Positions 1 to 64,000 of a stretch of 64,000 bases of DNA are shown piece after piece. Position 1 is the stretch's first letter. Each line of letters starts with the position of its first letter. Position numbers and translations under genes: made by a program. This stretch comes from an uncultured Gammaproteobacteria bacterium (lineage in GTDB: Bacteria > Pseudomonadota > Gammaproteobacteria > GCA-002705445 > GCA-002716945): assembly GCA_902521725.1 (NCBI GenBank), contig CABYTF010000001.1, positions 1-64,000 of the forward strand. The letters are read 5' to 3'. The notes below the pieces were generated by a model that was given only the letters and a program-made list of their open reading frames with translations, did no database searches and had not been told where the DNA came from.

Positions 1-85
1 TGTATCCACTATTACTAAGATCGGGATAGAGGAATTAACAGATAATATTTATGAGTTTCTAAAATATGAGAATAGAATTAAATAA
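1..85 (+). CDS. obgE: GTPase ObgE/CgtA, C-terminal end only
   Basis: Only the last 27 codons are in the window, read in frame from base 2 and ending in TAA at 83-85. The visible stretch contains VSTITKIGIEELTD, which resembles the end of an Obg G domain, where a switch-like Ser-Thr precedes a 'GI-EL' helix. The stop lies 20 bases inside proB. The order obgE-proB is common in gammaproteobacteria (established knowledge), and that order supports the call more than this short sequence does. An unrelated gene cannot be excluded from so little sequence. Confidence 0.6.
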   Translation, partial: VSTITKIGIEELTDNIYEFLKYENRIK

Positions 86-1172
86 AGCAAGTAAAATCGT
101 TATCAAGTTAGGCAGTTCTATTATTGATAATCGTGATGACATGATCATTAATGGAATATGCACTAGTATAACTGAATTCTTGAAGGAGAATAAGGAGGTA
201 ATGCTTGTGACCTCGGGGGCAATATCACAAGGCATGAAGATAATGGGTGTTAAAAATAAGCCAAAAGATATTAAAATGCTTCAGTCACTAGCAGCAGTTG
301 GGCAACAAAAGCTTATGTTAATGTATGAGAAAATATTTTCTGAACACGATTTTCAAACTGCACAAATACTCATAACGCACAATGATATCAACGATAGAGT
401 TCGCTACTTAAATATTAAAGGAACGCTGGAGGAATTATTAAGTAATGGAGTCATACCAATTATTAATGAAAACGATGTTGTATCAACAGAGGAAATCAAG
501 TTTGGTGATAATGATAATTTAGCATCCATGATAGCGAATCTAGTAGATGCAGATTTACTTATTATTCTCACTGATCAAAACGGTATGTATGATAAAAATC
601 CTGACAGCTATAAAGACGCCAAACTGATCAATAGGATTAAAATTGAGGATCTTAAAGATTTTGATTCTGACTTTAGTACTCATAGTGAGATTGGTACCGG
701 AGGATTTAACACTAAAATACAAGCAGCTAAACGAGCTGATCTGTCAAATACATACACAGTTATAGCAAATGGACTAGAGAAAAACATTCTCAATGATATA
801 TTTACAAATAATGATGCCGGTACATTATTCATACCAAGTGAAAAAAAAATCAGTGCAAAAAAACAGTGGTTAGATACAACAGATAGTAGAGGGTCAATTA
901 TAATTGATGATGGTGCCTGCAAAGCTATAAATGATAATAATAGTCTTCTTCTTGTGGGTGTGAGTGCTGTCGAGGGATATTTTGAGAAAGGCGATGTGAT
1001 TCAATGCATGAATAGCAATCACTCATGTATAGCAAAAGGAATAGTGAACTATTCATCTGGGGATGTTATGAAGGCAAAAGGGAAAACCACAGATGCTATT
1101 GCAGAGGAATTAGGTGGTGAGTTCAGCAAAGAACTCATTCATGTAGATAACTTGATAATTATAGAGACTTAA
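66..1172 (+). CDS. proB: Glutamate 5-kinase
   Basis: First step of proline synthesis: ATP-dependent phosphorylation of L-glutamate in the cytoplasm. The 368-residue protein has the usual family length. An amino-acid-kinase domain starts with IVIKLGSSII at residues 11-20, carries VTSGAISQG near 48-56, and has the substrate segment GDNDNLASM at 147-155. A PUA domain fills roughly residues 275-360. The ATG overlaps the end of obgE by 20 bases and has no obvious Shine-Dalgarno site, so translational coupling is likely. The 3' end runs 14 bases into the convergent rpsT gene. Family assignment is firm. Confidence 0.95.
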   Translation: MRIELNKASKIVIKLGSSIIDNRDDMIINGICTSITEFLKENKEVMLVTSGAISQGMKIMGVKNKPKDIKMLQSLAAVGQQKLMLMYEKIFSEHDFQTAQILITHNDINDRVRYLNIKGTLEELLSNGVIPIINENDVVSTEEIKFGDNDNLASMIANLVDADLLIILTDQNGMYDKNPDSYKDAKLINRIKIEDLKDFDSDFSTHSEIGTGGFNTKIQAAKRADLSNTYTVIANGLEKNILNDIFTNNDAGTLFIPSEKKISAKKQWLDTTDSRGSIIIDDGACKAINDNNSLLLVGVSAVEGYFEKGDVIQCMNSNHSCIAKGIVNYSSGDVMKAKGKTTDAIAEELGGEFSKELIHVDNLIIIET

Positions 1173-1419
1173 TTTTGCTGTTAAGCCTAGCCTTGTGTCT
1201 AGCGGCTTTATTTTTGTGAATGATGCCTTTAGCTGCAAGCTTGTCTATGCATGAAACAGCAGTTATGAAGTCTTTCTTAGACTGTTCAGCATTTTTTTCC
1301 GAGATTGATTTTAGGACATTCTTGATGCTAGTTCTGAACTGAGATTTCTTAGCAGCATTTGCTACTCTTGCCTTTGAAGCCTGTCTGACTCTTTTTCTTG
1401 CCTGCGCGGTATTTGCCAA
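1159..1419 (-). CDS. rpsT: 30S ribosomal protein S20
   Basis: Small basic protein of 86 residues that binds 16S rRNA in the 30S body. It reads ANTAQARKRVRQ after the initiator and is rich in Lys and Arg throughout, as in the family. The start is a TTG at 1417-1419, with GGAG nine bases upstream. E. coli rpsT also begins with UUG, which is linked to autogenous control (established knowledge). A further in-frame TTG five codons upstream overlaps that ribosome site and is rejected. The gene has its own strong promoter at 1456-1484 and ends convergently inside proB. Confidence 0.96.
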   Translation of the reverse strand: MANTAQARKRVRQASKARVANAAKKSQFRTSIKNVLKSISEKNAEQSKKDFITAVSCIDKLAAKGIIHKNKAARHKARLNSKIKSL

Positions 1420-1455
1420 TGTAATTATCTCCAATAATGGGTAAAATAAACCAAG

Positions 1456-1484
1456 ATTATCTCAGTCTAGTAGACTAGTGTCAA
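1456..1484 (-). promoter_or_regulatory. Sigma-70 promoter of rpsT
   Basis: On the minus strand a perfect -35 TTGACA (1479-1484) is followed by a 17-base spacer and GATAAT (1456-1461; 5 of 6 to the -10 consensus). The spacer holds the near-palindrome AGTCTAGTAGACT (1464-1476). Expected transcription start is near 1449, about 30 bases before the TTG start codon. This is the best-scoring housekeeping promoter seen in the window. Confidence 0.8.
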
Positions 1485-1490
1485 TATAAT
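1485..1490 (+). promoter_or_regulatory. -10 element of the murJ promoter
   Basis: A perfect TATAAT lies ten bases upstream of the murJ ATG, back to back with the rpsT promoter. No good -35 is seen at 17 bases. The expected start of transcription falls at or just before base 1500, so the murJ message may be leaderless or nearly so (inference). No Shine-Dalgarno site precedes the ATG. Confidence 0.45.
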
Positions 1491-1499
1491 ACACACTTT

Positions 1500-3071
1500 A
1501 TGACAGAAGAATCGGAAAATAAAAAAGTATCAATAATTAAGTCCTCAAGCCAATTTGGCCTTACAACACTTATTTCTAGGGTAACAGGTTTTCTTAGAGA
1601 CGTGCTTTTTGCTAACTATTTTGGCGCTGGCGCCAACACAGATGCCTTCTTTGTTGCTTTTAAGATTCCAAATTTTTTTAGAAGACTATTTGCAGAGGGT
1701 GCTTTTACTCAGTCATTTGTTCCAGTATTTCAAGAATACAAATTGACTAAACCTGAGATGCTTTATGAGTTTATTCAATTCATTTTTGGTAATCTTTTCT
1801 TCGTACTTCTGGTGATTACTCTTCTTGGTATGTACTTCTCTGAGGAATTAATATATTTGTTCGCTCCAGGTTTTATTAATGATCCTACTAAGCTAACACT
1901 AGCATCAGAAATGCTTTATATAACATTCCCCTATTTATTATTTATTTCCTTGACGGCTATGTGCTCTGGAATATTTAATAGTTATAACAGATTTATTTTA
2001 TCTGGTATTACACCAGTTTTTTTAAACCTAAGCTTAATTGTTTTTACAATTTTTTCAACGACACTCTTTGTCATCCCAATAGTATCGTTATCATATGGTG
2101 TTCTAGTAGCAGGAGTTGTGCAGCTAACAATACAACTGCCACTAATGTATAAGCTTGGATTTTTAAAAATACCTAAAATTAATTTTTCTAATAAAGGATC
2201 TGTTAAAGTAATTAAACTTATGGGTCCTGCGATTATTGGTACTGCAGCGGTTCAAGTAAATTTATTAATTGATACTATTGTAGCCTCATTGCTTATTACA
2301 GGAAGTATAAGTTGGCTATATTTCTCTGATCGGTTAATCGAATTACCATTAGCTATCTTTGGTATAGCTATATCGATTGTAATGCTCCCCGTATTATCTG
2401 AATATTTTCAAAAAAGTAGAATGAATGATTATTCAGAAACTCTAGAAAAATCTATTAAACTCTCACTGCTAATAGCTATCCCATCTATGGCTGGACTAAT
2501 TATTCTCTCGGCTCCTATAGTGTCATCATTATTTATGTATGGAAACTTCCAATCTTATGATGCAAGAATGACTTCTCTCAGTTTAATCACATACAGCCTA
2601 GGGTTGCCTGCTTTTATTTTTATGAAGATACTTGTCACAGCTTTCCACTCGAGGCATGACATGAAGACACCTGTAATATATTCTTTGTTTGGAATATTGC
2701 TTAATATAATAGCTAACCTAACTGTCGTTTTTATTTATATACGACACCCTTTCGAGGGAGCTCACGCTTTTATCGCCTTAGCAACATCTTTATCTGCATG
2801 GGCTCAAGTAATACTAATGAGTTTAAGATTGAAAAAGATTAATATAATCGAAAATAATATTTTCTTTAACATGGTTTCTCTAAAAATTATACTATCTGCA
2901 ATTGCTATGGGATTAGTGATATACCTAAGTTTTGATGTATCTACTTTTGGAGATGATTCATCTCCTTATGAGAGAATTGGCTCACTGTTAGCTTATATTA
3001 TAACTGGCGCTATAGTATATTATGTTTTTCTGCGTCTATTCGGTGTCAGATTGAGTAAATTTAAAATATGA
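1500..3071 (+). CDS. murJ: Lipid II flippase MurJ
   Basis: Integral membrane protein of the MOP superfamily that moves lipid II across the inner membrane for peptidoglycan synthesis. It has 523 residues with about 14 hydrophobic segments. The N-terminal signature SRVTGFLRDVLFANYFGAG lies near residues 26-44, followed by DAFFVAFKIPNFFRRLFAEG. It is transcribed divergently from rpsT. Its stop overlaps the ribF ATG by four bases (ATGA), which suggests coupling into ribF-ileS-lspA-fkpB-ispH. Length and motifs match the family. Confidence 0.95.
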   Translation: MTEESENKKVSIIKSSSQFGLTTLISRVTGFLRDVLFANYFGAGANTDAFFVAFKIPNFFRRLFAEGAFTQSFVPVFQEYKLTKPEMLYEFIQFIFGNLFFVLLVITLLGMYFSEELIYLFAPGFINDPTKLTLASEMLYITFPYLLFISLTAMCSGIFNSYNRFILSGITPVFLNLSLIVFTIFSTTLFVIPIVSLSYGVLVAGVVQLTIQLPLMYKLGFLKIPKINFSNKGSVKVIKLMGPAIIGTAAVQVNLLIDTIVASLLITGSISWLYFSDRLIELPLAIFGIAISIVMLPVLSEYFQKSRMNDYSETLEKSIKLSLLIAIPSMAGLIILSAPIVSSLFMYGNFQSYDARMTSLSLITYSLGLPAFIFMKILVTAFHSRHDMKTPVIYSLFGILLNIIANLTVVFIYIRHPFEGAHAFIALATSLSAWAQVILMSLRLKKINIIENNIFFNMVSLKIILSAIAMGLVIYLSFDVSTFGDDSSPYERIGSLLAYIITGAIVYYVFLRLFGVRLSKFKI

Positions 3072-3985
3072 AAATATTGAATAATTTTAACGATGTATCT
3101 AAAAATCCAAAAGCTATTACGGTTGGCAACTTCGATGGTATACATAAAGGCCATCAAGCTCTCATAAACAAAACGAAGGAGATTTCAAATGAGAATAATG
3201 TTGAATCTGTGATTTTTACATTCAATAAATTACCAAAAGAGATATTTAGTCCTGATACTGTACAAAGACTCTATGATAACAAAATCAAAGAGTCCATTCT
3301 TAGTTCATATGAAATAGATACACTACTTTCTATCGATTTCAATGAAATAAAAGATTACTCAGCAGATTTTTTCTGTGAAGAGATATTAATTAAAAAGTTA
3401 AACGCACAATATTTAATAATCGGAGAAAACTTTAAGTTTGGTAAAGATAGATCAGGAGATATAGAAAAACTTAGAGAATACAATAGCAAGAAAGCTTTTG
3501 AATTAATAGTGCCAAAGCTTGAAACGCATAATGGCGTTAAAATCAGTAGTTCAAGAATTAGAAACTTACTTAATCAAGGTGACATTATTGCAGCAAGAGA
3601 GTGTTTAGGGAGAGATTATATGCTTTCTGGCACTGTTGTATCAGGAGAAAAACTAGGACGAAAGCTTGGTTATCCAACTGCGAATATAAGATTAGAATAT
3701 GATTATCCTCTTGATGGTGTGTATCTAACGAGAACTGTGATTGAGGAAAAAAATTATGTTGGATTAGCCTCCCTAGGCAACAAACCAACGTTCAATGGTT
3801 CAGAAAAGATTCTTGAAGTATTTATCTTAGACTTCGATGAGGATATTTACAGTCAAAATATTGAAGTATATTTTCTTGAGGAAATTAGAAAGCAAATTAA
3901 GTTTAGTAATGAAGATGAACTCATTAAACAAATGAATGAGGATCATAAATATGCAATAATCAATAGCAAAAAATATGGAATATAA
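3068..3985 (+). CDS. ribF: Bifunctional riboflavin kinase / FAD synthetase
   Basis: Makes FMN and then FAD from riboflavin and ATP. The 305-residue protein has an N-terminal nucleotidyltransferase domain with GNFDGIHKGHQ at 20-30 and ISSSRIRNLL near 158-167. A C-terminal flavokinase domain carries GRKLGYPTANI near 197-207. FAD made here feeds flavoproteins such as DsrL, but that is a general cell function. The gene overlaps murJ by four bases and ileS by eleven. Confidence 0.95.
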   Translation: MKILNNFNDVSKNPKAITVGNFDGIHKGHQALINKTKEISNENNVESVIFTFNKLPKEIFSPDTVQRLYDNKIKESILSSYEIDTLLSIDFNEIKDYSADFFCEEILIKKLNAQYLIIGENFKFGKDRSGDIEKLREYNSKKAFELIVPKLETHNGVKISSSRIRNLLNQGDIIAARECLGRDYMLSGTVVSGEKLGRKLGYPTANIRLEYDYPLDGVYLTRTVIEEKNYVGLASLGNKPTFNGSEKILEVFILDFDEDIYSQNIEVYFLEEIRKQIKFSNEDELIKQMNEDHKYAIINSKKYGI

Positions 3986-6752
3986 AGATACTCTAAACTT
4001 ACCTAAAACAGACTTTCCTATGAAAGCTAATCTACCTAACAGAGAACCTGATATTCTCAAATCATGGGCTCAACACTCTATATTTCAAAAAGTACTTGAT
4101 CAATCAAAAAAATCAAAAAAATATATACTTCATGATGGACCACCATATGCCAATGGCGATATACATATAGGTCATGCAGTGAATAAAATTTTAAAAGATT
4201 TTATCATTAAATCTAAAATTATGTCAGGATACCACACTCCATTCACACCAGGTTGGGATTGTCATGGTTTGCCAATTGAACTACAAGTAGAAAAAAAATA
4301 TGGGAAAGGAAAATTTAAAGATAATCCCAATGCTTTTGTTGCTGCCTGTAGAGAATTTGCAAGAAAACAAATAGAAAAGCAAAAAGCAGATTTCATAAGA
4401 TTAGGGGTATTTGCAGACTGGGATAATCCTTACACTAGTATGGATAAAGAAGTTGAATCAGGAATTGTCAAAAGCTTATCAAAAATTATAGATAATAATC
4501 ATGTTTACTTTGGGTCAAAGCCTGTCCATTGGTGTATCGAGTCTTCCTCAGCATTAGCTGAAGCTGAAGTTGAATATAAAGATATTGTTTCAAAAGCTGT
4601 ATGCGTTAAATTTAGGATTACTTCCTCTAATGAGCTGACTTTGAATAAAAATATAGATCAAAAAGCTCGTATCTCAATTCCTATTTGGACTACTACACCA
4701 TGGACTCTTCCTGCAAATAGAGCTGTTGCTATCAGCAAGGATATAGATTATTCATTAGTCCAAGTTGAAAAAGACTATTTGATCATTGCAAAAAAATTAG
4801 TCGGTTCCGTAATGGATAAAGCTGGTATCACTGAATTCAAAGTAGTAGAAGAGTCCATTAAATCTGAGATGAGCACTGTAATGTTAGAGCATCCATTTTA
4901 TGACATTAAAGTGCCTGTGATATTTGCAGAGCATGTCACTGATGAAAATGGGACGGGCGCAGTTCATATAGCCCCTGGGCATGGTACAGAAGATTATTTG
5001 GCTGGCTTAGAGCATGACCTTGAAGTATATAATCCTGTGGATGATTATGGGCGTTTTAAGAAAAGTCTTCCAATCTTTGGAGGCATGAAGGTTCGAGAAT
5101 CAAATGAGGAGATAGTATCACTTTTAAATAAAAATGAGGCGCTTCTTTTTTCCGAGGATTATGAACACTCGTATCCTCATTGTTGGAGATATAAAACACC
5201 TCTCATTTTCAGAGCAACACCGCAATGGTTTATGAGCATGGATAAATCAGCACTGCGTAAATCTATTAAAGATGATATTAAAAATATCAACTGGCTTCCA
5301 TCATGGGGTGAAGACAGGATTTTTAATATGATTGAAGGAAGGCCAGATTGGTGTTTATCAAGACAAAGATTTTGGGGTGTACCAATTCCTCTATTTTTAC
5401 ACAAAGAAACAAATGAATTGCATCCTAATACGAGTGCTATTTTAGAGGAAGCTCAGAAGATAATAAAAGGAGGTAATATAGAAGCATGGATCGATTTTGA
5501 TAAAAGATCGATTGTGAAAGATTTTGATGATTATACGGAGGTAAAAGATACTTTAGATGTTTGGTTTGACTCAGGTGTTACACACCAGACAGTTCTAAAA
5601 GATAGGGGAATTGACGAAACAGCAGATCTTTACCTTGAAGGATCGGATCAGCATAGAGGATGGTTTCAATCATCGCTTATTACATCTCATGCCATAAACA
5701 ATAAATCTCCCTATAAAAATGTTCTTACTCATGGCTTTGTTGTCGATGCTGAAGGTCAAAAAATGTCGAAGTCAGTTGGTAATATAATCTCTCCACAAAA
5801 AATAATTAAGGATAAAGGGGCTGATATTCTCAGAATGTGGGTTGCAATGACTGATTATACAAAAGAAATGACAATTTCAGAAGAGATCATCAAAAGAGTA
5901 TCTGAGTCATACAGAAGGATAAGAAATACATCAAAGTTTTTGCTTTCAAACATAAATGATTTTGATGTAAATGGGTTTGATAAAAGTAATTTACTTGTCC
6001 TTGATAAATGGATTATACATAAAGCTGAAGAGATGAATAAACAAATACAAAACGATTATGAGCAATTCAAGTTTAATAAGATTATGAAGGATGTAATTAA
6101 CTTTTGCACTCTAGAACTGGGAGGCTATTACCTAGATATTATCAAAGATCGTTTATATACATCCAAGAGTGATGGAATTCCGAGATGCTCTGCGCAAATG
6201 ACTTGTTACATATTGATGCGTTACATAAATTCATGGATTGCTCCTATACTCACCTTTACAGCAGAAGAAATATACTCAAAGATTCCAAATAGTAAAGAGA
6301 GTATTTATCTGGATGATTGGTTCTCTTACTCTGTGGATATTGATGAAAAATCTATCGAATTATTTAATAGTTTATACAACATAAAATCAGACGTATCCAG
6401 GCTAATAGAGGAAGCAAGAAATAACGAAGTAGTTGGATCATCACTTGAATGTAAAATAGAGATGATATGCAACAATAAGCTTTATGAAAAGCTCAAGCCT
6501 CTTGAAGCTGAGCTTAAGTTTATTTTTATTGTGTCTGAATTCTATCTCATCATGGGAGAGGATGATGATAATTATGTACTAGATCGAAACAATGAAAAAT
6601 TAAGAATAAACGTCCTTAAGTCTGGTAATAAAAAATGTGAAAGATGTTGGCATCTAAACGAGACGGTCGGAACAATACACGATGCTCCTACTATATGTCA
6701 AAGGTGTCATGATAATGTGCATGGTGATGGAGAATGCAGAATATTCGGCTAA
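3975..6752 (+). CDS. ileS: Isoleucyl-tRNA synthetase
   Basis: Class I synthetase charging tRNA-Ile in the cytoplasm. At 925 residues it has the normal bacterial length. HIGH is at residues 64-67 within the GDIHIGHAVNK segment, and KMSKS lies in EGQKMSKSVGN near residue 598. The editing (CP1) domain holds WTTTPWTLPANRA. The C-terminal zinc finger is complete, with CERCWH and CQRC pairs. The start overlaps the end of ribF by eleven bases and the end overlaps lspA by nineteen. Confidence 0.97.
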   Translation: MEYKDTLNLPKTDFPMKANLPNREPDILKSWAQHSIFQKVLDQSKKSKKYILHDGPPYANGDIHIGHAVNKILKDFIIKSKIMSGYHTPFTPGWDCHGLPIELQVEKKYGKGKFKDNPNAFVAACREFARKQIEKQKADFIRLGVFADWDNPYTSMDKEVESGIVKSLSKIIDNNHVYFGSKPVHWCIESSSALAEAEVEYKDIVSKAVCVKFRITSSNELTLNKNIDQKARISIPIWTTTPWTLPANRAVAISKDIDYSLVQVEKDYLIIAKKLVGSVMDKAGITEFKVVEESIKSEMSTVMLEHPFYDIKVPVIFAEHVTDENGTGAVHIAPGHGTEDYLAGLEHDLEVYNPVDDYGRFKKSLPIFGGMKVRESNEEIVSLLNKNEALLFSEDYEHSYPHCWRYKTPLIFRATPQWFMSMDKSALRKSIKDDIKNINWLPSWGEDRIFNMIEGRPDWCLSRQRFWGVPIPLFLHKETNELHPNTSAILEEAQKIIKGGNIEAWIDFDKRSIVKDFDDYTEVKDTLDVWFDSGVTHQTVLKDRGIDETADLYLEGSDQHRGWFQSSLITSHAINNKSPYKNVLTHGFVVDAEGQKMSKSVGNIISPQKIIKDKGADILRMWVAMTDYTKEMTISEEIIKRVSESYRRIRNTSKFLLSNINDFDVNGFDKSNLLVLDKWIIHKAEEMNKQIQNDYEQFKFNKIMKDVINFCTLELGGYYLDIIKDRLYTSKSDGIPRCSAQMTCYILMRYINSWIAPILTFTAEEIYSKIPNSKESIYLDDWFSYSVDIDEKSIELFNSLYNIKSDVSRLIEEARNNEVVGSSLECKIEMICNNKLYEKLKPLEAELKFIFIVSEFYLIMGEDDDNYVLDRNNEKLRINVLKSGNKKCERCWHLNETVGTIHDAPTICQRCHDNVHGDGECRIFG

Positions 6753-7222
6753 AAGGCTTGTACATTTTTTTGCTGATTATTTCTATTATAGCCTTGGATT
6801 TGTATACCAAGTTTCTTGTTTCAGGCGACAATAACACTATTATTATAAGTTCATTCATCAAGTTACATACAATTAATAATTATGGTATTGCCTTCAGTCT
6901 TTTTGATGGCTTACAAGATGGCGGTCGCTTGTTGTTAGGTTTTGTAATACTAATTGTTTTAATTTTTGTGGCTTATGAGCTATATAAAAATTTAAGATCG
7001 TCAATAAATTACCTTCTTGGCTTATCATTAGTATTGGGAGGAGGTGTAGCTAATTTTATAGATAGGTTTGATAATGGGTCTGTAACAGATTTCATAGTAC
7101 TTCACTATGAGAACATTTACTTCCCTGCAGTTTTTAACATTGCAGACCTCTCAATAAGTATTGGTGCAATATTTATAATTTTTCATCTCGCAGGAATACC
7201 TCGTGGCAGTAGTCAAATATAA
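6734..7222 (+). CDS. lspA: Lipoprotein signal peptidase II
   Basis: Inner-membrane aspartyl protease that removes signal peptides from prolipoproteins. The 162-residue protein has four hydrophobic segments. Family blocks NNYGIAFSLFDG, GGGVANFIDRF and FNIADLSIS are present, with the two catalytic aspartates in NFIDR and NIADL. It would process the lipoprotein at 50572-51003, among others. It overlaps ileS by 19 bases and fkpB by 20. Confidence 0.95.
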   Translation: MQNIRLKGLYIFLLIISIIALDLYTKFLVSGDNNTIIISSFIKLHTINNYGIAFSLFDGLQDGGRLLLGFVILIVLIFVAYELYKNLRSSINYLLGLSLVLGGGVANFIDRFDNGSVTDFIVLHYENIYFPAVFNIADLSISIGAIFIIFHLAGIPRGSSQI

Positions 7223-7634
7223 TAGCAACGTTCTGTTGCATTATTCGTTAAAGGGTAATGGTCAAGTTTTTGAGAGTACATTTGGAGGTAGCCCAATTGA
7301 GCTTAAAATTGGACAATCAAGTCTTCCTCAAATCATTGAGAGTTCGCTATATGGACTTAAGGCAGAAGATAAAAAAGAATATTCATTTTCATCAAAAAAT
7401 ATATTTGGAGTGTACGATGAGTCTAAAGTCAAAACCATGAGCCTTAACGCATTTGCAAATTACAAAGATCCAAAGCCTGGTGATATAATTGAAACTACAG
7501 AGAATGATAAATCATATTTTATTACTATATTAAATAGAATAGATGATAAAGTAGTAGTTGATTTGAATCACCCCTTGAGTAGTAAAGAAGTGGTATTTGA
7601 AGTAGAAATTTTGGATGTAAAAGATGATGCTTAA
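7203..7634 (+). CDS. fkpB: FKBP-type peptidyl-prolyl isomerase, SlpA/FkpB type
   Basis: Cytoplasmic prolyl isomerase of 143 residues. It begins at a GTG inside the end of lspA and shows the FKBP start LLHYSLKGNGQVFEST. The middle part carries the inserted chaperone-like region typical of SlpA. The conserved place between lspA and ispH in gammaproteobacteria supports the symbol. It overlaps ispH by eleven bases. Confidence 0.87.
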   Translation: MAVVKYNSNVLLHYSLKGNGQVFESTFGGSPIELKIGQSSLPQIIESSLYGLKAEDKKEYSFSSKNIFGVYDESKVKTMSLNAFANYKDPKPGDIIETTENDKSYFITILNRIDDKVVVDLNHPLSSKEVVFEVEILDVKDDA

Positions 7635-8580
7635 AAATTCGGAAATATTATTAACAGAACCTAGGGGCTTCTGTGCAGGTGTAGAAAGAGCAATAGAAAT
7701 AGTCAACCGTGCTGTAGAAATTTTTGATGAAACTATCTTTGTTAAGCATGAGGTTGTCCATAATAAACATGTAATAGAACAGCTAGTAGAAAAAGGTGTT
7801 GTTTTTGTTGAATCTCTAGAGACTGTCCCGGATCAGTCTATACTAATTTACAGTGCTCATGGTGTATCTAAGGAAATATCAGAATTAGCGATAAAAAAAA
7901 GACTTAAAGTCTTTGATGCAACATGTCCACTTGTAACTAAAGTTCATTTTGAAATACATAAATTTGCATCACAAAATATTGATGTTGTTCTTGTTGGACA
8001 TAGTGGTCACCCAGAAGTAGAGGGAACAATGGGTCAATATATATCTGAGAAAGGTAAAATTCACCTTGTCGAGACAAATGATGATATAAAGAAATTAAAA
8101 ATTGAAAATAAAAATATCGCGTATGTGACCCAGACAACTTTATCAGTTGACGATACAAAAAGTATTGTGAGTTGCCTAAAAAATAAATTTCCAAACATTA
8201 TAGGACCCAGGAAAGATGATATTTGTTACGCAACACAAAATAGACAAGAGGCTGTCAAAAAAATTTTAGAGTTTTGTGATTCATTGATTGTTGTCGGTTC
8301 ACAAAATAGCTCAAACTCTCAGCGTTTAAAAGAAATAGGGGTTCAGTATGGAATTAAGTCTTATTTGATTGATGATATAAACCAAATTAATATTGAAGAT
8401 TTGAGTGGCGATGAGGTCATAGGCATCACTGCTGGTGCCTCAGCACCTGAGGACACTGTTTCCTCTCTAGTGAAATTTCTCCTAAGCAAAGGTGCGAGGA
8501 TGTCTGATAAGAATCTATCTTTTAAGAGTGAAAATATAGCATTCTCTATTCCAAGAGAACTAAGAACACCTAATAGCTAA
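7624..8580 (+). CDS. ispH: 4-hydroxy-3-methylbut-2-enyl diphosphate reductase
   Basis: Last step of the MEP isoprenoid pathway, making IPP and DMAPP with an iron-sulfur cluster. The protein has 318 residues. The three cluster cysteines are C17 (RGFCAGV), C101 (DATCPLV) and C201 (ICYATQNRQ), all conserved. Two adjacent ATG codons are possible starts, and the first is reported. IPP and DMAPP feed ispA at 51827-52648. The 3' end overlaps the convergent dsrR by four bases with no terminator between. Confidence 0.96.
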   Translation: MMLKNSEILLTEPRGFCAGVERAIEIVNRAVEIFDETIFVKHEVVHNKHVIEQLVEKGVVFVESLETVPDQSILIYSAHGVSKEISELAIKKRLKVFDATCPLVTKVHFEIHKFASQNIDVVLVGHSGHPEVEGTMGQYISEKGKIHLVETNDDIKKLKIENKNIAYVTQTTLSVDDTKSIVSCLKNKFPNIIGPRKDDICYATQNRQEAVKKILEFCDSLIVVGSQNSSNSQRLKEIGVQYGIKSYLIDDINQINIEDLSGDEVIGITAGASAPEDTVSSLVKFLLSKGARMSDKNLSFKSENIAFSIPRELRTPNS

Positions 8581-8933
8581 TTAAAATCATGTGTCGTGTT
8601 TGAATCCAATGATTCATCTGGCTTCTTATACTCTGGATCATTCGGATTGATGAAAATGAATTGTTTATCTGAACCGTCTATAACAACATAGTCAAGTTTG
8701 GTATTTTTAAGATTTACCATTGAATCAGGGTCTATCAATATGTTTATTCCGTTTACCTTCAATTGAAGATCCTCCTCTTTAGACTGGTCAAAACCCATGA
8801 GATAGTTAAACTTTCCAGATGAGTCAACATTAAGCGATATTCGTAATGGCCACTTAGAACTCTCAGATTCCTCTGCAGCCACATTAATTTGTTTCGCCGC
8901 ATCATCACTAATTTCAAAGATTTGTTTAACCAT
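8577..8933 (-). CDS. dsrR: DsrR, IscA-like protein of the dsr operon
   Basis: Small protein of 118 residues at the distal end of the dsr operon. It has the A-type iron-sulfur carrier fold pattern (ISDDAAKQINVAAEE, then LRISLNVD and an IDPDSM segment) but contains no cysteine at all. Loss of the cluster cysteines is the known mark of DsrR, which in Allochromatium is needed for proper dsr expression rather than cluster transfer (established knowledge). It overlaps dsrN by eight bases. The identification rests on the fold pattern, absence of Cys and position. Confidence 0.85.
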   Translation of the reverse strand: MVKQIFEISDDAAKQINVAAEESESSKWPLRISLNVDSSGKFNYLMGFDQSKEEDLQLKVNGINILIDPDSMVNLKNTKLDYVVIDGSDKQFIFINPNDPEYKKPDESLDSNTTHDFN

Positions 8934-10278
8934 TGTTTTGCTCTATAAATTTTATAAAATATCTAGCCCAATTAAATTTACTCGTTGACCTGAGGTGTGA
9001 AAATGAAGCGATAGTATTTTTATATATCAGACCATCCTTTCTACCATTTATACCATAACCTCGTTTTACATTGTAAGCATATTTATATCTCTTCTTCTTG
9101 AATTTAACAGATGAGTAATGAAATTCATGTGCATGAATGTTCTTATTCTTCATCGACCAAGGATGTTTATCTGTATCCAGAATTGTGTATCCCCTGCCGA
9201 TAGGTTTTTCATTCATTTCAATGTCAATATCAAAGACATTACACATTTTAGTCAGAGATTTTCCAAACTTAATGCGGTTAGCTAAATACATAAGTCCGCC
9301 ACACTCAGCATAAACTGGAAGCCCTTGGTTTATGGCATTATGGATTGATTTTTTCATAGAATTATTTTGTTGAAGTTTCTGAGCTTGAGTTTCTGGGAAT
9401 CCTCCTCCAATAAACAAACCATCTATATTTGGAAGTCTTGCCTCTCTTATCAGATTGATTTTCTTTACTCGACAGCCATGTCTTTCGATTTCCTCTATAT
9501 CATCAGGATAATAAAAACCAAATGCAGCGTCAGATGCTACTCCTACTACTATAGGATTTTTTTTCTTTGTTACACCAGGTTTTATGATTTTTTTTTGTGA
9601 TTTAGATTTCAAAGGCAGAAGTTTTTTATAATCAGTATTATTCTTAATAATAGAAACTAATGACGACATAACCCTCTTTTTTTGAGGGTGTTGGAACGTT
9701 GGAACTAAGCCTAAGTGACGCTCAACGATGAAGTTCTTTATTGATGGGACTACTCCCAGTACACTAAAATCAGTATATCGTGATATAGCAGATACTAATT
9801 TTGACTCGTGCCTAGATGTTGATACATTATTTAAAACTACTTTATTCAATTTGAGTTTTTTCCCAAATGATTTATATCCCTCTAAAAGAGGTGCTATACC
9901 TCTTGTAATTCCCTCGCAATCGATAACTAATAACACATTAGATTTCAATAAGTCAGCCAACTCTGCATTACTATCACCACCATCAGTCGATATCCCATCA
10001 AATAATCCTTTTGTACCCTCAATTAGGCAAAAGTCCATGCCATGAGATTTCTCTGTGTACATCCTCTTTATTTCCTCTGAGCTCATCGTATTGAAATCTA
10101 AGTTATAACATGGCCTTCTAGAGGCTAGTGTTAACCATGAGGGATCGATAAAATCTGGCCCTTTTTTAAAAGTTTGAGTATCGTAACCTAAGTTATTTGC
10201 TAATCCAGATAAGCCGATAGAGATAATAGTCTTGCCAGATGACTTTCTTGTAGACGATATTAGAAGTGGCTGAACCAT
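8926..10278 (-). CDS. dsrN: DsrN, siroheme amidating glutamine amidotransferase (CobB/CbiA-like)
   Basis: Cobyrinic acid a,c-diamide synthase-like protein of 450 residues, thought to amidate siroheme for DsrAB. The N-terminal ATP-binding domain shows SSTRKSSGKTIISIGL (8-23) and KKGPDFIDPSWL (38-49). The class I glutaminase domain has the nucleophile C326 in PVYAECGGLMYL and the HEFHYS block near residue 390. No other cobalamin synthesis genes are nearby, so a B12 role is unlikely. It lies between dsrP (12-base gap) and dsrR. Confidence 0.93.
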   Translation of the reverse strand: MVQPLLISSTRKSSGKTIISIGLSGLANNLGYDTQTFKKGPDFIDPSWLTLASRRPCYNLDFNTMSSEEIKRMYTEKSHGMDFCLIEGTKGLFDGISTDGGDSNAELADLLKSNVLLVIDCEGITRGIAPLLEGYKSFGKKLKLNKVVLNNVSTSRHESKLVSAISRYTDFSVLGVVPSIKNFIVERHLGLVPTFQHPQKKRVMSSLVSIIKNNTDYKKLLPLKSKSQKKIIKPGVTKKKNPIVVGVASDAAFGFYYPDDIEEIERHGCRVKKINLIREARLPNIDGLFIGGGFPETQAQKLQQNNSMKKSIHNAINQGLPVYAECGGLMYLANRIKFGKSLTKMCNVFDIDIEMNEKPIGRGYTILDTDKHPWSMKNKNIHAHEFHYSSVKFKKKRYKYAYNVKRGYGINGRKDGLIYKNTIASFSHLRSTSKFNWARYFIKFIEQNNG

Positions 10279-10290
10279 AGAGATTATCCT

Positions 10291-11466
10291 CTACTTCTTA
10301 GCAGGGATGAATTTTAAATTAGTAATTAGGATAAGTATAATTATAAGAGCAAGTGATGTTCCACCAACTCCTAAACCAAACTCAAAAATAGAGGGTGTAT
10401 ATGAATGTATTACGTTATCGTAAAAAGATGACTCTAAAATAATATGATCGGGAAATATATTTAATGGGAAAGCTTGTCCTCCTATAATGATAACGGCAAC
10501 CGCAAAAAAACCACCGACTAGTGCCATAAGCGACGTTATAGTAAGCCCAAAGCTTCTGCCCTCGTCATTCGTCATTTCATAAAGGAGAGGAATAACTAGT
10601 CCCAGTCCTACTTGTCCTAACCAAAACATAGTAGTGTAGCCTCCGCCGTTTAATAATATGAAAGACTCTACGGCTATTTGTTTAGATATATAGAGATTAG
10701 TTATATGATATAAAATCAAAAAGTAAATATTAGCTAATAGGAATATTATCATCAAACGTCTGATATTTTTTGTTATTTCATCTGGAATGTCAATCGACTG
10801 TAACCTAGAAATGACACGAAGTAATAAATAGAAAACTGCGGTCCCATACAGTAGAGACATCACAATAAATAGAGGTGCAAGAACTGCTGTCGAATATGCC
10901 TCTCTTGCTACCAGGAACCCAAATATTGATCCTGTACCAGTAGTAAGAATTATTCTCCAACCAAATGCTATTTTGCCGACTAGTGATGAAAATCTATTTA
11001 CATTAAAGTCTAACATTGACCATATGTATACAGCCAATATTACAAAGAAGCCTGAATATAAAAAAATATTCCATGCAAAAATTGATTTAAAGTTGTATGT
11101 TGTCATAGCAACAATGAGTCGATCTGGCCTACCTAGATCTAGGACAAGTATGATGAGTCCTGCAATCAAAAAAGCTATTGCAAAAAGTGCTGATAATGGG
11201 GCAAGTGGTTTGTAAAGTTTTTTATTAAATGCCGATGACATAGAGGCAATATTTAAAACGCCAGATGCGATGATGATCAGAGTTACTGCAAAAATATGTG
11301 GCAAGCCCCACACAATTTGATTATTCATTCCTGTAACATAATGACCTTCATGTTCCATATATGCAGATGATGCAAGACCAATAAGTATTAAAAAACCTAG
11401 AAATAAAAAAATCCCCCAGTAGAGTAGTCGTGGTGCTTTTAGTTTGTTCAGTGTGTAATCGCTCAT
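10291..11466 (-). CDS. dsrP: DsrP, NrfD-like quinone-interacting membrane subunit
   Basis: Inner-membrane subunit of the DsrMKJOP electron-transfer complex. The 391-residue protein is almost wholly hydrophobic, with about ten membrane segments. It shows NrfD-family patterns such as WGLPHIFAVTLIIIASGVLN and a GRPDRL turn (LVLDLGRPDRL). In the family it exchanges electrons with the quinone pool while the periplasmic DsrO and DsrJ dock to it. The ATG overlaps the dsrO stop by four bases. Confidence 0.95.
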   Translation of the reverse strand: MSDYTLNKLKAPRLLYWGIFLFLGFLILIGLASSAYMEHEGHYVTGMNNQIVWGLPHIFAVTLIIIASGVLNIASMSSAFNKKLYKPLAPLSALFAIAFLIAGLIILVLDLGRPDRLIVAMTTYNFKSIFAWNIFLYSGFFVILAVYIWSMLDFNVNRFSSLVGKIAFGWRIILTTGTGSIFGFLVAREAYSTAVLAPLFIVMSLLYGTAVFYLLLRVISRLQSIDIPDEITKNIRRLMIIFLLANIYFLILYHITNLYISKQIAVESFILLNGGGYTTMFWLGQVGLGLVIPLLYEMTNDEGRSFGLTITSLMALVGGFFAVAVIIIGGQAFPLNIFPDHIILESSFYDNVIHSYTPSIFEFGLGVGGTSLALIIILILITNLKFIPAKK

Positions 11467-12191
11467 ATGTTTGAATAAAAAACCTTTTGTTTTAGGTTCA
11501 AGTCATCTCTTAATCTTCTTGGACTATTTGATTCAATTGCCAATCTTACTTTGCTGTTACTATCTTTTAGGTCTCCGAATGTGATTGCATTGTGACCTGC
11601 TTTTATACATGCGTCCTCACAAGCAGTAGTTTCTGAACCATGATCGATCCTGTTAACGCATAAGTTGCAGCTCTCAACACAGCCCTTACCGCGGGGAGCA
11701 TTAGTGTTCTGTGTACTCAATGTTTCGTGAACAAAGGATCTTGCCTTAAATGGACATGCCATCATGCAATACCTGCATCCTATGCAAGTGTGCTGATTCA
11801 CCATTACAATACCGTCAACTCTTTTAAATGAAGCTCCAGTAGGACAAACGTCGCAACATGGTGGATTTTCACAATGCTGACATAGCATAGGCATTGTAGT
11901 TATTTTTTCAGTGGTCTTGTCTTTGATTTTAATTTTTCTAATCCACTGCGAATCTGTTTCAGGTCTGCCAAATCCGGTAAGTCCATTTTCCTCATTACAA
12001 GCATCGACACATGCCGTGCAACCATCAGCACATTTATCAACGTCAATATGCATACCCCAGCTTTTTTTATCTGTAACTTTTTGATCAAGTGGTTTTTTTG
12101 CTTGAGCATAAGAAGATAATAGAGATGGAACGATGAATGTCATTGTCAATGCGCTCGCAGATTTTACAAGAAAATGTCTTCTGTTATTCAT
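11463..12191 (-). CDS. dsrO: DsrO, periplasmic ferredoxin-like iron-sulfur protein
   Basis: Periplasmic electron carrier of the DsrMKJOP complex. The 242-residue protein opens with a twin-arginine signal (NNRRHFLVKSASALT, then a hydrophobic run ending near SYAQA), so it is exported folded. Several ferredoxin cysteine groups follow: CADGCTACVDAC, CQHCENPPCCDVCPTGA, CIGCRYCMMACPF and CNLCVNR, enough for four [4Fe-4S] clusters. It overlaps dsrJ by eight bases and dsrP by four. Confidence 0.95.
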   Translation of the reverse strand: MNNRRHFLVKSASALTMTFIVPSLLSSYAQAKKPLDQKVTDKKSWGMHIDVDKCADGCTACVDACNEENGLTGFGRPETDSQWIRKIKIKDKTTEKITTMPMLCQHCENPPCCDVCPTGASFKRVDGIVMVNQHTCIGCRYCMMACPFKARSFVHETLSTQNTNAPRGKGCVESCNLCVNRIDHGSETTACEDACIKAGHNAITFGDLKDSNSKVRLAIESNSPRRLRDDLNLKQKVFYSNI

Positions 12192-12639
12192 CTTTGATCC
12201 TTTTGGCTATCTTACTGATTTCTTTAAGTTCATCCTTGCTAATTGTTTTTTCATGGTTTGGGTATCGAGGTTCTGCTGCGTGGCAAGAAAAACAGGTTAT
12301 ATTAGTGGCTGTTTTTACATGACAATCCTGGCAGAATTGACCTTCCGCATTAATAGGAATGGCCTTGCCTTTTTCATCATAAGAAACATGGCAGTCAATA
12401 CAATTAGCTAAACTATGATTTTTCGTTCTTATGCCATTTATGACTGTCTCGTCCCTTTGATGGAGTAGAAAGAGGTAATGCTCTTTTCTCATAACATCTG
12501 TAGGTTCCACACATGCTTCTTGTGAATCAGCTTTAGATTTGCCAGGGGATATGTGTGGATTTCCATCATGAGCACTGCTTGGTTGCAAGTTAGTCATGCA
12601 CACAAATATCAGCAATGATATTAAAAGTAGTCTCAACAT
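12184..12639 (-). CDS. dsrJ: DsrJ, periplasmic triheme cytochrome c
   Basis: Triheme cytochrome of the DsrMKJOP complex, 151 residues from the chosen ATG. Three CxxCH sites are visible: CIDCH, CQDCH and CFSCH. The segment ACVEPTDVM holds C43, matching the unusual Cys ligand of one DsrJ heme known from Allochromatium. The ATG at 12637-12639 begins a clean signal peptide (MLRLLLISLLIFVC) and follows AGGGG at short spacing. An in-frame TTG 12 codons upstream would add a hydrophilic head before the signal and is less likely. With the TTG start the gene would overlap dsrL. Confidence 0.92.
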   Translation of the reverse strand: MLRLLLISLLIFVCMTNLQPSSAHDGNPHISPGKSKADSQEACVEPTDVMRKEHYLFLLHQRDETVINGIRTKNHSLANCIDCHVSYDEKGKAIPINAEGQFCQDCHVKTATNITCFSCHAAEPRYPNHEKTISKDELKEISKIAKRIKDE

Positions 12640-12664
12640 TTTCCCCTGAGTAAAATGCGATGAA

Positions 12665-14638
12665 CTATTCGCCAAGCCCCATTTTTATGTATCCAGTTGG
12701 GCAAACATCAGCACAGATATGACATCCAATACATTTGTTGTAATCAGTATCTACATATCTACCAAGTGTAGCCTCATCTTTTTTAACCCTAAATACGGCA
12801 TCTTGAGGGCAATATATTACACAGTTATCGCATTCAAAACACATGCCACAACTCATACATCTTGACGCTTCAGCAATCGCTTGTTCTTCTGTTAATCCAA
12901 TAATACGATCCTTGTAGTTATCAATTACGTCATCTCCTGATGGTACGTCTTCTCCTCTTTTTAGACGATCTTCATGCTTGAAGTGACCAAGAAATAACTC
13001 AGTTGATGGAATAATCTCTTGAGCAGATCTATCTTCATAGTTATGGAGTACATTTTTACTTGTATCAGATCCACGGTATAAGTCTGGGTCTATAGGAGCA
13101 GTGTAAGGCTCAGGAGCTAAATCAGTCTCTCTAAGCTTATCAAGAAGATTAAAGTGATGGACATCTACTTTTGGACGTCTTTTAAAATCTTTATTTTCAA
13201 AATAACTTTTAATTGTTTGTGAGACAATTGATCCTTGACCAATAGCAGTGGTCAGAAGATGTGGTCTTATTATGTCACCAGCAACAAAATGACCTTCCTT
13301 TGTCTTATGTCTGTAGTAGTCATCAACTTCAAAGAAACCTCTCTCATTCCCAAGTTCATCGATACCCTCGATGTCGGGTGCTTGGCCTATCGCAGCGACT
13401 ATGAGATCTGCCTCAATTCTTCGTTCGGTACCCTCAACTGGCATAGGTATATTTTTTTCATCAAAAGTGCAGTCTGCAACAATCATTGCGACAGCTCTGT
13501 TATCATCATTTTTTTCTATCTTAACTGGCATTACTCCATTTAAAATTTTTACACCTTCGTGCATTGCATCATTGACTTCTTGCTCGGCAGCAGTCATCTC
13601 TTCTTTTTTAAATAATGATGTTAATGTGACATCAGCGCCCTCTTTAGCAGCTGATTCAGATACATCTTGCGCTACGTATCCATGGACTATATTTTCAGGC
13701 GTATCTTGGTCATTCATTTTGGATATATGTCCAAGTCTTCTTGCTACAGAAACAACATCTATTGATGTATCACCACCACCTACACATATAACTTTTTTTG
13801 ATCCAACCTTGAGTCTGCCGTCACAAAAAGCCTCTAAAAAATCCACGCCAGTAATACAATTAGTTGCATCACCGCCATCTACTGGTATTGCCTTGCCATT
13901 CCAACATCCAATAGTCCATAAAACCGCATCATGTGATTTCTCAACGTCTTCGAGATTTACATCTTTACCAACTCTTTTCCCGAGAACTATTTCAATATCG
14001 CCTAGATTGATGATTCTCTCAATTTCTTTATCTAAAAGATCTCTAGGTGTTCTATAGCCGGGTATGCCATAGCGCATCATTCCACCAAGTTCTTTTCTTT
14101 CTTCAAAAATAGTTGATGCATATCCCATCTTTCTCAACTGATATGCAGCAGACAATCCTGCTGGTCCACCACCTATGATAGCTACTCTCTCTTTTTGTAG
14201 CTTTGGCGCAGGATCAAATGTATAACCCTCTTCTATAGCCTTATCACCTATAAATTGCTCAACAGCATTAATTCCCACATAGTCATCAACTTCGTTTCTA
14301 TTGCACCCACTTTGACATGGCGCTGGACATACTCTCCCCATTTGTGACGGAAATGGATTTGCAGATGTAGATCTTCTAAATGCGTATTCTGACATAGACA
14401 TATCTTTAGGTGGCTGCTCAATTCCTCTAACAATTTGTAACCATCCGCGTATGTCTTCACCAGATGGGCAGCTTCCTTGGCAAGGAGGTGTTTTGTGAAC
14501 ATAGGTAGGACACTTGTGAGAGTGGTCTTGCTCAAAGATAGCTTCAGAGAAGTCATCATATTTATGATCACCCTCATCATACCTTCTGTAGGTATTCTCT
14601 TCTTTCATCAAGTTTATTGTCTTCTCTATCTTTGTCAT
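12665..14638 (-). CDS. dsrL: DsrL, NAD(P)H-linked iron-sulfur flavoprotein
   Basis: Cytoplasmic flavoprotein of 657 residues, related to the small subunit of glutamate synthase and essential for sulfur oxidation in Allochromatium. N-terminal cluster cysteines are C43, C53, C57, C104, C108 and C112. An FAD Rossmann site is VAIIGGGPAGLSAAY (152-166). A second nucleotide site is VICVGGGDTSIDV near 275-287. The C-terminal part carries CMSCGMCFECDNC and a ferredoxin CIGCHICADVCPTG. In the oxidative pathway DsrL is thought to pass electrons from DsrAB to NAD+. It lies 77 bases after dsrK. Confidence 0.96.
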   Translation of the reverse strand: MTKIEKTINLMKEENTYRRYDEGDHKYDDFSEAIFEQDHSHKCPTYVHKTPPCQGSCPSGEDIRGWLQIVRGIEQPPKDMSMSEYAFRRSTSANPFPSQMGRVCPAPCQSGCNRNEVDDYVGINAVEQFIGDKAIEEGYTFDPAPKLQKERVAIIGGGPAGLSAAYQLRKMGYASTIFEERKELGGMMRYGIPGYRTPRDLLDKEIERIINLGDIEIVLGKRVGKDVNLEDVEKSHDAVLWTIGCWNGKAIPVDGGDATNCITGVDFLEAFCDGRLKVGSKKVICVGGGDTSIDVVSVARRLGHISKMNDQDTPENIVHGYVAQDVSESAAKEGADVTLTSLFKKEEMTAAEQEVNDAMHEGVKILNGVMPVKIEKNDDNRAVAMIVADCTFDEKNIPMPVEGTERRIEADLIVAAIGQAPDIEGIDELGNERGFFEVDDYYRHKTKEGHFVAGDIIRPHLLTTAIGQGSIVSQTIKSYFENKDFKRRPKVDVHHFNLLDKLRETDLAPEPYTAPIDPDLYRGSDTSKNVLHNYEDRSAQEIIPSTELFLGHFKHEDRLKRGEDVPSGDDVIDNYKDRIIGLTEEQAIAEASRCMSCGMCFECDNCVIYCPQDAVFRVKKDEATLGRYVDTDYNKCIGCHICADVCPTGYIKMGLGE

Positions 14639-14662
14639 TATTTCAACATTTTATATAAGTTT

Positions 14663-14691
14663 ATTATACTTTTCTAATACACTAATTTAAG
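14663..14691 (-). promoter_or_regulatory. Possible secondary promoter before dsrL
   Basis: The 77-base dsrK-dsrL gap is the longest gap in the dsr operon. On the minus strand it holds a perfect TATAAT (14663-14668), 17 bases after CTTAAA (14686-14691; 3 of 6 to the -35). An internal promoter is plausible, but AT-rich sequence gives such matches by chance. Confidence 0.25.
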
Positions 14692-14715
14692 CAGTATAGC
14701 ATAAGTATTTTTGGG

Positions 14716-16212
14716 CTAAACCTCTTTTTTATTCATTATTAGCGCATTACTGACAAGCTGATGCAAGCTCACAATTTGGTCTAATTCAAGGTCATAATAC
14801 TGGAAAACCTTACTAAATTGACTCTTACAGATAGCGCAAATAGCGGCCATATGCGTGACTCCCTTCTCTTCAATGAGGTGTTTTAAAGCCTCCATCCTAG
14901 GTAATGCTCCTTTTACTCGCAATTCCATCAAATCGTCTGTCAGCAAACCTCCACCGCCCCCGCAGCAGTATGTTTTTTCTCTGATAGTTTCATCGTCCAT
15001 ATCATAAAAGTTATTAGCGACAGTTTGGATAATTTTTCTAGGAATTGTAAATTGCCCTCCCATGATTCCACCCATGCTCGATGCTCTAGCTACATTGCAT
15101 GAATCATGATAGGTAAGCGTCATATCATCATTAGCAGACTTATCGAAATGAAGAACATTTTGATCTATCAGACCATTAGTGATCTCGCAAATATGTTGTG
15201 GAACGGGATACCTTGGATCTAGAAAGTCAAATGGTCCTGCAAGAGTATTTAAAAAACTATAAGCTACCCTCCAAGCGTGTCCACACTCACCAAAAACAAT
15301 CCTTTTGACGTTGAGTTCCAGAGCAGCTTCTCTAATACGCATTGCTAACTTTTTCATGTTGTCATAGCTTCCTATGAACATACCAAAATTTGCAGCTTCA
15401 CTTGCATGTGAACTTAGTGTCCAGCTTATTCCTGCTTGATGAAAGACCTTAGCATACCCAATAAGACCATCAACATGAGGCTCAGCGAAAAAATCTGCAG
15501 AAGGTGTAACCAGAAGTACTTCAGAGTCTTTTACATCTAATGGAAACTTTACATCGACTTCAGTATCATCCAATACGTCTTCTTCTAGGCCTTCTAGTGT
15601 ATCTGCCAATGCTGGCTCTGGCAGCCCGAGGTTGTTTCCGATTTTGTGCACTTTGCCAATTATCTCATTACAATATTTCTGCCCTACGCCTATTGAGTCC
15701 ATGACCTCTCTAGCAGCCATAGATATTTCTGCAGTGTCAATGCCTATCGGGCAAAAAACAGCACATCTTCTACATTGAGAACATTGATGATAGTAAGAGT
15801 ACCAGTCATCTAATACTTCTTTTGTTAAATCTGTGGCGCCAACTAGTTTTGGAAAGTATTTTCCTGGTAAAGTAAAGTATCTACGATAAACACCTCTCAT
15901 CAGGTTTTGTCTGCCCACCGGCATGTTGTTCGGATCTTTTGTGCCTTGATAGTAATGACATTTATCTGTGCAGGCGCCGCACTGAATACATGAATCAAGG
16001 TAGACACGAAGTGAGCGATACTTACCTAAAAGGTCACCCATTTTGTCGATGGCTTTTTCCTGCCAATTTTCAACGAGTTCACCAGGATAACCCAAACTTG
16101 ATTGAAATTCTTGTTTTGATTTAAACGGAGATAAATGTGATGTCGCACTATTCTCTAGTTTCGGTATGACTGGAAACTTTCTTACTTCAGGTGTTTCGAA
16201 CTTACTAGCCAT
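14716..16212 (-). CDS. dsrK: DsrK, HdrD-like iron-sulfur subunit
   Basis: Catalytic subunit of DsrMKJOP, facing the cytoplasm and acting on DsrC (disulfide or persulfide). The 498-residue protein has two ferredoxin motifs, CIQCGACTDKC near residue 75 and CSQCRRCAVFCP near 145. It also has heterodisulfide-reductase CCG-type segments, including YCCGGGGGLL near 420 and CAICKSQF near 460, which bind the noncubane cluster in HdrB/HdrD proteins. It starts one base after the dsrM stop. Confidence 0.96.
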   Translation of the reverse strand: MASKFETPEVRKFPVIPKLENSATSHLSPFKSKQEFQSSLGYPGELVENWQEKAIDKMGDLLGKYRSLRVYLDSCIQCGACTDKCHYYQGTKDPNNMPVGRQNLMRGVYRRYFTLPGKYFPKLVGATDLTKEVLDDWYSYYHQCSQCRRCAVFCPIGIDTAEISMAAREVMDSIGVGQKYCNEIIGKVHKIGNNLGLPEPALADTLEGLEEDVLDDTEVDVKFPLDVKDSEVLLVTPSADFFAEPHVDGLIGYAKVFHQAGISWTLSSHASEAANFGMFIGSYDNMKKLAMRIREAALELNVKRIVFGECGHAWRVAYSFLNTLAGPFDFLDPRYPVPQHICEITNGLIDQNVLHFDKSANDDMTLTYHDSCNVARASSMGGIMGGQFTIPRKIIQTVANNFYDMDDETIREKTYCCGGGGGLLTDDLMELRVKGALPRMEALKHLIEEKGVTHMAAICAICKSQFSKVFQYYDLELDQIVSLHQLVSNALIMNKKEV

Positions 16213-16213
16213 G

Positions 16214-16951
16214 TTATTTTGTAGACTCCATTCTTTTAGCCCAGTCAGCTACATGCCTTTTGCTCCTTGCATTATCAACCTGATTCCTTGTAGGGCTAAA
16301 AAATAAACCAGGTGCATGTAAGAGCTTACTGTAAGGAAAAATTATCATTAATGCAATAACTAGAGATAAATGAATTAACAGTACAGCATCAGATGGAAGC
16401 TCTGAAAAATTAAAAGTTAATAACCCAACAAAAAATAACTTTATGGCAAGAATGTCAGAGGGAAACCACTTCATCATTAAACCAGAGCCAGCAATTGCAA
16501 TGATAAGGACAAGTATTAAATAATCTGATGGTGATGAAATATATCTCACTCTATCTACAAATACCCGCCTTGCAAATAATCCAAGCAAACCAGCGAGCAT
16601 AAGGTATGCCGCATAATGGCCAGCAACCTGGACTAGTTCAGAAGAGACCCAAAACCAAACAGGATCAGTAAAATATTTAAGGTGCCTCAAAGCCGCAAGT
16701 AAAAGCGCTAAATGAAATATCCAACTGAAAAGCCATGTCCATTTTGTCGCAGAAAAAAGACTTTCGAAAAAAACCACCTCTCTGAAAATTCGGATAGCAA
16801 CACCTCTCTGAGTCATTGGAGCTGGTGGTGTTGGTATTTTTAGTGGTGCTGGTATCTTAGCATATTCATAAACTCGGTATGCTAAACCTACAAATAATAT
16901 CGTTGCAGCGAAGTAGAACAACGCTGCATACAATATTGTTACAAATGACAT
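16214..16951 (-). CDS. dsrM: DsrM, cytochrome b membrane subunit
   Basis: Diheme cytochrome b of the NarI type that links DsrK to the quinone pool. The 245-residue protein has about five or six membrane segments. Histidines suitable for heme ligation sit in WIFHLALLLAALRHLK and VQVAGHYAAYL, with a further one in LIHLSLV. It sits between dsrC (25-base gap) and dsrK. Length and residue pattern match DsrM. Confidence 0.93.
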   Translation of the reverse strand: MSFVTILYAALFYFAATILFVGLAYRVYEYAKIPAPLKIPTPPAPMTQRGVAIRIFREVVFFESLFSATKWTWLFSWIFHLALLLAALRHLKYFTDPVWFWVSSELVQVAGHYAAYLMLAGLLGLFARRVFVDRVRYISSPSDYLILVLIIAIAGSGLMMKWFPSDILAIKLFFVGLLTFNFSELPSDAVLLIHLSLVIALMIIFPYSKLLHAPGLFFSPTRNQVDNARSKRHVADWAKRMESTK

Positions 16952-16976
16952 TGCCTTTCCCTGACCTTATGATTAC

Positions 16977-17309
16977 TTATACGCAACCAGTAGGTTTAGG
17001 AAGACCTGCAAATTTACATGCTTGTTTACCTGGTCCATAAGGGAAAAGTTCATACAAGTATTTACTGTTTCCTTTATCTTTACCAAGTTTCTTGCCAACA
17101 GCTTTTGTAAGAACTCTTACAGCTGGTGCAATTTGATACTCTTCATAGTATTCACGAAGGAAGTTTATAATTTCCCAGTGATCCTCTGAAAGATCAATAT
17201 CATCTTCTTTTGCCATTACTGTCGCTACATCTTTTTCCCAGTCGTTGAGGTTTGCTAAGTATCCCTCTTCGTCTGTTTCTAAAGATTTGCCATTTACTTC
17301 AATTGCCAT
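16977..17309 (-). CDS. dsrC: DsrC, sulfur-carrying substrate protein
   Basis: Key sulfur carrier of the pathway. It is loaded with persulfide sulfur through DsrEFH and presents it to DsrAB as a trisulfide. The 110-residue protein keeps both functional cysteines on the flexible C-terminal arm: C98 (KQACKFAG) and C109 (TGCV), eleven residues apart as in Allochromatium. The body matches DsrC/TusE (VNGKSLETDEEGYLANL, DHWEIINFLREYY). Compare the cysteine-free paralogue at 22691-23029. An AGGAG-like site precedes the ATG. Confidence 0.97.
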   Translation of the reverse strand: MAIEVNGKSLETDEEGYLANLNDWEKDVATVMAKEDDIDLSEDHWEIINFLREYYEEYQIAPAVRVLTKAVGKKLGKDKGNSKYLYELFPYGPGKQACKFAGLPKPTGCV

Positions 17310-17321
17310 CTTTCTCTCCTG

Positions 17322-17624
17322 TTAAAGCCAATTTTGAGTTTTTTCGTTATCAGCTACAAGTTTAACGAAACCTTTATAATCTATAATTTCTATATTATTT
17401 GTTAAATTTGAATTATCAAGCCCTCTTGCTTCAAGATCCGGTCCTAGTACATAAAAACTAATATTTGCATGGTTATCAGATATCTGCTTTTCGAAAATTG
17501 TTCCTTTTGTGCATGCATACACAGCATCCTCGATAAATAATACTGATGAGCCCTTCTCTGCATATCTTAAACAAGTCTTGAGACTATCCTTTTCAAAAGG
17601 CGATTTGTTAATTGTGTGTAACAT
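17322..17624 (-). CDS. dsrH: DsrH, sulfurtransferase subunit (TusB-like)
   Basis: Third subunit of the DsrE2F2H2 sulfurtransferase, similar to TusB. The 100-residue protein begins MLHTINKSPFEKDSL and keeps the family cysteine at C18. It has the usual FIEDAVYAC segment. Its ATG overlaps the dsrF stop (TAATG), so translation is coupled. The complex receives sulfur and hands it to DsrC. Confidence 0.94.
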   Translation of the reverse strand: MLHTINKSPFEKDSLKTCLRYAEKGSSVLFIEDAVYACTKGTIFEKQISDNHANISFYVLGPDLEARGLDNSNLTNNIEIIDYKGFVKLVADNEKTQNWL

Positions 17625-18010
17625 TAAAAATTAAAAAATACCTCAGATTCATTAAATAGTTTTTTTAAGTCTGAAGATGCTAGAACTTCGACATCGACAG
17701 ACAAATCATCTTCGCTTAGACCACGTTCTTCTAGAGACTCTTTTTCAACATATAACTTTTCAACGTCATACATTTCTAAAGCTCCAAATGTTTTAGTAAA
17801 GTTTTTCGTTGCTATACCATCTGTATTCTGACCTTTTTTGAGTTGGTACACTCCATCATCAATGAATGCTAGTGATACATCTTGCTCGAATGCAGCAGCA
17901 ATCAAAACTACTTCAAGAGCTTCATGTGCATAGATTGTTCCGTGTGGAGCTTTTCTATTCACATAGATGAATTTTTTTACGATTCCTGATTCTAACTCTT
18001 GATCTTCCAT
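17624..18010 (-). CDS. dsrF: DsrF, sulfurtransferase subunit (TusC-like)
   Basis: Second subunit of DsrEFH, TusC-like, 128 residues. It has the family pattern KKFIYVNRKAPHGTIYAHEALE and FIDDGVYQLKKGQ. The ATG at 18008-18010 starts one base after the dsrE stop. Upstream in-frame TTG/GTG codons inside dsrE would add four residues and are not needed. DsrF has no active cysteine in the family; it has a structural role. Confidence 0.94.
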   Translation of the reverse strand: MEDQELESGIVKKFIYVNRKAPHGTIYAHEALEVVLIAAAFEQDVSLAFIDDGVYQLKKGQNTDGIATKNFTKTFGALEMYDVEKLYVEKESLEERGLSEDDLSVDVEVLASSDLKKLFNESEVFFNF

Positions 18011-18011
18011 G

Positions 18012-18404
18012 TCAATCACCAAATGTAATCATTCTATCGGCTTGTATGCCTGCTTCTATTAATTGGCCTAACCCTGATATTCTAAATTTACCTGCGATAT
18101 TGTTAGCGTCTTTGCTATTTCTTTTCATCTCATCTTCATCTACCATTCCTCTTCTTTGAGCTGCTGCTACACAGAGTACAAGATCGAGGTCATGTTTCTC
18201 AGCTAATTCAGTCCAACGGTTTGGAATGTGTCTATCGTCTTGAGGAGGAGTAGCCAATCGAGTGCCGTTATTAACACCGTCATGATAGAAGAAAACTCTA
18301 AATATCTCATGTCCTTCTTCGATGGCAGCCTCTATGAATTTGTAGGCAGTGTCAGAAGCTTGATGTTGGTAAGGGCCCTCGTTAATTAAAACTCCAAACT
18401 TCAT
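18012..18404 (-). CDS. dsrE: DsrE, sulfur-accepting sulfurtransferase subunit (TusD-like)
   Basis: Sulfur-binding subunit of DsrEFH. The 130-residue protein has C78 in the segment DLVLCVAAAQRRG, the same position as the active Cys78 of Allochromatium DsrE. HDGVNNGTRL and RWTELAEKHDL are also typical. It lies 12 bases after dsrB, followed directly by dsrF. The presence of DsrEFH with a full DsrC is known to mark sulfur-oxidising rather than sulfate-reducing Dsr systems. Confidence 0.96.
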   Translation of the reverse strand: MKFGVLINEGPYQHQASDTAYKFIEAAIEEGHEIFRVFFYHDGVNNGTRLATPPQDDRHIPNRWTELAEKHDLDLVLCVAAAQRRGMVDEDEMKRNSKDANNIAGKFRISGLGQLIEAGIQADRMITFGD

Positions 18405-18416
18405 GATAGCTGGTAA

Positions 18417-19502
18417 TTAAAATCTAACGTATGCCGATGAGTTGAGAGTTTTTCTGCCACCGCGCCAATTATCAATATGATATTTTGTAAATGGTAGTTC
18501 AGTAAGTTCAAAAAATCTTGGCCAACCTATTCTCTCAATCCAGTCGTTGATTCTTTCCCAATCACGAGCATCTTCTTTATATGCAGATAAAATTCGTTTT
18601 ACAATTGCCGTTGCTTCAGGCCATCTTGGTGGGTTATTAGGAATACCGGCTGCGACAAGTTTCTGAAAAGATGGTTTACTTCTAGCATTAGAGTGATTTC
18701 CACCAACCCATATAGCCAGTTTACTGTGCTCTGGATCATTGATCTGCATTGGAGGACATGGTGGGAAACACGCACCACAACATATACATTTTTTTTCATC
18801 AACTTCTAAAGAGGGTTTGCCATTTACCATTGCTGGTCTGATAGCAGCCACTGGACAACGCGCGACCACAGATGGTCTTTCACATACATTTGAAACCAAG
18901 TCATGATTAATTTTTGGTGGTTTTGTATGCTGGATATTTATTGCAATATCACCTTGTCCACCACAGTTAATTTGACAGCAAGAGGTAGTCAAATGAACAC
19001 GATTAGGCATGTCATTATTTCTGAATTCATCAATTAGTTCGTCCATCATTGCTTTTACGACGCCGGATGCGTCAGTACCAGGGATATCACAATGTAACCA
19101 ACCTTGAGTATGAGAAATCATTGCAACTGAGTTTTTTGTTCCCCCGACTATAAACCCCTCCTTCTCTAGGGCATCAATAAGTGGTTGCACTTTATCTTTG
19201 TCACTAACCATGTACTCGATGTTACTTCTTATAGTGAATCTTACATACCCATCGGCAAACTCATCACCAATATCACACAAAGTCCTCAGTGTGAATACGT
19301 CTAATATACGTTGTGTTCCGGCCCTTACAGTCCAAATTTCCTCACCACTATGAGCTACATGCACCAAAACTCCTGGTCTTGGGTGTTCATGGTATTTCCA
19401 TTGGCCGAAGTTTTTTCGCATCGTTGGATGCATGTATTGAAAACCATCAGGACATCCAGTCTCAATCGGAGTTCTCATCTCTTTTTTCGCATTCTCACCC
19501 AT
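18417..19502 (-). CDS. dsrB: Reverse-type dissimilatory sulfite reductase, beta subunit
   Basis: Beta subunit of the cytoplasmic siroheme enzyme that oxidises DsrC-bound sulfur to sulfite. The 361-residue protein carries TTSCCQINCGGQGDIAIN and the downstream VCERPSVVARCP group around the siroheme site. An inserted ferredoxin domain has KKCICCGACFPPCPPM. The active-site half resembles DsrA but is not identical, as expected for paralogues. Its ATG overlaps the dsrA stop (TAATG). Confidence 0.97.
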   Translation of the reverse strand: MGENAKKEMRTPIETGCPDGFQYMHPTMRKNFGQWKYHEHPRPGVLVHVAHSGEEIWTVRAGTQRILDVFTLRTLCDIGDEFADGYVRFTIRSNIEYMVSDKDKVQPLIDALEKEGFIVGGTKNSVAMISHTQGWLHCDIPGTDASGVVKAMMDELIDEFRNNDMPNRVHLTTSCCQINCGGQGDIAINIQHTKPPKINHDLVSNVCERPSVVARCPVAAIRPAMVNGKPSLEVDEKKCICCGACFPPCPPMQINDPEHSKLAIWVGGNHSNARSKPSFQKLVAAGIPNNPPRWPEATAIVKRILSAYKEDARDWERINDWIERIGWPRFFELTELPFTKYHIDNWRGGRKTLNSSAYVRF

Positions 19503-20758
19503 TATGCTGAATCCTTTTCACGTTGATCGGCTTTTTCATACCATTTTACAGCCTCATCATCCCAGTCGTCTGTTCTGACATAAGAACTTTCTCGCGGATT
19601 AGCCACCATGTTTGGATCTACGTCAATGCCAACTCCTTCTAGGAAATTCACAAGCCCAATTCTCTCGATCATCTCGCCACATCTCTCATGTTCAAGAGCA
19701 TTATCAGCCCAAAAATCAATCGTTTCTTCTGCAATCTCGACTAGTCTCTCCCAATCCTCTTCTTTTTCTAGCTTCATAAATGGAACAATGACTGTGCCCA
19801 TCAAATCACCAATTTTAAGAGTTCTTTTACCGCCAATAAGTATTGTTACACCTTTGTCATCTCCACACTGAAGTGCTTTAGGGACAACATTTAGGCAGTG
19901 CATACATTTGACGCAGTTTTGATTATCGATTTGAATTGAATCATCATCATTTAATGAGATTGCGTTAGTAGGACATCTCGTTACGATATTATCAATAACG
20001 TACTTACGTCCTTTCATCTCTACGTACTTCTTAAACTCTTCTTGATCCACTTTAATATCATCTCTCCATGTTCCTATTACTGACATATCAGCTCTCTCAA
20101 TGGAGTTCATGCAATCATTTGGACAACCTGAAACTTTGAATTTGAATTTGTATGGTAAGGCAGGTCTGTGCACATCGTCTGTAAAGTTATTAACTAAGAG
20201 TCTGTGAGCTTTATGTTCATTTACATTAGACATCTCACAACGTCCAGCACCAACGCATGACATTGCTGTTCTTACGCAAGGTCCTGCACCACCAAGGTCA
20301 AATCCATAATCATTGATCTCATCAAAGAAATGTTGTGTGTTTTCTGTTGTTGATCCAATGAACATGATATTACCTGTTTGTCCATGGAATGTTACCAAAC
20401 CAGATCCATGTTTCTCCCAACTATCTGCAAGTTGTCTAAGCATACTTGTTGAGTAGAAATTACCCGCAGGTGGTTGCACTCTTAATGTATGAAATTCTTT
20501 AGATGCAGGAAAGACATTGCCCACTTCTGAAAATCTAGGTATGATGCCGCCTCCGTAGCCGTATACACTTACTGTCCCACCTTTCCAGTAACCTTTACGT
20601 GTTTCGTATGAATGCTCCAACTGACCAAGAAGGTCATTTGTCATCTCATTAATTCTTTTTTCTGGATGTGTATCTCTGAGTCTTTTTATGCCACTGATGA
20701 AACTAGGCCATGGGCCATTCTCTAGCTCATCAATCATTGGTGTATCATGTTTTTTCAC
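19502..20758 (-). CDS. dsrA: Reverse-type dissimilatory sulfite reductase, alpha subunit
   Basis: Alpha subunit of oxidative DsrAB, 418 residues. Siroheme-[4Fe-4S] ligands sit in CVGAGRCEMSN and SGCPNDCMNS; a ferredoxin domain carries NCVKCMHCLNVVPK. The start is a GTG at 20756-20758 with AGGGG seven bases upstream. An ATG eight codons further in is possible but has no ribosome site. The oxidative direction is inferred from the linked dsrEFH, dsrL, dsrN and dsrR. This is the first gene of the operon, divergent from the island at 20903. Confidence 0.97.
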   Translation of the reverse strand: MKKHDTPMIDELENGPWPSFISGIKRLRDTHPEKRINEMTNDLLGQLEHSYETRKGYWKGGTVSVYGYGGGIIPRFSEVGNVFPASKEFHTLRVQPPAGNFYSTSMLRQLADSWEKHGSGLVTFHGQTGNIMFIGSTTENTQHFFDEINDYGFDLGGAGPCVRTAMSCVGAGRCEMSNVNEHKAHRLLVNNFTDDVHRPALPYKFKFKVSGCPNDCMNSIERADMSVIGTWRDDIKVDQEEFKKYVEMKGRKYVIDNIVTRCPTNAISLNDDDSIQIDNQNCVKCMHCLNVVPKALQCGDDKGVTILIGGKRTLKIGDLMGTVIVPFMKLEKEEDWERLVEIAEETIDFWADNALEHERCGEMIERIGLVNFLEGVGIDVDPNMVANPRESSYVRTDDWDDEAVKWYEKADQREKDSA

Positions 20759-20835
20759 AAATATTCCCCTAAAATCCTTTGGTTTCCAATGTATATTATT
20801 TTATCATTGATTTCTAATATGTCCACGTGAAGTTA

Positions 20836-20864
20836 ATATTGCATGGAATTATCATAAAAAACAA
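20836..20864 (-). promoter_or_regulatory. Candidate dsrA promoter in the divergent intergenic region
   Basis: The 144-base gap 20759-20902 must drive both the dsr operon and the divergent island. On the minus strand TTGTTT (20859-20864) and CAATAT (20836-20841) are 17 bases apart. The match is modest, and no clear regulator site is seen. A second possible -10 in TATATAAAA near 20890-20900 would serve the + strand gene. Confidence 0.25.
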
Positions 20865-20902
20865 GTATTAAAATGACCTAAAAATTAACAATATATAAAA
20901 GT

Positions 20903-21730
20903 ATGATATTTACAGCAAAATCAGCAGAATTTCTCAGATGGGCAGAAGAAAAAGAGAAGAATATCCCTCAGAATAGTGATGGTATATTAGTAAATATCCA
21001 TGACATAAATAATGTAAAAACCTCTGAGATCGCTAAGATCAAAGAGACAATCTATAAATATAATAGCTGCATATATTCATCTAAGATCGCTTTAAAGTCT
21101 AATACTAATCTTTTAAAATTTGTCGAATTAGTTGGGATGAGAACTTATGATTGCAACAACATAGATTCGAATGAGATTAGTACAATTACACCTTTACAAA
21201 ACAGCAAAATAAATTATATACCTTACACAGATAAGCCGCTTAATTGGCATACTGATGGTTACTATGATAAAAAATCAATTTTTTCTTGGCTCCTTCACTG
21301 TGTCAATCCAGCAACCCAAGGAGGTGAGAATTATTTACTTGATCATGAATTAGTTTTGAGAGAATACCTCTTAAGAAATGACGATATAAATAATTTAATG
21401 GCTGAAGACGCGTTAACCATACCCGAGAGCAAATACACATCTAGATCAGAGATCTCAACTTATATTTTCTCTTTCAAAAATAAGTATAAAAGATTACACA
21501 TGAGGTTCTCTATGCGAAAAGATAACATTGGCACAAGTGCAAAGGCTAATTCTGCGGTAATAAAGCTGAGAGAAATTATAGAAGGTAATTGCGCCAAATA
21601 TTCTTTAACGTACAAGCTACAAAAAAATGAAGGGATTATAACTAACAACATTTTACATGGAAGAAAGGCATTCAAAGATGATAAGGTAAAAAGAAAACTT
21701 TTAAGGATCAGATCTTACGAGAGGTTATAA
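20903..21730 (+). CDS. TauD/TfdA-like Fe(II)/2-oxoglutarate dioxygenase
   Basis: 275-residue protein with the fold pattern of TauD/TfdA oxygenases. The iron triad is visible: LNWHTDGYYD holds the HxD pair, and ILHGRKAF holds the distal His. An Arg-rich end (KLLRIRSYER) could bind 2-oxoglutarate. The substrate is unknown; TauD itself releases sulfite from taurine, but nothing here shows that substrate. It is the first gene of the + strand island that diverges from dsrA, and it overlaps the next gene by one base (TAATG). It contains no signal peptide. Confidence 0.75.
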   Translation: MIFTAKSAEFLRWAEEKEKNIPQNSDGILVNIHDINNVKTSEIAKIKETIYKYNSCIYSSKIALKSNTNLLKFVELVGMRTYDCNNIDSNEISTITPLQNSKINYIPYTDKPLNWHTDGYYDKKSIFSWLLHCVNPATQGGENYLLDHELVLREYLLRNDDINNLMAEDALTIPESKYTSRSEISTYIFSFKNKYKRLHMRFSMRKDNIGTSAKANSAVIKLREIIEGNCAKYSLTYKLQKNEGIITNNILHGRKAFKDDKVKRKLLRIRSYERL

Positions 21731-21924
21731 TGCTTTATCTCAGTACGCTACTAATAGAATACAAAGATGTTGAGACATTTGACGAGTTTTTAGAAATCGT
21801 TAGACAGAAGGCTGTCGAAGGAGAAATGTTTATAAGGTTTGATTTGAAACCACCCTTTCCAGATACTCCAGAGAATTGGCAAGATCGTATAGAAAGTGTC
21901 TTCAGTGGTTATATAAGAGAGTAA
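21730..21924 (+). CDS. Small unknown protein (64 residues) of the dsr-linked island
   Basis: I do not recognise this protein. It is acidic, 64 residues, and reads like a single alpha/beta unit, with a C-terminal block PPFPDTPENWQDRI. It is probably real because its ATG overlaps the stop of the dioxygenase (TAATG) and its stop lies two bases before the ATG of the Cas6-like gene. A role as a partner of either neighbour is inference from coupling only. Confidence 0.6.
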   Translation: MLYLSTLLIEYKDVETFDEFLEIVRQKAVEGEMFIRFDLKPPFPDTPENWQDRIESVFSGYIRE

Positions 21925-21926
21925 AT

Positions 21927-22604
21927 ATGTGGCAAGAGGAAGAAGAAAAAAAACCAATAGCTGATAGTTCAGATATGGTGGAATTATCGTTTTCTGTTGA
22001 TTGTAAAGAACTTCCATATGACCATGCATACGAACTCTCTTCAGAAATCCTAAACCTAGTCCCTGAGATCAAAAATGATAATAGAAATGCCATTCAAACA
22101 TTGCATGGGCCGATGTCAGGCAACGGATGGGTACGTCCTGATAGCGAGAATATACCTTTATCTAAAAGAGCAAAGCTTATAATGCGCATCAATAAAAACC
22201 AAATTAATGATATTAAATGTATAGAAGGGAGAGAGATAAGGCTTTTTGGAAATACATTAAAAATTGGTAGCTCAAAAGTTAAAAATTTCTTGGTTGTTAA
22301 AGACTTGTTCTGCAGGTTTGTGATGAGTGATCATAAGACATCAGAAGAAGATTTCCTTAATATAATTCAAAAAGAATTGAGAGGCTTAAAAATTAATATT
22401 AAAAAAGCACTCTGTGGAAGATCCATGGTAATTAGCTTCGGTGAAAAGACACTATATACAAGATCACTTATGATTGCTGACTTATCTAAAGAGGAGTCAC
22501 TTAAGCTACAAGAAGAGGGTGTGGGTGATAAGAAACTATATGGTTGTGGTATTTTCCTTCCGCATAAATCAATTGATGCTGTAAGTAATTTTAAAGAGGA
22601 CTAG
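21927..22604 (+). CDS. Cas6/Cmx6-like protein, orphan (no CRISPR array)
   Basis: 225-residue protein resembling the Cas6/Cmx6 family (the type annotated as I-MYXAN). Matching blocks include VELSFSVDCKELPYDHAYEL near the N-terminus, TLHGPMSGNGWVRPD, a KRAKLIMRI strand, ALCGRS, and the C-terminal glycine-rich end YGCGIFLPHKSI. Cas6 proteins are RAMP-fold RNA endonucleases that cut CRISPR RNA. No other cas gene and no repeat array is in the window, so a CRISPR role here is doubtful. The start is the ATG at 21927; a longer frame from 21876 would overlap the previous gene. It is followed by the RspA gene 86 bases later. Confidence 0.7.
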   Translation: MWQEEEEKKPIADSSDMVELSFSVDCKELPYDHAYELSSEILNLVPEIKNDNRNAIQTLHGPMSGNGWVRPDSENIPLSKRAKLIMRINKNQINDIKCIEGREIRLFGNTLKIGSSKVKNFLVVKDLFCRFVMSDHKTSEEDFLNIIQKELRGLKINIKKALCGRSMVISFGEKTLYTRSLMIADLSKEESLKLQEEGVGDKKLYGCGIFLPHKSIDAVSNFKED

Positions 22605-22690
22605 AGAATTACCCACAACCTTCTAGACTTATACTTTTTAGTATATTAGAATTTTCCAATATTGATTAATTCAGAAATGAGGATTTGAAT

Positions 22691-23029
22691 ATGAAAGTTG
22701 AGGTTAATGGTCAAGAAATAGCCACCACTGATACGGGCTTTTTGACAAATATCGAAGACTGGACAGAGGAAGTAGCCTCGGTTATCGCGCAGCAGGAAGG
22801 CATTGAACTTACTCAAAAACACTGGGATGTGATCAACTATTTGCGAGATGAATTCATCAATAATAAAGAAAATCAGCCTAACACTAGGAACATGATTAAA
22901 GATATAGGAAAGTTGTGGGGAGAGAAAATTGATTCAAAAGCATTGTTTGATCTATTCCCCGGCAATCCTAGTAAACAAGCAGGGAGAATTGGCGGTCTAC
23001 CTGAAAGTAGGAGAAAAGGTGGATACTAA
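22691..23029 (+). CDS. Cysteine-free DsrC paralogue (RspA type)
   Basis: 112-residue member of the DsrC/TusE family. The body is clear (VNGQEIATTDTGFLTNIEDW, KHWDVINYLRDEF, LFDLFPGNPSKQAG). Both functional cysteines are gone: the first is Gly in KQAGRIGGLP, and the end is RRKGGY instead of a Cys near the terminus. The protein has no Cys at all, so it cannot carry sulfur. Such proteins have been called RspA, for a supposed regulatory role (established naming; function unproven). The ATG at 22691 has GAGGA eight bases upstream. Its stop overlaps the next ATG. Confidence 0.85.
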   Translation: MKVEVNGQEIATTDTGFLTNIEDWTEEVASVIAQQEGIELTQKHWDVINYLRDEFINNKENQPNTRNMIKDIGKLWGEKIDSKALFDLFPGNPSKQAGRIGGLPESRRKGGY

Positions 23030-23262
23030 TGACTGATGCAGTTAATGAAAAAGAACTACAAAAAGAAAGAAAAGAAATTATTGCAAGGATTTTAGAAATT
23101 CAAAAGAAATTCATGGAACTCGAAAGAGAAAAAGGAGTCACTGAGAAAGATATACACCATAACCCGAAGGGAATTGTCAAAGAATATAAAGAAGAGCATG
23201 AGAAACTTGCTAACAGACTAGTTGATATAGCTCACCAAATAAAGGGGTCGATAAGAACATAA
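23029..23262 (+). CDS. Small coiled-coil protein of the dsr-linked island
   Basis: 77 residues, nearly all charged and helical, with many Glu/Lys/Arg heptad-like stretches (KELQKERKEIIARILEIQKK), so probably a coiled coil. I do not recognise the family. Its ATG overlaps the RspA stop (TAATG), and its stop overlaps the next ATG (TAATG), which strongly suggests a coupled set of three small proteins. Confidence 0.6.
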   Translation: MTDAVNEKELQKERKEIIARILEIQKKFMELEREKGVTEKDIHHNPKGIVKEYKEEHEKLANRLVDIAHQIKGSIRT

Positions 23263-23456
23263 TGAATCAAGAATATTTTGATAAAGTAACTGAACTTGAA
23301 AAAATGAATGCTAGCGATCAATATATATTGGGCTGGCAAGAAGGCTATCAAGACGCGCCAGAAGTAGAAGAGCAAAGAGTAACCGATGCATATCAAGCAG
23401 GATATGAAGACGGTAAGAATAATAATTTCGATAACGTAGAAAAGTTTAAAGACTGA
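23262..23456 (+). CDS. Small protein with two Gly-aromatic repeat motifs
   Basis: 64 residues, acidic. It shows two similar motifs, ILGWQEGYQDAP and AYQAGYEDGKNN, separated by EVEEQRVTD. The pattern is loosely like the paired Gly-Tyr/Trp motifs of ribosome modulation factor, but the protein is acidic rather than basic, so the likeness may be superficial. It is coupled to the upstream coiled-coil gene (TAATG) and ends one base before the convergent gene at 23458. Confidence 0.55.
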   Translation: MNQEYFDKVTELEKMNASDQYILGWQEGYQDAPEVEEQRVTDAYQAGYEDGKNNNFDNVEKFKD

Positions 23457-23457
23457 C

Positions 23458-24021
23458 CTACGATTTCGTTACTGAATCATAAACTTCAAGAATCTTTTTT
23501 AATATTTCAACCGAATCGATATCTATGATTTGATCCATAACCCATTTGTTAGTCTGACTGTAACCCATGACATCTTGACATTTCTTCGACAAGTGTCTGT
23601 ATAAAGAATAATTGCTGCCGTTTCTTGAAAATTCAAATTCAGAGTATTCAGTCGATCTTAAATTAAGTGTATTGATATAGCCTTTCTTGTAATCACCTGG
23701 CCCAAAAAGATCCTCACAATTCTCTTGCATAATTCTTGCTGATTGTTTCCCTAGCGAGTTCATGACTTGAGCTCTAAATTCACTATCCATATTATCCTCA
23801 AACAGCAATCTATCAACTAGATGAACTTGAAAAGACATATACTCTACAATTATAGAAACTCTTTGATGATCATTTTCATATTCAAAATCCTCACCATGGA
23901 GTGTTTTTGCCTTATCCAAAGATAACCTCCATGAAATAAAGGAAAGAGCACTACCATAGTCTTCTGGCGTCTTCTCTCTTTTTACGGTTTTTGACCACTT
24001 GCTTTTAATTCTTATTGCCAT
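23458..24021 (-). CDS. Unknown helical protein, opposed to the island
   Basis: 187 residues, no signal peptide or membrane segment, mainly helical, with the C-terminal part ending in an EILKKILEVYDSV helix. I do not recognise a family. It is the only minus-strand gene in the 20.9-26.5 kb island: its stop is one base from the stop of the Gly-aromatic protein gene, and its start is 40 bases from the divergent dioxygenase at 24062. It probably shares a regulatory gap with that gene. Confidence 0.55.
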   Translation of the reverse strand: MAIRIKSKWSKTVKREKTPEDYGSALSFISWRLSLDKAKTLHGEDFEYENDHQRVSIIVEYMSFQVHLVDRLLFEDNMDSEFRAQVMNSLGKQSARIMQENCEDLFGPGDYKKGYINTLNLRSTEYSEFEFSRNGSNYSLYRHLSKKCQDVMGYSQTNKWVMDQIIDIDSVEILKKILEVYDSVTKS

Positions 24022-24061
24022 AATATTCAGATGATAACATTTACTGTGTAATATAAATATT

Positions 24062-24661
24062 ATGACTGATCAAATAAAGATAGATAAAAGACTGATCGAA
24101 AAAAGTCCCGGTAGCTTCATATTTGAGTTTGATAACGAAATATCGCCAGAGAAGTGTGATGAAATAATTAATAGGTTTGAAGAATCCAAAGATGATCATT
24201 ATCGAGGCAGAGTTGGTCCGAATTTTGAAGAAAATGATAATGTAAAAAAATCTACCGACATGGTCATAAGTGGTAAAGACTCCTGGAAGGATATTGATGA
24301 AATATTTTTTATCAGCCTCTCCAAAGCACTAGCAAAAATGAAAAAAGAGTATGATTTTTTCAACGGTAAGTTTAAAGACATTGGATATGCAATACAAAGA
24401 ACTGATGTTGGTGAATATTTTCATTGGCATATTGATACTGGTAGTCATCAAATGAGTGATAGACAACTTGTAGCAATATGGTACCTGAATGATGTAGATG
24501 GACCAGGAGGTGAGACAGAGTTCTTACATCAGAAGGTTAAAATAAAACCTGAAAAAGGAAAGCTTGTTATCTTTCCTCCATTTTGGACGCATGAGCATCG
24601 AGGTGTTACAGTAAAGAAAGGGTCAAAATACATTGCGACAACATGGATAGTATTTAAATGA
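24062..24661 (+). CDS. Prolyl 4-hydroxylase-type Fe(II)/2-oxoglutarate dioxygenase
   Basis: 199-residue dioxygenase. Iron ligands are in YFHWHIDTG (HxD) and FWTHEHRGV (His). The block YLNDVDGPGGETEF is typical of P4Hc/2OG-FeII_Oxy_3 proteins, and KKGSKYIATTW holds a basic residue placed for 2-oxoglutarate. The substrate is unknown; protein or small-molecule hydroxylation are both possible. Its stop overlaps the next ATG by four bases (ATGA). This is the second dioxygenase of the island and is not closely similar to the first. Confidence 0.8.
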   Translation: MTDQIKIDKRLIEKSPGSFIFEFDNEISPEKCDEIINRFEESKDDHYRGRVGPNFEENDNVKKSTDMVISGKDSWKDIDEIFFISLSKALAKMKKEYDFFNGKFKDIGYAIQRTDVGEYFHWHIDTGSHQMSDRQLVAIWYLNDVDGPGGETEFLHQKVKIKPEKGKLVIFPPFWTHEHRGVTVKKGSKYIATTWIVFK

Positions 24662-25767
24662 ATAAAAGTTCAACAGAAGCTCAAGAAAATATAAAATCTG
24701 TCATTCAAAGAATTGCCACAGGTCCAGAACTAAGTAAAAACATTTCTAGAGACGAGGCAAAAAGATCGATGTCCGATATTCTTAATGGTGAAATTGATCC
24801 AGTTCAATCTGCAATATTTTTAATTGCTTTACGAATGAAAAGAGAAACCATAGATGAGAATTTGGGCGTTCATGATGCAATTATTGAATCCACAACCACT
24901 GTTGATACCTCATGTGATAGTCTTATAAACATTGCTGATCCATATGATGGATTTTCCAGAAATCTTCCATCGTCTATTTTTATACTCCCAGTTATTGCAG
25001 AACTTGGTCTCCCAATTGTCTCGCACGGGGTTTTTTCTGTTGGGCCCAAGTATGGATGCACACATCACTTAACCTTAAAAGAGCTTGGATACAATTCTAA
25101 TAATGATCATCAAGAGATAGTTGAAAGACTAGAGAATAAAGATATTGGCTGGGCATATGCTGACCAATCGATGTTTAATCCAAAACTTTACAACCTGATG
25201 AGTCTGAGAAAACAGATTATAAAAAGACCCGTTATCACAACCGTTGAGGTGTTAGTAAAACCTGTATCATCAAAAAATGATATGTTTTTCACAGGTTTCG
25301 TTCACAAACCATACCCACCGATATATCTAGAGCTCTCCAGGAATGCTCAGTTTAACTCAGCAACAGTCATAAGAGGTACTGAGGGAGGTATTATCCCATC
25401 TTTAAGACAGACCGGTAAGGTTCATTTTTATCACAGCGCAGGTGAACAAGATGATTATTACGATGTCACTCCTGAAGATCTAGGAATAGTTCAATCGTCA
25501 AGAGCTGTTGATATCCCTGAAGAAATAACAAGGAAAAATACTAAGGATAAAATTGAATCAAAAGTGGACGCAGTTGATATTGCTAAAGAGACAATTAAAT
25601 CAGGTACAAGTGCTTTATCAGGTAATGATGGACCTATGTTGTCATGTATCCAGCTTGGTGCTGCGATTATCTTGCAACGGGCAACTGGTAATGATTTAGG
25701 TAATTGTTCAAAAGAAGTCTTACGAGTCTTAAAAAGTGGAGCTGCTTTAAAAAGGATGAAAAGATGA
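24658..25767 (+). CDS. TrpD-like (anthranilate phosphoribosyltransferase family) protein with altered active site
   Basis: 369 residues with the TrpD / glycosyltransferase family 3 layout: a helical N-terminal domain (SMSDILNGEIDPVQSAIFLI), then the alpha/beta domain ending in YDVTPEDLG, and a C-terminal GNDGPMLSC segment. The PRPP motif GTGGDG of true TrpD is replaced by ADPYDGF, and the HGNRSxSS region by HGVFSVGP. It is therefore unlikely to make tryptophan, and no trp gene is near. The TrpD2/YbiB branch includes nucleic-acid binders (established), which may be the better analogy. ATGA overlaps link it to both neighbours. Confidence 0.7.
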   Translation: MNKSSTEAQENIKSVIQRIATGPELSKNISRDEAKRSMSDILNGEIDPVQSAIFLIALRMKRETIDENLGVHDAIIESTTTVDTSCDSLINIADPYDGFSRNLPSSIFILPVIAELGLPIVSHGVFSVGPKYGCTHHLTLKELGYNSNNDHQEIVERLENKDIGWAYADQSMFNPKLYNLMSLRKQIIKRPVITTVEVLVKPVSSKNDMFFTGFVHKPYPPIYLELSRNAQFNSATVIRGTEGGIIPSLRQTGKVHFYHSAGEQDDYYDVTPEDLGIVQSSRAVDIPEEITRKNTKDKIESKVDAVDIAKETIKSGTSALSGNDGPMLSCIQLGAAIILQRATGNDLGNCSKEVLRVLKSGAALKRMKR

Positions 25768-26066
25768 TTGTGCCGTTATGTTCAAAAGAGGACTTTACTG
25801 AGAATAGTATGCTTGAAATTATTCATGACGGTCACTCCTACCTTGTGGCAAAAGTTGAAGACGAATTTTTTGTTGTAGATAATATGTGTAGTCATGAGGA
25901 TTCGGAATTAATATTAGGATGCCTTAAGGATAAAACAATAAAATGTTCCTTGCATGGAAGTTATTTTGATTTAGAAACTGGGGAAGCTTTGAATGAGCCC
26001 GCGGATGAACCAATAAAGGCATATAAAACTCTCATGAAAGATAATAATATTTGTATAGAATTATGA
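25764..26066 (+). CDS. Rieske-type ferredoxin (small, soluble)
   Basis: 100-residue protein of the NirD / non-heme oxygenase ferredoxin type. The [2Fe-2S] ligands are in NMCSHEDSEL (C and H) and KCSLHGSYFD (C and H), although the usual Pro of CPxHG is Ser. Such ferredoxins feed electrons to oxygenases. The ATG overlaps the TrpD-like stop by four bases, and its stop overlaps the next ATG. An upstream in-frame start inside the TrpD-like gene is rejected because the ATG at 25764 gives the normal family N-terminus. Confidence 0.8.
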   Translation: MIVPLCSKEDFTENSMLEIIHDGHSYLVAKVEDEFFVVDNMCSHEDSELILGCLKDKTIKCSLHGSYFDLETGEALNEPADEPIKAYKTLMKDNNICIEL

Positions 26067-26512
26067 TTTTCGCAACATTAGACAATACAATAGATTGGAA
26101 TTGCAATAGCACCTGGCGTCAATCTGCTTACAACACAATGTGGTGTCTAATTGGTTGCAGTATTGGTGACATGGGAACAATTTATTATTTTCAGGTCAAT
26201 GAAATTCCATGGAGTACTCTATCAATCATGTTACTTGCTATGACAAATGGTATTATCACTAGCATTATTCTAGAGACTGTTATTTTGTTAAAACAAATGA
26301 ACCTCTCATCTGCATTTAGAACAGCAATTGGTATGAGTCTTATATCTATGATCAGTATGGAAATAGCAATGAACTTGGTAGATTACCTGGTAACAGGCGG
26401 GGCTAAGATAAACTTGATGGTTATTCCTCTTATGTTGATTGCAGGATTTCTTACACCGTGGCCCTATAACTATTGGAGGTTGAAAAAATTTAATAAAGGC
26501 TGCTGTGCTTAG
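26063..26512 (+). CDS. DUF4396-like membrane protein
   Basis: 149 residues with four predicted membrane segments. It begins MIFATLDNTIDWNCNSTWRQ, then has a small-residue helix (CLIGCSIGDMG) and ends GCCA. It resembles DUF4396 proteins, whose function is unknown. The start is the ATG at 26063, overlapping the ferredoxin stop (ATGA). Four genes from 24062 to here form one coupled run. The stop overlaps the convergent exbB by four bases. Confidence 0.65.
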   Translation: MIFATLDNTIDWNCNSTWRQSAYNTMWCLIGCSIGDMGTIYYFQVNEIPWSTLSIMLLAMTNGIITSIILETVILLKQMNLSSAFRTAIGMSLISMISMEIAMNLVDYLVTGGAKINLMVIPLMLIAGFLTPWPYNYWRLKKFNKGCCA

Positions 26513-27135
26513 TTCATGTGTGCTGTTAATAGCTTTGTAACTGAGTGCTCGATGTTGATCTTTAGCTTTTCATTCGTCGCTCTAAAATAACTCTCAAACA
26601 GTACAGTTGGTATCGCAACAGACAAGCCTACGGCGGTTGTCAGTAGTGCCTCCCAAATACCACCAGATAGTGTTGACGGGTTTATGTTGTTGCCTGCCAT
26701 CTCCATTTGCTGAAATGCATCAATCATTCCAAAGACCGTTCCTAGTAAGCCAAGTAGTGGCGCTACCATGGCGATCACTTTTAACGTATCAAGGTTAGAA
26801 TCATAATACTCTAATCTCTCCTGGCTGAGTCTTAAGACTTCCTCTCTGAGGTATCTCTCTTTTGCTTGTGTAATATTGTTCTTAAGAAGATGATACATGG
26901 TAAATGAGACAACTTCTTTTTGGGGATGTATATCTTTTGAGATAGCTTTGTAAGCATCCTCTTTTTTGTTGTCCAACCACATTGCTAAACTGTCTTGAGT
27001 TACATCAAACCTGAAAAAGTTTACTTTAGAGAGTACATGTATCTTGTATATGACAATTGATAAGACATACACAGACAGTGCGAGAAGAATATAGACGACC
27101 GGTCCGCCTTTTGCTAATAATGATCCAAATTCCAT
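26509..27135 (-). CDS. exbB: ExbB-type proton channel subunit
   Basis: 208-residue MotA/TolQ/ExbB family protein with three membrane segments. The core VIAMVAPLLGLLGTVFGMID is diagnostic, and the last part (ALLTTAVGLSVAIPTVL) matches the channel helices. With the ExbD pair and TonB at 32119-33437 it would energise the two outer-membrane receptors lying between. It is separated from its partners by those receptors, which is an unusual layout. A hairpin lies just upstream at 27161-27193. Confidence 0.88.
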   Translation of the reverse strand: MEFGSLLAKGGPVVYILLALSVYVLSIVIYKIHVLSKVNFFRFDVTQDSLAMWLDNKKEDAYKAISKDIHPQKEVVSFTMYHLLKNNITQAKERYLREEVLRLSQERLEYYDSNLDTLKVIAMVAPLLGLLGTVFGMIDAFQQMEMAGNNINPSTLSGGIWEALLTTAVGLSVAIPTVLFESYFRATNEKLKINIEHSVTKLLTAHMN

Positions 27136-27160
27136 ATTATATTTAATGTTCCAAAAGGAT

Positions 27161-27193
27161 TAGTCTAACAGAGTTTGCGTCTCTGTTAGACTA
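27161..27193. terminator. 13-bp hairpin between the copper receptor gene and exbB
   Basis: Perfect inverted repeat TAGTCTAACAGAG / CTCTGTTAGACTA (27161-27173 and 27181-27193) around the loop TTTGCGT. It directly follows the receptor stop at 27202 on the minus strand and probably ends or attenuates that transcript before exbB. The run of six T lies on the + strand side (27194-27199), so the best terminator orientation faces + strand transcripts; it may work both ways. Confidence 0.7.
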
Positions 27194-27201
27194 TTTTTTA
27201 G

Positions 27202-29196
27202 CTAGAACTCATAGTTGATCGAACCAAATAACGACCTTCCTGGCTCATCTGTTCTATCTGCAGCACTGTCTAATCTATTTGTAGCATTAAGGTGTGTTGC
27301 ATATCGTTTATCAGATATATTTGCCATACCAATCGATATACGTAGGTTTGGTGTCGGTTCAAATCCAGCAAAGATATCATAGGTGGTATATCCAGCAGTC
27401 CTTCCAACATCAAGAACTTTAGAATCAAATCTATCTTGTGTGTCTGCAAAATTAACTCTCAATCCATAGTTTGTATTTGCAGATTTAATTTCAAAGGTTA
27501 AATCACCAGCTAAGGGCATTATCTGAGGTAGAGGTCTATCCTGTGTCTCATCGTTTCCTCTCGTATAGTTCAGATTCAAAGTTGTATCTATACCTGAAAA
27601 CAGTCTGTGAACTGAGAGTTCATAACCATATAACTCAGCATCAACGTTTTTATAAAGCCTTGCCTTCATGGCTGAGTCATCTTTTCTGTGAGTAGTTATG
27701 TAATCATCAACATCATTGTAATAAACAGACCCTGTAATGTGGTTTCCCATAAGCATACCTTCGTATCCAACTTCGATAGTCATGTGCCTCTCACTAGAGA
27801 GATTAGGATTACCAACATGTCTCATCATTGCAGATGACGCATTCCACTTGGCATGAAATAACTCAGTGGTATCAGGCGCTCTTTCGTTGACACTAAGATT
27901 AATGTATGTCTCTCCATGATCAATGTCTTTTTTGAGTCTAAGAAATCCACTGATATTATCATATTCTCTTTTGGTGGCTACTATCGTTCCATCATAATCA
28001 GTTGTATAGACCTCATTTGCTGTCTTGAACATCATTCCACCTGCATCATCTGCTGCCTTAGTAGGATCAAGTTCAACTTGGTCGTATCTTAGTCCATATG
28101 AAATGTTTCCAAGATCCTTTTCAAAAAATATGCCTAATTTTTCTGTCTCAACACCAGGCCATAAGTAGGTTAAAAACGTATTAGATCCTGACATTACCAT
28201 ATATTGTTCTGCATCTTTCCTGTTATGTTCATAGTCAATTCCAGCACGTATATCAGAACCAATGGTACCTATCAGCCTTCCGCCATATGTATCAGATGCA
28301 GTGGGCCACGCCATCACACCGTTACCAGAATTTCCTCTTAGCACGACATTATTCATGAGATGATCAATGTCTGTGTTAAACAAGTCCATATTCATACTTG
28401 AGAAAAACATAAATGGGGTCACTCGTTGATATTTAAGTGTATACATATCAGTGTAACTATAAACTATATCCATAGTTAAACCTGGATAACCGACTTTATC
28501 TTGTCTATTGTTAGTGTAGTTGAGCTCTAATTTTGATCCATCAGAGAGAATAGTGCCGAGTATCGCTGTGTAATCAGTAGTAGAATATTCCGTGAGAGGT
28601 TTTATGCCTGAACCAGTCTCATAATTTCCAGCATCTGATTTTGACCCATTGAGTCTTAGATATGAACTTGAAGATAACGGAAATACCATGTTACCACTTG
28701 TTGTATATGAACCTGCATTTGAGTCAAAGTTTTGCCCAATACTATATTCAGGTTTAATGACTGGATTTGTTATACGTTTAAAGCTTACGATTCCGCCAGG
28801 ACCGCCAGCACCAAAGAGTACGGATTGAGTGCCTTTAATGACAGTGACTGAATCATAGTTATTCACATTTGCATAAGTACTAGCCGGATCCATTTTCGAT
28901 GAACATGCTCCATAAACCATAGCTCCATCTAGAAATGTATTTAATCTAGAGTCACTCTGCCCACGAATCACTGCTTCGAGTCCATGACCTCCGCGTCTGA
29001 TAGTGTTCACTCCGTTTATATTTTTAAGAAGATCACCACCATCAACTGCATTTCTAGTATCGACCTCTTCGATAGCCTCATTGCTAATTATAGCTTTATC
29101 CATGACTGGACTACTTATTTGTATGTCTGTTAATTCTTCAGCTGAAACATTAGTTATAAATAATGCACTGAAGAGTAATGTTATTAATCTATTCAT
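27202..29196 (-). CDS. oprC: TonB-dependent copper receptor, OprC/NosA type
   Basis: Outer-membrane receptor of 664 residues with a signal peptide (about residues 1-19), a plug domain and a 22-strand barrel ending in aromatic Phe. The plug shows RRGGHGLEAVIRG and the segment GACSSKMDP, where C98 and M102 form CxxxM. The barrel has DHLMNN with H279 and M281, an HxM pair. In Pseudomonas OprC, copper is bound by exactly such a CxxxM-HxM site (established). The DUF2946-like gene 38 bases upstream is also typical of OprC loci. Copper import is therefore the likely role. No Fur site is seen before it. Confidence 0.82.
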   Translation of the reverse strand: MNRLITLLFSALFITNVSAEELTDIQISSPVMDKAIISNEAIEEVDTRNAVDGGDLLKNINGVNTIRRGGHGLEAVIRGQSDSRLNTFLDGAMVYGACSSKMDPASTYANVNNYDSVTVIKGTQSVLFGAGGPGGIVSFKRITNPVIKPEYSIGQNFDSNAGSYTTSGNMVFPLSSSSYLRLNGSKSDAGNYETGSGIKPLTEYSTTDYTAILGTILSDGSKLELNYTNNRQDKVGYPGLTMDIVYSYTDMYTLKYQRVTPFMFFSSMNMDLFNTDIDHLMNNVVLRGNSGNGVMAWPTASDTYGGRLIGTIGSDIRAGIDYEHNRKDAEQYMVMSGSNTFLTYLWPGVETEKLGIFFEKDLGNISYGLRYDQVELDPTKAADDAGGMMFKTANEVYTTDYDGTIVATKREYDNISGFLRLKKDIDHGETYINLSVNERAPDTTELFHAKWNASSAMMRHVGNPNLSSERHMTIEVGYEGMLMGNHITGSVYYNDVDDYITTHRKDDSAMKARLYKNVDAELYGYELSVHRLFSGIDTTLNLNYTRGNDETQDRPLPQIMPLAGDLTFEIKSANTNYGLRVNFADTQDRFDSKVLDVGRTAGYTTYDIFAGFEPTPNLRISIGMANISDKRYATHLNATNRLDSAADRTDEPGRSLFGSINYEF

Positions 29197-29233
29197 CTTT
29201 ACCTCCAGATTAAATTTAATTAAAAGTAGTTAA

Positions 29234-29629
29234 TTAAACTAATGGAGGTGCTCTTGATTCGTTTGTGAGTTTTATTAGCGACTTAATGTTGAGGTCGTAA
29301 TATGATTGAAGAATCTTGTTGTTGTTAATTAGGGGGCTAAAATTTAGATATTGGACAGTAATTATATCTATTGAATTAATATCAACTGAATTACAACAGA
29401 CACAATCCTCAGACATATCAGACAATAAAGCTGTATTAATCTTGTCTAAAAGATCAGATAGTTTTTTTGTGTGAGAAATAGAATTGTTATATTTACTGCC
29501 ACATAACTCTGCATGAAGAAGATGGAAGCCATTATCTTGTGGTAAGGATGATATATTTATTATTGTATAACTATGCAGCGGCTGAAGCGCTATCATTGAT
29601 ATCAGAAATATCTGTATGGCTTTAATCAA
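29234..29629 (-). CDS. DUF2946-like exported protein linked to the copper receptor
   Basis: About 131 residues with an N-terminal hydrophobic signal (IKAIQIFLISMIALQPLHS), a Cys cluster EDCVCCNS and the C-terminal end SRAPPLV. The RAPP end and the position next to an OprC-type receptor fit DUF2946 proteins. The three close Cys could bind copper (inference). The start is uncertain: TTG at 29627-29629 has GGGGG five bases upstream; an earlier TTG overlaps that site, and an ATG lies 11 codons further in. It is the first gene of a two-gene unit with the receptor. Confidence 0.6.
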   Translation of the reverse strand: MIKAIQIFLISMIALQPLHSYTIINISSLPQDNGFHLLHAELCGSKYNNSISHTKKLSDLLDKINTALLSDMSEDCVCCNSVDINSIDIITVQYLNFSPLINNNKILQSYYDLNIKSLIKLTNESRAPPLV

Positions 29630-29679
29630 ATTTTCCCCCAAAAATAAACCATAACAAAATTATAGGATCATTGAAAGCA

Positions 29680-29723
29680 GAAGATACTCGCTACAATAGG
29701 GAAATAAGGAAACGAGTATCTTC
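29680..29723. repeat. Inverted repeat, hairpin A downstream of the FecA-type receptor
   Basis: Perfect 11-bp stem GAAGATACTCG (29680-29690) / CGAGTATCTTC (29713-29723) with a 22-base loop. It lies in the 169-base gap between the receptor gene stop at 29799 and the DUF2946-like gene, followed by a second hairpin. No T run follows, so it is not a classical intrinsic terminator. Confidence 0.6.
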
Positions 29724-29730
29724 AAACTGA

Positions 29731-29759
29731 AGTCTGGCTGCAGGGAATCCAGCCAGACT
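29731..29759. terminator. Inverted repeat, hairpin B downstream of the FecA-type receptor
   Basis: Perfect 10-bp GC-rich stem AGTCTGGCTG (29731-29740) / CAGCCAGACT (29750-29759) with the loop CAGGGAATC. In an AT-rich genome this is a very stable structure. It lies 39 bases after the stop of the - strand receptor gene, so it may block 3' exonucleases or stop transcription, although a T run is missing. Confidence 0.6.
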
Positions 29760-29798
29760 CATTCATATCATCGGAGAACGATATAAAATTTATTTTTA

Positions 29799-31988
29799 TT
29801 AGAAGTCAAACGATACACCAGCCATAAAAGTTTGTGGTTTGTTTGGTCTAACTCCATAGTTGTGTGCAGACGCTATATATTGTTTATCAAATAGGTTGTC
29901 TACATTAAGGAATAAACGTCCACCTGGCATGCCCATTCCATCTAAGCTCATACCACCTCTGAAGTCATAAATCCAAGCGCTCTCAGTTGTGATCGGATTG
30001 GCTTTACCCGTATTATTAACATCATCGTTGTATTTTGCTGATATATTCATATCCCATGAGTTTGTCTCCATACCAAGGGATAGATAATAAATTTCTTCAG
30101 GTGTGTACTTAATTCTAGCACCATCTTGGAAACTGGTATCTGTTGTGACATCATGCTCAGCTTCTTGCAATGTTACAGCAAGGATCATCGGGTATCTTGT
30201 GCCAGATCCTGTACTTGTTGCACCTTTCATTTGAGGAGCTGCAAATAAGTTATTTACTCTGTATAAGAATTCAATACCTGTTGCATGAGCTTCACCAGCA
30301 CTTACTTGATTTTGTGATGCATCAGCACAACCCGCTGCTATGTTACATGTTTCGTTAAGGTTTTCATAATCAGTATAGAAACCGACAATTTCCATATGAC
30401 TATTAGCCCCAATTGAACGATATCCAATTTCATAGTTATCAGATTCTTCTGGAAGAGATGAACTTACACCTGTAGGCATATAACCTTGACTGTATCCTGC
30501 AAAAGCAGATTTACCATTGCCCATGTTATACACTGTGCTAGCTGCTATCATAGTCTCGCTATTTTCACGAGGTGTACCAGCAGTTCCATCAGTAGATTCC
30601 CAGTATTCTACATCTTCATAACGAAGACCTAGAGTTGTAACAAAGTTACCATGTGAAATACGATCAATGATGCTAAATGATTCAGCACTAGCAAAATCAT
30701 CATTACCCCCGGTTCCAACATAGTCTGATGCGCTTAATACCATTGTATTATTTGAACCTAATGTGTATGTTTCTGATATACCTGAATCGTGTCTGTCACG
30801 GTAATCTCTGTGACTTCTGAATCCGATAGTAATATCATGTGCGCCCATAACTGTGTTATAACGCATGTCATATCCATACATACCATAGTCTCTGTGACCA
30901 AGTGAACGCTTGATAGATTCACCAGTTACCATTGCAGTTGCATTAGTAACAATGTTACATGCTCTTAGTTCAGTTCCTGAATCCGCCGCACAATTAGTCT
31001 CCCAGTCAATGGCTGACATTTTTACAGTTGATGTACTTCCGCCTGCACTTCCATCATCATCCACTGTCATCTCACCAACTTTTTTCCAATTTCGGCTATA
31101 CTTAGCTTTATAGATTTTAGCTGTAAGACTTGATGTAGGACTTAAGTCCATACCATATGTAAAGATATATCTATGATAATCATTATCCATCTTATCTTTA
31201 GATGAGATTGCATATCTTCTGTTTTCATTTGCAGCAAAATCAGCTCTTGTCAAACCAATGTATGAAGCATGTGATGTTTCAGAAGTATTCTGACTTGAGA
31301 ATTCCATATAAGAACTTGGCATGGTATATCTAATTTTAAATAAGTCTGAATTTTTTCTAAACCCAGAATTAGTATCATTACCTGCTCCAGCATCTATTTC
31401 TTTATGTCCGTCGTAAGCAGTTTTATGACTTTCAATAACATAAGATAAGTTGCCCAGAGCTTGTCCATAATAAACATGGTTTCTCAAGTAACCTTCGTCA
31501 CCAGCAGTTTGATTGAAATATCCTTTAGTTCCCTCAGTTGGGACAGTTCTAGATATATAGTTTATAGCACCAGATGTAGTTCTTGGTCCGTTACCTATGG
31601 CTGTAGCACCTTTAAGTACCTCAATGCCTTCAGCATCACCAGCGTCTGGGTAGAAGTACATTGAAGAGTTGGAATAAACTGCAGGTCCCTGCAATATTCC
31701 ATCTTCAGTGACATTTATTTTTGTAGTACGGTTTGGATTAGCTCCTCTCATACCGATGTTTGTTCTAAGCCCAAGACCATCTTCAGTTTGTGAGAAGACG
31801 CCAGGTACACGACCCATTATCCTTTCAGTATCTGTATAGCCGGACTTTTTCAGTTCATCATCACCTATAAAGGTAGCTGAACCAGCGATTTCAGATTCTG
31901 CTTGTCCACCAAAAATACTCAATGGTGCAAGATCGTCTGCAGATACATTAGTCGCAAGAAAAGCCAATAAAATAGCTGTTTTTCTCAT
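29799..31988 (-). CDS. TonB-dependent receptor, FecA-like (iron chelate uptake)
   Basis: 729-residue outer-membrane receptor with an 18-residue signal peptide. The plug has the FecA-type block EDGLGLRTNIGMRGANPNRT, then EDGILQGPAVYSNSSMYFYP and IEVLKGATAIGNGPRTTSGA. The barrel ends in VSFDF. The FecA group imports ferric chelates, and two Fur-box-like sites upstream at 32027-32074 support iron control. The true ligand is unknown. Two hairpins follow the gene. Confidence 0.87.
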   Translation of the reverse strand: MRKTAILLAFLATNVSADDLAPLSIFGGQAESEIAGSATFIGDDELKKSGYTDTERIMGRVPGVFSQTEDGLGLRTNIGMRGANPNRTTKINVTEDGILQGPAVYSNSSMYFYPDAGDAEGIEVLKGATAIGNGPRTTSGAINYISRTVPTEGTKGYFNQTAGDEGYLRNHVYYGQALGNLSYVIESHKTAYDGHKEIDAGAGNDTNSGFRKNSDLFKIRYTMPSSYMEFSSQNTSETSHASYIGLTRADFAANENRRYAISSKDKMDNDYHRYIFTYGMDLSPTSSLTAKIYKAKYSRNWKKVGEMTVDDDGSAGGSTSTVKMSAIDWETNCAADSGTELRACNIVTNATAMVTGESIKRSLGHRDYGMYGYDMRYNTVMGAHDITIGFRSHRDYRDRHDSGISETYTLGSNNTMVLSASDYVGTGGNDDFASAESFSIIDRISHGNFVTTLGLRYEDVEYWESTDGTAGTPRENSETMIAASTVYNMGNGKSAFAGYSQGYMPTGVSSSLPEESDNYEIGYRSIGANSHMEIVGFYTDYENLNETCNIAAGCADASQNQVSAGEAHATGIEFLYRVNNLFAAPQMKGATSTGSGTRYPMILAVTLQEAEHDVTTDTSFQDGARIKYTPEEIYYLSLGMETNSWDMNISAKYNDDVNNTGKANPITTESAWIYDFRGGMSLDGMGMPGGRLFLNVDNLFDKQYIASAHNYGVRPNKPQTFMAGVSFDF

Positions 31989-32026
31989 AATTATCCCTAA
32001 AACGTTATTAATTGGTGCAATTATAT

Positions 32027-32045
32027 AATAATGATTCTCATTTGC
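32027..32045. promoter_or_regulatory. Fur-box-like site 1
   Basis: AATAATGATTCTCATTTGC matches 14 of 19 positions of the palindromic Fur consensus. It has the symmetric core AATGA-TTC-TCATT. It lies 39 bases before the start of the FecA-like receptor gene (minus strand), in the divergent gap shared with the exbD-exbD-tonB genes. Confidence 0.65.
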
Positions 32046-32055
32046 AATAGTAAAT

Positions 32056-32074
32056 GATAATAATTCTCATTTAC
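32056..32074. promoter_or_regulatory. Fur-box-like site 2
   Basis: GATAATAATTCTCATTTAC matches 14 of 19 positions of the Fur consensus and has the symmetric arms AAATGA / TCATTT when one includes the bases just before it. It lies 45 bases before the ATG of exbD1. With site 1 it would let Fur repress both directions when iron is plentiful (inference). Confidence 0.65.
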
Positions 32075-32118
32075 GATTATCTCTTTGATTTATGCACAAA
32101 TTATTTTAGAGTATCGAG

Positions 32119-32505
32119 ATGACCAGAATTAGCCTGACACCGATTATAGATGTTGTTTTCATATTATTAATATTTTTCATGCTCGCATCAAATTTCAATA
32201 AGATTGGTGAACTTAAAATGGATATGTCTAAAGAATCTAGTCAAGCATCTAACGAAGACGTTAAAATAATCAAGCTGGCTGTTGAACAAACTAACTCTGT
32301 AATAAGTAATGGCAAGAGATATGATGATGACGAGTTGTTGACAATGATCAGGTTAGCCATCCAAGAGGCCAACAGATATTCAATAATACTAACAGCTAAG
32401 AATGATGTCACATACCAACGGTATCTAAAAGTAATGGATTATTTAAAAAAGAATAAAATAGAGAATGTCACAATAGGTATTAAAGCGAATGAGACTAAAA
32501 ACTAA
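32119..32505 (+). CDS. exbD: ExbD-type proton channel subunit, first copy (Asp present)
   Basis: 128-residue ExbD/TolR family protein with one N-terminal membrane helix. The proton-carrying aspartate is D11 in SLTPIIDVVFILL. The N-terminus is very short, with only about seven residues before the helix. A periplasmic domain follows, ending YLKKNKIENVTIGIK. It is the first of three + strand genes, divergent from the FecA-like receptor and behind the Fur-like sites. It overlaps the second copy by 17 bases. Confidence 0.9.
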   Translation: MTRISLTPIIDVVFILLIFFMLASNFNKIGELKMDMSKESSQASNEDVKIIKLAVEQTNSVISNGKRYDDDELLTMIRLAIQEANRYSIILTAKNDVTYQRYLKVMDYLKKNKIENVTIGIKANETKN

Positions 32506-32887
32506 AAATAAAAGAGATTATGAAGATGATGGCCTTTTACCTTTGGTGAACATTATCTTTTTGCTGCTAATTTTTTTTATGATTGTTGGGGTTATTGAAA
32601 AAAATATCTTAAAAGATAATCTTGAGCTGCCGAAAGTCACGCTTGATAAGTTTGAGAATAAAGATGTAGCAAAGATTTTTTATGATGCTGATAAAAATAT
32701 TTACCTCAATGATATACCTACAAACATAAAAGATTTAAGAAAGATAATTAAAACAAAAGAGGTAAAAGATGTTGTGCTAATTGCAGATAAATCTCTACTT
32801 GTTACAGATATAAATATTATTTTATTCGAACTCAAACAAAATCAAATCAATAACATTAAGTTATTATCTAGTCTAAATGCAAACTGA
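32489..32887 (+). CDS. ExbD-type protein, second copy, with Asn in place of the proton Asp
   Basis: 132-residue ExbD family protein. The membrane helix reads GLLPLVNIIFLLLIFFM: the position of the essential Asp is N21. The family pattern (LPLxxIIFLLLIFF) is otherwise well kept, and the periplasmic domain is intact. It cannot carry protons in the usual way, so it may form an asymmetric pair with the first ExbD. It overlaps both the first copy (17 bases) and tonB (11 bases). Confidence 0.85.
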   Translation: MRLKTKNKRDYEDDGLLPLVNIIFLLLIFFMIVGVIEKNILKDNLELPKVTLDKFENKDVAKIFYDADKNIYLNDIPTNIKDLRKIIKTKEVKDVVLIADKSLLVTDINIILFELKQNQINNIKLLSSLNAN

Positions 32888-33437
32888 TAATCTAAATAAA
32901 TATATTGTTGTCTCGTTGGTTATTCATGCTTTTTTCCTCATGACAATAACTTCACCGAATATCCAAAGAGACATAAGTCAGATCGGTGAACAAGGTATGC
33001 AAATTCAAATGGTTCTTATAAGAGATCAGATCGATGATGTTCAAGACGATGACTCTCTAAGTTCAAGTGAAAAAAAAATAATAAAACGTGAAGAAAAACA
33101 GGAACAAGCTGTAGTTGATAACAGGACACAAGGAGATAGAACAAATAAAATATATCAATCATATTATGGGATTGTTAGAAGCATGCTGGATTCGAATAAA
33201 AAATACCCTCTTCTCTCTCTTCAGAGAAGACAAGAAGGGACGCCGATAGTTGAATTTACTATTTTACAAAATGGTAGTGTCGTAGATTTAAAAATTACGT
33301 CATCTGGATTTCGATTACTCGATAGAGAGGCGCAAAAGATAGTTCTTAAATCTGCACCGTTCCCTCCTATTCCTAAATCTCTTGGTAAAAATCAAATTGA
33401 TCTAAGGGTCCCCATTAATTTCAGTCTTCAACGTTAG
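32877..33437 (+). CDS. tonB: TonB energy-transducing protein
   Basis: 186-residue TonB. An N-terminal membrane helix has the Ser/His pair of the family (VVSLVIHAFFLMTI). The middle is a charged linker without the usual Pro-rich repeats. The C-terminal domain shows YPLLSLQRRQEGTPIVEF and a typical LDREAQKIVLKSAPFPPIPK segment. It carries energy from ExbBD to the receptors at 27202-31988. The 3' end overlaps the convergent cysG by 17 bases. Confidence 0.9.
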   Translation: MQTDNLNKYIVVSLVIHAFFLMTITSPNIQRDISQIGEQGMQIQMVLIRDQIDDVQDDDSLSSSEKKIIKREEKQEQAVVDNRTQGDRTNKIYQSYYGIVRSMLDSNKKYPLLSLQRRQEGTPIVEFTILQNGSVVDLKITSSGFRLLDREAQKIVLKSAPFPPIPKSLGKNQIDLRVPINFSLQR

Positions 33438-34824
33438 AAGAATACCATTTGAGCTTATCTCTTAACGAAACAACACCACCTATAATAAATATAGTTGGAG
33501 CTTTTGGCTTTTCTTTTTTGACAAGTACAGGCATATCTTGAAGAGTTGATATGTACTCTCTCTGAGTATTAGTTGTTCCTTGTTGAACAAGTGCGCAAGG
33601 CGTCGATTCGCTCATTCCGTGATTTATTAACTGCTCACAGATAATATTAATTGATACTAATCCCATGTAAAAAACTATCGTTTGATTTGGTTGAATCAAC
33701 TTATCCCACTGAAGCTCTAACTTACCCTCTTTCAGGTGTCCTGTGACAAATATACAACTTTGAGCATAATCTCTATGTGTTAGCGGTATTCCGCTATAAG
33801 TTGAGCACCCACTTGCACTCGTGACACCAGGAACAACCTGGAATGCTATTTTTTCATCTGCAAGAGTCTCTATTTCTTCACCACCTCTTCCAAAAATAAA
33901 AGGATCACCTCCTTTGAGTCGTAGAACTTTTTTACCTTCTTTAGCATATTTCACCAATAAATCATTGATTTCCTCTTGTCTAACAACATGGTTGTCTCTC
34001 TCTTTACCTACGTAAATCTTTGTTGCATCCCTTCTGATTAGATCAACTATCGAAGGATGAACTAATCTGTCGTATAGAGCAATGTCAGCTTGTTGCATCA
34101 AACGTAAAGCCTTAAATGTCAATAAATCAGGATCACCAGGTCCTGCCCCGACAAGATATACCTCTCCTTGGTTTGCAATGTCTTCATCAAAATCATCGAT
34201 TTGTTTATCAAGAAATGACTCTGCCTCATCAGTCTTACCTGATAAAACAAGCTCTAAAAATTTCCCGTTGAGCATCTTCTCCCAAAAGATTTTATTAGAT
34301 GAAAATTTTTGCATTTTATTGCGAACCCTAATGCGGTTCGAGGACACAATATCAGCAAGCTTGCCATAACTCGCTGGAACCATTGTCTCGAGTTTTGTTC
34401 TCAGAACTCTAGCTAAAACAGGGGATGCTCCACCTGTCGATACAGCTACTGTGATGTCACCTCTTTCAAGTATAGATGGAAAAATAAAATCACATATCTC
34501 GGGTTGGTCAACGACATTTACGATAATGTTGTGTTTCGCACAGTCTTTAGCAACTTGCTCATTTAGAGAGACATCATTTGTCGCAGATATGACAAATCTG
34601 TATTTATTCCCCTCTAGAAATTGCTCTGAATACTTATCTGTAATACATTTAATGTCGTGCTTTCTTGATAATTCCAAAATATAGTCTGTAAAATCTAAAG
34701 AGATAACTGTGATGTCAGCGTTTGCTTTAATTAAAAGGTCTAATTTTCTTTCGGCTACAGAACCTCCGCCAATAACTAAACATGGTAATTTATCAAGTTG
34801 CAAAAAGAAGGGAAAATACTTCAT
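33421..34824 (-). CDS. cysG: Siroheme synthase CysG
   Basis: Trifunctional 467-residue enzyme that makes siroheme from uroporphyrinogen III. The N-terminal dehydrogenase/ferrochelatase part has VIGGGSVAERKLDLL (17-31) and the STGGASPVLARVLR block near 130-143. The C-terminal methyltransferase part shows VGAGPGDPDLLT near 223-234 and RLKGGDPFIFGRGGEE near 300-315. Siroheme is the cofactor of DsrAB, so this gene supports the dsr operon some 13 kb away. It is the last of a run of - strand genes behind ppc. Confidence 0.96.
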   Translation of the reverse strand: MKYFPFFLQLDKLPCLVIGGGSVAERKLDLLIKANADITVISLDFTDYILELSRKHDIKCITDKYSEQFLEGNKYRFVISATNDVSLNEQVAKDCAKHNIIVNVVDQPEICDFIFPSILERGDITVAVSTGGASPVLARVLRTKLETMVPASYGKLADIVSSNRIRVRNKMQKFSSNKIFWEKMLNGKFLELVLSGKTDEAESFLDKQIDDFDEDIANQGEVYLVGAGPGDPDLLTFKALRLMQQADIALYDRLVHPSIVDLIRRDATKIYVGKERDNHVVRQEEINDLLVKYAKEGKKVLRLKGGDPFIFGRGGEEIETLADEKIAFQVVPGVTSASGCSTYSGIPLTHRDYAQSCIFVTGHLKEGKLELQWDKLIQPNQTIVFYMGLVSINIICEQLINHGMSESTPCALVQQGTTNTQREYISTLQDMPVLVKKEKPKAPTIFIIGGVVSLRDKLKWYSSNVED

Positions 34825-34829
34825 GAAAC

Positions 34830-35267
34830 TTACTTTGAGATACCTGCTTTCTTATACCACTCCTCTGCCTTCCTTAAATCCTGTTCAACAATTTTCCCCT
34901 CTTCAAATATCATTCCTAATGTTGTTGCAGAACCCATCATCCCTTCGTTTGCTGCTCGTTCAAACCACTCAATGCATAATTCTGAATTCTTTTCTGTACA
35001 TTCCCCCTCAAAATACATAAAACCAAGTGCATGCATAGCTAGAGGTAATCCATTCTCTGCAGCTTTTTTCATATATGAAAAAGCTTTATCTTCATTAGCC
35101 AAACACCCTAGACCATTCTGAAGCATTATAGCCATACGATACATAGCATCAGGATTTCCCTCCTCAGCAATAGGTGAAAGCAGTTTAGTGGCATGTGCGA
35201 AATTTTTTGTCTCGAACGCAGCAATACCGCTTTCGAGTTCCATCGCTCTGTTTTCCCTGAGATCCAT
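34830..35267 (-). CDS. Sel1-repeat protein
   Basis: 145 residues with about three Sel1-like repeats (GNPDAMYRMAIMLQNGLG, then GLPLAMHALGFMYFEGE and GMMGSATTLGMIFEEGK). Such helical solenoids bind other proteins. No signal peptide is seen, so it is cytoplasmic. It is packed between glutaredoxin (one-base gap) and cysG (five-base gap), but no specific partner can be named. Confidence 0.8.
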   Translation of the reverse strand: MDLRENRAMELESGIAAFETKNFAHATKLLSPIAEEGNPDAMYRMAIMLQNGLGCLANEDKAFSYMKKAAENGLPLAMHALGFMYFEGECTEKNSELCIEWFERAANEGMMGSATTLGMIFEEGKIVEQDLRKAEEWYKKAGISK

Positions 35268-35268
35268 G

Positions 35269-35520
35269 CTAAGTTAACAAATCCTCTAACTTACCATCCA
35301 TATCATGTTCAACAAGGTCATCAAAACCTCCAACATGATAATCGTCAATAAATATTTGTGGCACTGATTGCCTTCCTGATTTCTCTACCATTTCTGTTAT
35401 CAAAGAAGGATCTTGGTCAATCATAATCTCAGTGTAGTTAATATTTTTTTTGTCGAAAAAATTCTTTGCTCTTACACAATAAGGACAAATTCGGGTACTG
35501 TAAATTATAACTTTTTTCAT
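35269..35520 (-). CDS. grxC: Glutaredoxin 3
   Basis: 83-residue monothiol/dithiol exchange protein. The active site is CPYC in STRICPYCVRAKNFF. The glutathione-binding block QSVPQIFIDDYHVGGFDDL is complete. It reduces disulfides with glutathione in the cytoplasm. It lies one base from both of its neighbours, in the ppc-to-cysG run. Confidence 0.93.
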   Translation of the reverse strand: MKKVIIYSTRICPYCVRAKNFFDKKNINYTEIMIDQDPSLITEMVEKSGRQSVPQIFIDDYHVGGFDDLVEHDMDGKLEDLLT

Positions 35521-35521
35521 T

Positions 35522-35854
35522 TTAATTATAGTGTGTGATTTTCCTATTTACATTTTTTTGGACAATTATACCAATAACATCATATGAATTATCAAGCTTT
35601 ATCTCTGGATAGTCGCTATTCATTGCAAGTAGATATTTGTCTCCATCAATTGTTTTAAATTTTCTAAACCACCTTACTCCATCGTATTCGACAAAAATAT
35701 ATTGTCCATCAACACATGATCCTGATGGATCTACTATTACTATGCAGTCTTTAGGAAACTCTGGCTCCATACTGTTGTCAGTTACTTGTAAAGCATATGG
35801 CTCAGATGACCCACATTCGCTATTCAAATCAGTTATTTCGTTGTTTTCAATCAT
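35522..35854 (-). CDS. Stand-alone S24 (LexA-like) peptidase domain
   Basis: 110 residues resembling only the C-terminal half of LexA/CI-type repressors. The Ser region is VTDNSMEPEFPKDCIV, and a basic residue for the Ser/Lys pair may be in RWFRKFKTI. No DNA-binding helix-turn-helix is present. It could cleave itself, act as a truncated regulator, or work with a separate partner; none of this is proven. It overlaps the DUF2905 gene by four bases. Confidence 0.7.
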   Translation of the reverse strand: MIENNEITDLNSECGSSEPYALQVTDNSMEPEFPKDCIVIVDPSGSCVDGQYIFVEYDGVRWFRKFKTIDGDKYLLAMNSDYPEIKLDNSYDVIGIIVQKNVNRKITHYN

Positions 35855-36048
35855 CTAAATATCTTTAAAATTATACTTATTACAATACTAATTATTATGG
35901 CACTTGTAATTGGAAAATAGAGATTAAAGTTATTTTTTTTTATAATTATGTCGCCAGGGAGTCGACCCAACCCTAGATTACCCAGATAAGGGTAAAAAAG
36001 ACCAACTAAAATGAAAATGATCCCAATTACAATAAAAATTTTGGACAT
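35851..36048 (-). CDS. DUF2905 small membrane protein
   Basis: 65 residues with two membrane segments joined by GLGRLPGDIIIKKNNFNLYFP, the typical block of DUF2905. Function unknown. It starts two bases after the ppc stop and overlaps the S24-like gene by four bases. Confidence 0.8.
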   Translation of the reverse strand: MSKIFIVIGIIFILVGLFYPYLGNLGLGRLPGDIIIKKNNFNLYFPITSAIIISIVISIILKIFR

Positions 36049-36050
36049 TT

Positions 36051-38852
36051 CTATCCAGTATTTTTCATGCCAGTCGCAATAGCATGAATAGTCCTCAGCA
36101 ACGGGTCGAGATTAACTGTATCTTCATCAGGAATTTCTCGATGAGCTTTTAATAACATTACTTGGATATAATTTAGTGGATCTAGATATGGTTGTCTTCT
36201 GCTCAGTGATAATGACAATTTAGTGTTATCAGATAAAAGTTGATCTGAGTCAACTATCCTTAATAAAGTTTGAACTGTAGATTCAAACTCCCTTTCTATA
36301 TCGTCAATAATTTGATTAGCAGCATTTCTATCTTTTACGAGTAATGAGTAATCTCTTGCGATACCTAAATCAGATTTTGCAAGTGCCATTTGAATGTTAT
36401 CCAGTAGTACCCGAAAGAATGGCCACTCTGAGTACATTGTTTTTAATTTATCTATACTAGATTGATCACTAGCAATCATTGTATTGAGGGCTGAGCCAAG
36501 GCCATACCATGCAGGTAATGTATGCCTTGAAAGTGACCAACCAAATACCCAAGGAATAGCCCTTATAGAATATTTTGATCGTTGAGTTTTTTTTCTATGC
36601 GATGGTCTTGATCCTATGTTCAACTCAGCTAATTCTTGAACCGGAGTTGCTTCATAGAAATAATCCATAATACCCTCTTTATCATCTGTTAGATCCCTAT
36701 ATTTTTTTTCGCCAACAACAGACATTTCACTCATGATCTCTTCAAAATTATTCGTACAAGCTGTATCGTCAATTACGAGATGTTTACTTGCTTTGATTAA
36801 ACCGCTGATTGCAAGCTCAAGCTCATAAGATGCAGATTGTGGTACTGCATATTTATAAGATAGCACCTCGCCCTGCTCTGTAATCTTAATCATGCCTCTA
36901 ACCGTCTTGTTGGGCTGGGCTAAGATAGCATTGTGCGTTGGACCTCCACCTCTTCCAACTGTTCCTCCTCTTCCATGAAACAATCTACACTCAATCTGAT
37001 ATTTTTTTGAGATACCAAGGACTTGTTGTTGTGCCTTATATAAGCTCCATGAGGATGATAGTATGCCACCATCTTTGCAAGAATCAGAGTAACCAAGCAT
37101 AACTTCTTGTAGTTTACTGTCCTTATAGCTACCAATTAAGTTTGTGTATGTACTGTTACTGAATAAATCTTCTAGAATCTCTTCGATTCTTGTCAGGTCA
37201 TCAATAGTCTCAAACAAAGGTGTAACTTGGATGGATGCCTTAAGCTCTCCCTCCTCAAGAGAGACCAAGCCGCAGAGTTTCGCCAGAGCAAGAACTTCAA
37301 AGACATGACTTGCATGGTGAGTCATCGATATCACGTAGTTCCCAAATGCATGTTCACTTACCTCATTTCTCAGCTCTCTCATCACTGTAAAGACATCAAG
37401 TACTTTTTTTGATTCATCAGAGAGAGGTGCGTAAACATCATCGAGAGTTAAATCAGATTTAATGATGTTTTCCAGAGTTGAAATTCTTGATGATTCATCG
37501 AGCTGATCATAATCTTCGCTATTATGATTTTTCAATATTTCTGAAATTGTATTGGTATGGTTAGTCGATTCCTCTCTGATATCAAGATTAACAAGATAAA
37601 AACCAAATGTTTCAACTAATCTTATAAAATCGTTTAGGCCAAAGTCATTTAAAATATTATCATTGTCAGAAATCAATGAGTCTTTGATTAGATACAAGTC
37701 ACTCAAAAGTTCTTTTTCAGAATTATAAGCATGAGGAGTTTCGATATTAGTTTTATTTTTCAGCTGCTTAATTGCGTTTAATCTTTCTTTTAATCTATAT
37801 CTTATTATTTTTAATTTTCTCCTGTACGGCTCTTTTGCAAAATCCTGTGTTGTATCTTCAAATGCACCTTGAAAATATTTATCATCATCTTTTGATGAAG
37901 ATAGAAATTCTTTTGATGGTGTTGTAAGACCCGATGAATGAGTGAGCAGAGTTGACAGTTTCTGTGCTCGTCTCATGTACTCGTGCAACGCAGTTTCTGC
38001 ATGCATATACACTGCCTCTCTAGTTATGTCTGGTGTAACAAATGGATTTCCATCTCTATCTCCACCAATCCAAGAACCAAATCTTATGAAGCTAGGTACT
38101 TTTACATTGTCTGTGTGATAAACTCTTTTTATCGCTTTTTCTAAATCTCTATAAACCTCTGGTATGGCCCTGAATAGAGAAGTTCTAAAATAATATAATC
38201 CATTCTCCACTTCATCTAGTACCGTGGGTTTTCTGAGTCTAACTTCATCTGTTCTCCATAATATGAGAATTTCAGCTTGTAACTCATCAATCAATTCCTC
38301 TCTTTTTATAGACTGTCCTTTATAGCTTTGTAGCTCTAGAATGGTATTGAAAATTCTTCGCATTGCTTCTAGCTTGCTTCTTCTCTTTGCCTCAGTTGGG
38401 TGTGCCGTGAAAACAGGTATATACCTTAGTGAATTAATCAAACTTTCCAATTGAGTGTCATCCATTTCTGAAGCTTTACACTCCCTTAATGTTTGATCAA
38501 ATGAGCCCTCCCATGAGTCGAAACCTGATTTGAGACGATCAGTTCTATTTATATGTTGATATGCTTCCTCTGCAACATTTACCAGTGCAAAATACTTTGA
38601 AAACGATCTGATCACGTTTTTTAGAGTAATCGGATCTAGCTTACCAATATATCGAATAAGCTGATCATGTTTAATTTGGTTATTATCTTTTCTAAGGTTT
38701 ATGAATCCTTTTCTGAGTTTCTCAACTGCAATATAAACCTTATCACCAGCATGAGATTTAATGATATTGCCCAACAACTTGCCAAGCAGTTTCACGCTTG
38801 ATCTGAGTTGCGCATCATTCAATTTATCAAAGGTTTTAAGGAATTCACTCAT
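36051..38852 (-). CDS. ppc: Phosphoenolpyruvate carboxylase
   Basis: 933-residue enzyme that adds bicarbonate to PEP to give oxaloacetate, an anaplerotic step. The catalytic His is H151 in FTAHPTEAKRRS. GSWIGGDRDGNPFV and the glycine loop FHGRGGTVGRGGGP are intact. The C-terminal end MKNTG is normal. It leads a - strand run ppc-DUF2905-S24-grxC-sel1-cysG. For a dsr-type sulfur oxidiser this suggests a need for oxaloacetate for biosynthesis. The ATG has no strong ribosome site but fits the family length. Confidence 0.97.
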   Translation of the reverse strand: MSEFLKTFDKLNDAQLRSSVKLLGKLLGNIIKSHAGDKVYIAVEKLRKGFINLRKDNNQIKHDQLIRYIGKLDPITLKNVIRSFSKYFALVNVAEEAYQHINRTDRLKSGFDSWEGSFDQTLRECKASEMDDTQLESLINSLRYIPVFTAHPTEAKRRSKLEAMRRIFNTILELQSYKGQSIKREELIDELQAEILILWRTDEVRLRKPTVLDEVENGLYYFRTSLFRAIPEVYRDLEKAIKRVYHTDNVKVPSFIRFGSWIGGDRDGNPFVTPDITREAVYMHAETALHEYMRRAQKLSTLLTHSSGLTTPSKEFLSSSKDDDKYFQGAFEDTTQDFAKEPYRRKLKIIRYRLKERLNAIKQLKNKTNIETPHAYNSEKELLSDLYLIKDSLISDNDNILNDFGLNDFIRLVETFGFYLVNLDIREESTNHTNTISEILKNHNSEDYDQLDESSRISTLENIIKSDLTLDDVYAPLSDESKKVLDVFTVMRELRNEVSEHAFGNYVISMTHHASHVFEVLALAKLCGLVSLEEGELKASIQVTPLFETIDDLTRIEEILEDLFSNSTYTNLIGSYKDSKLQEVMLGYSDSCKDGGILSSSWSLYKAQQQVLGISKKYQIECRLFHGRGGTVGRGGGPTHNAILAQPNKTVRGMIKITEQGEVLSYKYAVPQSASYELELAISGLIKASKHLVIDDTACTNNFEEIMSEMSVVGEKKYRDLTDDKEGIMDYFYEATPVQELAELNIGSRPSHRKKTQRSKYSIRAIPWVFGWSLSRHTLPAWYGLGSALNTMIASDQSSIDKLKTMYSEWPFFRVLLDNIQMALAKSDLGIARDYSLLVKDRNAANQIIDDIEREFESTVQTLLRIVDSDQLLSDNTKLSLSLSRRQPYLDPLNYIQVMLLKAHREIPDEDTVNLDPLLRTIHAIATGMKNTG

Positions 38853-38907
38853 AGTTTTATGATATAAATAGTTGCAATAAACATACCCAAGTTCATAGCA
38901 GTGCTCA

Positions 38908-38929
38908 AGATACCTTTAAAAAAAGGTAT
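38908..38929. repeat. 9-bp hairpin between tadA and ppc
   Basis: Perfect stem GATACCTTT / AAAGGTATC around AAAA, in the 100-base gap between the tadA stop (38953) and the ppc start (38852). No T run follows the stem on the minus strand, so a terminator for pyrC-tadA is possible but weak. Confidence 0.45.
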
Positions 38930-38952
38930 CCACAAGCTTGACAAAACTGTTT

Positions 38953-39420
38953 TTAACCTTTTTTTCGCTTAGATTTGAAGAACTTTTGGAGTAGCTTTTT
39001 CGATTTGTCATTGTCATTAAACCTAATCACATTGGGTTTATGGTGACAAGACGATGATTCAAATATCTTGGGTCCATGTATAACGCCCCCACTCTTTGGA
39101 TCTGAAGCACTAAAGATTATATTACTCAACCTAGCAAAACTTATAGCTTGAGCACACATGGGGCATGGTTCAAGTGTTGATATCATAGAGCATCCATTTA
39201 GCCTCTCGTTACCTAATCTAGACATAGCTAGTCTCAATGCTAAAATTTCAGCATGATCAATGGATGATTTATTCGACTTCATCTGATTATAACTAGAGCT
39301 TACAACTTCATGTGTTCTATCATATATAATTACAGATCCAACAGGTACTTCATCAAGACTATAGGCCAATTTTGCTAATTCATAGGCAAAATCATAAAAT
39401 ATTTGGTAGTTATCGATCAC
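38953..39420 (-). CDS. tadA: tRNA-specific adenosine deaminase
   Basis: 155-residue zinc deaminase. The zinc site is in SSIDHAEILALRLAM (HAE) and TLEPCPMCAQAI (PCxxC). TadA makes inosine at the wobble position of tRNA-Arg(ACG). The DHAE and GSVI segments (EVPVGSVIIYD) fit TadA better than other nucleoside deaminases, although a guanine or cytosine deaminase is not fully excluded. It follows pyrC by seven bases. Confidence 0.87.
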   Translation of the reverse strand: MIDNYQIFYDFAYELAKLAYSLDEVPVGSVIIYDRTHEVVSSSYNQMKSNKSSIDHAEILALRLAMSRLGNERLNGCSMISTLEPCPMCAQAISFARLSNIIFSASDPKSGGVIHGPKIFESSSCHHKPNVIRFNDNDKSKKLLQKFFKSKRKKG

Positions 39421-39427
39421 ACAGGTT

Positions 39428-40762
39428 TTACATAGTCTCTTTGAATTTTACCATCTCGCCGATTGGCTGCCCTAGTACTTCATCGTTACACATTACACAA
39501 TTCCCTCTAACAATAGTATGAGTCGGCCATCCTTTTACTTTCATCCCATCAAAAGGTGTCCATTTACTTTTAGATTTCTGCTGCTCATTAGTGATCATCA
39601 TTTCTTTATCCATATCAACAATGGTGAAATCAGCATCGTAACCTACTTTAATTCTTCCTTTGTTATGTATCTTATGTATGCGCTCTGGCCCATAGCTCCA
39701 CAAGCTAACTAATTTGCTTAGAGATAATTTTCCATCATTCACATGATTAAGCATTATAGGCACAAGGGTTTGAACTCCAGGTGTTCCGCTCGGAGATTTA
39801 GGATATGTTTCTGCCTTCTCATCAAGTGTGTGAGGGGCATGATCAGAGGCGATTATATCCACGACATCATTATTCAAAGCTTTCCACAGAGCGTCTTGAT
39901 GACTTTTTTCTCTTATTGGTGGATTCTGTTGTGCAAGGGTACCAAGTCTCTCATAACACTCTGGTGCGTGTAAACTGAGGTGATTGGCCAGTAGCTCAAC
40001 ACTCGCTACATCTTTGTTTCTAGATAGAAAATCCATTTCTTGTTCTGTAGTAATATGGAGAATATGCACACGCCTGTTGTGTTTTTTAGCGAGTCTAACA
40101 ACTCGTTGAGTAGCAGACAAACAGCTTTCTGGTGAGCGCCATTTGCAATGCAGTGCTACATCATTACTATCACGTAAAATATTTATTTGGTTCTTCATCA
40201 TTATCATCTGATCCTCAGCATGCACTGCAATAACTCTTTGACCATTTGCCACGACAGACTCAACTTCCTCATCAGATGCAGTCATAAGATCCCCAGTGCT
40301 TGCACCCATGAAAATCTTAATACCACAAACTCCTTCTAAATTTTCCCATTCAGATAGATTAGATGATGTCCTCATTGTTCCTCCAAGATAGAAAGCATAA
40401 TCAGACCATGCACCTTTACGAGCACGTTCCAACTTATCTGCTATTGTCTCAGGTGTTATGGTAAGTGGGTTTGTATTTGGCATCTCAAAGATAGCAGTCA
40501 CTCCACCTGATACTGCAGCTAACATTCCGGATTCTAGATTTTCTTTTCCTTCAAGGCCAGGCTCTCTAAAGTGGACCTGAGAATCTATAACACCTGGAAG
40601 AATAAGAAGATTTTTACAATCTATTGTTTCGTCACTCTCAAAATTTTTTTCTGAAATAAGATTTATCGACCCATCTTTAACATAAATGTTAGTAGTGACA
40701 AGTTTGTCATCAATTATTGCCTTTCCATTTTTGAGACTCAAATTATAGTGTTGAGGTGACAT
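39428..40762 (-). CDS. pyrC: Dihydroorotase
   Basis: 444-residue amidohydrolase of the long (class I) type, closing carbamoyl aspartate to dihydroorotate in pyrimidine synthesis. The metal site is VIDSQVHFREPG near residue 60, with HAEDQ near 180, HILHITTEQE near 230 and ASDHAPHT near 305. An allantoinase-like function is possible in this superfamily, but the residues fit dihydroorotase. It is divergent from the MerC-like gene and forms a pair with tadA. Confidence 0.88.
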   Translation of the reverse strand: MSPQHYNLSLKNGKAIIDDKLVTTNIYVKDGSINLISEKNFESDETIDCKNLLILPGVIDSQVHFREPGLEGKENLESGMLAAVSGGVTAIFEMPNTNPLTITPETIADKLERARKGAWSDYAFYLGGTMRTSSNLSEWENLEGVCGIKIFMGASTGDLMTASDEEVESVVANGQRVIAVHAEDQMIMMKNQINILRDSNDVALHCKWRSPESCLSATQRVVRLAKKHNRRVHILHITTEQEMDFLSRNKDVASVELLANHLSLHAPECYERLGTLAQQNPPIREKSHQDALWKALNNDVVDIIASDHAPHTLDEKAETYPKSPSGTPGVQTLVPIMLNHVNDGKLSLSKLVSLWSYGPERIHKIHNKGRIKVGYDADFTIVDMDKEMMITNEQQKSKSKWTPFDGMKVKGWPTHTIVRGNCVMCNDEVLGQPIGEMVKFKETM

Positions 40763-40768
40763 TATCTA

Positions 40769-40803
40769 ATTATGCTATCATTTTTATGATATACATGCAT
40801 AAT
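40769..40803. promoter_or_regulatory. Nested inverted repeat in the pyrC / MerC-like divergent gap
   Basis: Outer arms ATTATGC (40769-40775) and GCATAAT (40797-40803) enclose inner arms TATCAT (40776-40781) and ATGATA (40786-40791). This lies in the 54-base gap between the two divergent starts. It could be an operator for a metal regulator, but AT-rich symmetry is common and no regulator is named. Confidence 0.35.
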
Positions 40804-40816
40804 ACGAATTACATCA

Positions 40817-41212
40817 ATGCAGAAGATAATAGATAATCTAGGAATAACAGTTTCATCAGTGTGTGCCATTCATTGTTTATTGCTACCAGCAATTTTTCTA
40901 ATAGCACCATACTCATTTCTTGCTAGCCATGAATTTCATGAGGCTTTGATTTATTTTATTCTTCCATGTGCACTAATAGCCTTCGTGCTGGGTTGTCGTA
41001 AGCATGGTGATATGAAAGTTGCAATCATGGGAAGTATAGGCATTATATTGCTAGCTTCAGCAGTAATTCTGCATGAGGCACTTCATAGCGACCAACATAG
41101 TGAGAGCTTGATGTCTGTCCTTATCACTGTTGTTGGTAGCGTAATATTGATATTCTCTCACTTGAGAAATAGAAAGCTATGTGCGAAACATAGTTATGAA
41201 TGCCACGAGTAG
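40817..41212 (+). CDS. MerC-domain membrane protein
   Basis: 131 residues with four membrane segments. The MerC hallmark Cys pair CAIHC is in helix one, and the Cys/His-rich tail ends KHSYECHE. MerC proteins move metal ions such as Hg(II), but chromosomal copies outside mer operons are common and may handle zinc or other metals. No other mer gene is present. Its stop touches the next gene's stop (convergent). Confidence 0.8.
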   Translation: MQKIIDNLGITVSSVCAIHCLLLPAIFLIAPYSFLASHEFHEALIYFILPCALIAFVLGCRKHGDMKVAIMGSIGIILLASAVILHEALHSDQHSESLMSVLITVVGSVILIFSHLRNRKLCAKHSYECHE

Positions 41213-42067
41213 CTACTGGTGATTAACAGGTGTAATAACTGCTTGGAAAGGACCGCTACCAAAACCTACAACTGGAGGATCATTGGTGTCTTCAAAAATT
41301 GTGGATCCCTCAGAAATACCAAAAGCAATATCGAATGATTTTAGATTAACACCGACAACTACCGGAGTTCCAAAAGTTTGAAATCCCTCAAGTGAATCAA
41401 CTTCAGCTGTTGATGTAGCTGTATGACCATTGGTATCTATAAGTATGCCTTTTATATCGCTGCCAGTATTATTTAGATTCGTAGCCTCAGCTGTGGCTTG
41501 CATACCAGCAGTGCCGCCATCTAGATCTAATAAGATTGAACCCCATGTGCCTGGAGCTATTGCTGAAGCACCGCAAGTTGAAGATTTTCCTGAAGTTTCA
41601 TTACCAGTCCCAGACACAGTTGAACAATGGATTCCTTCATCATTGCCATCAACTAAGCCTTCTTTGGCTTCATTAAATATTCGTTGTTGTTTAATGTAAA
41701 AAATATTATCAATGTGCATGTACCCATGTGTGTACACAGCTGCGGGTGGTTTCGTAAATGTAGCGCCAGTAAAGTTTACTTTTGTTGAGCCAGTAACATC
41801 TACTCTAACACCGGCGCTGCCGCCATTGAGAACCAAAACACATCCGCCGGCAGTTAAATCAGCGGCGCTGGATGTTGTAGGTTGAGTTGGCGCTGATGTG
41901 CATAGATACATTTTATACATTCTAATGCCATATGAATCTGGTTGACTTCCACAGCTATTGTTATCAACGGTTGTGACTCCACTTGTGACAGTACAAGTGT
42001 TTGCCATGCTAGCAAGTGGTGTAATGATTGTAAGAAGAAATATATATATTAATTTTTTCATACTCAA
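41213..42067 (-). CDS. Secreted Gly/Ala/Thr-rich protein paired with the inverse autotransporter barrel
   Basis: 284 residues with a signal peptide (KKLIYIFLLTIITPLASMA-NT). The mature part is rich in Gly, Ala, Thr and Ser and has paired Cys (NTCTVTSG, NNSCGSQ, GGCVLVLNGG, HCSTV, STCGASA), so disulfides are likely. I do not recognise a family. Its ATG overlaps the stop of the barrel gene upstream by four bases, so they are made together. It may be the surface partner of that barrel (inference). Confidence 0.7.
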   Translation of the reverse strand: MSMKKLIYIFLLTIITPLASMANTCTVTSGVTTVDNNSCGSQPDSYGIRMYKMYLCTSAPTQPTTSSAADLTAGGCVLVLNGGSAGVRVDVTGSTKVNFTGATFTKPPAAVYTHGYMHIDNIFYIKQQRIFNEAKEGLVDGNDEGIHCSTVSGTGNETSGKSSTCGASAIAPGTWGSILLDLDGGTAGMQATAEATNLNNTGSDIKGILIDTNGHTATSTAEVDSLEGFQTFGTPVVVGVNLKSFDIAFGISEGSTIFEDTNDPPVVGFGSGPFQAVITPVNHQ

Positions 42068-42987
42068 AACCCGCTCGCTGTTACTACAAACTCACCGCCC
42101 CCACGAACAGTGATGATGTTATTCTCTCTTCTTACTTTCTCATACATTCTTTGGCTGTCAATTTTTCCATAATTATATGCATTACTAGAAACAGTAAATA
42201 TTGGTGAGCCTATTCTTCTATCATTACAGCAAAGAATATAATTTAATTTAAGAAAAGTGTTACTGCTCATATTATCATCATCCTGCATTCCTACCTCTAC
42301 AGATAGCCGAGGTGTTGGCTCCATATAAAGACTTATGTTCTGACCATCTTTAATATCTAGAGTTTCATTGTTCCATTGATAGGCTTTGTAGTAAACCTTA
42401 GCCCAGGGCAAATATGGTACTTGAGCCCCGATTTCAGCATCATACCCGCTAGCAACAACTTCAGGTACTCCGTCAACATGGTGTATATCAGACAGATCCT
42501 CATAAAAGTTTATGTTTACATCATACACACTTGACTTCATCTCAAAACCGAGCCCTGCTCTCGCATGACCAGTGTTAAACTGATGATCATAGAATAAATT
42601 TAAGCCATATATAATTGTCATTTCACTATTCATCATTCTATAGACAAGACCAGCATTTAGAGTCTCATCATCATCAAAAGTAGAATATGATAACTGTGAT
42701 AAAATTTTTTGAAAATCATTTCCTGCAATCTCAAACAAGGAGATAGCTCTAAAAGTCGGTTTGGAGGCTTCTCTGGTTCTTGTCTCTATTTCAATAAGTC
42801 TAAGAGTTGATAAATTATCTCTAGCCCATGTTTCTATAGCAGACTCACCGTATGAAAAAGCTTGTTGTACAGCAGAATTTTTTGCTTGATTAACAGCGTC
42901 TTTAACCCCACCAGCCATAACAATAGAAGTCGAAAGCAATATAACAGCTGAAAAGCTAAATAACTTGAATTTTCTCGAAATACTCAC
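42064..42987 (-). CDS. Inverse autotransporter beta-barrel domain protein without passenger
   Basis: 307 residues: a signal peptide (about 1-24, ending IVMAGG), a short helical head (NQAKNSAVQQAFSYGESAIE), then a barrel with blocks IIYGLNLFYDHQ, HARAGLGFEMKSSVYDVNINFY and VPYLPWAKVYYKAYQW. This matches the intimin/invasin-type beta domain. Normally a long passenger follows the barrel; here the gene ends right after it. The start is a GTG at 42985-42987 with GGAGG five bases upstream. The secreted protein gene follows with a four-base overlap. Confidence 0.75.
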   Translation of the reverse strand: MSISRKFKLFSFSAVILLSTSIVMAGGVKDAVNQAKNSAVQQAFSYGESAIETWARDNLSTLRLIEIETRTREASKPTFRAISLFEIAGNDFQKILSQLSYSTFDDDETLNAGLVYRMMNSEMTIIYGLNLFYDHQFNTGHARAGLGFEMKSSVYDVNINFYEDLSDIHHVDGVPEVVASGYDAEIGAQVPYLPWAKVYYKAYQWNNETLDIKDGQNISLYMEPTPRLSVEVGMQDDDNMSSNTFLKLNYILCCNDRRIGSPIFTVSSNAYNYGKIDSQRMYEKVRRENNIITVRGGGEFVVTASGF

Positions 42988-43050
42988 ATACCCCTCCAAT
43001 TACCATACTAATAGAATGAATTCAGAAGTAAACTCTGTATGGGGATATTT

Positions 43051-43821
43051 TTAATCAATTTTCTCTAGGCTTTCCAAGTTATCTAATGCAGGTTTGTAAG
43101 TTGGATCAATTTTCAGAGCTTCCTCGAACATAGATTTAGATTTTTCATTATCTTTTGTAGCAAGATAAGCAATACCTAAATTATTGAGTAATTCTTTGGG
43201 TCTAAGCTGTTTGCTGAGAGCTTCCTCAAGGGTTTCGACACATTTCTTGTATTTAGTATTCTTTAAATAGTAATTAGAAATGTTTATGTAGGGCATGGGA
43301 TCATCAGGGGTCAACTCTAGCACTTTTAGATAATGGTGCTCCGCCTTATTTGGATTGATTTGGTTATATAAATTAGCAAGATTGTTATGCGCGACTGATG
43401 AATTATCATCTAATGACAAAGCTTTTTTGTAATTGTCTTCTGCAAATTGATAATTTTTCAAATGAGAATAAATCACGCCCAACCCATAGAAAGACTGAAA
43501 GTTTTTTTTATCAAGCTTGAGAGCCCTTTTATGTTCTTGAATTGCGAGTTCCAGGTTATTGCTATGGTAAAGTATGTTTCCATAGTTAGAGTGATATACA
43601 GCGATATTGGGCTGCAAATCTATTGCCTTTACTATATTTTGCTTTGCTTCATTAAGTTTGCCCTCAACTAAGTTTATCAATGAGAGAAGATGATAAGCAT
43701 CACTATTTTCCTTATCATGCTCAATTATTTTATTGTATAAAGATTTTGCATCATCGAGTTGGTTCCTATTGTGCAAATCAATTGCCTCTTTTAATGCTTG
43801 GTCAATTAAGAACTCAACCAT
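43051..43821 (-). CDS. TPR-repeat protein
   Basis: 256 residues made of about seven tetratricopeptide repeats (for example DAYHLLSLINLVEGKLNEAK and VAHNNLANLYNQI). No signal peptide. TPR solenoids bind proteins; the partner is unknown. Its start overlaps the end of the larger TPR/glycosyltransferase gene by eight bases, so the two are coupled and may share a target. Confidence 0.85.
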   Translation of the reverse strand: MVEFLIDQALKEAIDLHNRNQLDDAKSLYNKIIEHDKENSDAYHLLSLINLVEGKLNEAKQNIVKAIDLQPNIAVYHSNYGNILYHSNNLELAIQEHKRALKLDKKNFQSFYGLGVIYSHLKNYQFAEDNYKKALSLDDNSSVAHNNLANLYNQINPNKAEHHYLKVLELTPDDPMPYINISNYYLKNTKYKKCVETLEEALSKQLRPKELLNNLGIAYLATKDNEKSKSMFEEALKIDPTYKPALDNLESLEKID

Positions 43822-45238
43822 ATTTGAAACCTGATAGATGATTACTAAGCTTACTCATTGCTGGTGTCCAATCTCCTGGAGTTTGCTGTCTAATTACTCT
43901 AAAACTCTTGTACCAAACGCTTGTATCCCTAAAGTTCATATCCCATCTCCAATTAGGCACACAAGGTAACAGAAGAATTGTATCAATATTTAGTGCGCCT
44001 GCAAGATGAGCAACAAGATGATCAACCGTGATGATCAAATCTAATTCGCTTATAACTTCTGATAATTCTTGAAGATTAGAATAGCTGACATGTTTATTAC
44101 AATAGTCTGGAAGTGTCTCTTTAGTCATGTATCTATCGAGACAAATTATATTGTGTTGTTTGTTGAATATATTTTTAAATAACCTTGGGGCTATACTCTC
44201 ATCATCATGTGCGTTTGAATTTCTATCTGTTTCAAATACCAGCCCAACATTCAATTGGTCTACATCATATGTTCCTTTTTTATCCGTATCTACATCAATG
44301 TATGGGAATGTTTGTGTATGATGATTAGGATTATATTTCATAACATTCATTAGAGACCCAATTGGTATATAAAAATCATGCTCAGGATAATCATCGCTAG
44401 TAATAACCTTATCAATCCACCTCTGGTTTTGAATTAAAGTCTTTGCCTCTTCTGAACATTGGATGATTACTTTACAGCTTTCCTTTTTTAATTCTCTTAC
44501 AAATCGGATAAAATGTATAAGATTCCCATCAGATCCCTCATCAGTAACAAGTAGTGTTTTGTTCTCTAAATTTTGACCTGACCACTCTTTCGAAAGTTTA
44601 TCATCAGATTTTTTTATTAGTTTCCTTCTCCACTCATACTCACTCCAGCCATTTTCATAATCTCCAACTAAGAGATAGCATAATCCTAAATTAAGATGTG
44701 CCTCAGCATAATCAGGCATTATTTCAATACATCTCTGAAAAGCTTGTATGGATAGGTCAAATTGTTTTTTTTCTTGATAGACTACACCAAGCAACAAGTA
44801 AGCTCCAACATGATCGGGAGATAACTCCGTTGTTTTATAAAATGAAGATATTGCATCATTGTACTTCTTTAGCTTTCTGTAAGATTCTCCTAGGTAGAAA
44901 TGTACTTGTGCAATCTTATTATTGATTTTTATCGCACTTTTAAAAGCTGTAACAGAACTCTCATAGTCTTCTTTAGCGCTATAAGCACACCCTAAGGTTA
45001 CATGATATCCTGGATTCTCATCATTAATTGCAATTGATTTTCTTACGTATTTTATTGAATCCTCAAACTCTTGCTGATAAATCTTTATTGAAGATAAAAT
45101 GTGATAGGCATCTGCATTATCGCCTGAGTTTATTATTTTAAGGCAGGTGTTCTCCGCTTCAAGAAACTTATTCTGCCCAAGAAAGTTTATGGCTTTATTA
45201 ATTTCTTGTTGAACTTGATTATCTTGCTCTTCTGTCAT
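43814..45238 (-). CDS. TPR protein with a C-terminal glycosyltransferase-like domain
   Basis: 474 residues. Residues 1-220 are TPR repeats. Residues 230-474 resemble the glycosyltransferase family 9 / TPR-GT type: LVTDEGSDGNLIHFIRF, then LDLIITVDHLVAHLAG, then an ending with WRWDMNFRDTSVWYKSFRV. Such proteins often modify surface or flagellar proteins or glycans; the substrate is unknown. It overlaps the shorter TPR gene by eight bases. Confidence 0.78.
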   Translation of the reverse strand: MTEEQDNQVQQEINKAINFLGQNKFLEAENTCLKIINSGDNADAYHILSSIKIYQQEFEDSIKYVRKSIAINDENPGYHVTLGCAYSAKEDYESSVTAFKSAIKINNKIAQVHFYLGESYRKLKKYNDAISSFYKTTELSPDHVGAYLLLGVVYQEKKQFDLSIQAFQRCIEIMPDYAEAHLNLGLCYLLVGDYENGWSEYEWRRKLIKKSDDKLSKEWSGQNLENKTLLVTDEGSDGNLIHFIRFVRELKKESCKVIIQCSEEAKTLIQNQRWIDKVITSDDYPEHDFYIPIGSLMNVMKYNPNHHTQTFPYIDVDTDKKGTYDVDQLNVGLVFETDRNSNAHDDESIAPRLFKNIFNKQHNIICLDRYMTKETLPDYCNKHVSYSNLQELSEVISELDLIITVDHLVAHLAGALNIDTILLLPCVPNWRWDMNFRDTSVWYKSFRVIRQQTPGDWTPAMSKLSNHLSGFKYG

Positions 45239-45290
45239 GGCTTCTTATTGATACTAGCTTATCAATGATAAGTTTGCTAATGGGACGACT

Positions 45291-45320
45291 AAAAAAAGGA
45301 GAGTGTCACTCTCCTTTTTT
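45291..45320 (-). terminator. Intrinsic terminator after the DUF1326 gene
   Basis: AAAAAAAGGAGAG-TGTCA-CTCTCCTTTTTT: a 6-bp GC stem flanked by runs of A and T on the two sides. It follows the stop of the DUF1326 gene (45339) and works in both orientations. It lies before the TPR gene start at 45238. Confidence 0.8.
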
Positions 45321-45338
45321 ATAGATAGTATTTTTATA

Positions 45339-45941
45339 TTATGGAGCGTATGAGAAAGGTCCTGATAAACCAACTCTGTCTGGTTTCGGACTCCAATTCT
45401 GCCCATAATCAGAATAAGCCTGTTTATTAGTTTTGCTAACTTCAACAGGAAACCCTGGATTGATGGCTAATGGATGATACTCGCATTTAGCAACGTTGCC
45501 ATTACCATCTTCAATTGCATCCATATCCCATTCACCAGCACCATCAACTTTTAATGTTTTGTGGTTGCCAGAGACGTCACATGTAATCTTGGCTCTTTTA
45601 ACACCCATGACTTCACCAACTAAGCTGGCAATTACTCCTAAATGACCGCCATGTTTGCCGCCATATAGTTCTTCGAGAGCAGTTGCTTGCTCATCGGTTG
45701 CGTTTTCATCAATATAAAGTGCTATTTTAAATCCGCCCTCTGTTAATTGAGGACCTGGTGCATGTAACCAAATTGAAACTTTTAATCCATCAAGTTTCAC
45801 ATCATTAAGATGTCCTGACTTGATATCCCATACCAGCATGGCCTCACAAAAACCCTCAGTAGGTGTTTGCAAATACAAGCAAGGGCACATCACATCGCAA
45901 TTGCAGTTTTCTGCATATGTTCCTTCTAAACTCCAACTCAT
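45339..45941 (-). CDS. DUF1326 domain protein
   Basis: 200 residues. Begins WSLEGTYAENCNCDVMCPC, the typical Cys-rich DUF1326 head, and contains the block GYNP-like HPLAINPGFPVEVSK. Function unknown; the Cys cluster suggests metal or redox binding. It is a single gene between an AT-rich gap and a strong terminator. Confidence 0.85.
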   Translation of the reverse strand: MSWSLEGTYAENCNCDVMCPCLYLQTPTEGFCEAMLVWDIKSGHLNDVKLDGLKVSIWLHAPGPQLTEGGFKIALYIDENATDEQATALEELYGGKHGGHLGVIASLVGEVMGVKRAKITCDVSGNHKTLKVDGAGEWDMDAIEDGNGNVAKCEYHPLAINPGFPVEVSKTNKQAYSDYGQNWSPKPDRVGLSGPFSYAP

Positions 45942-46121
45942 AGTAATCTCCGAATAATTCTAGAATTATATTAATACTTTATACGAAAAAAATATAGCAT
46001 AAACGTTTATATTAGGTCTTACTAATATATAGTTAAAATTTTGAGTGCCTGTTAATAGTTGCTCTATCAATACTAGCTTGGTGAATATTTTTTTGATAAA
46101 TTGATATCGAGGGGTATTCAA

Positions 46122-47756
46122 ATGGGGAAAAATCTACTTAAACATTGGTATAAGGATAGCGTGCCGTGCAGAGGCGCTTGTCCAGCAGACACAGATATAC
46201 CTGGGTACCTCGAAGCAATTTATAATAACGAATTTGATAAAGCCTATCAGATTAACTTCAACGATAACTTCTTTCCCGAGATTCTAGGCAGAGTCTGTTC
46301 TAGACCCTGTGAAGATAATTGTAGGCACGGCGATCATGATAATGGGGAGCCTGTATCAATATGTTTTTCAAAAAGAGCAGCTGGAAAATTCACATCATCT
46401 AAAAAAGTAAAACTAAGAGATAAACAAAAAAATACGAACAAGAATATCCTCATAATTGGTGGTGGGGTAGCAGGATTGGCCTCTGCGGCTGAACTAAAAA
46501 GATTTGGTCATAACGTTACTATTTATGAGAGGCACAAGTCACTTGGAGGAATGCTTAATCAAGGTATTCCAGTATTTCGTCTGCCCAGAAAACTGATTGA
46601 AAAAGAAATAAATCAGATTCTAGATTTAGGAGTAAAAGTTGAATTGAATAAATCAATTAATACTTCCTCTGAAATACTATCACTATCAAAAAGATTTGAT
46701 GCTGTTATATGTGCAATGGGAACTTTGAAACCTAACAAATTAGATCGAAATTTTACTAATAATCCAGATGTTGAAGATGGGCTTGATTTCTTGTTACGTG
46801 TTAATGAAAAAAATGATCGATATGTTGGCGAGAACGTAATAGTCATTGGTGGAGGGTACACATCCATGGATTGTGCTAGGACAGCTCTGAGACTGGGGGC
46901 AAAATCTGTAAAAACTTTTTACAGAAGAGAACAAGGTGATTTAGATATACTTCCGGGGGAATTAGAAGAGTTAGTAAATGAAAATGGCAAAATGATATTT
47001 CGTGCAAGACCAAACAAACTTCTTACCGAGAAAGGAAAGCTAAGATACTTAGAATTAATAAAAACAGAGAGTATGGGTGATAAATTAAAGGATATCTCGA
47101 ATAGTAAATTCAAAATCAAAACTGACCATATAATTTTAGCAATTGGGCAAAGACAAGAATTTTTAACCACGAAGAATAAAAATATTTTTTTCGCAGGTGA
47201 TTATAAGCTCGGCGCAACAACTTTAATTAATGCGATTGGTCATGCAAAAGAAATCGCGAGGAACGTGGATCATTTTTTAATGAGACGAAATATTCTAGAA
47301 GAGAAATACTCCATAGAAAGCAGTATATCAACAAAAAGATCTCTCAAAGATAATTATATTCCTATTACAGATATGAGACTAAGAGACCTATCAAAAAGAA
47401 CATTTACCTCAGAAGTGGAGCTTGGCTATAACAAATCAGAGAGTAAAAAAGAATCATCAAGGTGTTATTTATGTCACTATCAATTTGAGATCAATAATGA
47501 CTTGTGTGTCTTGTGTGATGAATGTTTACTGGTGAGGCCAGTAAATGAATGTATCAAAGAACTTTCATCAAAAAATGTAGATAAAAGCGGCGAAGTCTCC
47601 TTCGAGAAACTAAATCCTGGAAAGTCTCATGGCATCTATCATGGATTATTGTATATAGATCCTAAGGTTTGTGTGAGGTGCGGTGAGTGTGAAAAGGCGT
47701 GCCCTACTGGTGCTATAAAATTATCAAAAGTGAGTAAAATCAATGCGCCAGCCTAA
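46122..47756 (+). CDS. NAD(P)-linked iron-sulfur flavoprotein (GltD/DsrL-like) paired with a molybdoenzyme
   Basis: 544 residues with the GltD plan: N-terminal cluster cysteines (CRGACPAD at 16-23, CSRPCEDNC at 59-67), FAD site IIGGGVAGLASAAEL (111-125), second site IGGGYTSMDCARTA, and a C-terminal CVRCGECEKACPTGA ferredoxin. A further Cys-rich zone (CYLCHYQFEINNDLC) sits before it. It is likely the electron-transfer partner of the molybdoenzyme gene that it overlaps by 14 bases. The start is the ATG at 46122 after GAGGGG; an earlier TTG is rejected. It is related in plan to DsrL but shorter. Confidence 0.8.
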   Translation: MGKNLLKHWYKDSVPCRGACPADTDIPGYLEAIYNNEFDKAYQINFNDNFFPEILGRVCSRPCEDNCRHGDHDNGEPVSICFSKRAAGKFTSSKKVKLRDKQKNTNKNILIIGGGVAGLASAAELKRFGHNVTIYERHKSLGGMLNQGIPVFRLPRKLIEKEINQILDLGVKVELNKSINTSSEILSLSKRFDAVICAMGTLKPNKLDRNFTNNPDVEDGLDFLLRVNEKNDRYVGENVIVIGGGYTSMDCARTALRLGAKSVKTFYRREQGDLDILPGELEELVNENGKMIFRARPNKLLTEKGKLRYLELIKTESMGDKLKDISNSKFKIKTDHIILAIGQRQEFLTTKNKNIFFAGDYKLGATTLINAIGHAKEIARNVDHFLMRRNILEEKYSIESSISTKRSLKDNYIPITDMRLRDLSKRTFTSEVELGYNKSESKKESSRCYLCHYQFEINNDLCVLCDECLLVRPVNECIKELSSKNVDKSGEVSFEKLNPGKSHGIYHGLLYIDPKVCVRCGECEKACPTGAIKLSKVSKINAPA

Positions 47757-49821
47757 ATTTAAAAATATAAATGTAACCTGTCCTCATGATTGTCCGGATA
47801 CGTGTTCTCTTGTAGTTACTGTTGATAAGTCATCAGGTAAAGCAGTCAAACTGAAGGGCAACGACAAGCATCCAATTACAAAAGGCTTTCTGTGTAATAA
47901 AGTTAATCACTACCTTGATCTTGTCTACAATAAAAATCGCGTTCTGTATCCTCATGTAAGGGTTGGTGCTAAGGGATCAAAAGGTAAATTTAAAAAAGTA
48001 TCATGGGATTATGCTTTAAAATTGATTTCAAAAAATATCAAAACTAATCTTGAAAAATACGGAGGCGATTCTATACAGCCATACTCTTATTCAGGAACAC
48101 TGGGCATGCTGGGTTACTGGGGTATGTCGGAGAGGTTCTGGAACAAAGTAGGTGCATCTAGACTTGGAAGAACAATTTGTATTGCGGCAGCCTCCACAGC
48201 TGGTATCTATACTTATGGCGCTGCCTGTGGACCAGCTATTGATGAAGTGCCTAAAAACGACCTTATTATTTTGTGGGGCACTAATGTTGCCTCAACACAT
48301 GTTCATATGGTTCCTTTTTTAGAGGAAGCTAAAAAAAATGGTGCGAAAATTGTTTGCATTGATCCTAGAGAAACTAGAACTAGTGTTATGAGTCATTGGC
48401 ACCTTCAACCAAAACCTGGAACTGATGCAGCACTTGCACTAGGTATGATGAATGAAATTGTTAAAAATAATTTGCACGATAAATCTTTCCTTAAAAATCA
48501 TACAACTGGCCATGAGGATTTTATTAAAAAAGAGCTTCCTAAATATAATCTTAGCAAAGTAGCAAAAATTACAGGAATTAAAAAAGAAGATATCAAGAAA
48601 CTTGCTCATGAATATGCTAAAGCGAAAAGAACTTACATAAGACCAAACTATGGTCTGAACAGACATAGAAATGGAGGCATGATGACAAGAACGATTATGC
48701 TTCTACCAGCTATCACTGGTGCCTGGAAATATAAAGAGTCAGGCTGTTTTGTTGGATCCATTGAAGAAATGTGGAATGTAGACTTGCAGAAACTGCAAAG
48801 ACCGGATCTCCTAGATGGAAAAAACCCAAGATCAATTAATATGGTTCAAATAGGTAATGCTCTAAATGATAAGAAGCTTGACCCGCCAATAAAACATTTA
48901 TTCGTCTGGAATTCAGATGTTGCAAACTGTACCCCTGACAGTAGTCAGGTTCGAAAAGGTTTGCAAAGAAAAGATTTATTTACAGTCGTACATGATACAT
49001 TTTGGACTGACAGTTGTATGTATGCAGATGTTGTTTTACCTGCTGACACTCAACTTGAGCATACAGATCTTCACGCGCCTTATGGTCATTATTATTTTAG
49101 TCTAACGCAACAAGCAATAAAGCCACTTGGTGAGAGTAAATCTAATCAAGATCTATTTAGAGATTTAGCAAAGCACATGGGTTATAAAGAAAAATGTTTC
49201 AAAGAGACAGATGAGAGCATGATTAAAAATATGATTGATCCAAAGCATAATCCGCTATTTAGAGGTGTTACTTATGAAAAACTTAAAAAAAATGGTTGGG
49301 TAAAAGGTGATGTAGATAACCCTAGACGAAACTATCTTAAAAAAGGTTGGCCTACTAAAGATAAAAAAATACAGATCTACTCTGAAGATACAAAAAAAAT
49401 TGGATTAGGTCCTTATCCATCTTATACAGAAGAGTTCAAAAAATCTGAAATCAAAAAGAAATATCCTATTCAAATATTGAGTCCGGCAACTCATCAATTT
49501 ATCGGAAATTCTTTTGTCCCTGTTGAACGACTTAGAAATATGGCATCTCGACCAACAATTGAAATATCTACAGACGATGCAAAAAAAAGAAAAATTAAAG
49601 ATGGAGATCTTTGTAGAGTATTTAACGATGTAGGTGAAACTTATGCTCATGCAATTATCAAAGAGACGATGCTTCAAGGAGTAGCCTCCACACAAAAACA
49701 ATACAGAGGATCGTTGGTCAAAAATGGGCTTAATGCAAATGCATTGAACTCGCAAGAACTCACAGATATGGGTGATGGTCCAATCTTTTATACTGTACTT
49801 GCTCAAATTGAAAGAGCTTAA
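47743..49821 (+). CDS. Cytoplasmic molybdopterin oxidoreductase (DMSO-reductase superfamily)
   Basis: 692 residues with no Tat or other signal, so cytoplasmic. The [4Fe-4S] cysteines are C13, C17, C21 and C51 (TCPHDCPDTCSL and FLCNK). C146 in GRTICIAAA sits where the molybdenum ligand is expected in formate-dehydrogenase-like members (inference). The blocks KNDLIILWGTNVASTHVH and WTDSCMYADVVLPADTQLE are typical. The substrate cannot be told; sulfur compounds or formate are possible. The flavoprotein gene upstream overlaps by 14 bases and probably links it to NAD(P)H. Confidence 0.85.
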   Translation: MRQPKFKNINVTCPHDCPDTCSLVVTVDKSSGKAVKLKGNDKHPITKGFLCNKVNHYLDLVYNKNRVLYPHVRVGAKGSKGKFKKVSWDYALKLISKNIKTNLEKYGGDSIQPYSYSGTLGMLGYWGMSERFWNKVGASRLGRTICIAAASTAGIYTYGAACGPAIDEVPKNDLIILWGTNVASTHVHMVPFLEEAKKNGAKIVCIDPRETRTSVMSHWHLQPKPGTDAALALGMMNEIVKNNLHDKSFLKNHTTGHEDFIKKELPKYNLSKVAKITGIKKEDIKKLAHEYAKAKRTYIRPNYGLNRHRNGGMMTRTIMLLPAITGAWKYKESGCFVGSIEEMWNVDLQKLQRPDLLDGKNPRSINMVQIGNALNDKKLDPPIKHLFVWNSDVANCTPDSSQVRKGLQRKDLFTVVHDTFWTDSCMYADVVLPADTQLEHTDLHAPYGHYYFSLTQQAIKPLGESKSNQDLFRDLAKHMGYKEKCFKETDESMIKNMIDPKHNPLFRGVTYEKLKKNGWVKGDVDNPRRNYLKKGWPTKDKKIQIYSEDTKKIGLGPYPSYTEEFKKSEIKKKYPIQILSPATHQFIGNSFVPVERLRNMASRPTIEISTDDAKKRKIKDGDLCRVFNDVGETYAHAIIKETMLQGVASTQKQYRGSLVKNGLNANALNSQELTDMGDGPIFYTVLAQIERA

Positions 49822-49885
49822 TTATACATTTAGCCAAGTGTGGCAATTACCAATGCTTGATTCTCTTCGATTTTAAGGATTTTTA

Positions 49886-49901
49886 ATTATACATGTATAA
49901 T
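49886..49901. promoter_or_regulatory. Perfect 16-bp palindrome just before the MORN gene
   Basis: ATTATACATGTATAAT is perfectly symmetric and ends nine bases before the ATG at 49910. A half copy ATTATACAT lies at 49821-49829, right at the molybdoenzyme stop. It could be an operator or the -10 region of the MORN gene. Confidence 0.4.
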
Positions 49902-49909
49902 AAAAACTC

Positions 49910-50338
49910 ATGATTAAATACAAAGATGATAAACAACTTGAGGGAGTGCAAACTTTTGAAAATGGTGACGTTTATCAAGGCGCTTTCAAAGACGGTAAGA
50001 AGCACGGAAAGGGCATTTTAAGAACAAGAAACGACAGATCTTATGAAGGCGAGTGGAAGCATGACAAACCACATGGCTTTGGTATCAACACATTTCCAAA
50101 TGGAAAAATCTATACAGGTAATTTTGAAAATGGTAAACCTGTTGGTGAGGGTCAATGGACATATGCGGATGGAAGAGTATACAACGGAACTTGGATTAAA
50201 GGGGCATTTGTAAACAATGAAGATAAAATAGCGACTCAAGAATACCGGTTGGTAACCTTTTTCATAAATATGATCGTGATAGGTGGAATGATATCTTTTG
50301 TGCTTTATTGGATAGTGAGCTTTCTAAAGATTATCTGA
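49910..50338 (+). CDS. MORN-repeat membrane protein
   Basis: 142 residues with four MORN repeats (QGAFKDGKKHGKGILRT, YEGEWKHDKPHGFG, YTGNFENGKPVGEG, YNGTWIKGAF) followed by one membrane helix (IGGMISFVLYWIVSFLKII) at the C-terminus. MORN sheets bind lipids or proteins. Function here is unknown. It overlaps the small convergent gene at 50331 by eight bases. Confidence 0.85.
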   Translation: MIKYKDDKQLEGVQTFENGDVYQGAFKDGKKHGKGILRTRNDRSYEGEWKHDKPHGFGINTFPNGKIYTGNFENGKPVGEGQWTYADGRVYNGTWIKGAFVNNEDKIATQEYRLVTFFINMIVIGGMISFVLYWIVSFLKII

Positions 50339-50534
50339 GAGGAGCCATAAAAGCATCTATAATCTTTTCTTGATTTGTCATGACAAAATAGACATAGAAT
50401 ACTAGAAAGCCTGCGCCAAATATTTTTTGATTTATAAACTTATTTAGCCTTGAAAATTTAGCGACGCATTGACCAAAGTTGTAAGCGAAATAGCCTACCG
50501 CGAAGAAAAAAAGTGTCCCGATAATTAAAGTCAT
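50331..50534 (-). CDS. Possible small membrane protein
   Basis: 67 residues with two hydrophobic segments (LIIGTLFFFAVGYFAYNF and IFGAGFLVFYVYFVM) around a basic turn. I do not recognise it. It ends inside the MORN gene, and the ATG has no clear ribosome site. It may be real because it fills an otherwise empty gap. Confidence 0.4.
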   Translation of the reverse strand: MTLIIGTLFFFAVGYFAYNFGQCVAKFSRLNKFINQKIFGAGFLVFYVYFVMTNQEKIIDAFMAPLR

Positions 50535-50571
50535 AGTTTAAGCTAGCATCGATAAAAAAATATCACAAGCC

Positions 50572-51003
50572 TCACTCAAGAATAATATCGATCTTCTTTG
50601 GTATCAAACATGTTGAATCGTCAAATGCATTTGTATATCTAACAAACATACCAAATGGTGTAGTCGCATCAACAATTCTGTTAAAAATAATCCCTGCGCC
50701 AGTACTCAGAATGGTATTAGCATTTATTGCCTCCTCAGCTTCAGGCATATATCCATACTCCCCAACAAGAGTTCCTGTTTTACATATAATGTTTATAGGC
50801 CCGCAGTTAGCTTGATATCTAATTTTGCTAGGTGACGTAAACTCAATTCTAGTCTCAGATGAATATAGTTTACATGATGAGCCAAGAGGATCGTTATATT
50901 TATTAAATGTATTTACTTGCATTGAGAATTCATAGGACCCTGAAACGCGCGTACCGCAACCTGTAATTAATAAAACAACTAGTAAAAAAACTGAGATTCT
51001 CAT
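50572..51003 (-). CDS. Lipoprotein of unknown function
   Basis: 143 residues with a type II signal (FLLVVLLITGC; the lipobox Cys is C16). The mature part is beta-rich with several Cys and ends IPKKIDIILE. I do not recognise a family. Its ATG overlaps the stop of the SDR gene by four bases. Confidence 0.65.
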   Translation of the reverse strand: MRISVFLLVVLLITGCGTRVSGSYEFSMQVNTFNKYNDPLGSSCKLYSSETRIEFTSPSKIRYQANCGPINIICKTGTLVGEYGYMPEAEEAINANTILSTGAGIIFNRIVDATTPFGMFVRYTNAFDDSTCLIPKKIDIILE

Positions 51004-51827
51004 TTGCTATTGCTTTTCATGATATTGTTACTATAGTCCCATAAAAATTTACCTATCTCATCATTATAAGAAATACTTGATGACTTTCTAGGTTTGCATT
51101 TATCAAAATATAGCCCAGATATATTTTCTAAGTTCTGATCAGTAGCGAGATATATAGATGTTAAAGCGCCTTCACGTGTGGATATACCGAAACATTTAAT
51201 TAAGCTTGACATAATTTTATATCGCAAAGAATTATTATTTGCAAAGTCTGAATTAACTAACCCTGGATGGAGGCAATTAACAATAATATCCTTATCTGCG
51301 TATTTTTTAGCTAATTCATATGTTAGGTAGATATTTGCAAGTTTACTCCTTTTATAAGCATGCCATCCGAAATAGCCTATACTATTTTGTAAATCATCTA
51401 GATTCAATTTTATTCCTCGATGTGCTTCTGAACTGACATTTATGACTTTGATGGAATTGAAAGATTCTATAAATAAGTTCGAGAGAACAAAATAGCTCAT
51501 ATGATTTAATGCAAACGTCTTTTCTAAGCCCTCAACTGTTATGATTTTGTTCATAAAGATAGCGCCTGCATTATTTATCAACACATCAATCTTACGAAAT
51601 TTATTAACAACTTCTTCATGAAGCTTTATGTTTGATTTTACCAGTGACAAATCGTAGCTAAATACGTCACAATTTATTGAATACTGTGCCTCTAGCTCAA
51701 CTTTAATTGCATTTAACTTTTCTAAACTTCTTGAAACAAGAATTAAATCAAAATTTTTCTTAGCTAATCCTCTGGCTGTCTCTAAGCCGATGCCTGCAGA
51801 TGCTCCTGTAACTACAGCGACAGGCAT
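51000..51827 (-). CDS. Short-chain dehydrogenase/reductase
   Basis: 275 residues with the SDR cofactor site TGASAGIG (8-15), NNAG near 88 and the catalytic YKRSK. The overall pattern is like retinol-dehydrogenase/WW-domain-oxidoreductase SDRs. The substrate is unknown. It is coupled to ispA upstream (TAATG-type, one-base overlap) and to the lipoprotein downstream (ATGA). Confidence 0.88.
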   Translation of the reverse strand: MPVAVVTGASAGIGLETARGLAKKNFDLILVSRSLEKLNAIKVELEAQYSINCDVFSYDLSLVKSNIKLHEEVVNKFRKIDVLINNAGAIFMNKIITVEGLEKTFALNHMSYFVLSNLFIESFNSIKVINVSSEAHRGIKLNLDDLQNSIGYFGWHAYKRSKLANIYLTYELAKKYADKDIIVNCLHPGLVNSDFANNNSLRYKIMSSLIKCFGISTREGALTSIYLATDQNLENISGLYFDKCKPRKSSSISYNDEIGKFLWDYSNNIMKSNSK

Positions 51828-52648
51828 TAGGAGTCCGCTTGTTCAATGATGTAATTAAATATCTCAGGTAGCTTAGTATCCTTTTTTGGAAAAAGTTTGT
51901 TTAGATATTTGTCTGCCTTAACTTTATATTCATAACATAATGCTAATGCATTCTCTTTACTCATGTAGTTAAGAATATTTTTATTATCCTCGTCTTGATC
52001 TTGATCAATTATATCATCGACAATCTGAAAAGATCGTCCCAATAAATTGCCGTATTTCCGTGCGATATTCGCCTTATTTGTGTCAGCTAAATCTAAAAAT
52101 GGTGCTGATACACAAAATTCAAATAACTTCGCAGTTTTCAATTCATGAATATGAAGAACTTTATTCAAGCTTAGTTTTTTTGATTCGAGTGATATGTCTA
52201 TTGATTGCCCTCCTGCTAAGCCATAAGCACCAGACACTTTTGAGATTTCATGAGATATTTTAGAGTCATATTTTTTTGATAAAAGCTCGAATGCTAAAGT
52301 TAAGAGGCCATTACCAGAGAGTATTGCCTGTGCCTCATTGAATTTTTTGTGTGTAGATAGTTTGCCTCTTCTGTAGTCATCATCATCCATGCTTGGTAAA
52401 TCATCGTGCACTAAAGAATAACAATGGATTAACTCTGTTGCTAACATCATGTTTAAATATCGACTCTTCTTTAGTCCAAGTGCTTTGGATACTTCAGCCA
52501 GTATGATGGGGCGCAGTCTTTTCCCACCATTACTCAAGCTATACCACATTGCTGTTTGCAAAATATTCGATGTTCTGTAGGAATCGAAGAACTTTTTTAG
52601 ATCTTTGTTGAATAAGTTTCTCTGGCTTGATATGTATTTTTTTATCAT
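51827..52648 (-). CDS. ispA: Farnesyl/geranyl diphosphate synthase
   Basis: 273-residue trans-prenyl synthase. The first Asp-rich motif is HDDLPSMDDDDYRRGK, and the second is QIVDDIIDQDQDED. It condenses IPP with allylic diphosphates made by the MEP pathway (ispH at 7624) for quinones and undecaprenyl lipid. It is divergent from the TVP38-like gene by 13 bases. Confidence 0.93.
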   Translation of the reverse strand: MIKKYISSQRNLFNKDLKKFFDSYRTSNILQTAMWYSLSNGGKRLRPIILAEVSKALGLKKSRYLNMMLATELIHCYSLVHDDLPSMDDDDYRRGKLSTHKKFNEAQAILSGNGLLTLAFELLSKKYDSKISHEISKVSGAYGLAGGQSIDISLESKKLSLNKVLHIHELKTAKLFEFCVSAPFLDLADTNKANIARKYGNLLGRSFQIVDDIIDQDQDEDNKNILNYMSKENALALCYEYKVKADKYLNKLFPKKDTKLPEIFNYIIEQADS

Positions 52649-52661
52649 TAGTTAGTCTATT

Positions 52662-53336
52662 ATGACAGAAAGATTAAACTATATGAAAAGTAAAAAATAT
52701 TTATATCTTGTCACACTCTTAGCTCTTGTAATTTATTTCTACTACAACAATTCATTATTTGAAAAAATTATTTTAGACAACATTGTGAACTTAGAGGATT
52801 ACTATATACAAAATCCCATTTTTTTTATGTTCTCATATTTTATTACATATGTAGTTCTTACAACGTTATCTCTTCCAGTTGCGCTGATACTTGGCTTACT
52901 GTCAGGGTTTATATTCGATATATATAGCGCCATTATACTAATATCTTTTGCATCATCATTTGGGGCAACTGCCGCTATGCTAATTTCAAGATATCTAATA
53001 AGCGATTATATAAATAGAAAATTTTCAAATGAAATTTCTTTGATCGATAATGAAATGAATAAACATGGAGCGTATTATCTATTCGCTCTTAGAATGTCGC
53101 CTATATTTCCTTTCTTTATGATTAATGCTGCTTTTGGTATAACAAAAATCAAAACATTAACTTTTTATTTGATAAGTCAACTCGGGATGCTTCCTGGAAC
53201 TATTATAATTATTCTTATTGGGTCAGAATTGAATGACTTTTTGATCAAAGGAAGTCCTTTCAGTATTGACCTTGTTCTATATCTGACCTTGTTAGGTCTG
53301 ATTCCGCTTCTATTTAAAAAATACAACAGATATTAG
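52662..53336 (+). CDS. TVP38/TMEM64-like (VTT domain) membrane protein
   Basis: 224 residues with about six hydrophobic segments and the family block SLPVALILGLLSGFIFD, then SFGATAAMLISRYL and LRMSPIFPFFMINAAFG. These proteins are linked to lipid scrambling or DedA-like roles in the inner membrane. An ATG seven codons in (MKSKKYLYLV) is an alternative start. Confidence 0.85.
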   Translation: MTERLNYMKSKKYLYLVTLLALVIYFYYNNSLFEKIILDNIVNLEDYYIQNPIFFMFSYFITYVVLTTLSLPVALILGLLSGFIFDIYSAIILISFASSFGATAAMLISRYLISDYINRKFSNEISLIDNEMNKHGAYYLFALRMSPIFPFFMINAAFGITKIKTLTFYLISQLGMLPGTIIIILIGSELNDFLIKGSPFSIDLVLYLTLLGLIPLLFKKYNRY

Positions 53337-53387
53337 AAGTATTTGTATTAAATGAAAATATTTTATGGTCAGAGATTTACTGTACTT

Positions 53388-54254
53388 TTAAGCAATTAAC
53401 TTTTTCAAATACTTTCCGTACTCACTGTTTGAATATTCCTCAGCTATTTTGTTCAAATCGTCAGACGATATATATCCTTTCTTATAAGCTATTTCTTCGG
53501 GACATAAGATTTTCATACCAGTTTTATCCTCAATGCTTTTAACATAATTGCTTGCCATCAAAAAGGATTCTTGGGTACCTGCATCAATCCACATATAGCT
53601 GTCATTGAGAACTTCACTGTAAAGATTATTAGATTTCATATATTCAATATTGACATCTGTAATTTCAAGTTCTCCCCTGTCTGATGGTTCTATGTTTTTT
53701 GCTATCTGTGGTGCATCTGAATCGTAAAAGTATAATCCAGTTACTGCCAAATTAGACTTAGGCTTCGCAGGCTTTTCTTCTAGACTTATCACTCGATTGT
53801 TGCCATCAATTTCACATATTCCAAATCGTTCGGGGTCATGAACCTCATATGAAAAAACAGTACTACTATCTCTCATCGAACTTTCAACAAGCTTGCTCTC
53901 TAGACCGTCACCATAAAATATATTATCAGCTAACATAAGCGCTGAGGGCTGGTTAGTTAAAAAGTTTTCAGCAATTATAAGTGCTTGTGCTATACCATCC
54001 GGAGTTGGTTGAATATCATAGGAGACATTAATTCCAAAATTTTTGCCATCTCCAATGAGGTTTGAGTAATTTTTTACATCCTCTGGAGTCGATATGACTA
54101 GAATATCTCTTATACCTGACATTAGTAAAGTAGCCAGAGAATAATAAATCATGGGTTTATCGTATACTGGAAGTATACATTTACTTGTAGATTTCGTTAA
54201 CGGGTAGAGTCTTGTCCCTTTTCCTCCAGCCAGAATGATTCCTTTTCTATCCAC
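53388..54254 (-). CDS. rmlA: Glucose-1-phosphate thymidylyltransferase
   Basis: 288 residues. The nucleotide site is ILAGGKGTRLYPLT (7-20), with KCILPVYDKPMIYYSLATL following. The block YDIQPTPDGIAQAL and the Asp-rich LMLADNIFYG are intact. It makes dTDP-glucose for surface sugars such as rhamnose. The other rml genes are not in this window. Confidence 0.93.
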   Translation of the reverse strand: MDRKGIILAGGKGTRLYPLTKSTSKCILPVYDKPMIYYSLATLLMSGIRDILVISTPEDVKNYSNLIGDGKNFGINVSYDIQPTPDGIAQALIIAENFLTNQPSALMLADNIFYGDGLESKLVESSMRDSSTVFSYEVHDPERFGICEIDGNNRVISLEEKPAKPKSNLAVTGLYFYDSDAPQIAKNIEPSDRGELEITDVNIEYMKSNNLYSEVLNDSYMWIDAGTQESFLMASNYVKSIEDKTGMKILCPEEIAYKKGYISSDDLNKIAEEYSNSEYGKYLKKLIA

Positions 54255-54328
54255 AAAAATTTCCCATAAAGTAATTAATTTTAATGATAATTTAATATCA
54301 TTTCTATTTCTATGGCTGTGCGTAAATT

Positions 54329-54401
54329 TGCCGGAAAGTGGAATCGAACCACTGACCTACGCGTTACGAATGCGGTGCTCTGCCAACTGAGCTATTCCGG
54401 C
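54329..54401 (-). tRNA. tRNA-Thr(CGU)
   Basis: 73 bases on the minus strand including discriminator A. Acceptor GCCGGAA pairs TTCCGGC; D arm is GCTC-AGTTGGCA-GAGC; T arm is AGTGG-TTCGATT-CCACT. The anticodon loop TTCGTAA gives CGT (Thr, codon ACG). The anticodon stem CCGCA / CGCGT pairs only at three of five positions. No CCA is encoded. E. coli tRNA-Thr(CGU) has the same loop and variable region. Confidence 0.93.
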
Positions 54402-54450
54402 TAGAATACTGTCCATGAACAGGGGTTTATATTATCATAATGGTCTGCTT

Positions 54451-54651
54451 ATGAATATTATACTTAATAACCAATCAGATGAAATCCGCGATGGTATTAC
54501 GATTAGAGAACTTTTAGATCATAAGAAGATTCACACTAAGTATATCGCTGTAGAGATAAATCAAAAAATTATTCCCAGATCCAAATATAATCAGCATGAA
54601 TTGAAAGAGGGGGATAAAATTGAAATCATAACCGCAATCGGTGGGGGTTAA
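54451..54651 (+). CDS. thiS: Sulfur carrier protein ThiS
   Basis: 66-residue ubiquitin-like sulfur carrier for thiamine thiazole synthesis. It ends in the required Gly-Gly (TAIGGG). The ATG at 54451 gives the normal length; an earlier ATG at 54415 would add 12 residues. ThiG follows after two bases. No TPP riboswitch fits in the 49 bases before the gene because the tRNA is immediately upstream. Confidence 0.93.
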
Positions 54652-54653
54652 GT

Positions 54654-55436
54654 TTGAGAAAATTAATCATTGATAACAAAGAATACAAATCTAGATTAAT
54701 CCTCGGAACTGGAAAATATAAAGACTTTGAGGAAACAGGTAAAGCAGTTGAAGCAAGTGGGTGTGAAATGGTGACAGTAGCAATCAGAAGACTAAACATT
54801 GGCCAGGATAAGGACTCACCTAGCTTACTTGATGTAGTTTCACCTGAGAGGTTCACAATATTGCCTAATACAGCTGGATGCTATACCAGCGAAGATGCAG
54901 TAAGAACCTGTGAATTAGCTTCAGAGCTTTTGTCTGGAAAAATGCTCGTAAAACTAGAAGTACTGAGTGACAGTAAAACACTCTACCCAAACGTGGTGGA
55001 GACACTGAAAGCTTCAGAAATGCTTGTGAAGAAAGGTTTTAAAGTAATGGTTTATACAACTGATGATCCTGTCGTTGCGAAAGAACTAGAAAAAATTGGA
55101 TGTGAATGCATAATGCCATTAGGTTCTGCTATAGGCTCAGGGTTAGGCATTATAAATGAGTTCAATATTAGAGAAATAGTTGAGAATGCAGAAGTTCCAA
55201 TAATCGTTGACGCGGGAGTAGGCACTGCCAGTGATGCTTGTATAGCGATGGAACTTGGGTGTGATGGAGTGCTCATGAATACTGCAATAGCATGTGCGAA
55301 AAATCCTATATTGATGGCATCCGCAATGAAACACGCAATAGAAGCAGGTAGTAAAGCATATGAAGCCGGTAGAATAGCAAAAACACTAAAGGGCGTTGCG
55401 TCATCTCCAAAAGATGGAATGATTACAGATGAGTAG
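54654..55436 (+). CDS. thiG: Thiazole synthase ThiG
   Basis: 260-residue TIM-barrel enzyme that builds the thiazole phosphate of thiamine from ThiS-COSH. The lysine region [10 protein letters not shown]-like segment ([18 protein letters not shown]) is present, with [11 protein letters not shown] and [11 protein letters not shown]. It starts with TTG at 54654. It overlaps trmB by eight bases. Confidence 0.95.
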
Positions 55437-56013
55437 ACCAATATATTACAAGTCATTTAGATCAAGGAAATTCAAGAATATACACTTAACATCTAGTTCA
55501 ATAGTAGATGCTACAAATAAATCAGACGATGTTATCTTGGATATCGGCTTTGGAACTGGAGAGTCAACCATTAAACTTAATGAAATATTCTCTGATCATG
55601 TCGTCTGTGGTATAGAGGCATACAAACCAGGTGTTAAGAAGTTGATGACAGAGAGAATACCAGTGGAATATGGAGATGCGACTGAGATAATTGAGAAATT
55701 TGACGAGAACAAAATTTCGCAAATTTATATGCTTTTCCCAGATCCATGGCAGAAAGTTAAACATAGAAAACGTAGACTATTTAGTGAATACACTTTTAGG
55801 ATCATAGATCGTATCCTCAAAAGAGATGGATTCTTTCATTTTGCATCTGACAATATAAGTTATGCTTTTCAAGCTAAACGCATTATTGAAAAAGCGACCT
55901 CCAGAGAGGTTGAATTTTCAAAGCATAGAGGTTTCAGACCAGTTACAAGATATGAAGTTAAAGGCATCAGAAAAAGAAACTTTATCTTTGATCTAATCTA
56001 TTTCAAGAACTAG
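55429..56013 (+). CDS. trmB: tRNA (guanine-N7)-methyltransferase
   Basis: 194-residue SAM-dependent enzyme that methylates G46 of tRNAs. The SAM site is [12 protein letters not shown] near residues 36-47, and the conserved [17 protein letters not shown] block follows. It is shorter than many TrmB proteins (often about 210-240 residues), having little N-terminal extension. It ends convergently 11 bases inside the SulP gene. Confidence 0.94.
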
Positions 56014-57319
56014 TTTTTGTTTTCTCAATCATAAGTGACATCAAAAATCCAAAAATAATGCCTGTCCATATGTGAGTATTGATACCAGAGAATAATTCTA
56101 TTGAGAGTATTGGAAATAACAGCGTACTCAAAAAAGTAATCCAACATACTAATCCTTTTTCTGAATTATTGGCTAGAAGCTCTCTCATTTTTTTGACCTT
56201 AATGAGTGGAAGAACAGCAAAAATAACTATTATTCCTAATGTCGCTTCAGGTAAATTAAATAAGAACGGTGTTGCGTATAGCAGAGTAATCATTACGATT
56301 ATAGTTGTAGTAATTGATGATATCGGACTATACGATCCTACAGATTCATTTACTGCCGATCTTGAAAAAGAACCAGACACAGGGTAAGAACCTGAAACAC
56401 TAGATGCAATGTTACCAAGGCCTTGACCAAGTAACTCTTGATTAGAATTTACAGGTGTTGGATATTTGTACATTTCGATACCTTTCGAGTTCTTAATAGG
56501 CTCTTTTTGTTCTAACTGTCTGGCAATCGCTATAGCTTCCATAAACCCAACAAAGCTTATGATTACTGTGTGAATTATAAACATGAATATTAAGTCTGGA
56601 CTAATGTCAAATCCGCTGAATGAGAATCTAGGAAGACCCTCGGGTATTGTGCCCACTATCGGTCCTTGATAACTGGTAAATTTAGAAATAATTATAGTCA
56701 CTATAACAGCAGCAAGAACTGCTATGTTCCCGAAGAATTGATACTTGGTGAACTTATTTTTAAGAATATATAAAACTATCAGTGCTGTTAGTGACATTAA
56801 TACAGCGTAGAAATTTATTGGTGTTTGTTCTAGGAAAGTACTTATCTCCAGTAAATCGCTGAGTAACACTTTATCAAGACCAAAAACTTTACTTAATTGA
56901 GAACTTGCAATAATTAATGCTGCTGCTGAAGTGAAGCCAAGTATCACATGTTCTTTCAAAACGATATCAATAAACTTGCCAGCTTTTGCTAAAGAGAGGA
57001 CTACTTGGAAGATACCAACACTAAGGGCTAGCATTACTGCAAATGAGATATACATTGTCTGATCACCATACGTCAATGATGACACAGCAACAGCAGTCAA
57101 CAGGCTAACCATTGCGACTGGCCCGGTAGCAAGATATCTCGAAGAACCAAAGAATGCAGCTACTGCAACAGGAATAAAAGATGCATATAATCCATAGACG
57201 GGATCAAGGTTTGCTAATGATGCATATGCCATAGATTGTGGAATAATAATCATAGCGATAGTTGTTCCAGCAATTAAGTCTCTTGTAATGTATTCTTTTT
57301 TTGAGAGTGCGTCAGGCAA
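56003..57319 (-). CDS. SulP-family anion transporter without STAS domain
   Basis: 438 residues with about 10-12 membrane segments. The signature IIIPQSMAYASLANLDPVYG is near the N-terminus, and GSYPVSGSFSRSAVNESVG is in the middle. Typical SulP proteins end in a cytoplasmic STAS domain, which is absent here. Substrate may be sulfate, bicarbonate or another anion. The start is uncertain: the reported TTG is the only standard start. The conserved SWLP head extends upstream in frame with no ATG, GTG or TTG, so a rare ATT/ATC start is possible. Confidence 0.82.
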   Translation of the reverse strand: MPDALSKKEYITRDLIAGTTIAMIIIPQSMAYASLANLDPVYGLYASFIPVAVAAFFGSSRYLATGPVAMVSLLTAVAVSSLTYGDQTMYISFAVMLALSVGIFQVVLSLAKAGKFIDIVLKEHVILGFTSAAALIIASSQLSKVFGLDKVLLSDLLEISTFLEQTPINFYAVLMSLTALIVLYILKNKFTKYQFFGNIAVLAAVIVTIIISKFTSYQGPIVGTIPEGLPRFSFSGFDISPDLIFMFIIHTVIISFVGFMEAIAIARQLEQKEPIKNSKGIEMYKYPTPVNSNQELLGQGLGNIASSVSGSYPVSGSFSRSAVNESVGSYSPISSITTTIIVMITLLYATPFLFNLPEATLGIIVIFAVLPLIKVKKMRELLANNSEKGLVCWITFLSTLLFPILSIELFSGINTHIWTGIIFGFLMSLMIEKTKTSS

Positions 57320-57499
57320 CCAAGAAGCAAAATTGAGCGCTAGAGATCTGATATAAATAATGTAATTGATGTTTAAAACCTCTTCTGGACTCTGTTAAGT
57401 CGGTATAATATAAACATAATGAATTTTTTACAAGATTGTTTTGTGAACATCTATTTATTATATCACTAGAAATGGAACACAAGACTTATAATTAAATTT

Positions 57500-58528
57500 A
57501 TGAAATATAAAAAATTATCTAATACAGACTTGAGTGTCAGCCTTATATGTTTAGGGACCATGACGTATGGTGAACAAAATAATGAACGCGAAGCACATGA
57601 ACAATTAGATTACTCTTTATCAAAGGGTGTAAACTTTATTGATACGGCGGAGATGTATGCAATCCCACCAAAAGAAGAAACTCAAGGAAGAACTGAAGAA
57701 ATCATAGGAACTTGGTTATCCACAAGAAATGATCGCGATAAAATTATAATAGCAACCAAAGTAGCTGGTCCTGGTATGGAATATTTACGAGGAGGTTCCA
57801 GACTAGATAAGAAAAGTATTTCTCAAGCTATAGATGGTTCGTTGAAAAGACTAAAAACTGATTATATCGACCTATACCAAGTCCATTGGCCAGAGAGGAA
57901 ATCAAACTATTTTGGAAGGTTAGGGTATCAATACACTGAAGATATGGGTGTTCCAATTGAAGAGACACTTGAGGCAATGTCAGAACTAGTGAAATCAGGC
58001 AAGGTACGCTACATCGGTATATCTAATGAAACACCATGGGGAACAAAAAAATATTTAGAGTTAGCTAAAGAGAAAGGTTTTGAAAAAATCGTCTCCATCC
58101 AAAACCCATACTCTTTACTCAATAGGATTTACGAAGTGGGATTAGCTGAAATTTCACAGCATGAAAATGTTGGATTGCTTGCATACTCACCTCTTGGTTT
58201 TGGTCAACTAACTGGTAAATATATCGACAAAACAGATAAACAGTCGCGACTTGGTCTATTCGGAGATTGGTTCACACGTTACAGCAATAGCAGATGCTTG
58301 CATGCCGTGAAACAATATGCGGAAATAGCAAAAAATCATAATTTATCACTGACTCACTTATCGCTTGCATTCGTAAATATACAGCCTTTTGTAACATCTA
58401 ACATCATAGGAGCTACAACTATGGAGCAGCTTAAAGAAAATATTGAATCTGTAGATGTGAATTTAAGTGAGGAAATTATTGAAGAAATTAACCAAGTACA
58501 TGAAGACCAACCTAATCCAGCACCATAA
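57500..58528 (+). CDS. tas: Aldo/keto reductase, Tas-like
   Basis: 342 residues. The TIM-barrel NADPH reductase pattern includes GVNFIDTAEMY (catalytic Tyr and Asp), QVHWPERK and the Tas-type GEQNNEREAHEQLDY. E. coli Tas is of similar length. The natural substrate is not known. It stands alone, with a possible promoter TTGTTT-17-TATATC at about 57435-57465. Confidence 0.87.
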   Translation: MKYKKLSNTDLSVSLICLGTMTYGEQNNEREAHEQLDYSLSKGVNFIDTAEMYAIPPKEETQGRTEEIIGTWLSTRNDRDKIIIATKVAGPGMEYLRGGSRLDKKSISQAIDGSLKRLKTDYIDLYQVHWPERKSNYFGRLGYQYTEDMGVPIEETLEAMSELVKSGKVRYIGISNETPWGTKKYLELAKEKGFEKIVSIQNPYSLLNRIYEVGLAEISQHENVGLLAYSPLGFGQLTGKYIDKTDKQSRLGLFGDWFTRYSNSRCLHAVKQYAEIAKNHNLSLTHLSLAFVNIQPFVTSNIIGATTMEQLKENIESVDVNLSEEIIEEINQVHEDQPNPAP

Positions 58529-58536
58529 ATACTACC

Positions 58537-59223
58537 TCAGTTGAAGTGTTCTCTAATTGCAGTATTGAGAGCATCAGCTTCTTCGGTATAGTCTAAGCTT
58601 AATGCTTTAATATTAATGCTTCCTGGTTGAATTAAAAATGAATCCCTACTCCAATACTTGCCTGCATCATGATTCAAAACTAAAGATGTAATCTTTAAAG
58701 ATTCTATAATTTTAAAAATACCCTTTTTGATTGTGCCCGTATGCCCATAAGGTACCCGCGTGCCTTCGGGGAAAATAATTAGTGTTCTCTTGTTGGCTAT
58801 ATGGTCATTACATGAATTCATTATTTTTTTCAGTGCGGTAACTCCATCAGAACGATCTATGGCTATATTTTTTAGCAGAAATAGACACCATCCGAATAGT
58901 GGTATCCTTAGTAGTTCTTTTTTTAATATAAAAATCGGTTTTTCAGCATGTGCTGCAAGAAATAAAGTCTCCCATGCGGATTGATGTCTAGAGATAATTA
59001 GCTGAGAGGAATTAACCCAGGGTCCATCATATGTATAAGATAGTGAACAAAATAGTTTTAAAAAATATAGGTTGTACCTGCACCATAATTTACTTATTTT
59101 TAAACATGTACTGTAGGATAGAATGCCAGCTAAAAATGCAATAGGTCCAAATATCAAAACAGAGATAATGAGATTAAGCCAGAAAGAAATTGATCTAAAT
59201 ATTAAGAATGTATTGTTTATCAT
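58537..59223 (-). CDS. plsC: 1-acyl-sn-glycerol-3-phosphate acyltransferase
   Basis: About 228 residues. Acyltransferase blocks: ISRHQSAWET (HX4E variant, common in some gammaproteobacteria), FPEGTRVPYG and LPIxxL-like LVLNHDAGKYW. One or two N-terminal membrane segments. It makes phosphatidic acid for membranes. The ATG at 59221-59223 avoids most of the overlap with gmhB; an upstream ATG at 59262 is possible. Confidence 0.88.
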   Translation of the reverse strand: MINNTFLIFRSISFWLNLIISVLIFGPIAFLAGILSYSTCLKISKLWCRYNLYFLKLFCSLSYTYDGPWVNSSQLIISRHQSAWETLFLAAHAEKPIFILKKELLRIPLFGWCLFLLKNIAIDRSDGVTALKKIMNSCNDHIANKRTLIIFPEGTRVPYGHTGTIKKGIFKIIESLKITSLVLNHDAGKYWSRDSFLIQPGSINIKALSLDYTEEADALNTAIREHFN

Positions 59224-59755
59224 ATTCAACAACGAATTGAGCAGCATCAAATAGATCATCAAAAATATCTAAATCAGACATTTCATTTGATAACTCACTG
59301 CCATTACCTGTTTTAACACCCAATGGTTTGCACCCAGAAGCAAGTGCCGCTCTTATATCGCGAATGGAATCCCCTATCGCGAATACTCTAGATAGGTCAA
59401 TATTTAATCTTTCTGATATTTCTAGATACATACCGGGCTTAGGTTTCCTGAATGATGAGTTTTTTTCAGGATGGTCATAACAGTAATAAGTTAAAAAAAT
59501 ATTACCACCATATTTGGTACATGTATTTACAAGCTTATTGTGTATTTTGAGCATCTCATCGTAACTAATTATTCCCCTACTTATTCCTGCTTGATTAGAT
59601 ATTAGGATAATTTTATAGGAATTTTTTGTGAGGAGTGAAATTGCCTCCATGCTCCTTTCAATTGGAATCCATTCATCAGGTATTTTTATATATGCTGATG
59701 AGTCATGGTTTATGACCCCGTCGCGATCTAAAATTATGTACTTACTCTGATTCAT
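59195..59755 (-). CDS. gmhB: D-glycero-D-manno-heptose 1,7-bisphosphate phosphatase-like HAD enzyme
   Basis: 186 residues of the HAD histidinol-phosphatase/GmhB type. Catalytic DRDGVIN at residues 10-16, then [18 protein letters not shown] and [13 protein letters not shown]. GmhB acts in LPS heptose synthesis. It overlaps glyS by 14 bases and plsC by 29 bases. The pairing glyS-gmhB-plsC is common in gammaproteobacteria. Confidence 0.9.
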
Positions 59756-61097
59756 CCGAAAAATAGTTCATAAAAAATTGTTTTACATCATCTATTTTTA
59801 TAGATTTTTGTTCCATTGAATCACGATCTCTTACTGTTAATGTATTTTTTTCCAAAGAATCGAAGTCAATCGTCATACATAATGGCGTGCCGATCTCATC
59901 ATGTTTTCTATAACTCTTACCAATGTTTCCCGTGTTCTCAACTACTACTCTGCCAATTTGAAACTTTTGCAATGATGTCTTGATGTCATGTGCAAGTTTT
60001 ACAAGATCCTCATTATTTCTTTTTAGAGGTATAACTGCAGCTTTGATTGGCGAGAGGTGTTTTTTTAATTTCAATACAGTTCTTTTTTTATTGTCAGGTA
60101 GCTCCTCAATAGTATAAGCCTCATTTATAATTGCTAATACTCCCCTGTCTACACCTGCTGAGGGCTCAATTACGTACGGGACTATCCATTCATTATTTTC
60201 GTTTTGTATAGCTAGACGTGTATTAGAGTCATTATTTTCCATAACGTTTGCATTTATGTTAAGTTCTTTCTGATTTTTAGTATGAGACCCAAGGTCAAAA
60301 TCAGTTCTATTAGCAATCCCCTCGAGCTCCTCTGAGCCATGTGGAAATTGATACATAATATCAACTGTCGATTTAGAGTAATGTGCTAAGTCATCGCCCG
60401 TTACAGTGAGGAGTTCAAGTTTATCTCTTGGTATCCCTTGATCAATCCACCAGCTGACCCTTTCATCTACCCACCTTTTATGCCACTCTTCGTCTTCACC
60501 AGGAGTAACGAAAAACTCCAGCTCCATTTGTTCAAACTCTCGAACTCTAAAAATAAAGTTCCTTGGTGTAATTTCATTTCTAAATGACTTTCCAATTTGT
60601 GCAATACCAAAGGGTAATGATCTGGATGTTGAATCAATCACATTTTTAAAGTTAATGTAAATTTGTTGTGCTGTCTCTGGTCTTAAATAGGCAACAGAGG
60701 AATCATCTACGATAGGACCAACGCTAGTCTCAAACATAAGATTAAATTCTCTTGGGTCAGTTAACTCCTCGCCAATACACTGTTCTGGTATTTGATCTTC
60801 TCTAAACCTAAGACCACAACTTTTACAGTCAACTAAAGGATCAGTGAAGGTGTCTTGATGTCCAGAATATTTAAGAACATCTGGATGAGTAAGTATAGAT
60901 GTATCGAGACCCTCTACATCATCTCTGTTGTATACAGTTGATTTCCACCATGCATTTTTTAGATTATTTTTTAATTCAACACCTAATGGACCATAGTCAT
61001 ATAATCCTTGAATACCACCATAAATCTCATTTGATTGAAAAATAAAGCCTCTTCGTTTACAAAGAGCAACCAAATCTTCCATAGTATGTTGTGCCAA
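59742..61097 (-). CDS. glyS: Glycyl-tRNA synthetase, dimeric (single-chain) type
   Basis: 451-residue class II synthetase of the alpha2 type (as in Firmicutes, archaea and eukaryotes). Blocks: [18 protein letters not shown] at the N-terminus, [20 protein letters not shown] (motif 2), then [11 protein letters not shown] (motif 3), and a C-terminal anticodon domain. Most gammaproteobacteria have the separate alpha and beta subunits instead. The start is TTG at 61095-61097 with AAGGAG five bases upstream; an ATG five codons in is the alternative. Confidence 0.93.
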
Positions 61098-61200
61098 ATC
61101 TACTCCTTGGGAATATAGAAATTATACTTCTATAAGCTTTATAAGCATAAGATTTTTAGATATTTCGTGTTAATTCTGAGTATTATGCCTATCCTTAAAA

Positions 61201-61216
61201 TAGTGCACATGCACAT
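61201..61216. promoter_or_regulatory. Candidate NtrC enhancer site, distal
   Basis: TAGTGCACATGCACAT holds two GTGCA/TGCAC half sites similar to NtrC sites. It is centred about 116 bases before the predicted glnA start. Confidence 0.5.
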
Positions 61217-61241
61217 TTATAGGATATATAGTGTTCGAATA

Positions 61242-61251
61242 TGGTGCACTA
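61242..61251. promoter_or_regulatory. Candidate NtrC enhancer site, proximal
   Basis: TGGTGCACTA matches both half-site types (TGGTGCA and TGCACTA). It is centred about 78 bases before the predicted glnA start, a usual enhancer distance. Confidence 0.55.
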
Positions 61252-61296
61252 TATGATACAATTTAGAGCATCAATGAAAAAGATAAAGTTGGTGAT

Positions 61297-61314
61297 ATGG
61301 CACGATTAATGCAG
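61297..61314 (+). promoter_or_regulatory. Sigma-54 promoter of glnA
   Basis: ATGGCACGATTAATGCAG matches the -24/-12 consensus TGGCAC-N5-TTGCA with GG (61299-61300) and GC (61311-61312) ten bases apart, as required. Transcription should start near 61323, about 30 bases before the ATG. With the NtrC-like sites it indicates nitrogen control by GlnL/GlnG. Confidence 0.85.
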
Positions 61315-61353
61315 ATTTAACAATGCAAATAAAAACCACTAGTGAGGAATAAA

Positions 61354-62766
61354 ATGAGTGCAAATGATATTAAGAAACTAGTCGATGAAAAAGAAGCAAA
61401 ATTCATCGATTATAGATTTACAAACACCCAAGGAAAAGAGCAGCATGTTACTGTAACAGCTTCTGAAGAAGGTATAGAAACTGACTGTTCAGAAGGCAAA
61501 ATGTTTGATGGTTCATCCATAGCAGGATGGAAGGATATTAATGAATCAGACATGATACTTATGCCTGACACAAGTACAGCCTTTGTTGATCCATTTTACG
61601 ATGAACCTACCGTTAATGTTACATGTGATGTGATTGAACCTTCAGATGGTTCGATATACGAGAAAGATCCAAGAGGTATTGCCAAAAAAGCAGAAAAATA
61701 TCTAGTTGATTCAGGTGTTGCTGATACAGCATATTTTGGACCTGAAAATGAATTCTTCGTTTTCGACGATGTTAGGTTTGAGGATACAATTGGAAGTTGC
61801 TTTTTTAAAGTTGATTCCTCTGAAGCTTGCTGGAACAGCGGTAAGACCTACGAAGACGGTAATATGGGACACAGACCTGGAGTTAAAGGTGGATATTTTC
61901 CAGTTCCCCCAGTTGACGCACTGCAAGACTGTAGATCTGCGATGATAACTACATTACATGAGGTTGGTGTCCAATGTGAGGTTCATCATCATGAGGTTGC
62001 GACTGCAGGTCAATGTGAAATAGGAACTTTGTTCAACACACTCGTTAAAAAAGCTGACGAAGTACAAAAGTACAAGTATGTAGTACAAAATGTTGCACAT
62101 GCTTTTGGTAAAACTGCTACCTTTATGCCGAAACCAGTAGTAGGTGATAATGGAACAGGTATGCATGTACACCAATCACTGTCTAAAGATGGTAAAAACA
62201 TTTTTGCAGGTGATAAATATGGTAACTTATCACAAGAAGCTTTATGGTACATCGGTGGAATCATCAAGCATGCAAGGGCTTTAAATGCATTCACTAATGC
62301 ATCTACTAATAGTTACAAAAGGTTGATTCCTGGTTTCGAAGCTCCGGTGATTTTAACTTACTCTGCAAGGAATAGATCAGCATCAATAAGAATTCCATAC
62401 GTCATGAGCGATAAAGCAAGAAGGATTGAAGTCAGATTCCCTGACTCAACTGCAAATCCATATCTAGCTTTCTCTGCAATGATGATGGCTGGTCTCGATG
62501 GTATTAAAAATCAAATTGATCCAGGTCCATCAATGGATAAAGACTTGTTTGCTATTAGCAGGGAAGAAGAAGCGCTCCTCCCAACTGTTGCACCTGGTCT
62601 TGATGTTGCGCTTGATGCACTTGATAAAGATAGAGCATTTTTAAACGCTGGTGATGTATTCACTAACAACATGATTGACTCGTATATTGATCTAAAGATG
62701 GATGAAGTACAAAGATTAAGACAATCTACTCATCCATGTGAATTTGAAATGTACTATAGTCTATAA
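61354..62766 (+). CDS. glnA: Glutamine synthetase type I, lacking the adenylylation tyrosine
   Basis: 470-residue GlnA that makes glutamine from glutamate and ammonia. Blocks: [18 protein letters not shown] (50-67), [13 protein letters not shown] (128-140), [11 protein letters not shown] (266-276) and NRSASIRIP (340-348). The C-terminal region reads [15 protein letters not shown], where DKNLYDLPPEE is usual: the adenylylated Tyr is F399 (codon TTT at 62548-62550). GlnE control of this enzyme is therefore unlikely. The ATG at 61354 has GAGGA five bases upstream; an earlier GTG is rejected. Confidence 0.97.
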
Positions 62767-62772
62767 AAAATA

Positions 62773-62797
62773 TATGCTGCCCTCCTTGGGCAGCATA
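62773..62797. terminator. Hairpin between glnA and glnL
   Basis: Perfect 10-bp stem TATGCTGCCC / GGGCAGCATA with the loop TCCTT, in the 39-base glnA-glnL gap. No T run follows on the + strand, so it more likely weakens or processes the transcript than ends it fully. Higher glnA than glnLG expression would result. Confidence 0.65.
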
Positions 62798-62805
62798 CTA
62801 AAAAA

Positions 62806-63888
62806 ATGGAATTACAGGATAAAATAGCATTAGATTCGAAATTGCTTTTGGATATTCTCGAGAATATCTCAACATCAGTTATTGTGCTAAATGACGATAA
62901 TAGTTACTTTTTTGTCAATATTGCTGGATTAGACTTACTTGGTATCAGTGGTAAGTTTCCTGAATTGTCATCTCTGAAATCAATCATTGGCCATCAACAT
63001 CTTTTACAACATATAAACTCTGTTCGTCAGGAGAGACACTCAAAGATGATTAGAGATTTTAAGTTTAAAAACTTTGAAGGTCACGAAAAAATTGTTGATT
63101 GTAATTTGTCCTTAGCAAGATTTGACAATAAAGAGGTTACTTTGATTGAATTTACTGAAACGGGAAGACTTCACAGTATTTCACTTGAGCAGAACCTTAT
63201 TGAGCAAGAGAGAGCAACTAGAGAAATGATAAAAGGTCTATCTCATGAAATAAAAAACCCACTGGGCGGTATATTGGGTGCGGCGCAGATTCTTGAAAAA
63301 TCGTTAGATGATTCTTACATTAAATTTACAGATATCATAAAAAAAGAAACTGGACGATTAGTGAATCTTCTTAATGATATGGCGTTACCAGCGACTTCAG
63401 TCAAGAAATCACCAATTAACATTCATGAAGTTACAGAACATGTGGTTGATCTCTTTCAATTTGATCTTAAAAATAAAAATGTACACTTCATAAAAGATTA
63501 TGATCCTAGTATTCCTGATGTAAATACAAATAAGGAACAACTCATACAGGCATTGATCAACCTTGTTAGAAACTCTATTCAGGCTCTAGAGTTTAAAGGT
63601 AATGTAACAATCAAAACAAGAACAGAGCCAAGTTACACTATCGGTAACGAATATCACCCCCTGGTTACGAAAATTAGTGTAATCGATAATGGTCCCGGTA
63701 TCCCTGAAGAAAAATTAAAAGATATATTCTACCCAATGGTAAGCACAAAAACAGATGGAATGGGGTTAGGGCTTACAATTGCACAATCAATTATAATGCA
63801 AAATTCTGGTCTTATTGAATGTTCAAGTAAGCAGAGAGAAACTTGTTTTACTGTAGTTCTTCCTGTGAGGAGTAATGTCCATGACTAA
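62806..63888 (+). CDS. glnL: Nitrogen regulation sensor kinase NtrB
   Basis: 360-residue cytoplasmic histidine kinase. PAS-like N-terminal part (residues 10-120), H-box GLSHEIKNPLGG with H147, N-box LVRNSIQAL, G-boxes DNGPGIPEE and GMGLGLTIAQ. It phosphorylates NtrC when nitrogen is low and should work through the sites before glnA. It overlaps glnG by eight bases. Confidence 0.94.
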   Translation: MELQDKIALDSKLLLDILENISTSVIVLNDDNSYFFVNIAGLDLLGISGKFPELSSLKSIIGHQHLLQHINSVRQERHSKMIRDFKFKNFEGHEKIVDCNLSLARFDNKEVTLIEFTETGRLHSISLEQNLIEQERATREMIKGLSHEIKNPLGGILGAAQILEKSLDDSYIKFTDIIKKETGRLVNLLNDMALPATSVKKSPINIHEVTEHVVDLFQFDLKNKNVHFIKDYDPSIPDVNTNKEQLIQALINLVRNSIQALEFKGNVTIKTRTEPSYTIGNEYHPLVTKISVIDNGPGIPEEKLKDIFYPMVSTKTDGMGLGLTIAQSIIMQNSGLIECSSKQRETCFTVVLPVRSNVHD

Positions 63889-64000
63889 AATCTGGGTAAT
63901 TGACGACGAGGAGAGTATAAGAACAATTTGCACGAGCGCGCTCGAAGACCTGTTCACAGTAGAGTCATTTGCAAATGCGTCGGAGGCACTTCTTGAACTT
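63881..64000 (+). CDS. glnG: Nitrogen regulation response regulator NtrC, N-terminal part
   Basis: The first 40 codons are present. The receiver domain begins TKIWVIDDEESIRTI, with the acidic DDEE cluster at residues 8-11. The gene runs off the window. It would activate sigma-54 transcription of glnA. The identification rests on this start and the glnA-glnL context. Confidence 0.85.
   Translation, partial: MTKIWVIDDEESIRTICTSALEDLFTVESFANASEALLEL

Follow-up and report, generated by a model that had tools for sequence, protein, structure and literature searches.

In Cas6 proteins, a D-H motif and a glycine-rich loop serve RNA cleavage. The closest described relatives of the protein analysed here are the Cas6/Cmx6 proteins of type I-MYXAN systems from cyanobacterial plasmids (Nostoc, Synechocystis PCC 6714 and Gloeothece), which belong to the same Pfam and NCBIfam family. 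These proteins are basic and sit in complete cas operons, whereas the proteins described below, which are encoded next to the genes of the reverse dissimilatory sulfite reductase (Dsr), do neither. A further Cas6/Cmx6 without annotated cas neighbours is encoded on a Gloeobacter plasmid (L110), where genes of the PAPS-reductase family adjoin it. Among proteins of known structure, the closest comes from a type I-B CAST, whose Cas6 acts in a crRNA-guided Cascade.

A Cas6-family protein in a genome without CRISPR

The window, that is, the entire stretch of 64,000 nucleotides analysed here, contains on the forward strand (21927..22604) an open reading frame of 225 codons, the product of which is established computationally as a member of the Cas6 family. 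It matches the Pfam profile PF09559 (Cas6) over the full length (positions 1-191 of 191; 185.9 bits, E 1e-54, cut-off 26.7) and the NCBIfam profile TIGR02807 (cas6_cmx6) with 128.8 bits, over the curated equivalog cut-off of 98.85; both scores are far above chance. All 66 aligned family members match TIGR02807, and this gene is the only PF09559 copy in its own genome. The AF2 model, built with 66 homologues, is confident (pLDDT 86.8, pTM 0.84), and the top matches in a Foldseek search of the PDB were all Cas6 proteins, first that of the type I-B CAST (8fcj/8fcu; E 6e-16, TM 0.73), then archaeal Cas6 and Cse3/Cas6e. A profile search of PDB sequences with the family likewise retrieved a Cas6 (8fcj_B, E 5e-20). 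Thus, the protein has the RAMP fold and the C-terminal glycine-rich loop, in which G198, G206 and G208 are invariant across all groups aligned. A preliminary description had likened the protein to the Cas6/Cmx6 family and proposed to check for the double RAMP fold, naming an unrelated fold as the outcome that would speak against it; the profile searches and the model bear out both the assignment and the fold.

The absence of CRISPR from the assembled genome, a small gammaproteobacterial one (970,813 bases in 11 contigs, 92% complete), is also established computationally. No array was detected in 970,623 of the 970,813 bases (99.98%), the window included, by a finder that detected the real array in a control CRISPR locus (L107). 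Type I-MYXAN Cas1, Cas2, Cas3, Cas5, Cas7 and Cas8 queries gave no tblastn match in the window; profile searches of the whole genome revealed no Cas1, PF10040, Csy4, Cas6e (PF08798) or second Cas6, and all Cas3-core matches were under the cut-off. Neither was Cas1 found in the 25 genomes searched that belong to the same family as this one. The linked cas1/2/3/5/7/8 genes and the array of a type I-MYXAN system are therefore lacking, and the gene is an orphan, as the preliminary description had held for the window with respect to both cas genes and repeats. That description had also considered a type I locus located elsewhere in the genome and devoid of its own cas6; with no array, Cas1, Csy4, Cas6e or PF10040 in the genome and only sub-threshold Cas3-core matches, such a locus did not come to light.

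Linkage to the reverse Dsr genes

The gene lies in a unit divergent from the dsr operon (14716..20758, reverse strand), which starts with dsrA (19502-20758; TIGR02064, 617 bits) followed by dsrB, dsrEFH, dsrC, dsrM and dsrK. On the forward strand, the unit opens with a TauD-like 2-oxoglutarate/Fe dioxygenase (20903..21730; PF02668) and a conserved protein of 64 amino acids without a Pfam match (21730..21924), and continues beyond the Cas6-like gene with a DsrC paralogue of the RspA type (22691..23029; PF04358), a 77-amino-acid protein that overlaps the rspA stop (23029..23262), and a sulfur-globule oxidation protein of the Alvin_2107 family (23262..23456; NF049856, 82.5 bits, cut-off 60). The Cas6-like gene starts 2 nt after the 64-amino-acid gene, and 86 nt separate its stop from the rspA ATG at 22691, in agreement with the tight placement noticed earlier; because, apart from this gap, the genes of the unit overlap or are 2 nt apart, we infer that they may form one transcript. 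The module further includes, on the reverse strand (23458..24021), an all-helical protein of 187 amino acids (AF2 pLDDT 89.6, six helices) with no PDB fold match at E <= 0.001 and no Pfam family, the gene for which adjoins the Cas6-like and RspA genes in four loci (L123-L126). The adjacent region of the window (24062-25767) encodes a 2OG-Fe(II) oxygenase, which is found in 35 of the 80 Cas6-like loci introduced below, and a TrpD-like glycosyltransferase-family protein.

This order recurs across 80 loci fetched by protein similarity to the Cas6-like protein: the dsr operon runs leftwards, and the TauD-like (62 of 80), 64-amino-acid (75 of 80), Cas6-like, DsrC-paralogue and 77-amino-acid (40 of 80) genes rightwards. 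In 27 loci (within L037-L106), a protein of 235 amino acids, possibly repeat-helical, is encoded between the 64-amino-acid and Cas6-like genes; it and the downstream 77-amino-acid protein are nearly exclusive, with both present only in L037 and L106. Three loci of the Beggiatoa type (L038, L053 and L056) keep the pair of the 64-amino-acid and Cas6-like genes, with no dsr genes within the stretch examined, and a related gene order is found in four divergent genomes.

To assess the linkage across the class, we analysed 369 gammaproteobacterial genomes, drawn evenly, with dsrA called at E < 1e-30. PF09559 is present in 118 of these and dsrA in 119. Of the 118 carriers of PF09559, 111 also have dsrA, versus 8 of the 251 non-carriers, which gives an odds ratio of about 480 and a Fisher p of 7e-75 that overstates independence because the genomes share ancestry, the carriers nonetheless spanning 86 genera. 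By contrast, Cas1, found in 135 of the 369 genomes, shows no association with PF09559 (p 0.13). In 80 of the 103 testable genomes, no more than 8 kb separates the Cas6-like gene from dsrA. All seven PF09559 carriers lacking a dsrA match have this cluster from the dsr side, with the Cas6-like gene next to at least tauD, the 64-amino-acid gene or the DsrC paralogue, and in most of them a contig end truncates it; several of the eight dsrA carriers lacking the Cas6-like gene are incomplete assemblies. Hence the Dsr linkage, near-universal among the sampled members of the class that have dsr genes, is established computationally, and the gene shows the co-occurrence with and adjacency to dsrA of a reverse-Dsr accessory gene. 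A phylum-wide sample added four carriers, all of the dsr type and with the DsrC paralogue, TauD-like and 187-amino-acid genes, so that no CRISPR-linked comparator was found within the Pseudomonadota in that sample. The CRISPR names that such dsr-linked genes bear ('type I-MYXAN CRISPR-associated protein Cas6/Cmx6') look like misannotation and, for this clade, are very probably wrong. The literature searched yielded no paper on this link, which is no proof of novelty.

The DsrC paralogue ends with RKGGY and has no redox cysteine, in keeping with the name RspA, which implies missing C-terminal cysteines; the RKGGY tail is invariant in the alignment and present in the copies of 67 loci, and the canonical DsrC of the window (16977-17309) ends with PTGCV. 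RspA-type paralogues with the RKGGY ending are also encoded in three contigs of a viral collection (L200, 5995-6315; L201, 6004-6342; L202, 5652-6342), of which L201 could be host DNA, since clear phage genes are few in it; a search for viral contigs with the Cas6-like gene found none, and these three likewise lack it. In L202, a contig of 219,676 bases, the gene directly follows a canonical DsrC gene ending with PTGCI, and the viral copies therefore support a role in sulfur metabolism for RspA, not directly for the Cas6-like protein.

Conserved residues, charge and candidate nucleic acid targets

The D32-H33 codons are located at 22020..22025 (forward strand). H33, the candidate catalytic histidine that the preliminary description had proposed to look for, is conserved in all 71 gammaproteobacterial dsr-type proteins, in three of the four divergent ones and in all CRISPR-linked comparators, with which it aligns; it lies where the first long helix begins, a position that agrees with that of the catalytic histidine in other Cas6 enzymes. 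In one distant carrier (L126), where a TusA-like gene adjoins, tyrosine replaces both H33 and H213. The second conserved element, a GNGWxR loop (residues 65-70; 22119..22136, forward strand), is specific to the dsr clade: W68 is present in 71 of 71 and R70 in 69 of 71 of the gammaproteobacterial proteins, and the motif is absent from CRISPR-linked Cmx6. In the model, it forms a low-confidence, flexible loop (mean pLDDT of residues 61-70, 50). The third element, from G198 to K214 (22518..22568, forward strand), joins the glycine-rich loop to a clade-specific PHK, in which K214 is invariant and H213 nearly so in dsr-linked proteins only. Altogether, the clade-specific residues of the dsr-linked proteins are R70, R81, K160, R179, H213 and K214. 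In a phylogeny with the CRISPR-linked members, the dsr-type proteins group together, but the grouping is weakly supported (0.38) and the tree contains few outgroups.

The overall charge departs from that of Cas6 in CRISPR systems. The median pI of the dsr-type proteins is 5.9, with a net charge of -6 (pI 6.5 for the protein in the window), compared to 9.3-9.6 (median 9.5) for CRISPR-linked Cmx6 and 8.9-10.3 for correctly read Cas6e and Cas6f from the same class, a range that leaves out six sequences in the wrong reading frame (L176, L177, L184, L188, L194 and L196). The dsr-type proteins are thus not the basic, RNA-binding proteins expected of a pre-crRNA endonuclease. With the motifs kept and the net charge inverted, an active-site-like centre remains strongly constrained, whereas the general RNA-binding charge has been lost.

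Folding of 64 gaps between the Cas6-like gene and rspA gave a mean z of -0.44, with seven below -2 and no general structure signal, so a hairpin in this gap was rejected as the substrate. The motif that a Gibbs search yielded in the gap was weak, though stronger than in shuffled controls, and an Rfam scan of the window identified only a tRNA (54329-54401) and nothing near the gap. A motif search of the window showed that the gap contains a conserved 20-bp dyad, ATATTAGAATTTTCCAATAT (22643..22662, forward strand), which has a single exact site in the window, with 0.03 expected at up to 3 mismatches; the genome contains its 15-base core only at this one place, and the dyad is kept in several relatives within this lineage.

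Upstream of dsrA, lineages other than that of the window share a promoter-like block in which CTAR is followed by CCTACCCnTGGG and this by TATCCC-N4-GGGATA, the distances between them being mostly constant (for example, L036, 8550-8640, and L076, 3700-3780). Of 35 intergenic regions upstream of dsrA, 28 contain the TATCCC/GGGATA dyad, versus 1 of 35 shuffled ones. Its mismatches are split 8:9 between the strands, that is, show no strand bias, and given this neutrality and the spacing, RNA hairpins were rejected for this pair of dyads, which look like DNA operators in a promoter region; the block is possibly the binding site of a new dsr regulator. The lineage of the window has a different conserved core in the alignment of this region, TATTATnTTATCATTnnTTTCTAATAT (20792-20825).

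Proposed role and comparison with known systems

Because the genome has no CRISPR and nearly all sampled Gammaproteobacteria with dsr genes have this gene beside them, the Cas6-like protein probably has a new job in sulfur metabolism. Our leading reading, held tentatively and with a little less than even confidence, is that a RAMP protein of the Cas6 family has left CRISPR to become a standing part of the gammaproteobacterial reverse-Dsr set, with a predicted action on RNA together with RspA. Under this reading, the H33/glycine-loop site would still bind, and probably cut, a single specific RNA that is small or structured. Together with the RspA protein, the Cas6-like protein would adjust how Dsr functions, through the processing of a transcript related to Dsr or through an action on tRNA. 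RspA is related to TusE, which as the final carrier passes sulfur to the tRNA thiolase MnmA (PMC3397948). The preliminary description, which the present analysis supports in part, had already suggested that the protein was recruited to bind or cut a cellular RNA, perhaps a dsr message. In its most specific form, a Cas6-derived endoribonuclease paired with a cysteine-less DsrC/TusE paralogue as an RNA-acting regulatory pair that couples the Dsr pathway to a specific cellular RNA, a dsr transcript or a tRNA, the proposal is rather doubtful. The acidic charge, the lack of conserved RNA structure in the gap, the lack of an Rfam match near it and the tyrosine at H33 in L126 all weigh against the leading reading.

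Since the searches gave no RNA target, a role outside RNA remains a serious rival, and we consider an RNA-acting partner of RspA only somewhat likelier than a protein scaffold. The Cas6 fold could have been reused, with RNA handling lost, to bind proteins of the Dsr machinery or to serve in its assembly or regulation, for example by pairing with RspA, DsrC or DsrAB. This possibility, to which we give substantial weight though less than to the leading reading, is favoured by the loss of basic surface charge, by the new clade-specific invariant residues and flexible GNGWxR loop, and by the nearly constant adjacency of a DsrC paralogue in which the RKGGY tail is fixed; however, nearly all members keep the glycine-rich loop and the D-H motif, the candidate for catalysis, and the new invariant residues are mostly Arg, Lys or His, fitting an anionic ligand. 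An antiviral defence or toxin-like RNase with RspA as the partner, the phage RspA copies being counter-defence, would be in line with the Cas6 ancestry and the RspA-type genes in viral-collection contigs, but appears improbable given the near one-to-one link with dsrA, a fixed chromosomal place unlike that of mobile defence genes, and the position of the L202 copy after canonical DsrC, which fits a metabolic gene set. Finally, a Cas6 serving CRISPR, as a relic or by processing crRNA in trans, is suggested by the family name and the score above the equivalog cut-off and is contradicted, to the point of being hardly credible, by an assembled genome almost completely scanned without an array, by the absence of Cas1 from it and from the 25 genomes of its family searched, by the lack of association with cas1 across the 369 genomes, and by conservation in dsr clusters free of cas genes.

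A family named as a CRISPR protein is an apparent core companion of reverse Dsr in a major group of sulfur oxidisers, comprising purple sulfur bacteria, Beggiatoa-type filaments and streamlined marine lineages. If this holds, a large misannotation would be corrected, an unstudied gene would join a long-studied pathway, and a CRISPR RNase domesticated into energy metabolism would become a directly testable case; if the RNA-acting pair with RspA is real, it would be present in almost all sulfur-oxidising Gammaproteobacteria.

Compared with the known systems, the dsr-linked proteins have in common with type I-MYXAN Cas6/Cmx6 the D-H motif, R87 and the glycine-rich loop, and differ from the cyanobacterial proteins in possessing GNGWxR, K160, R179 and PHK. 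The type I-B CAST Cas6, the best fold match, is about 22% identical to the Cas6-like protein and has Asn aligned at the H33 position. Within the DsrC/TusE/RspA family, canonical DsrC ends with the GCV redox tail, whereas the RspA-type paralogue, which is nearly always encoded beside the Cas6-like gene, lacks this tail, ending instead with RKGGY.
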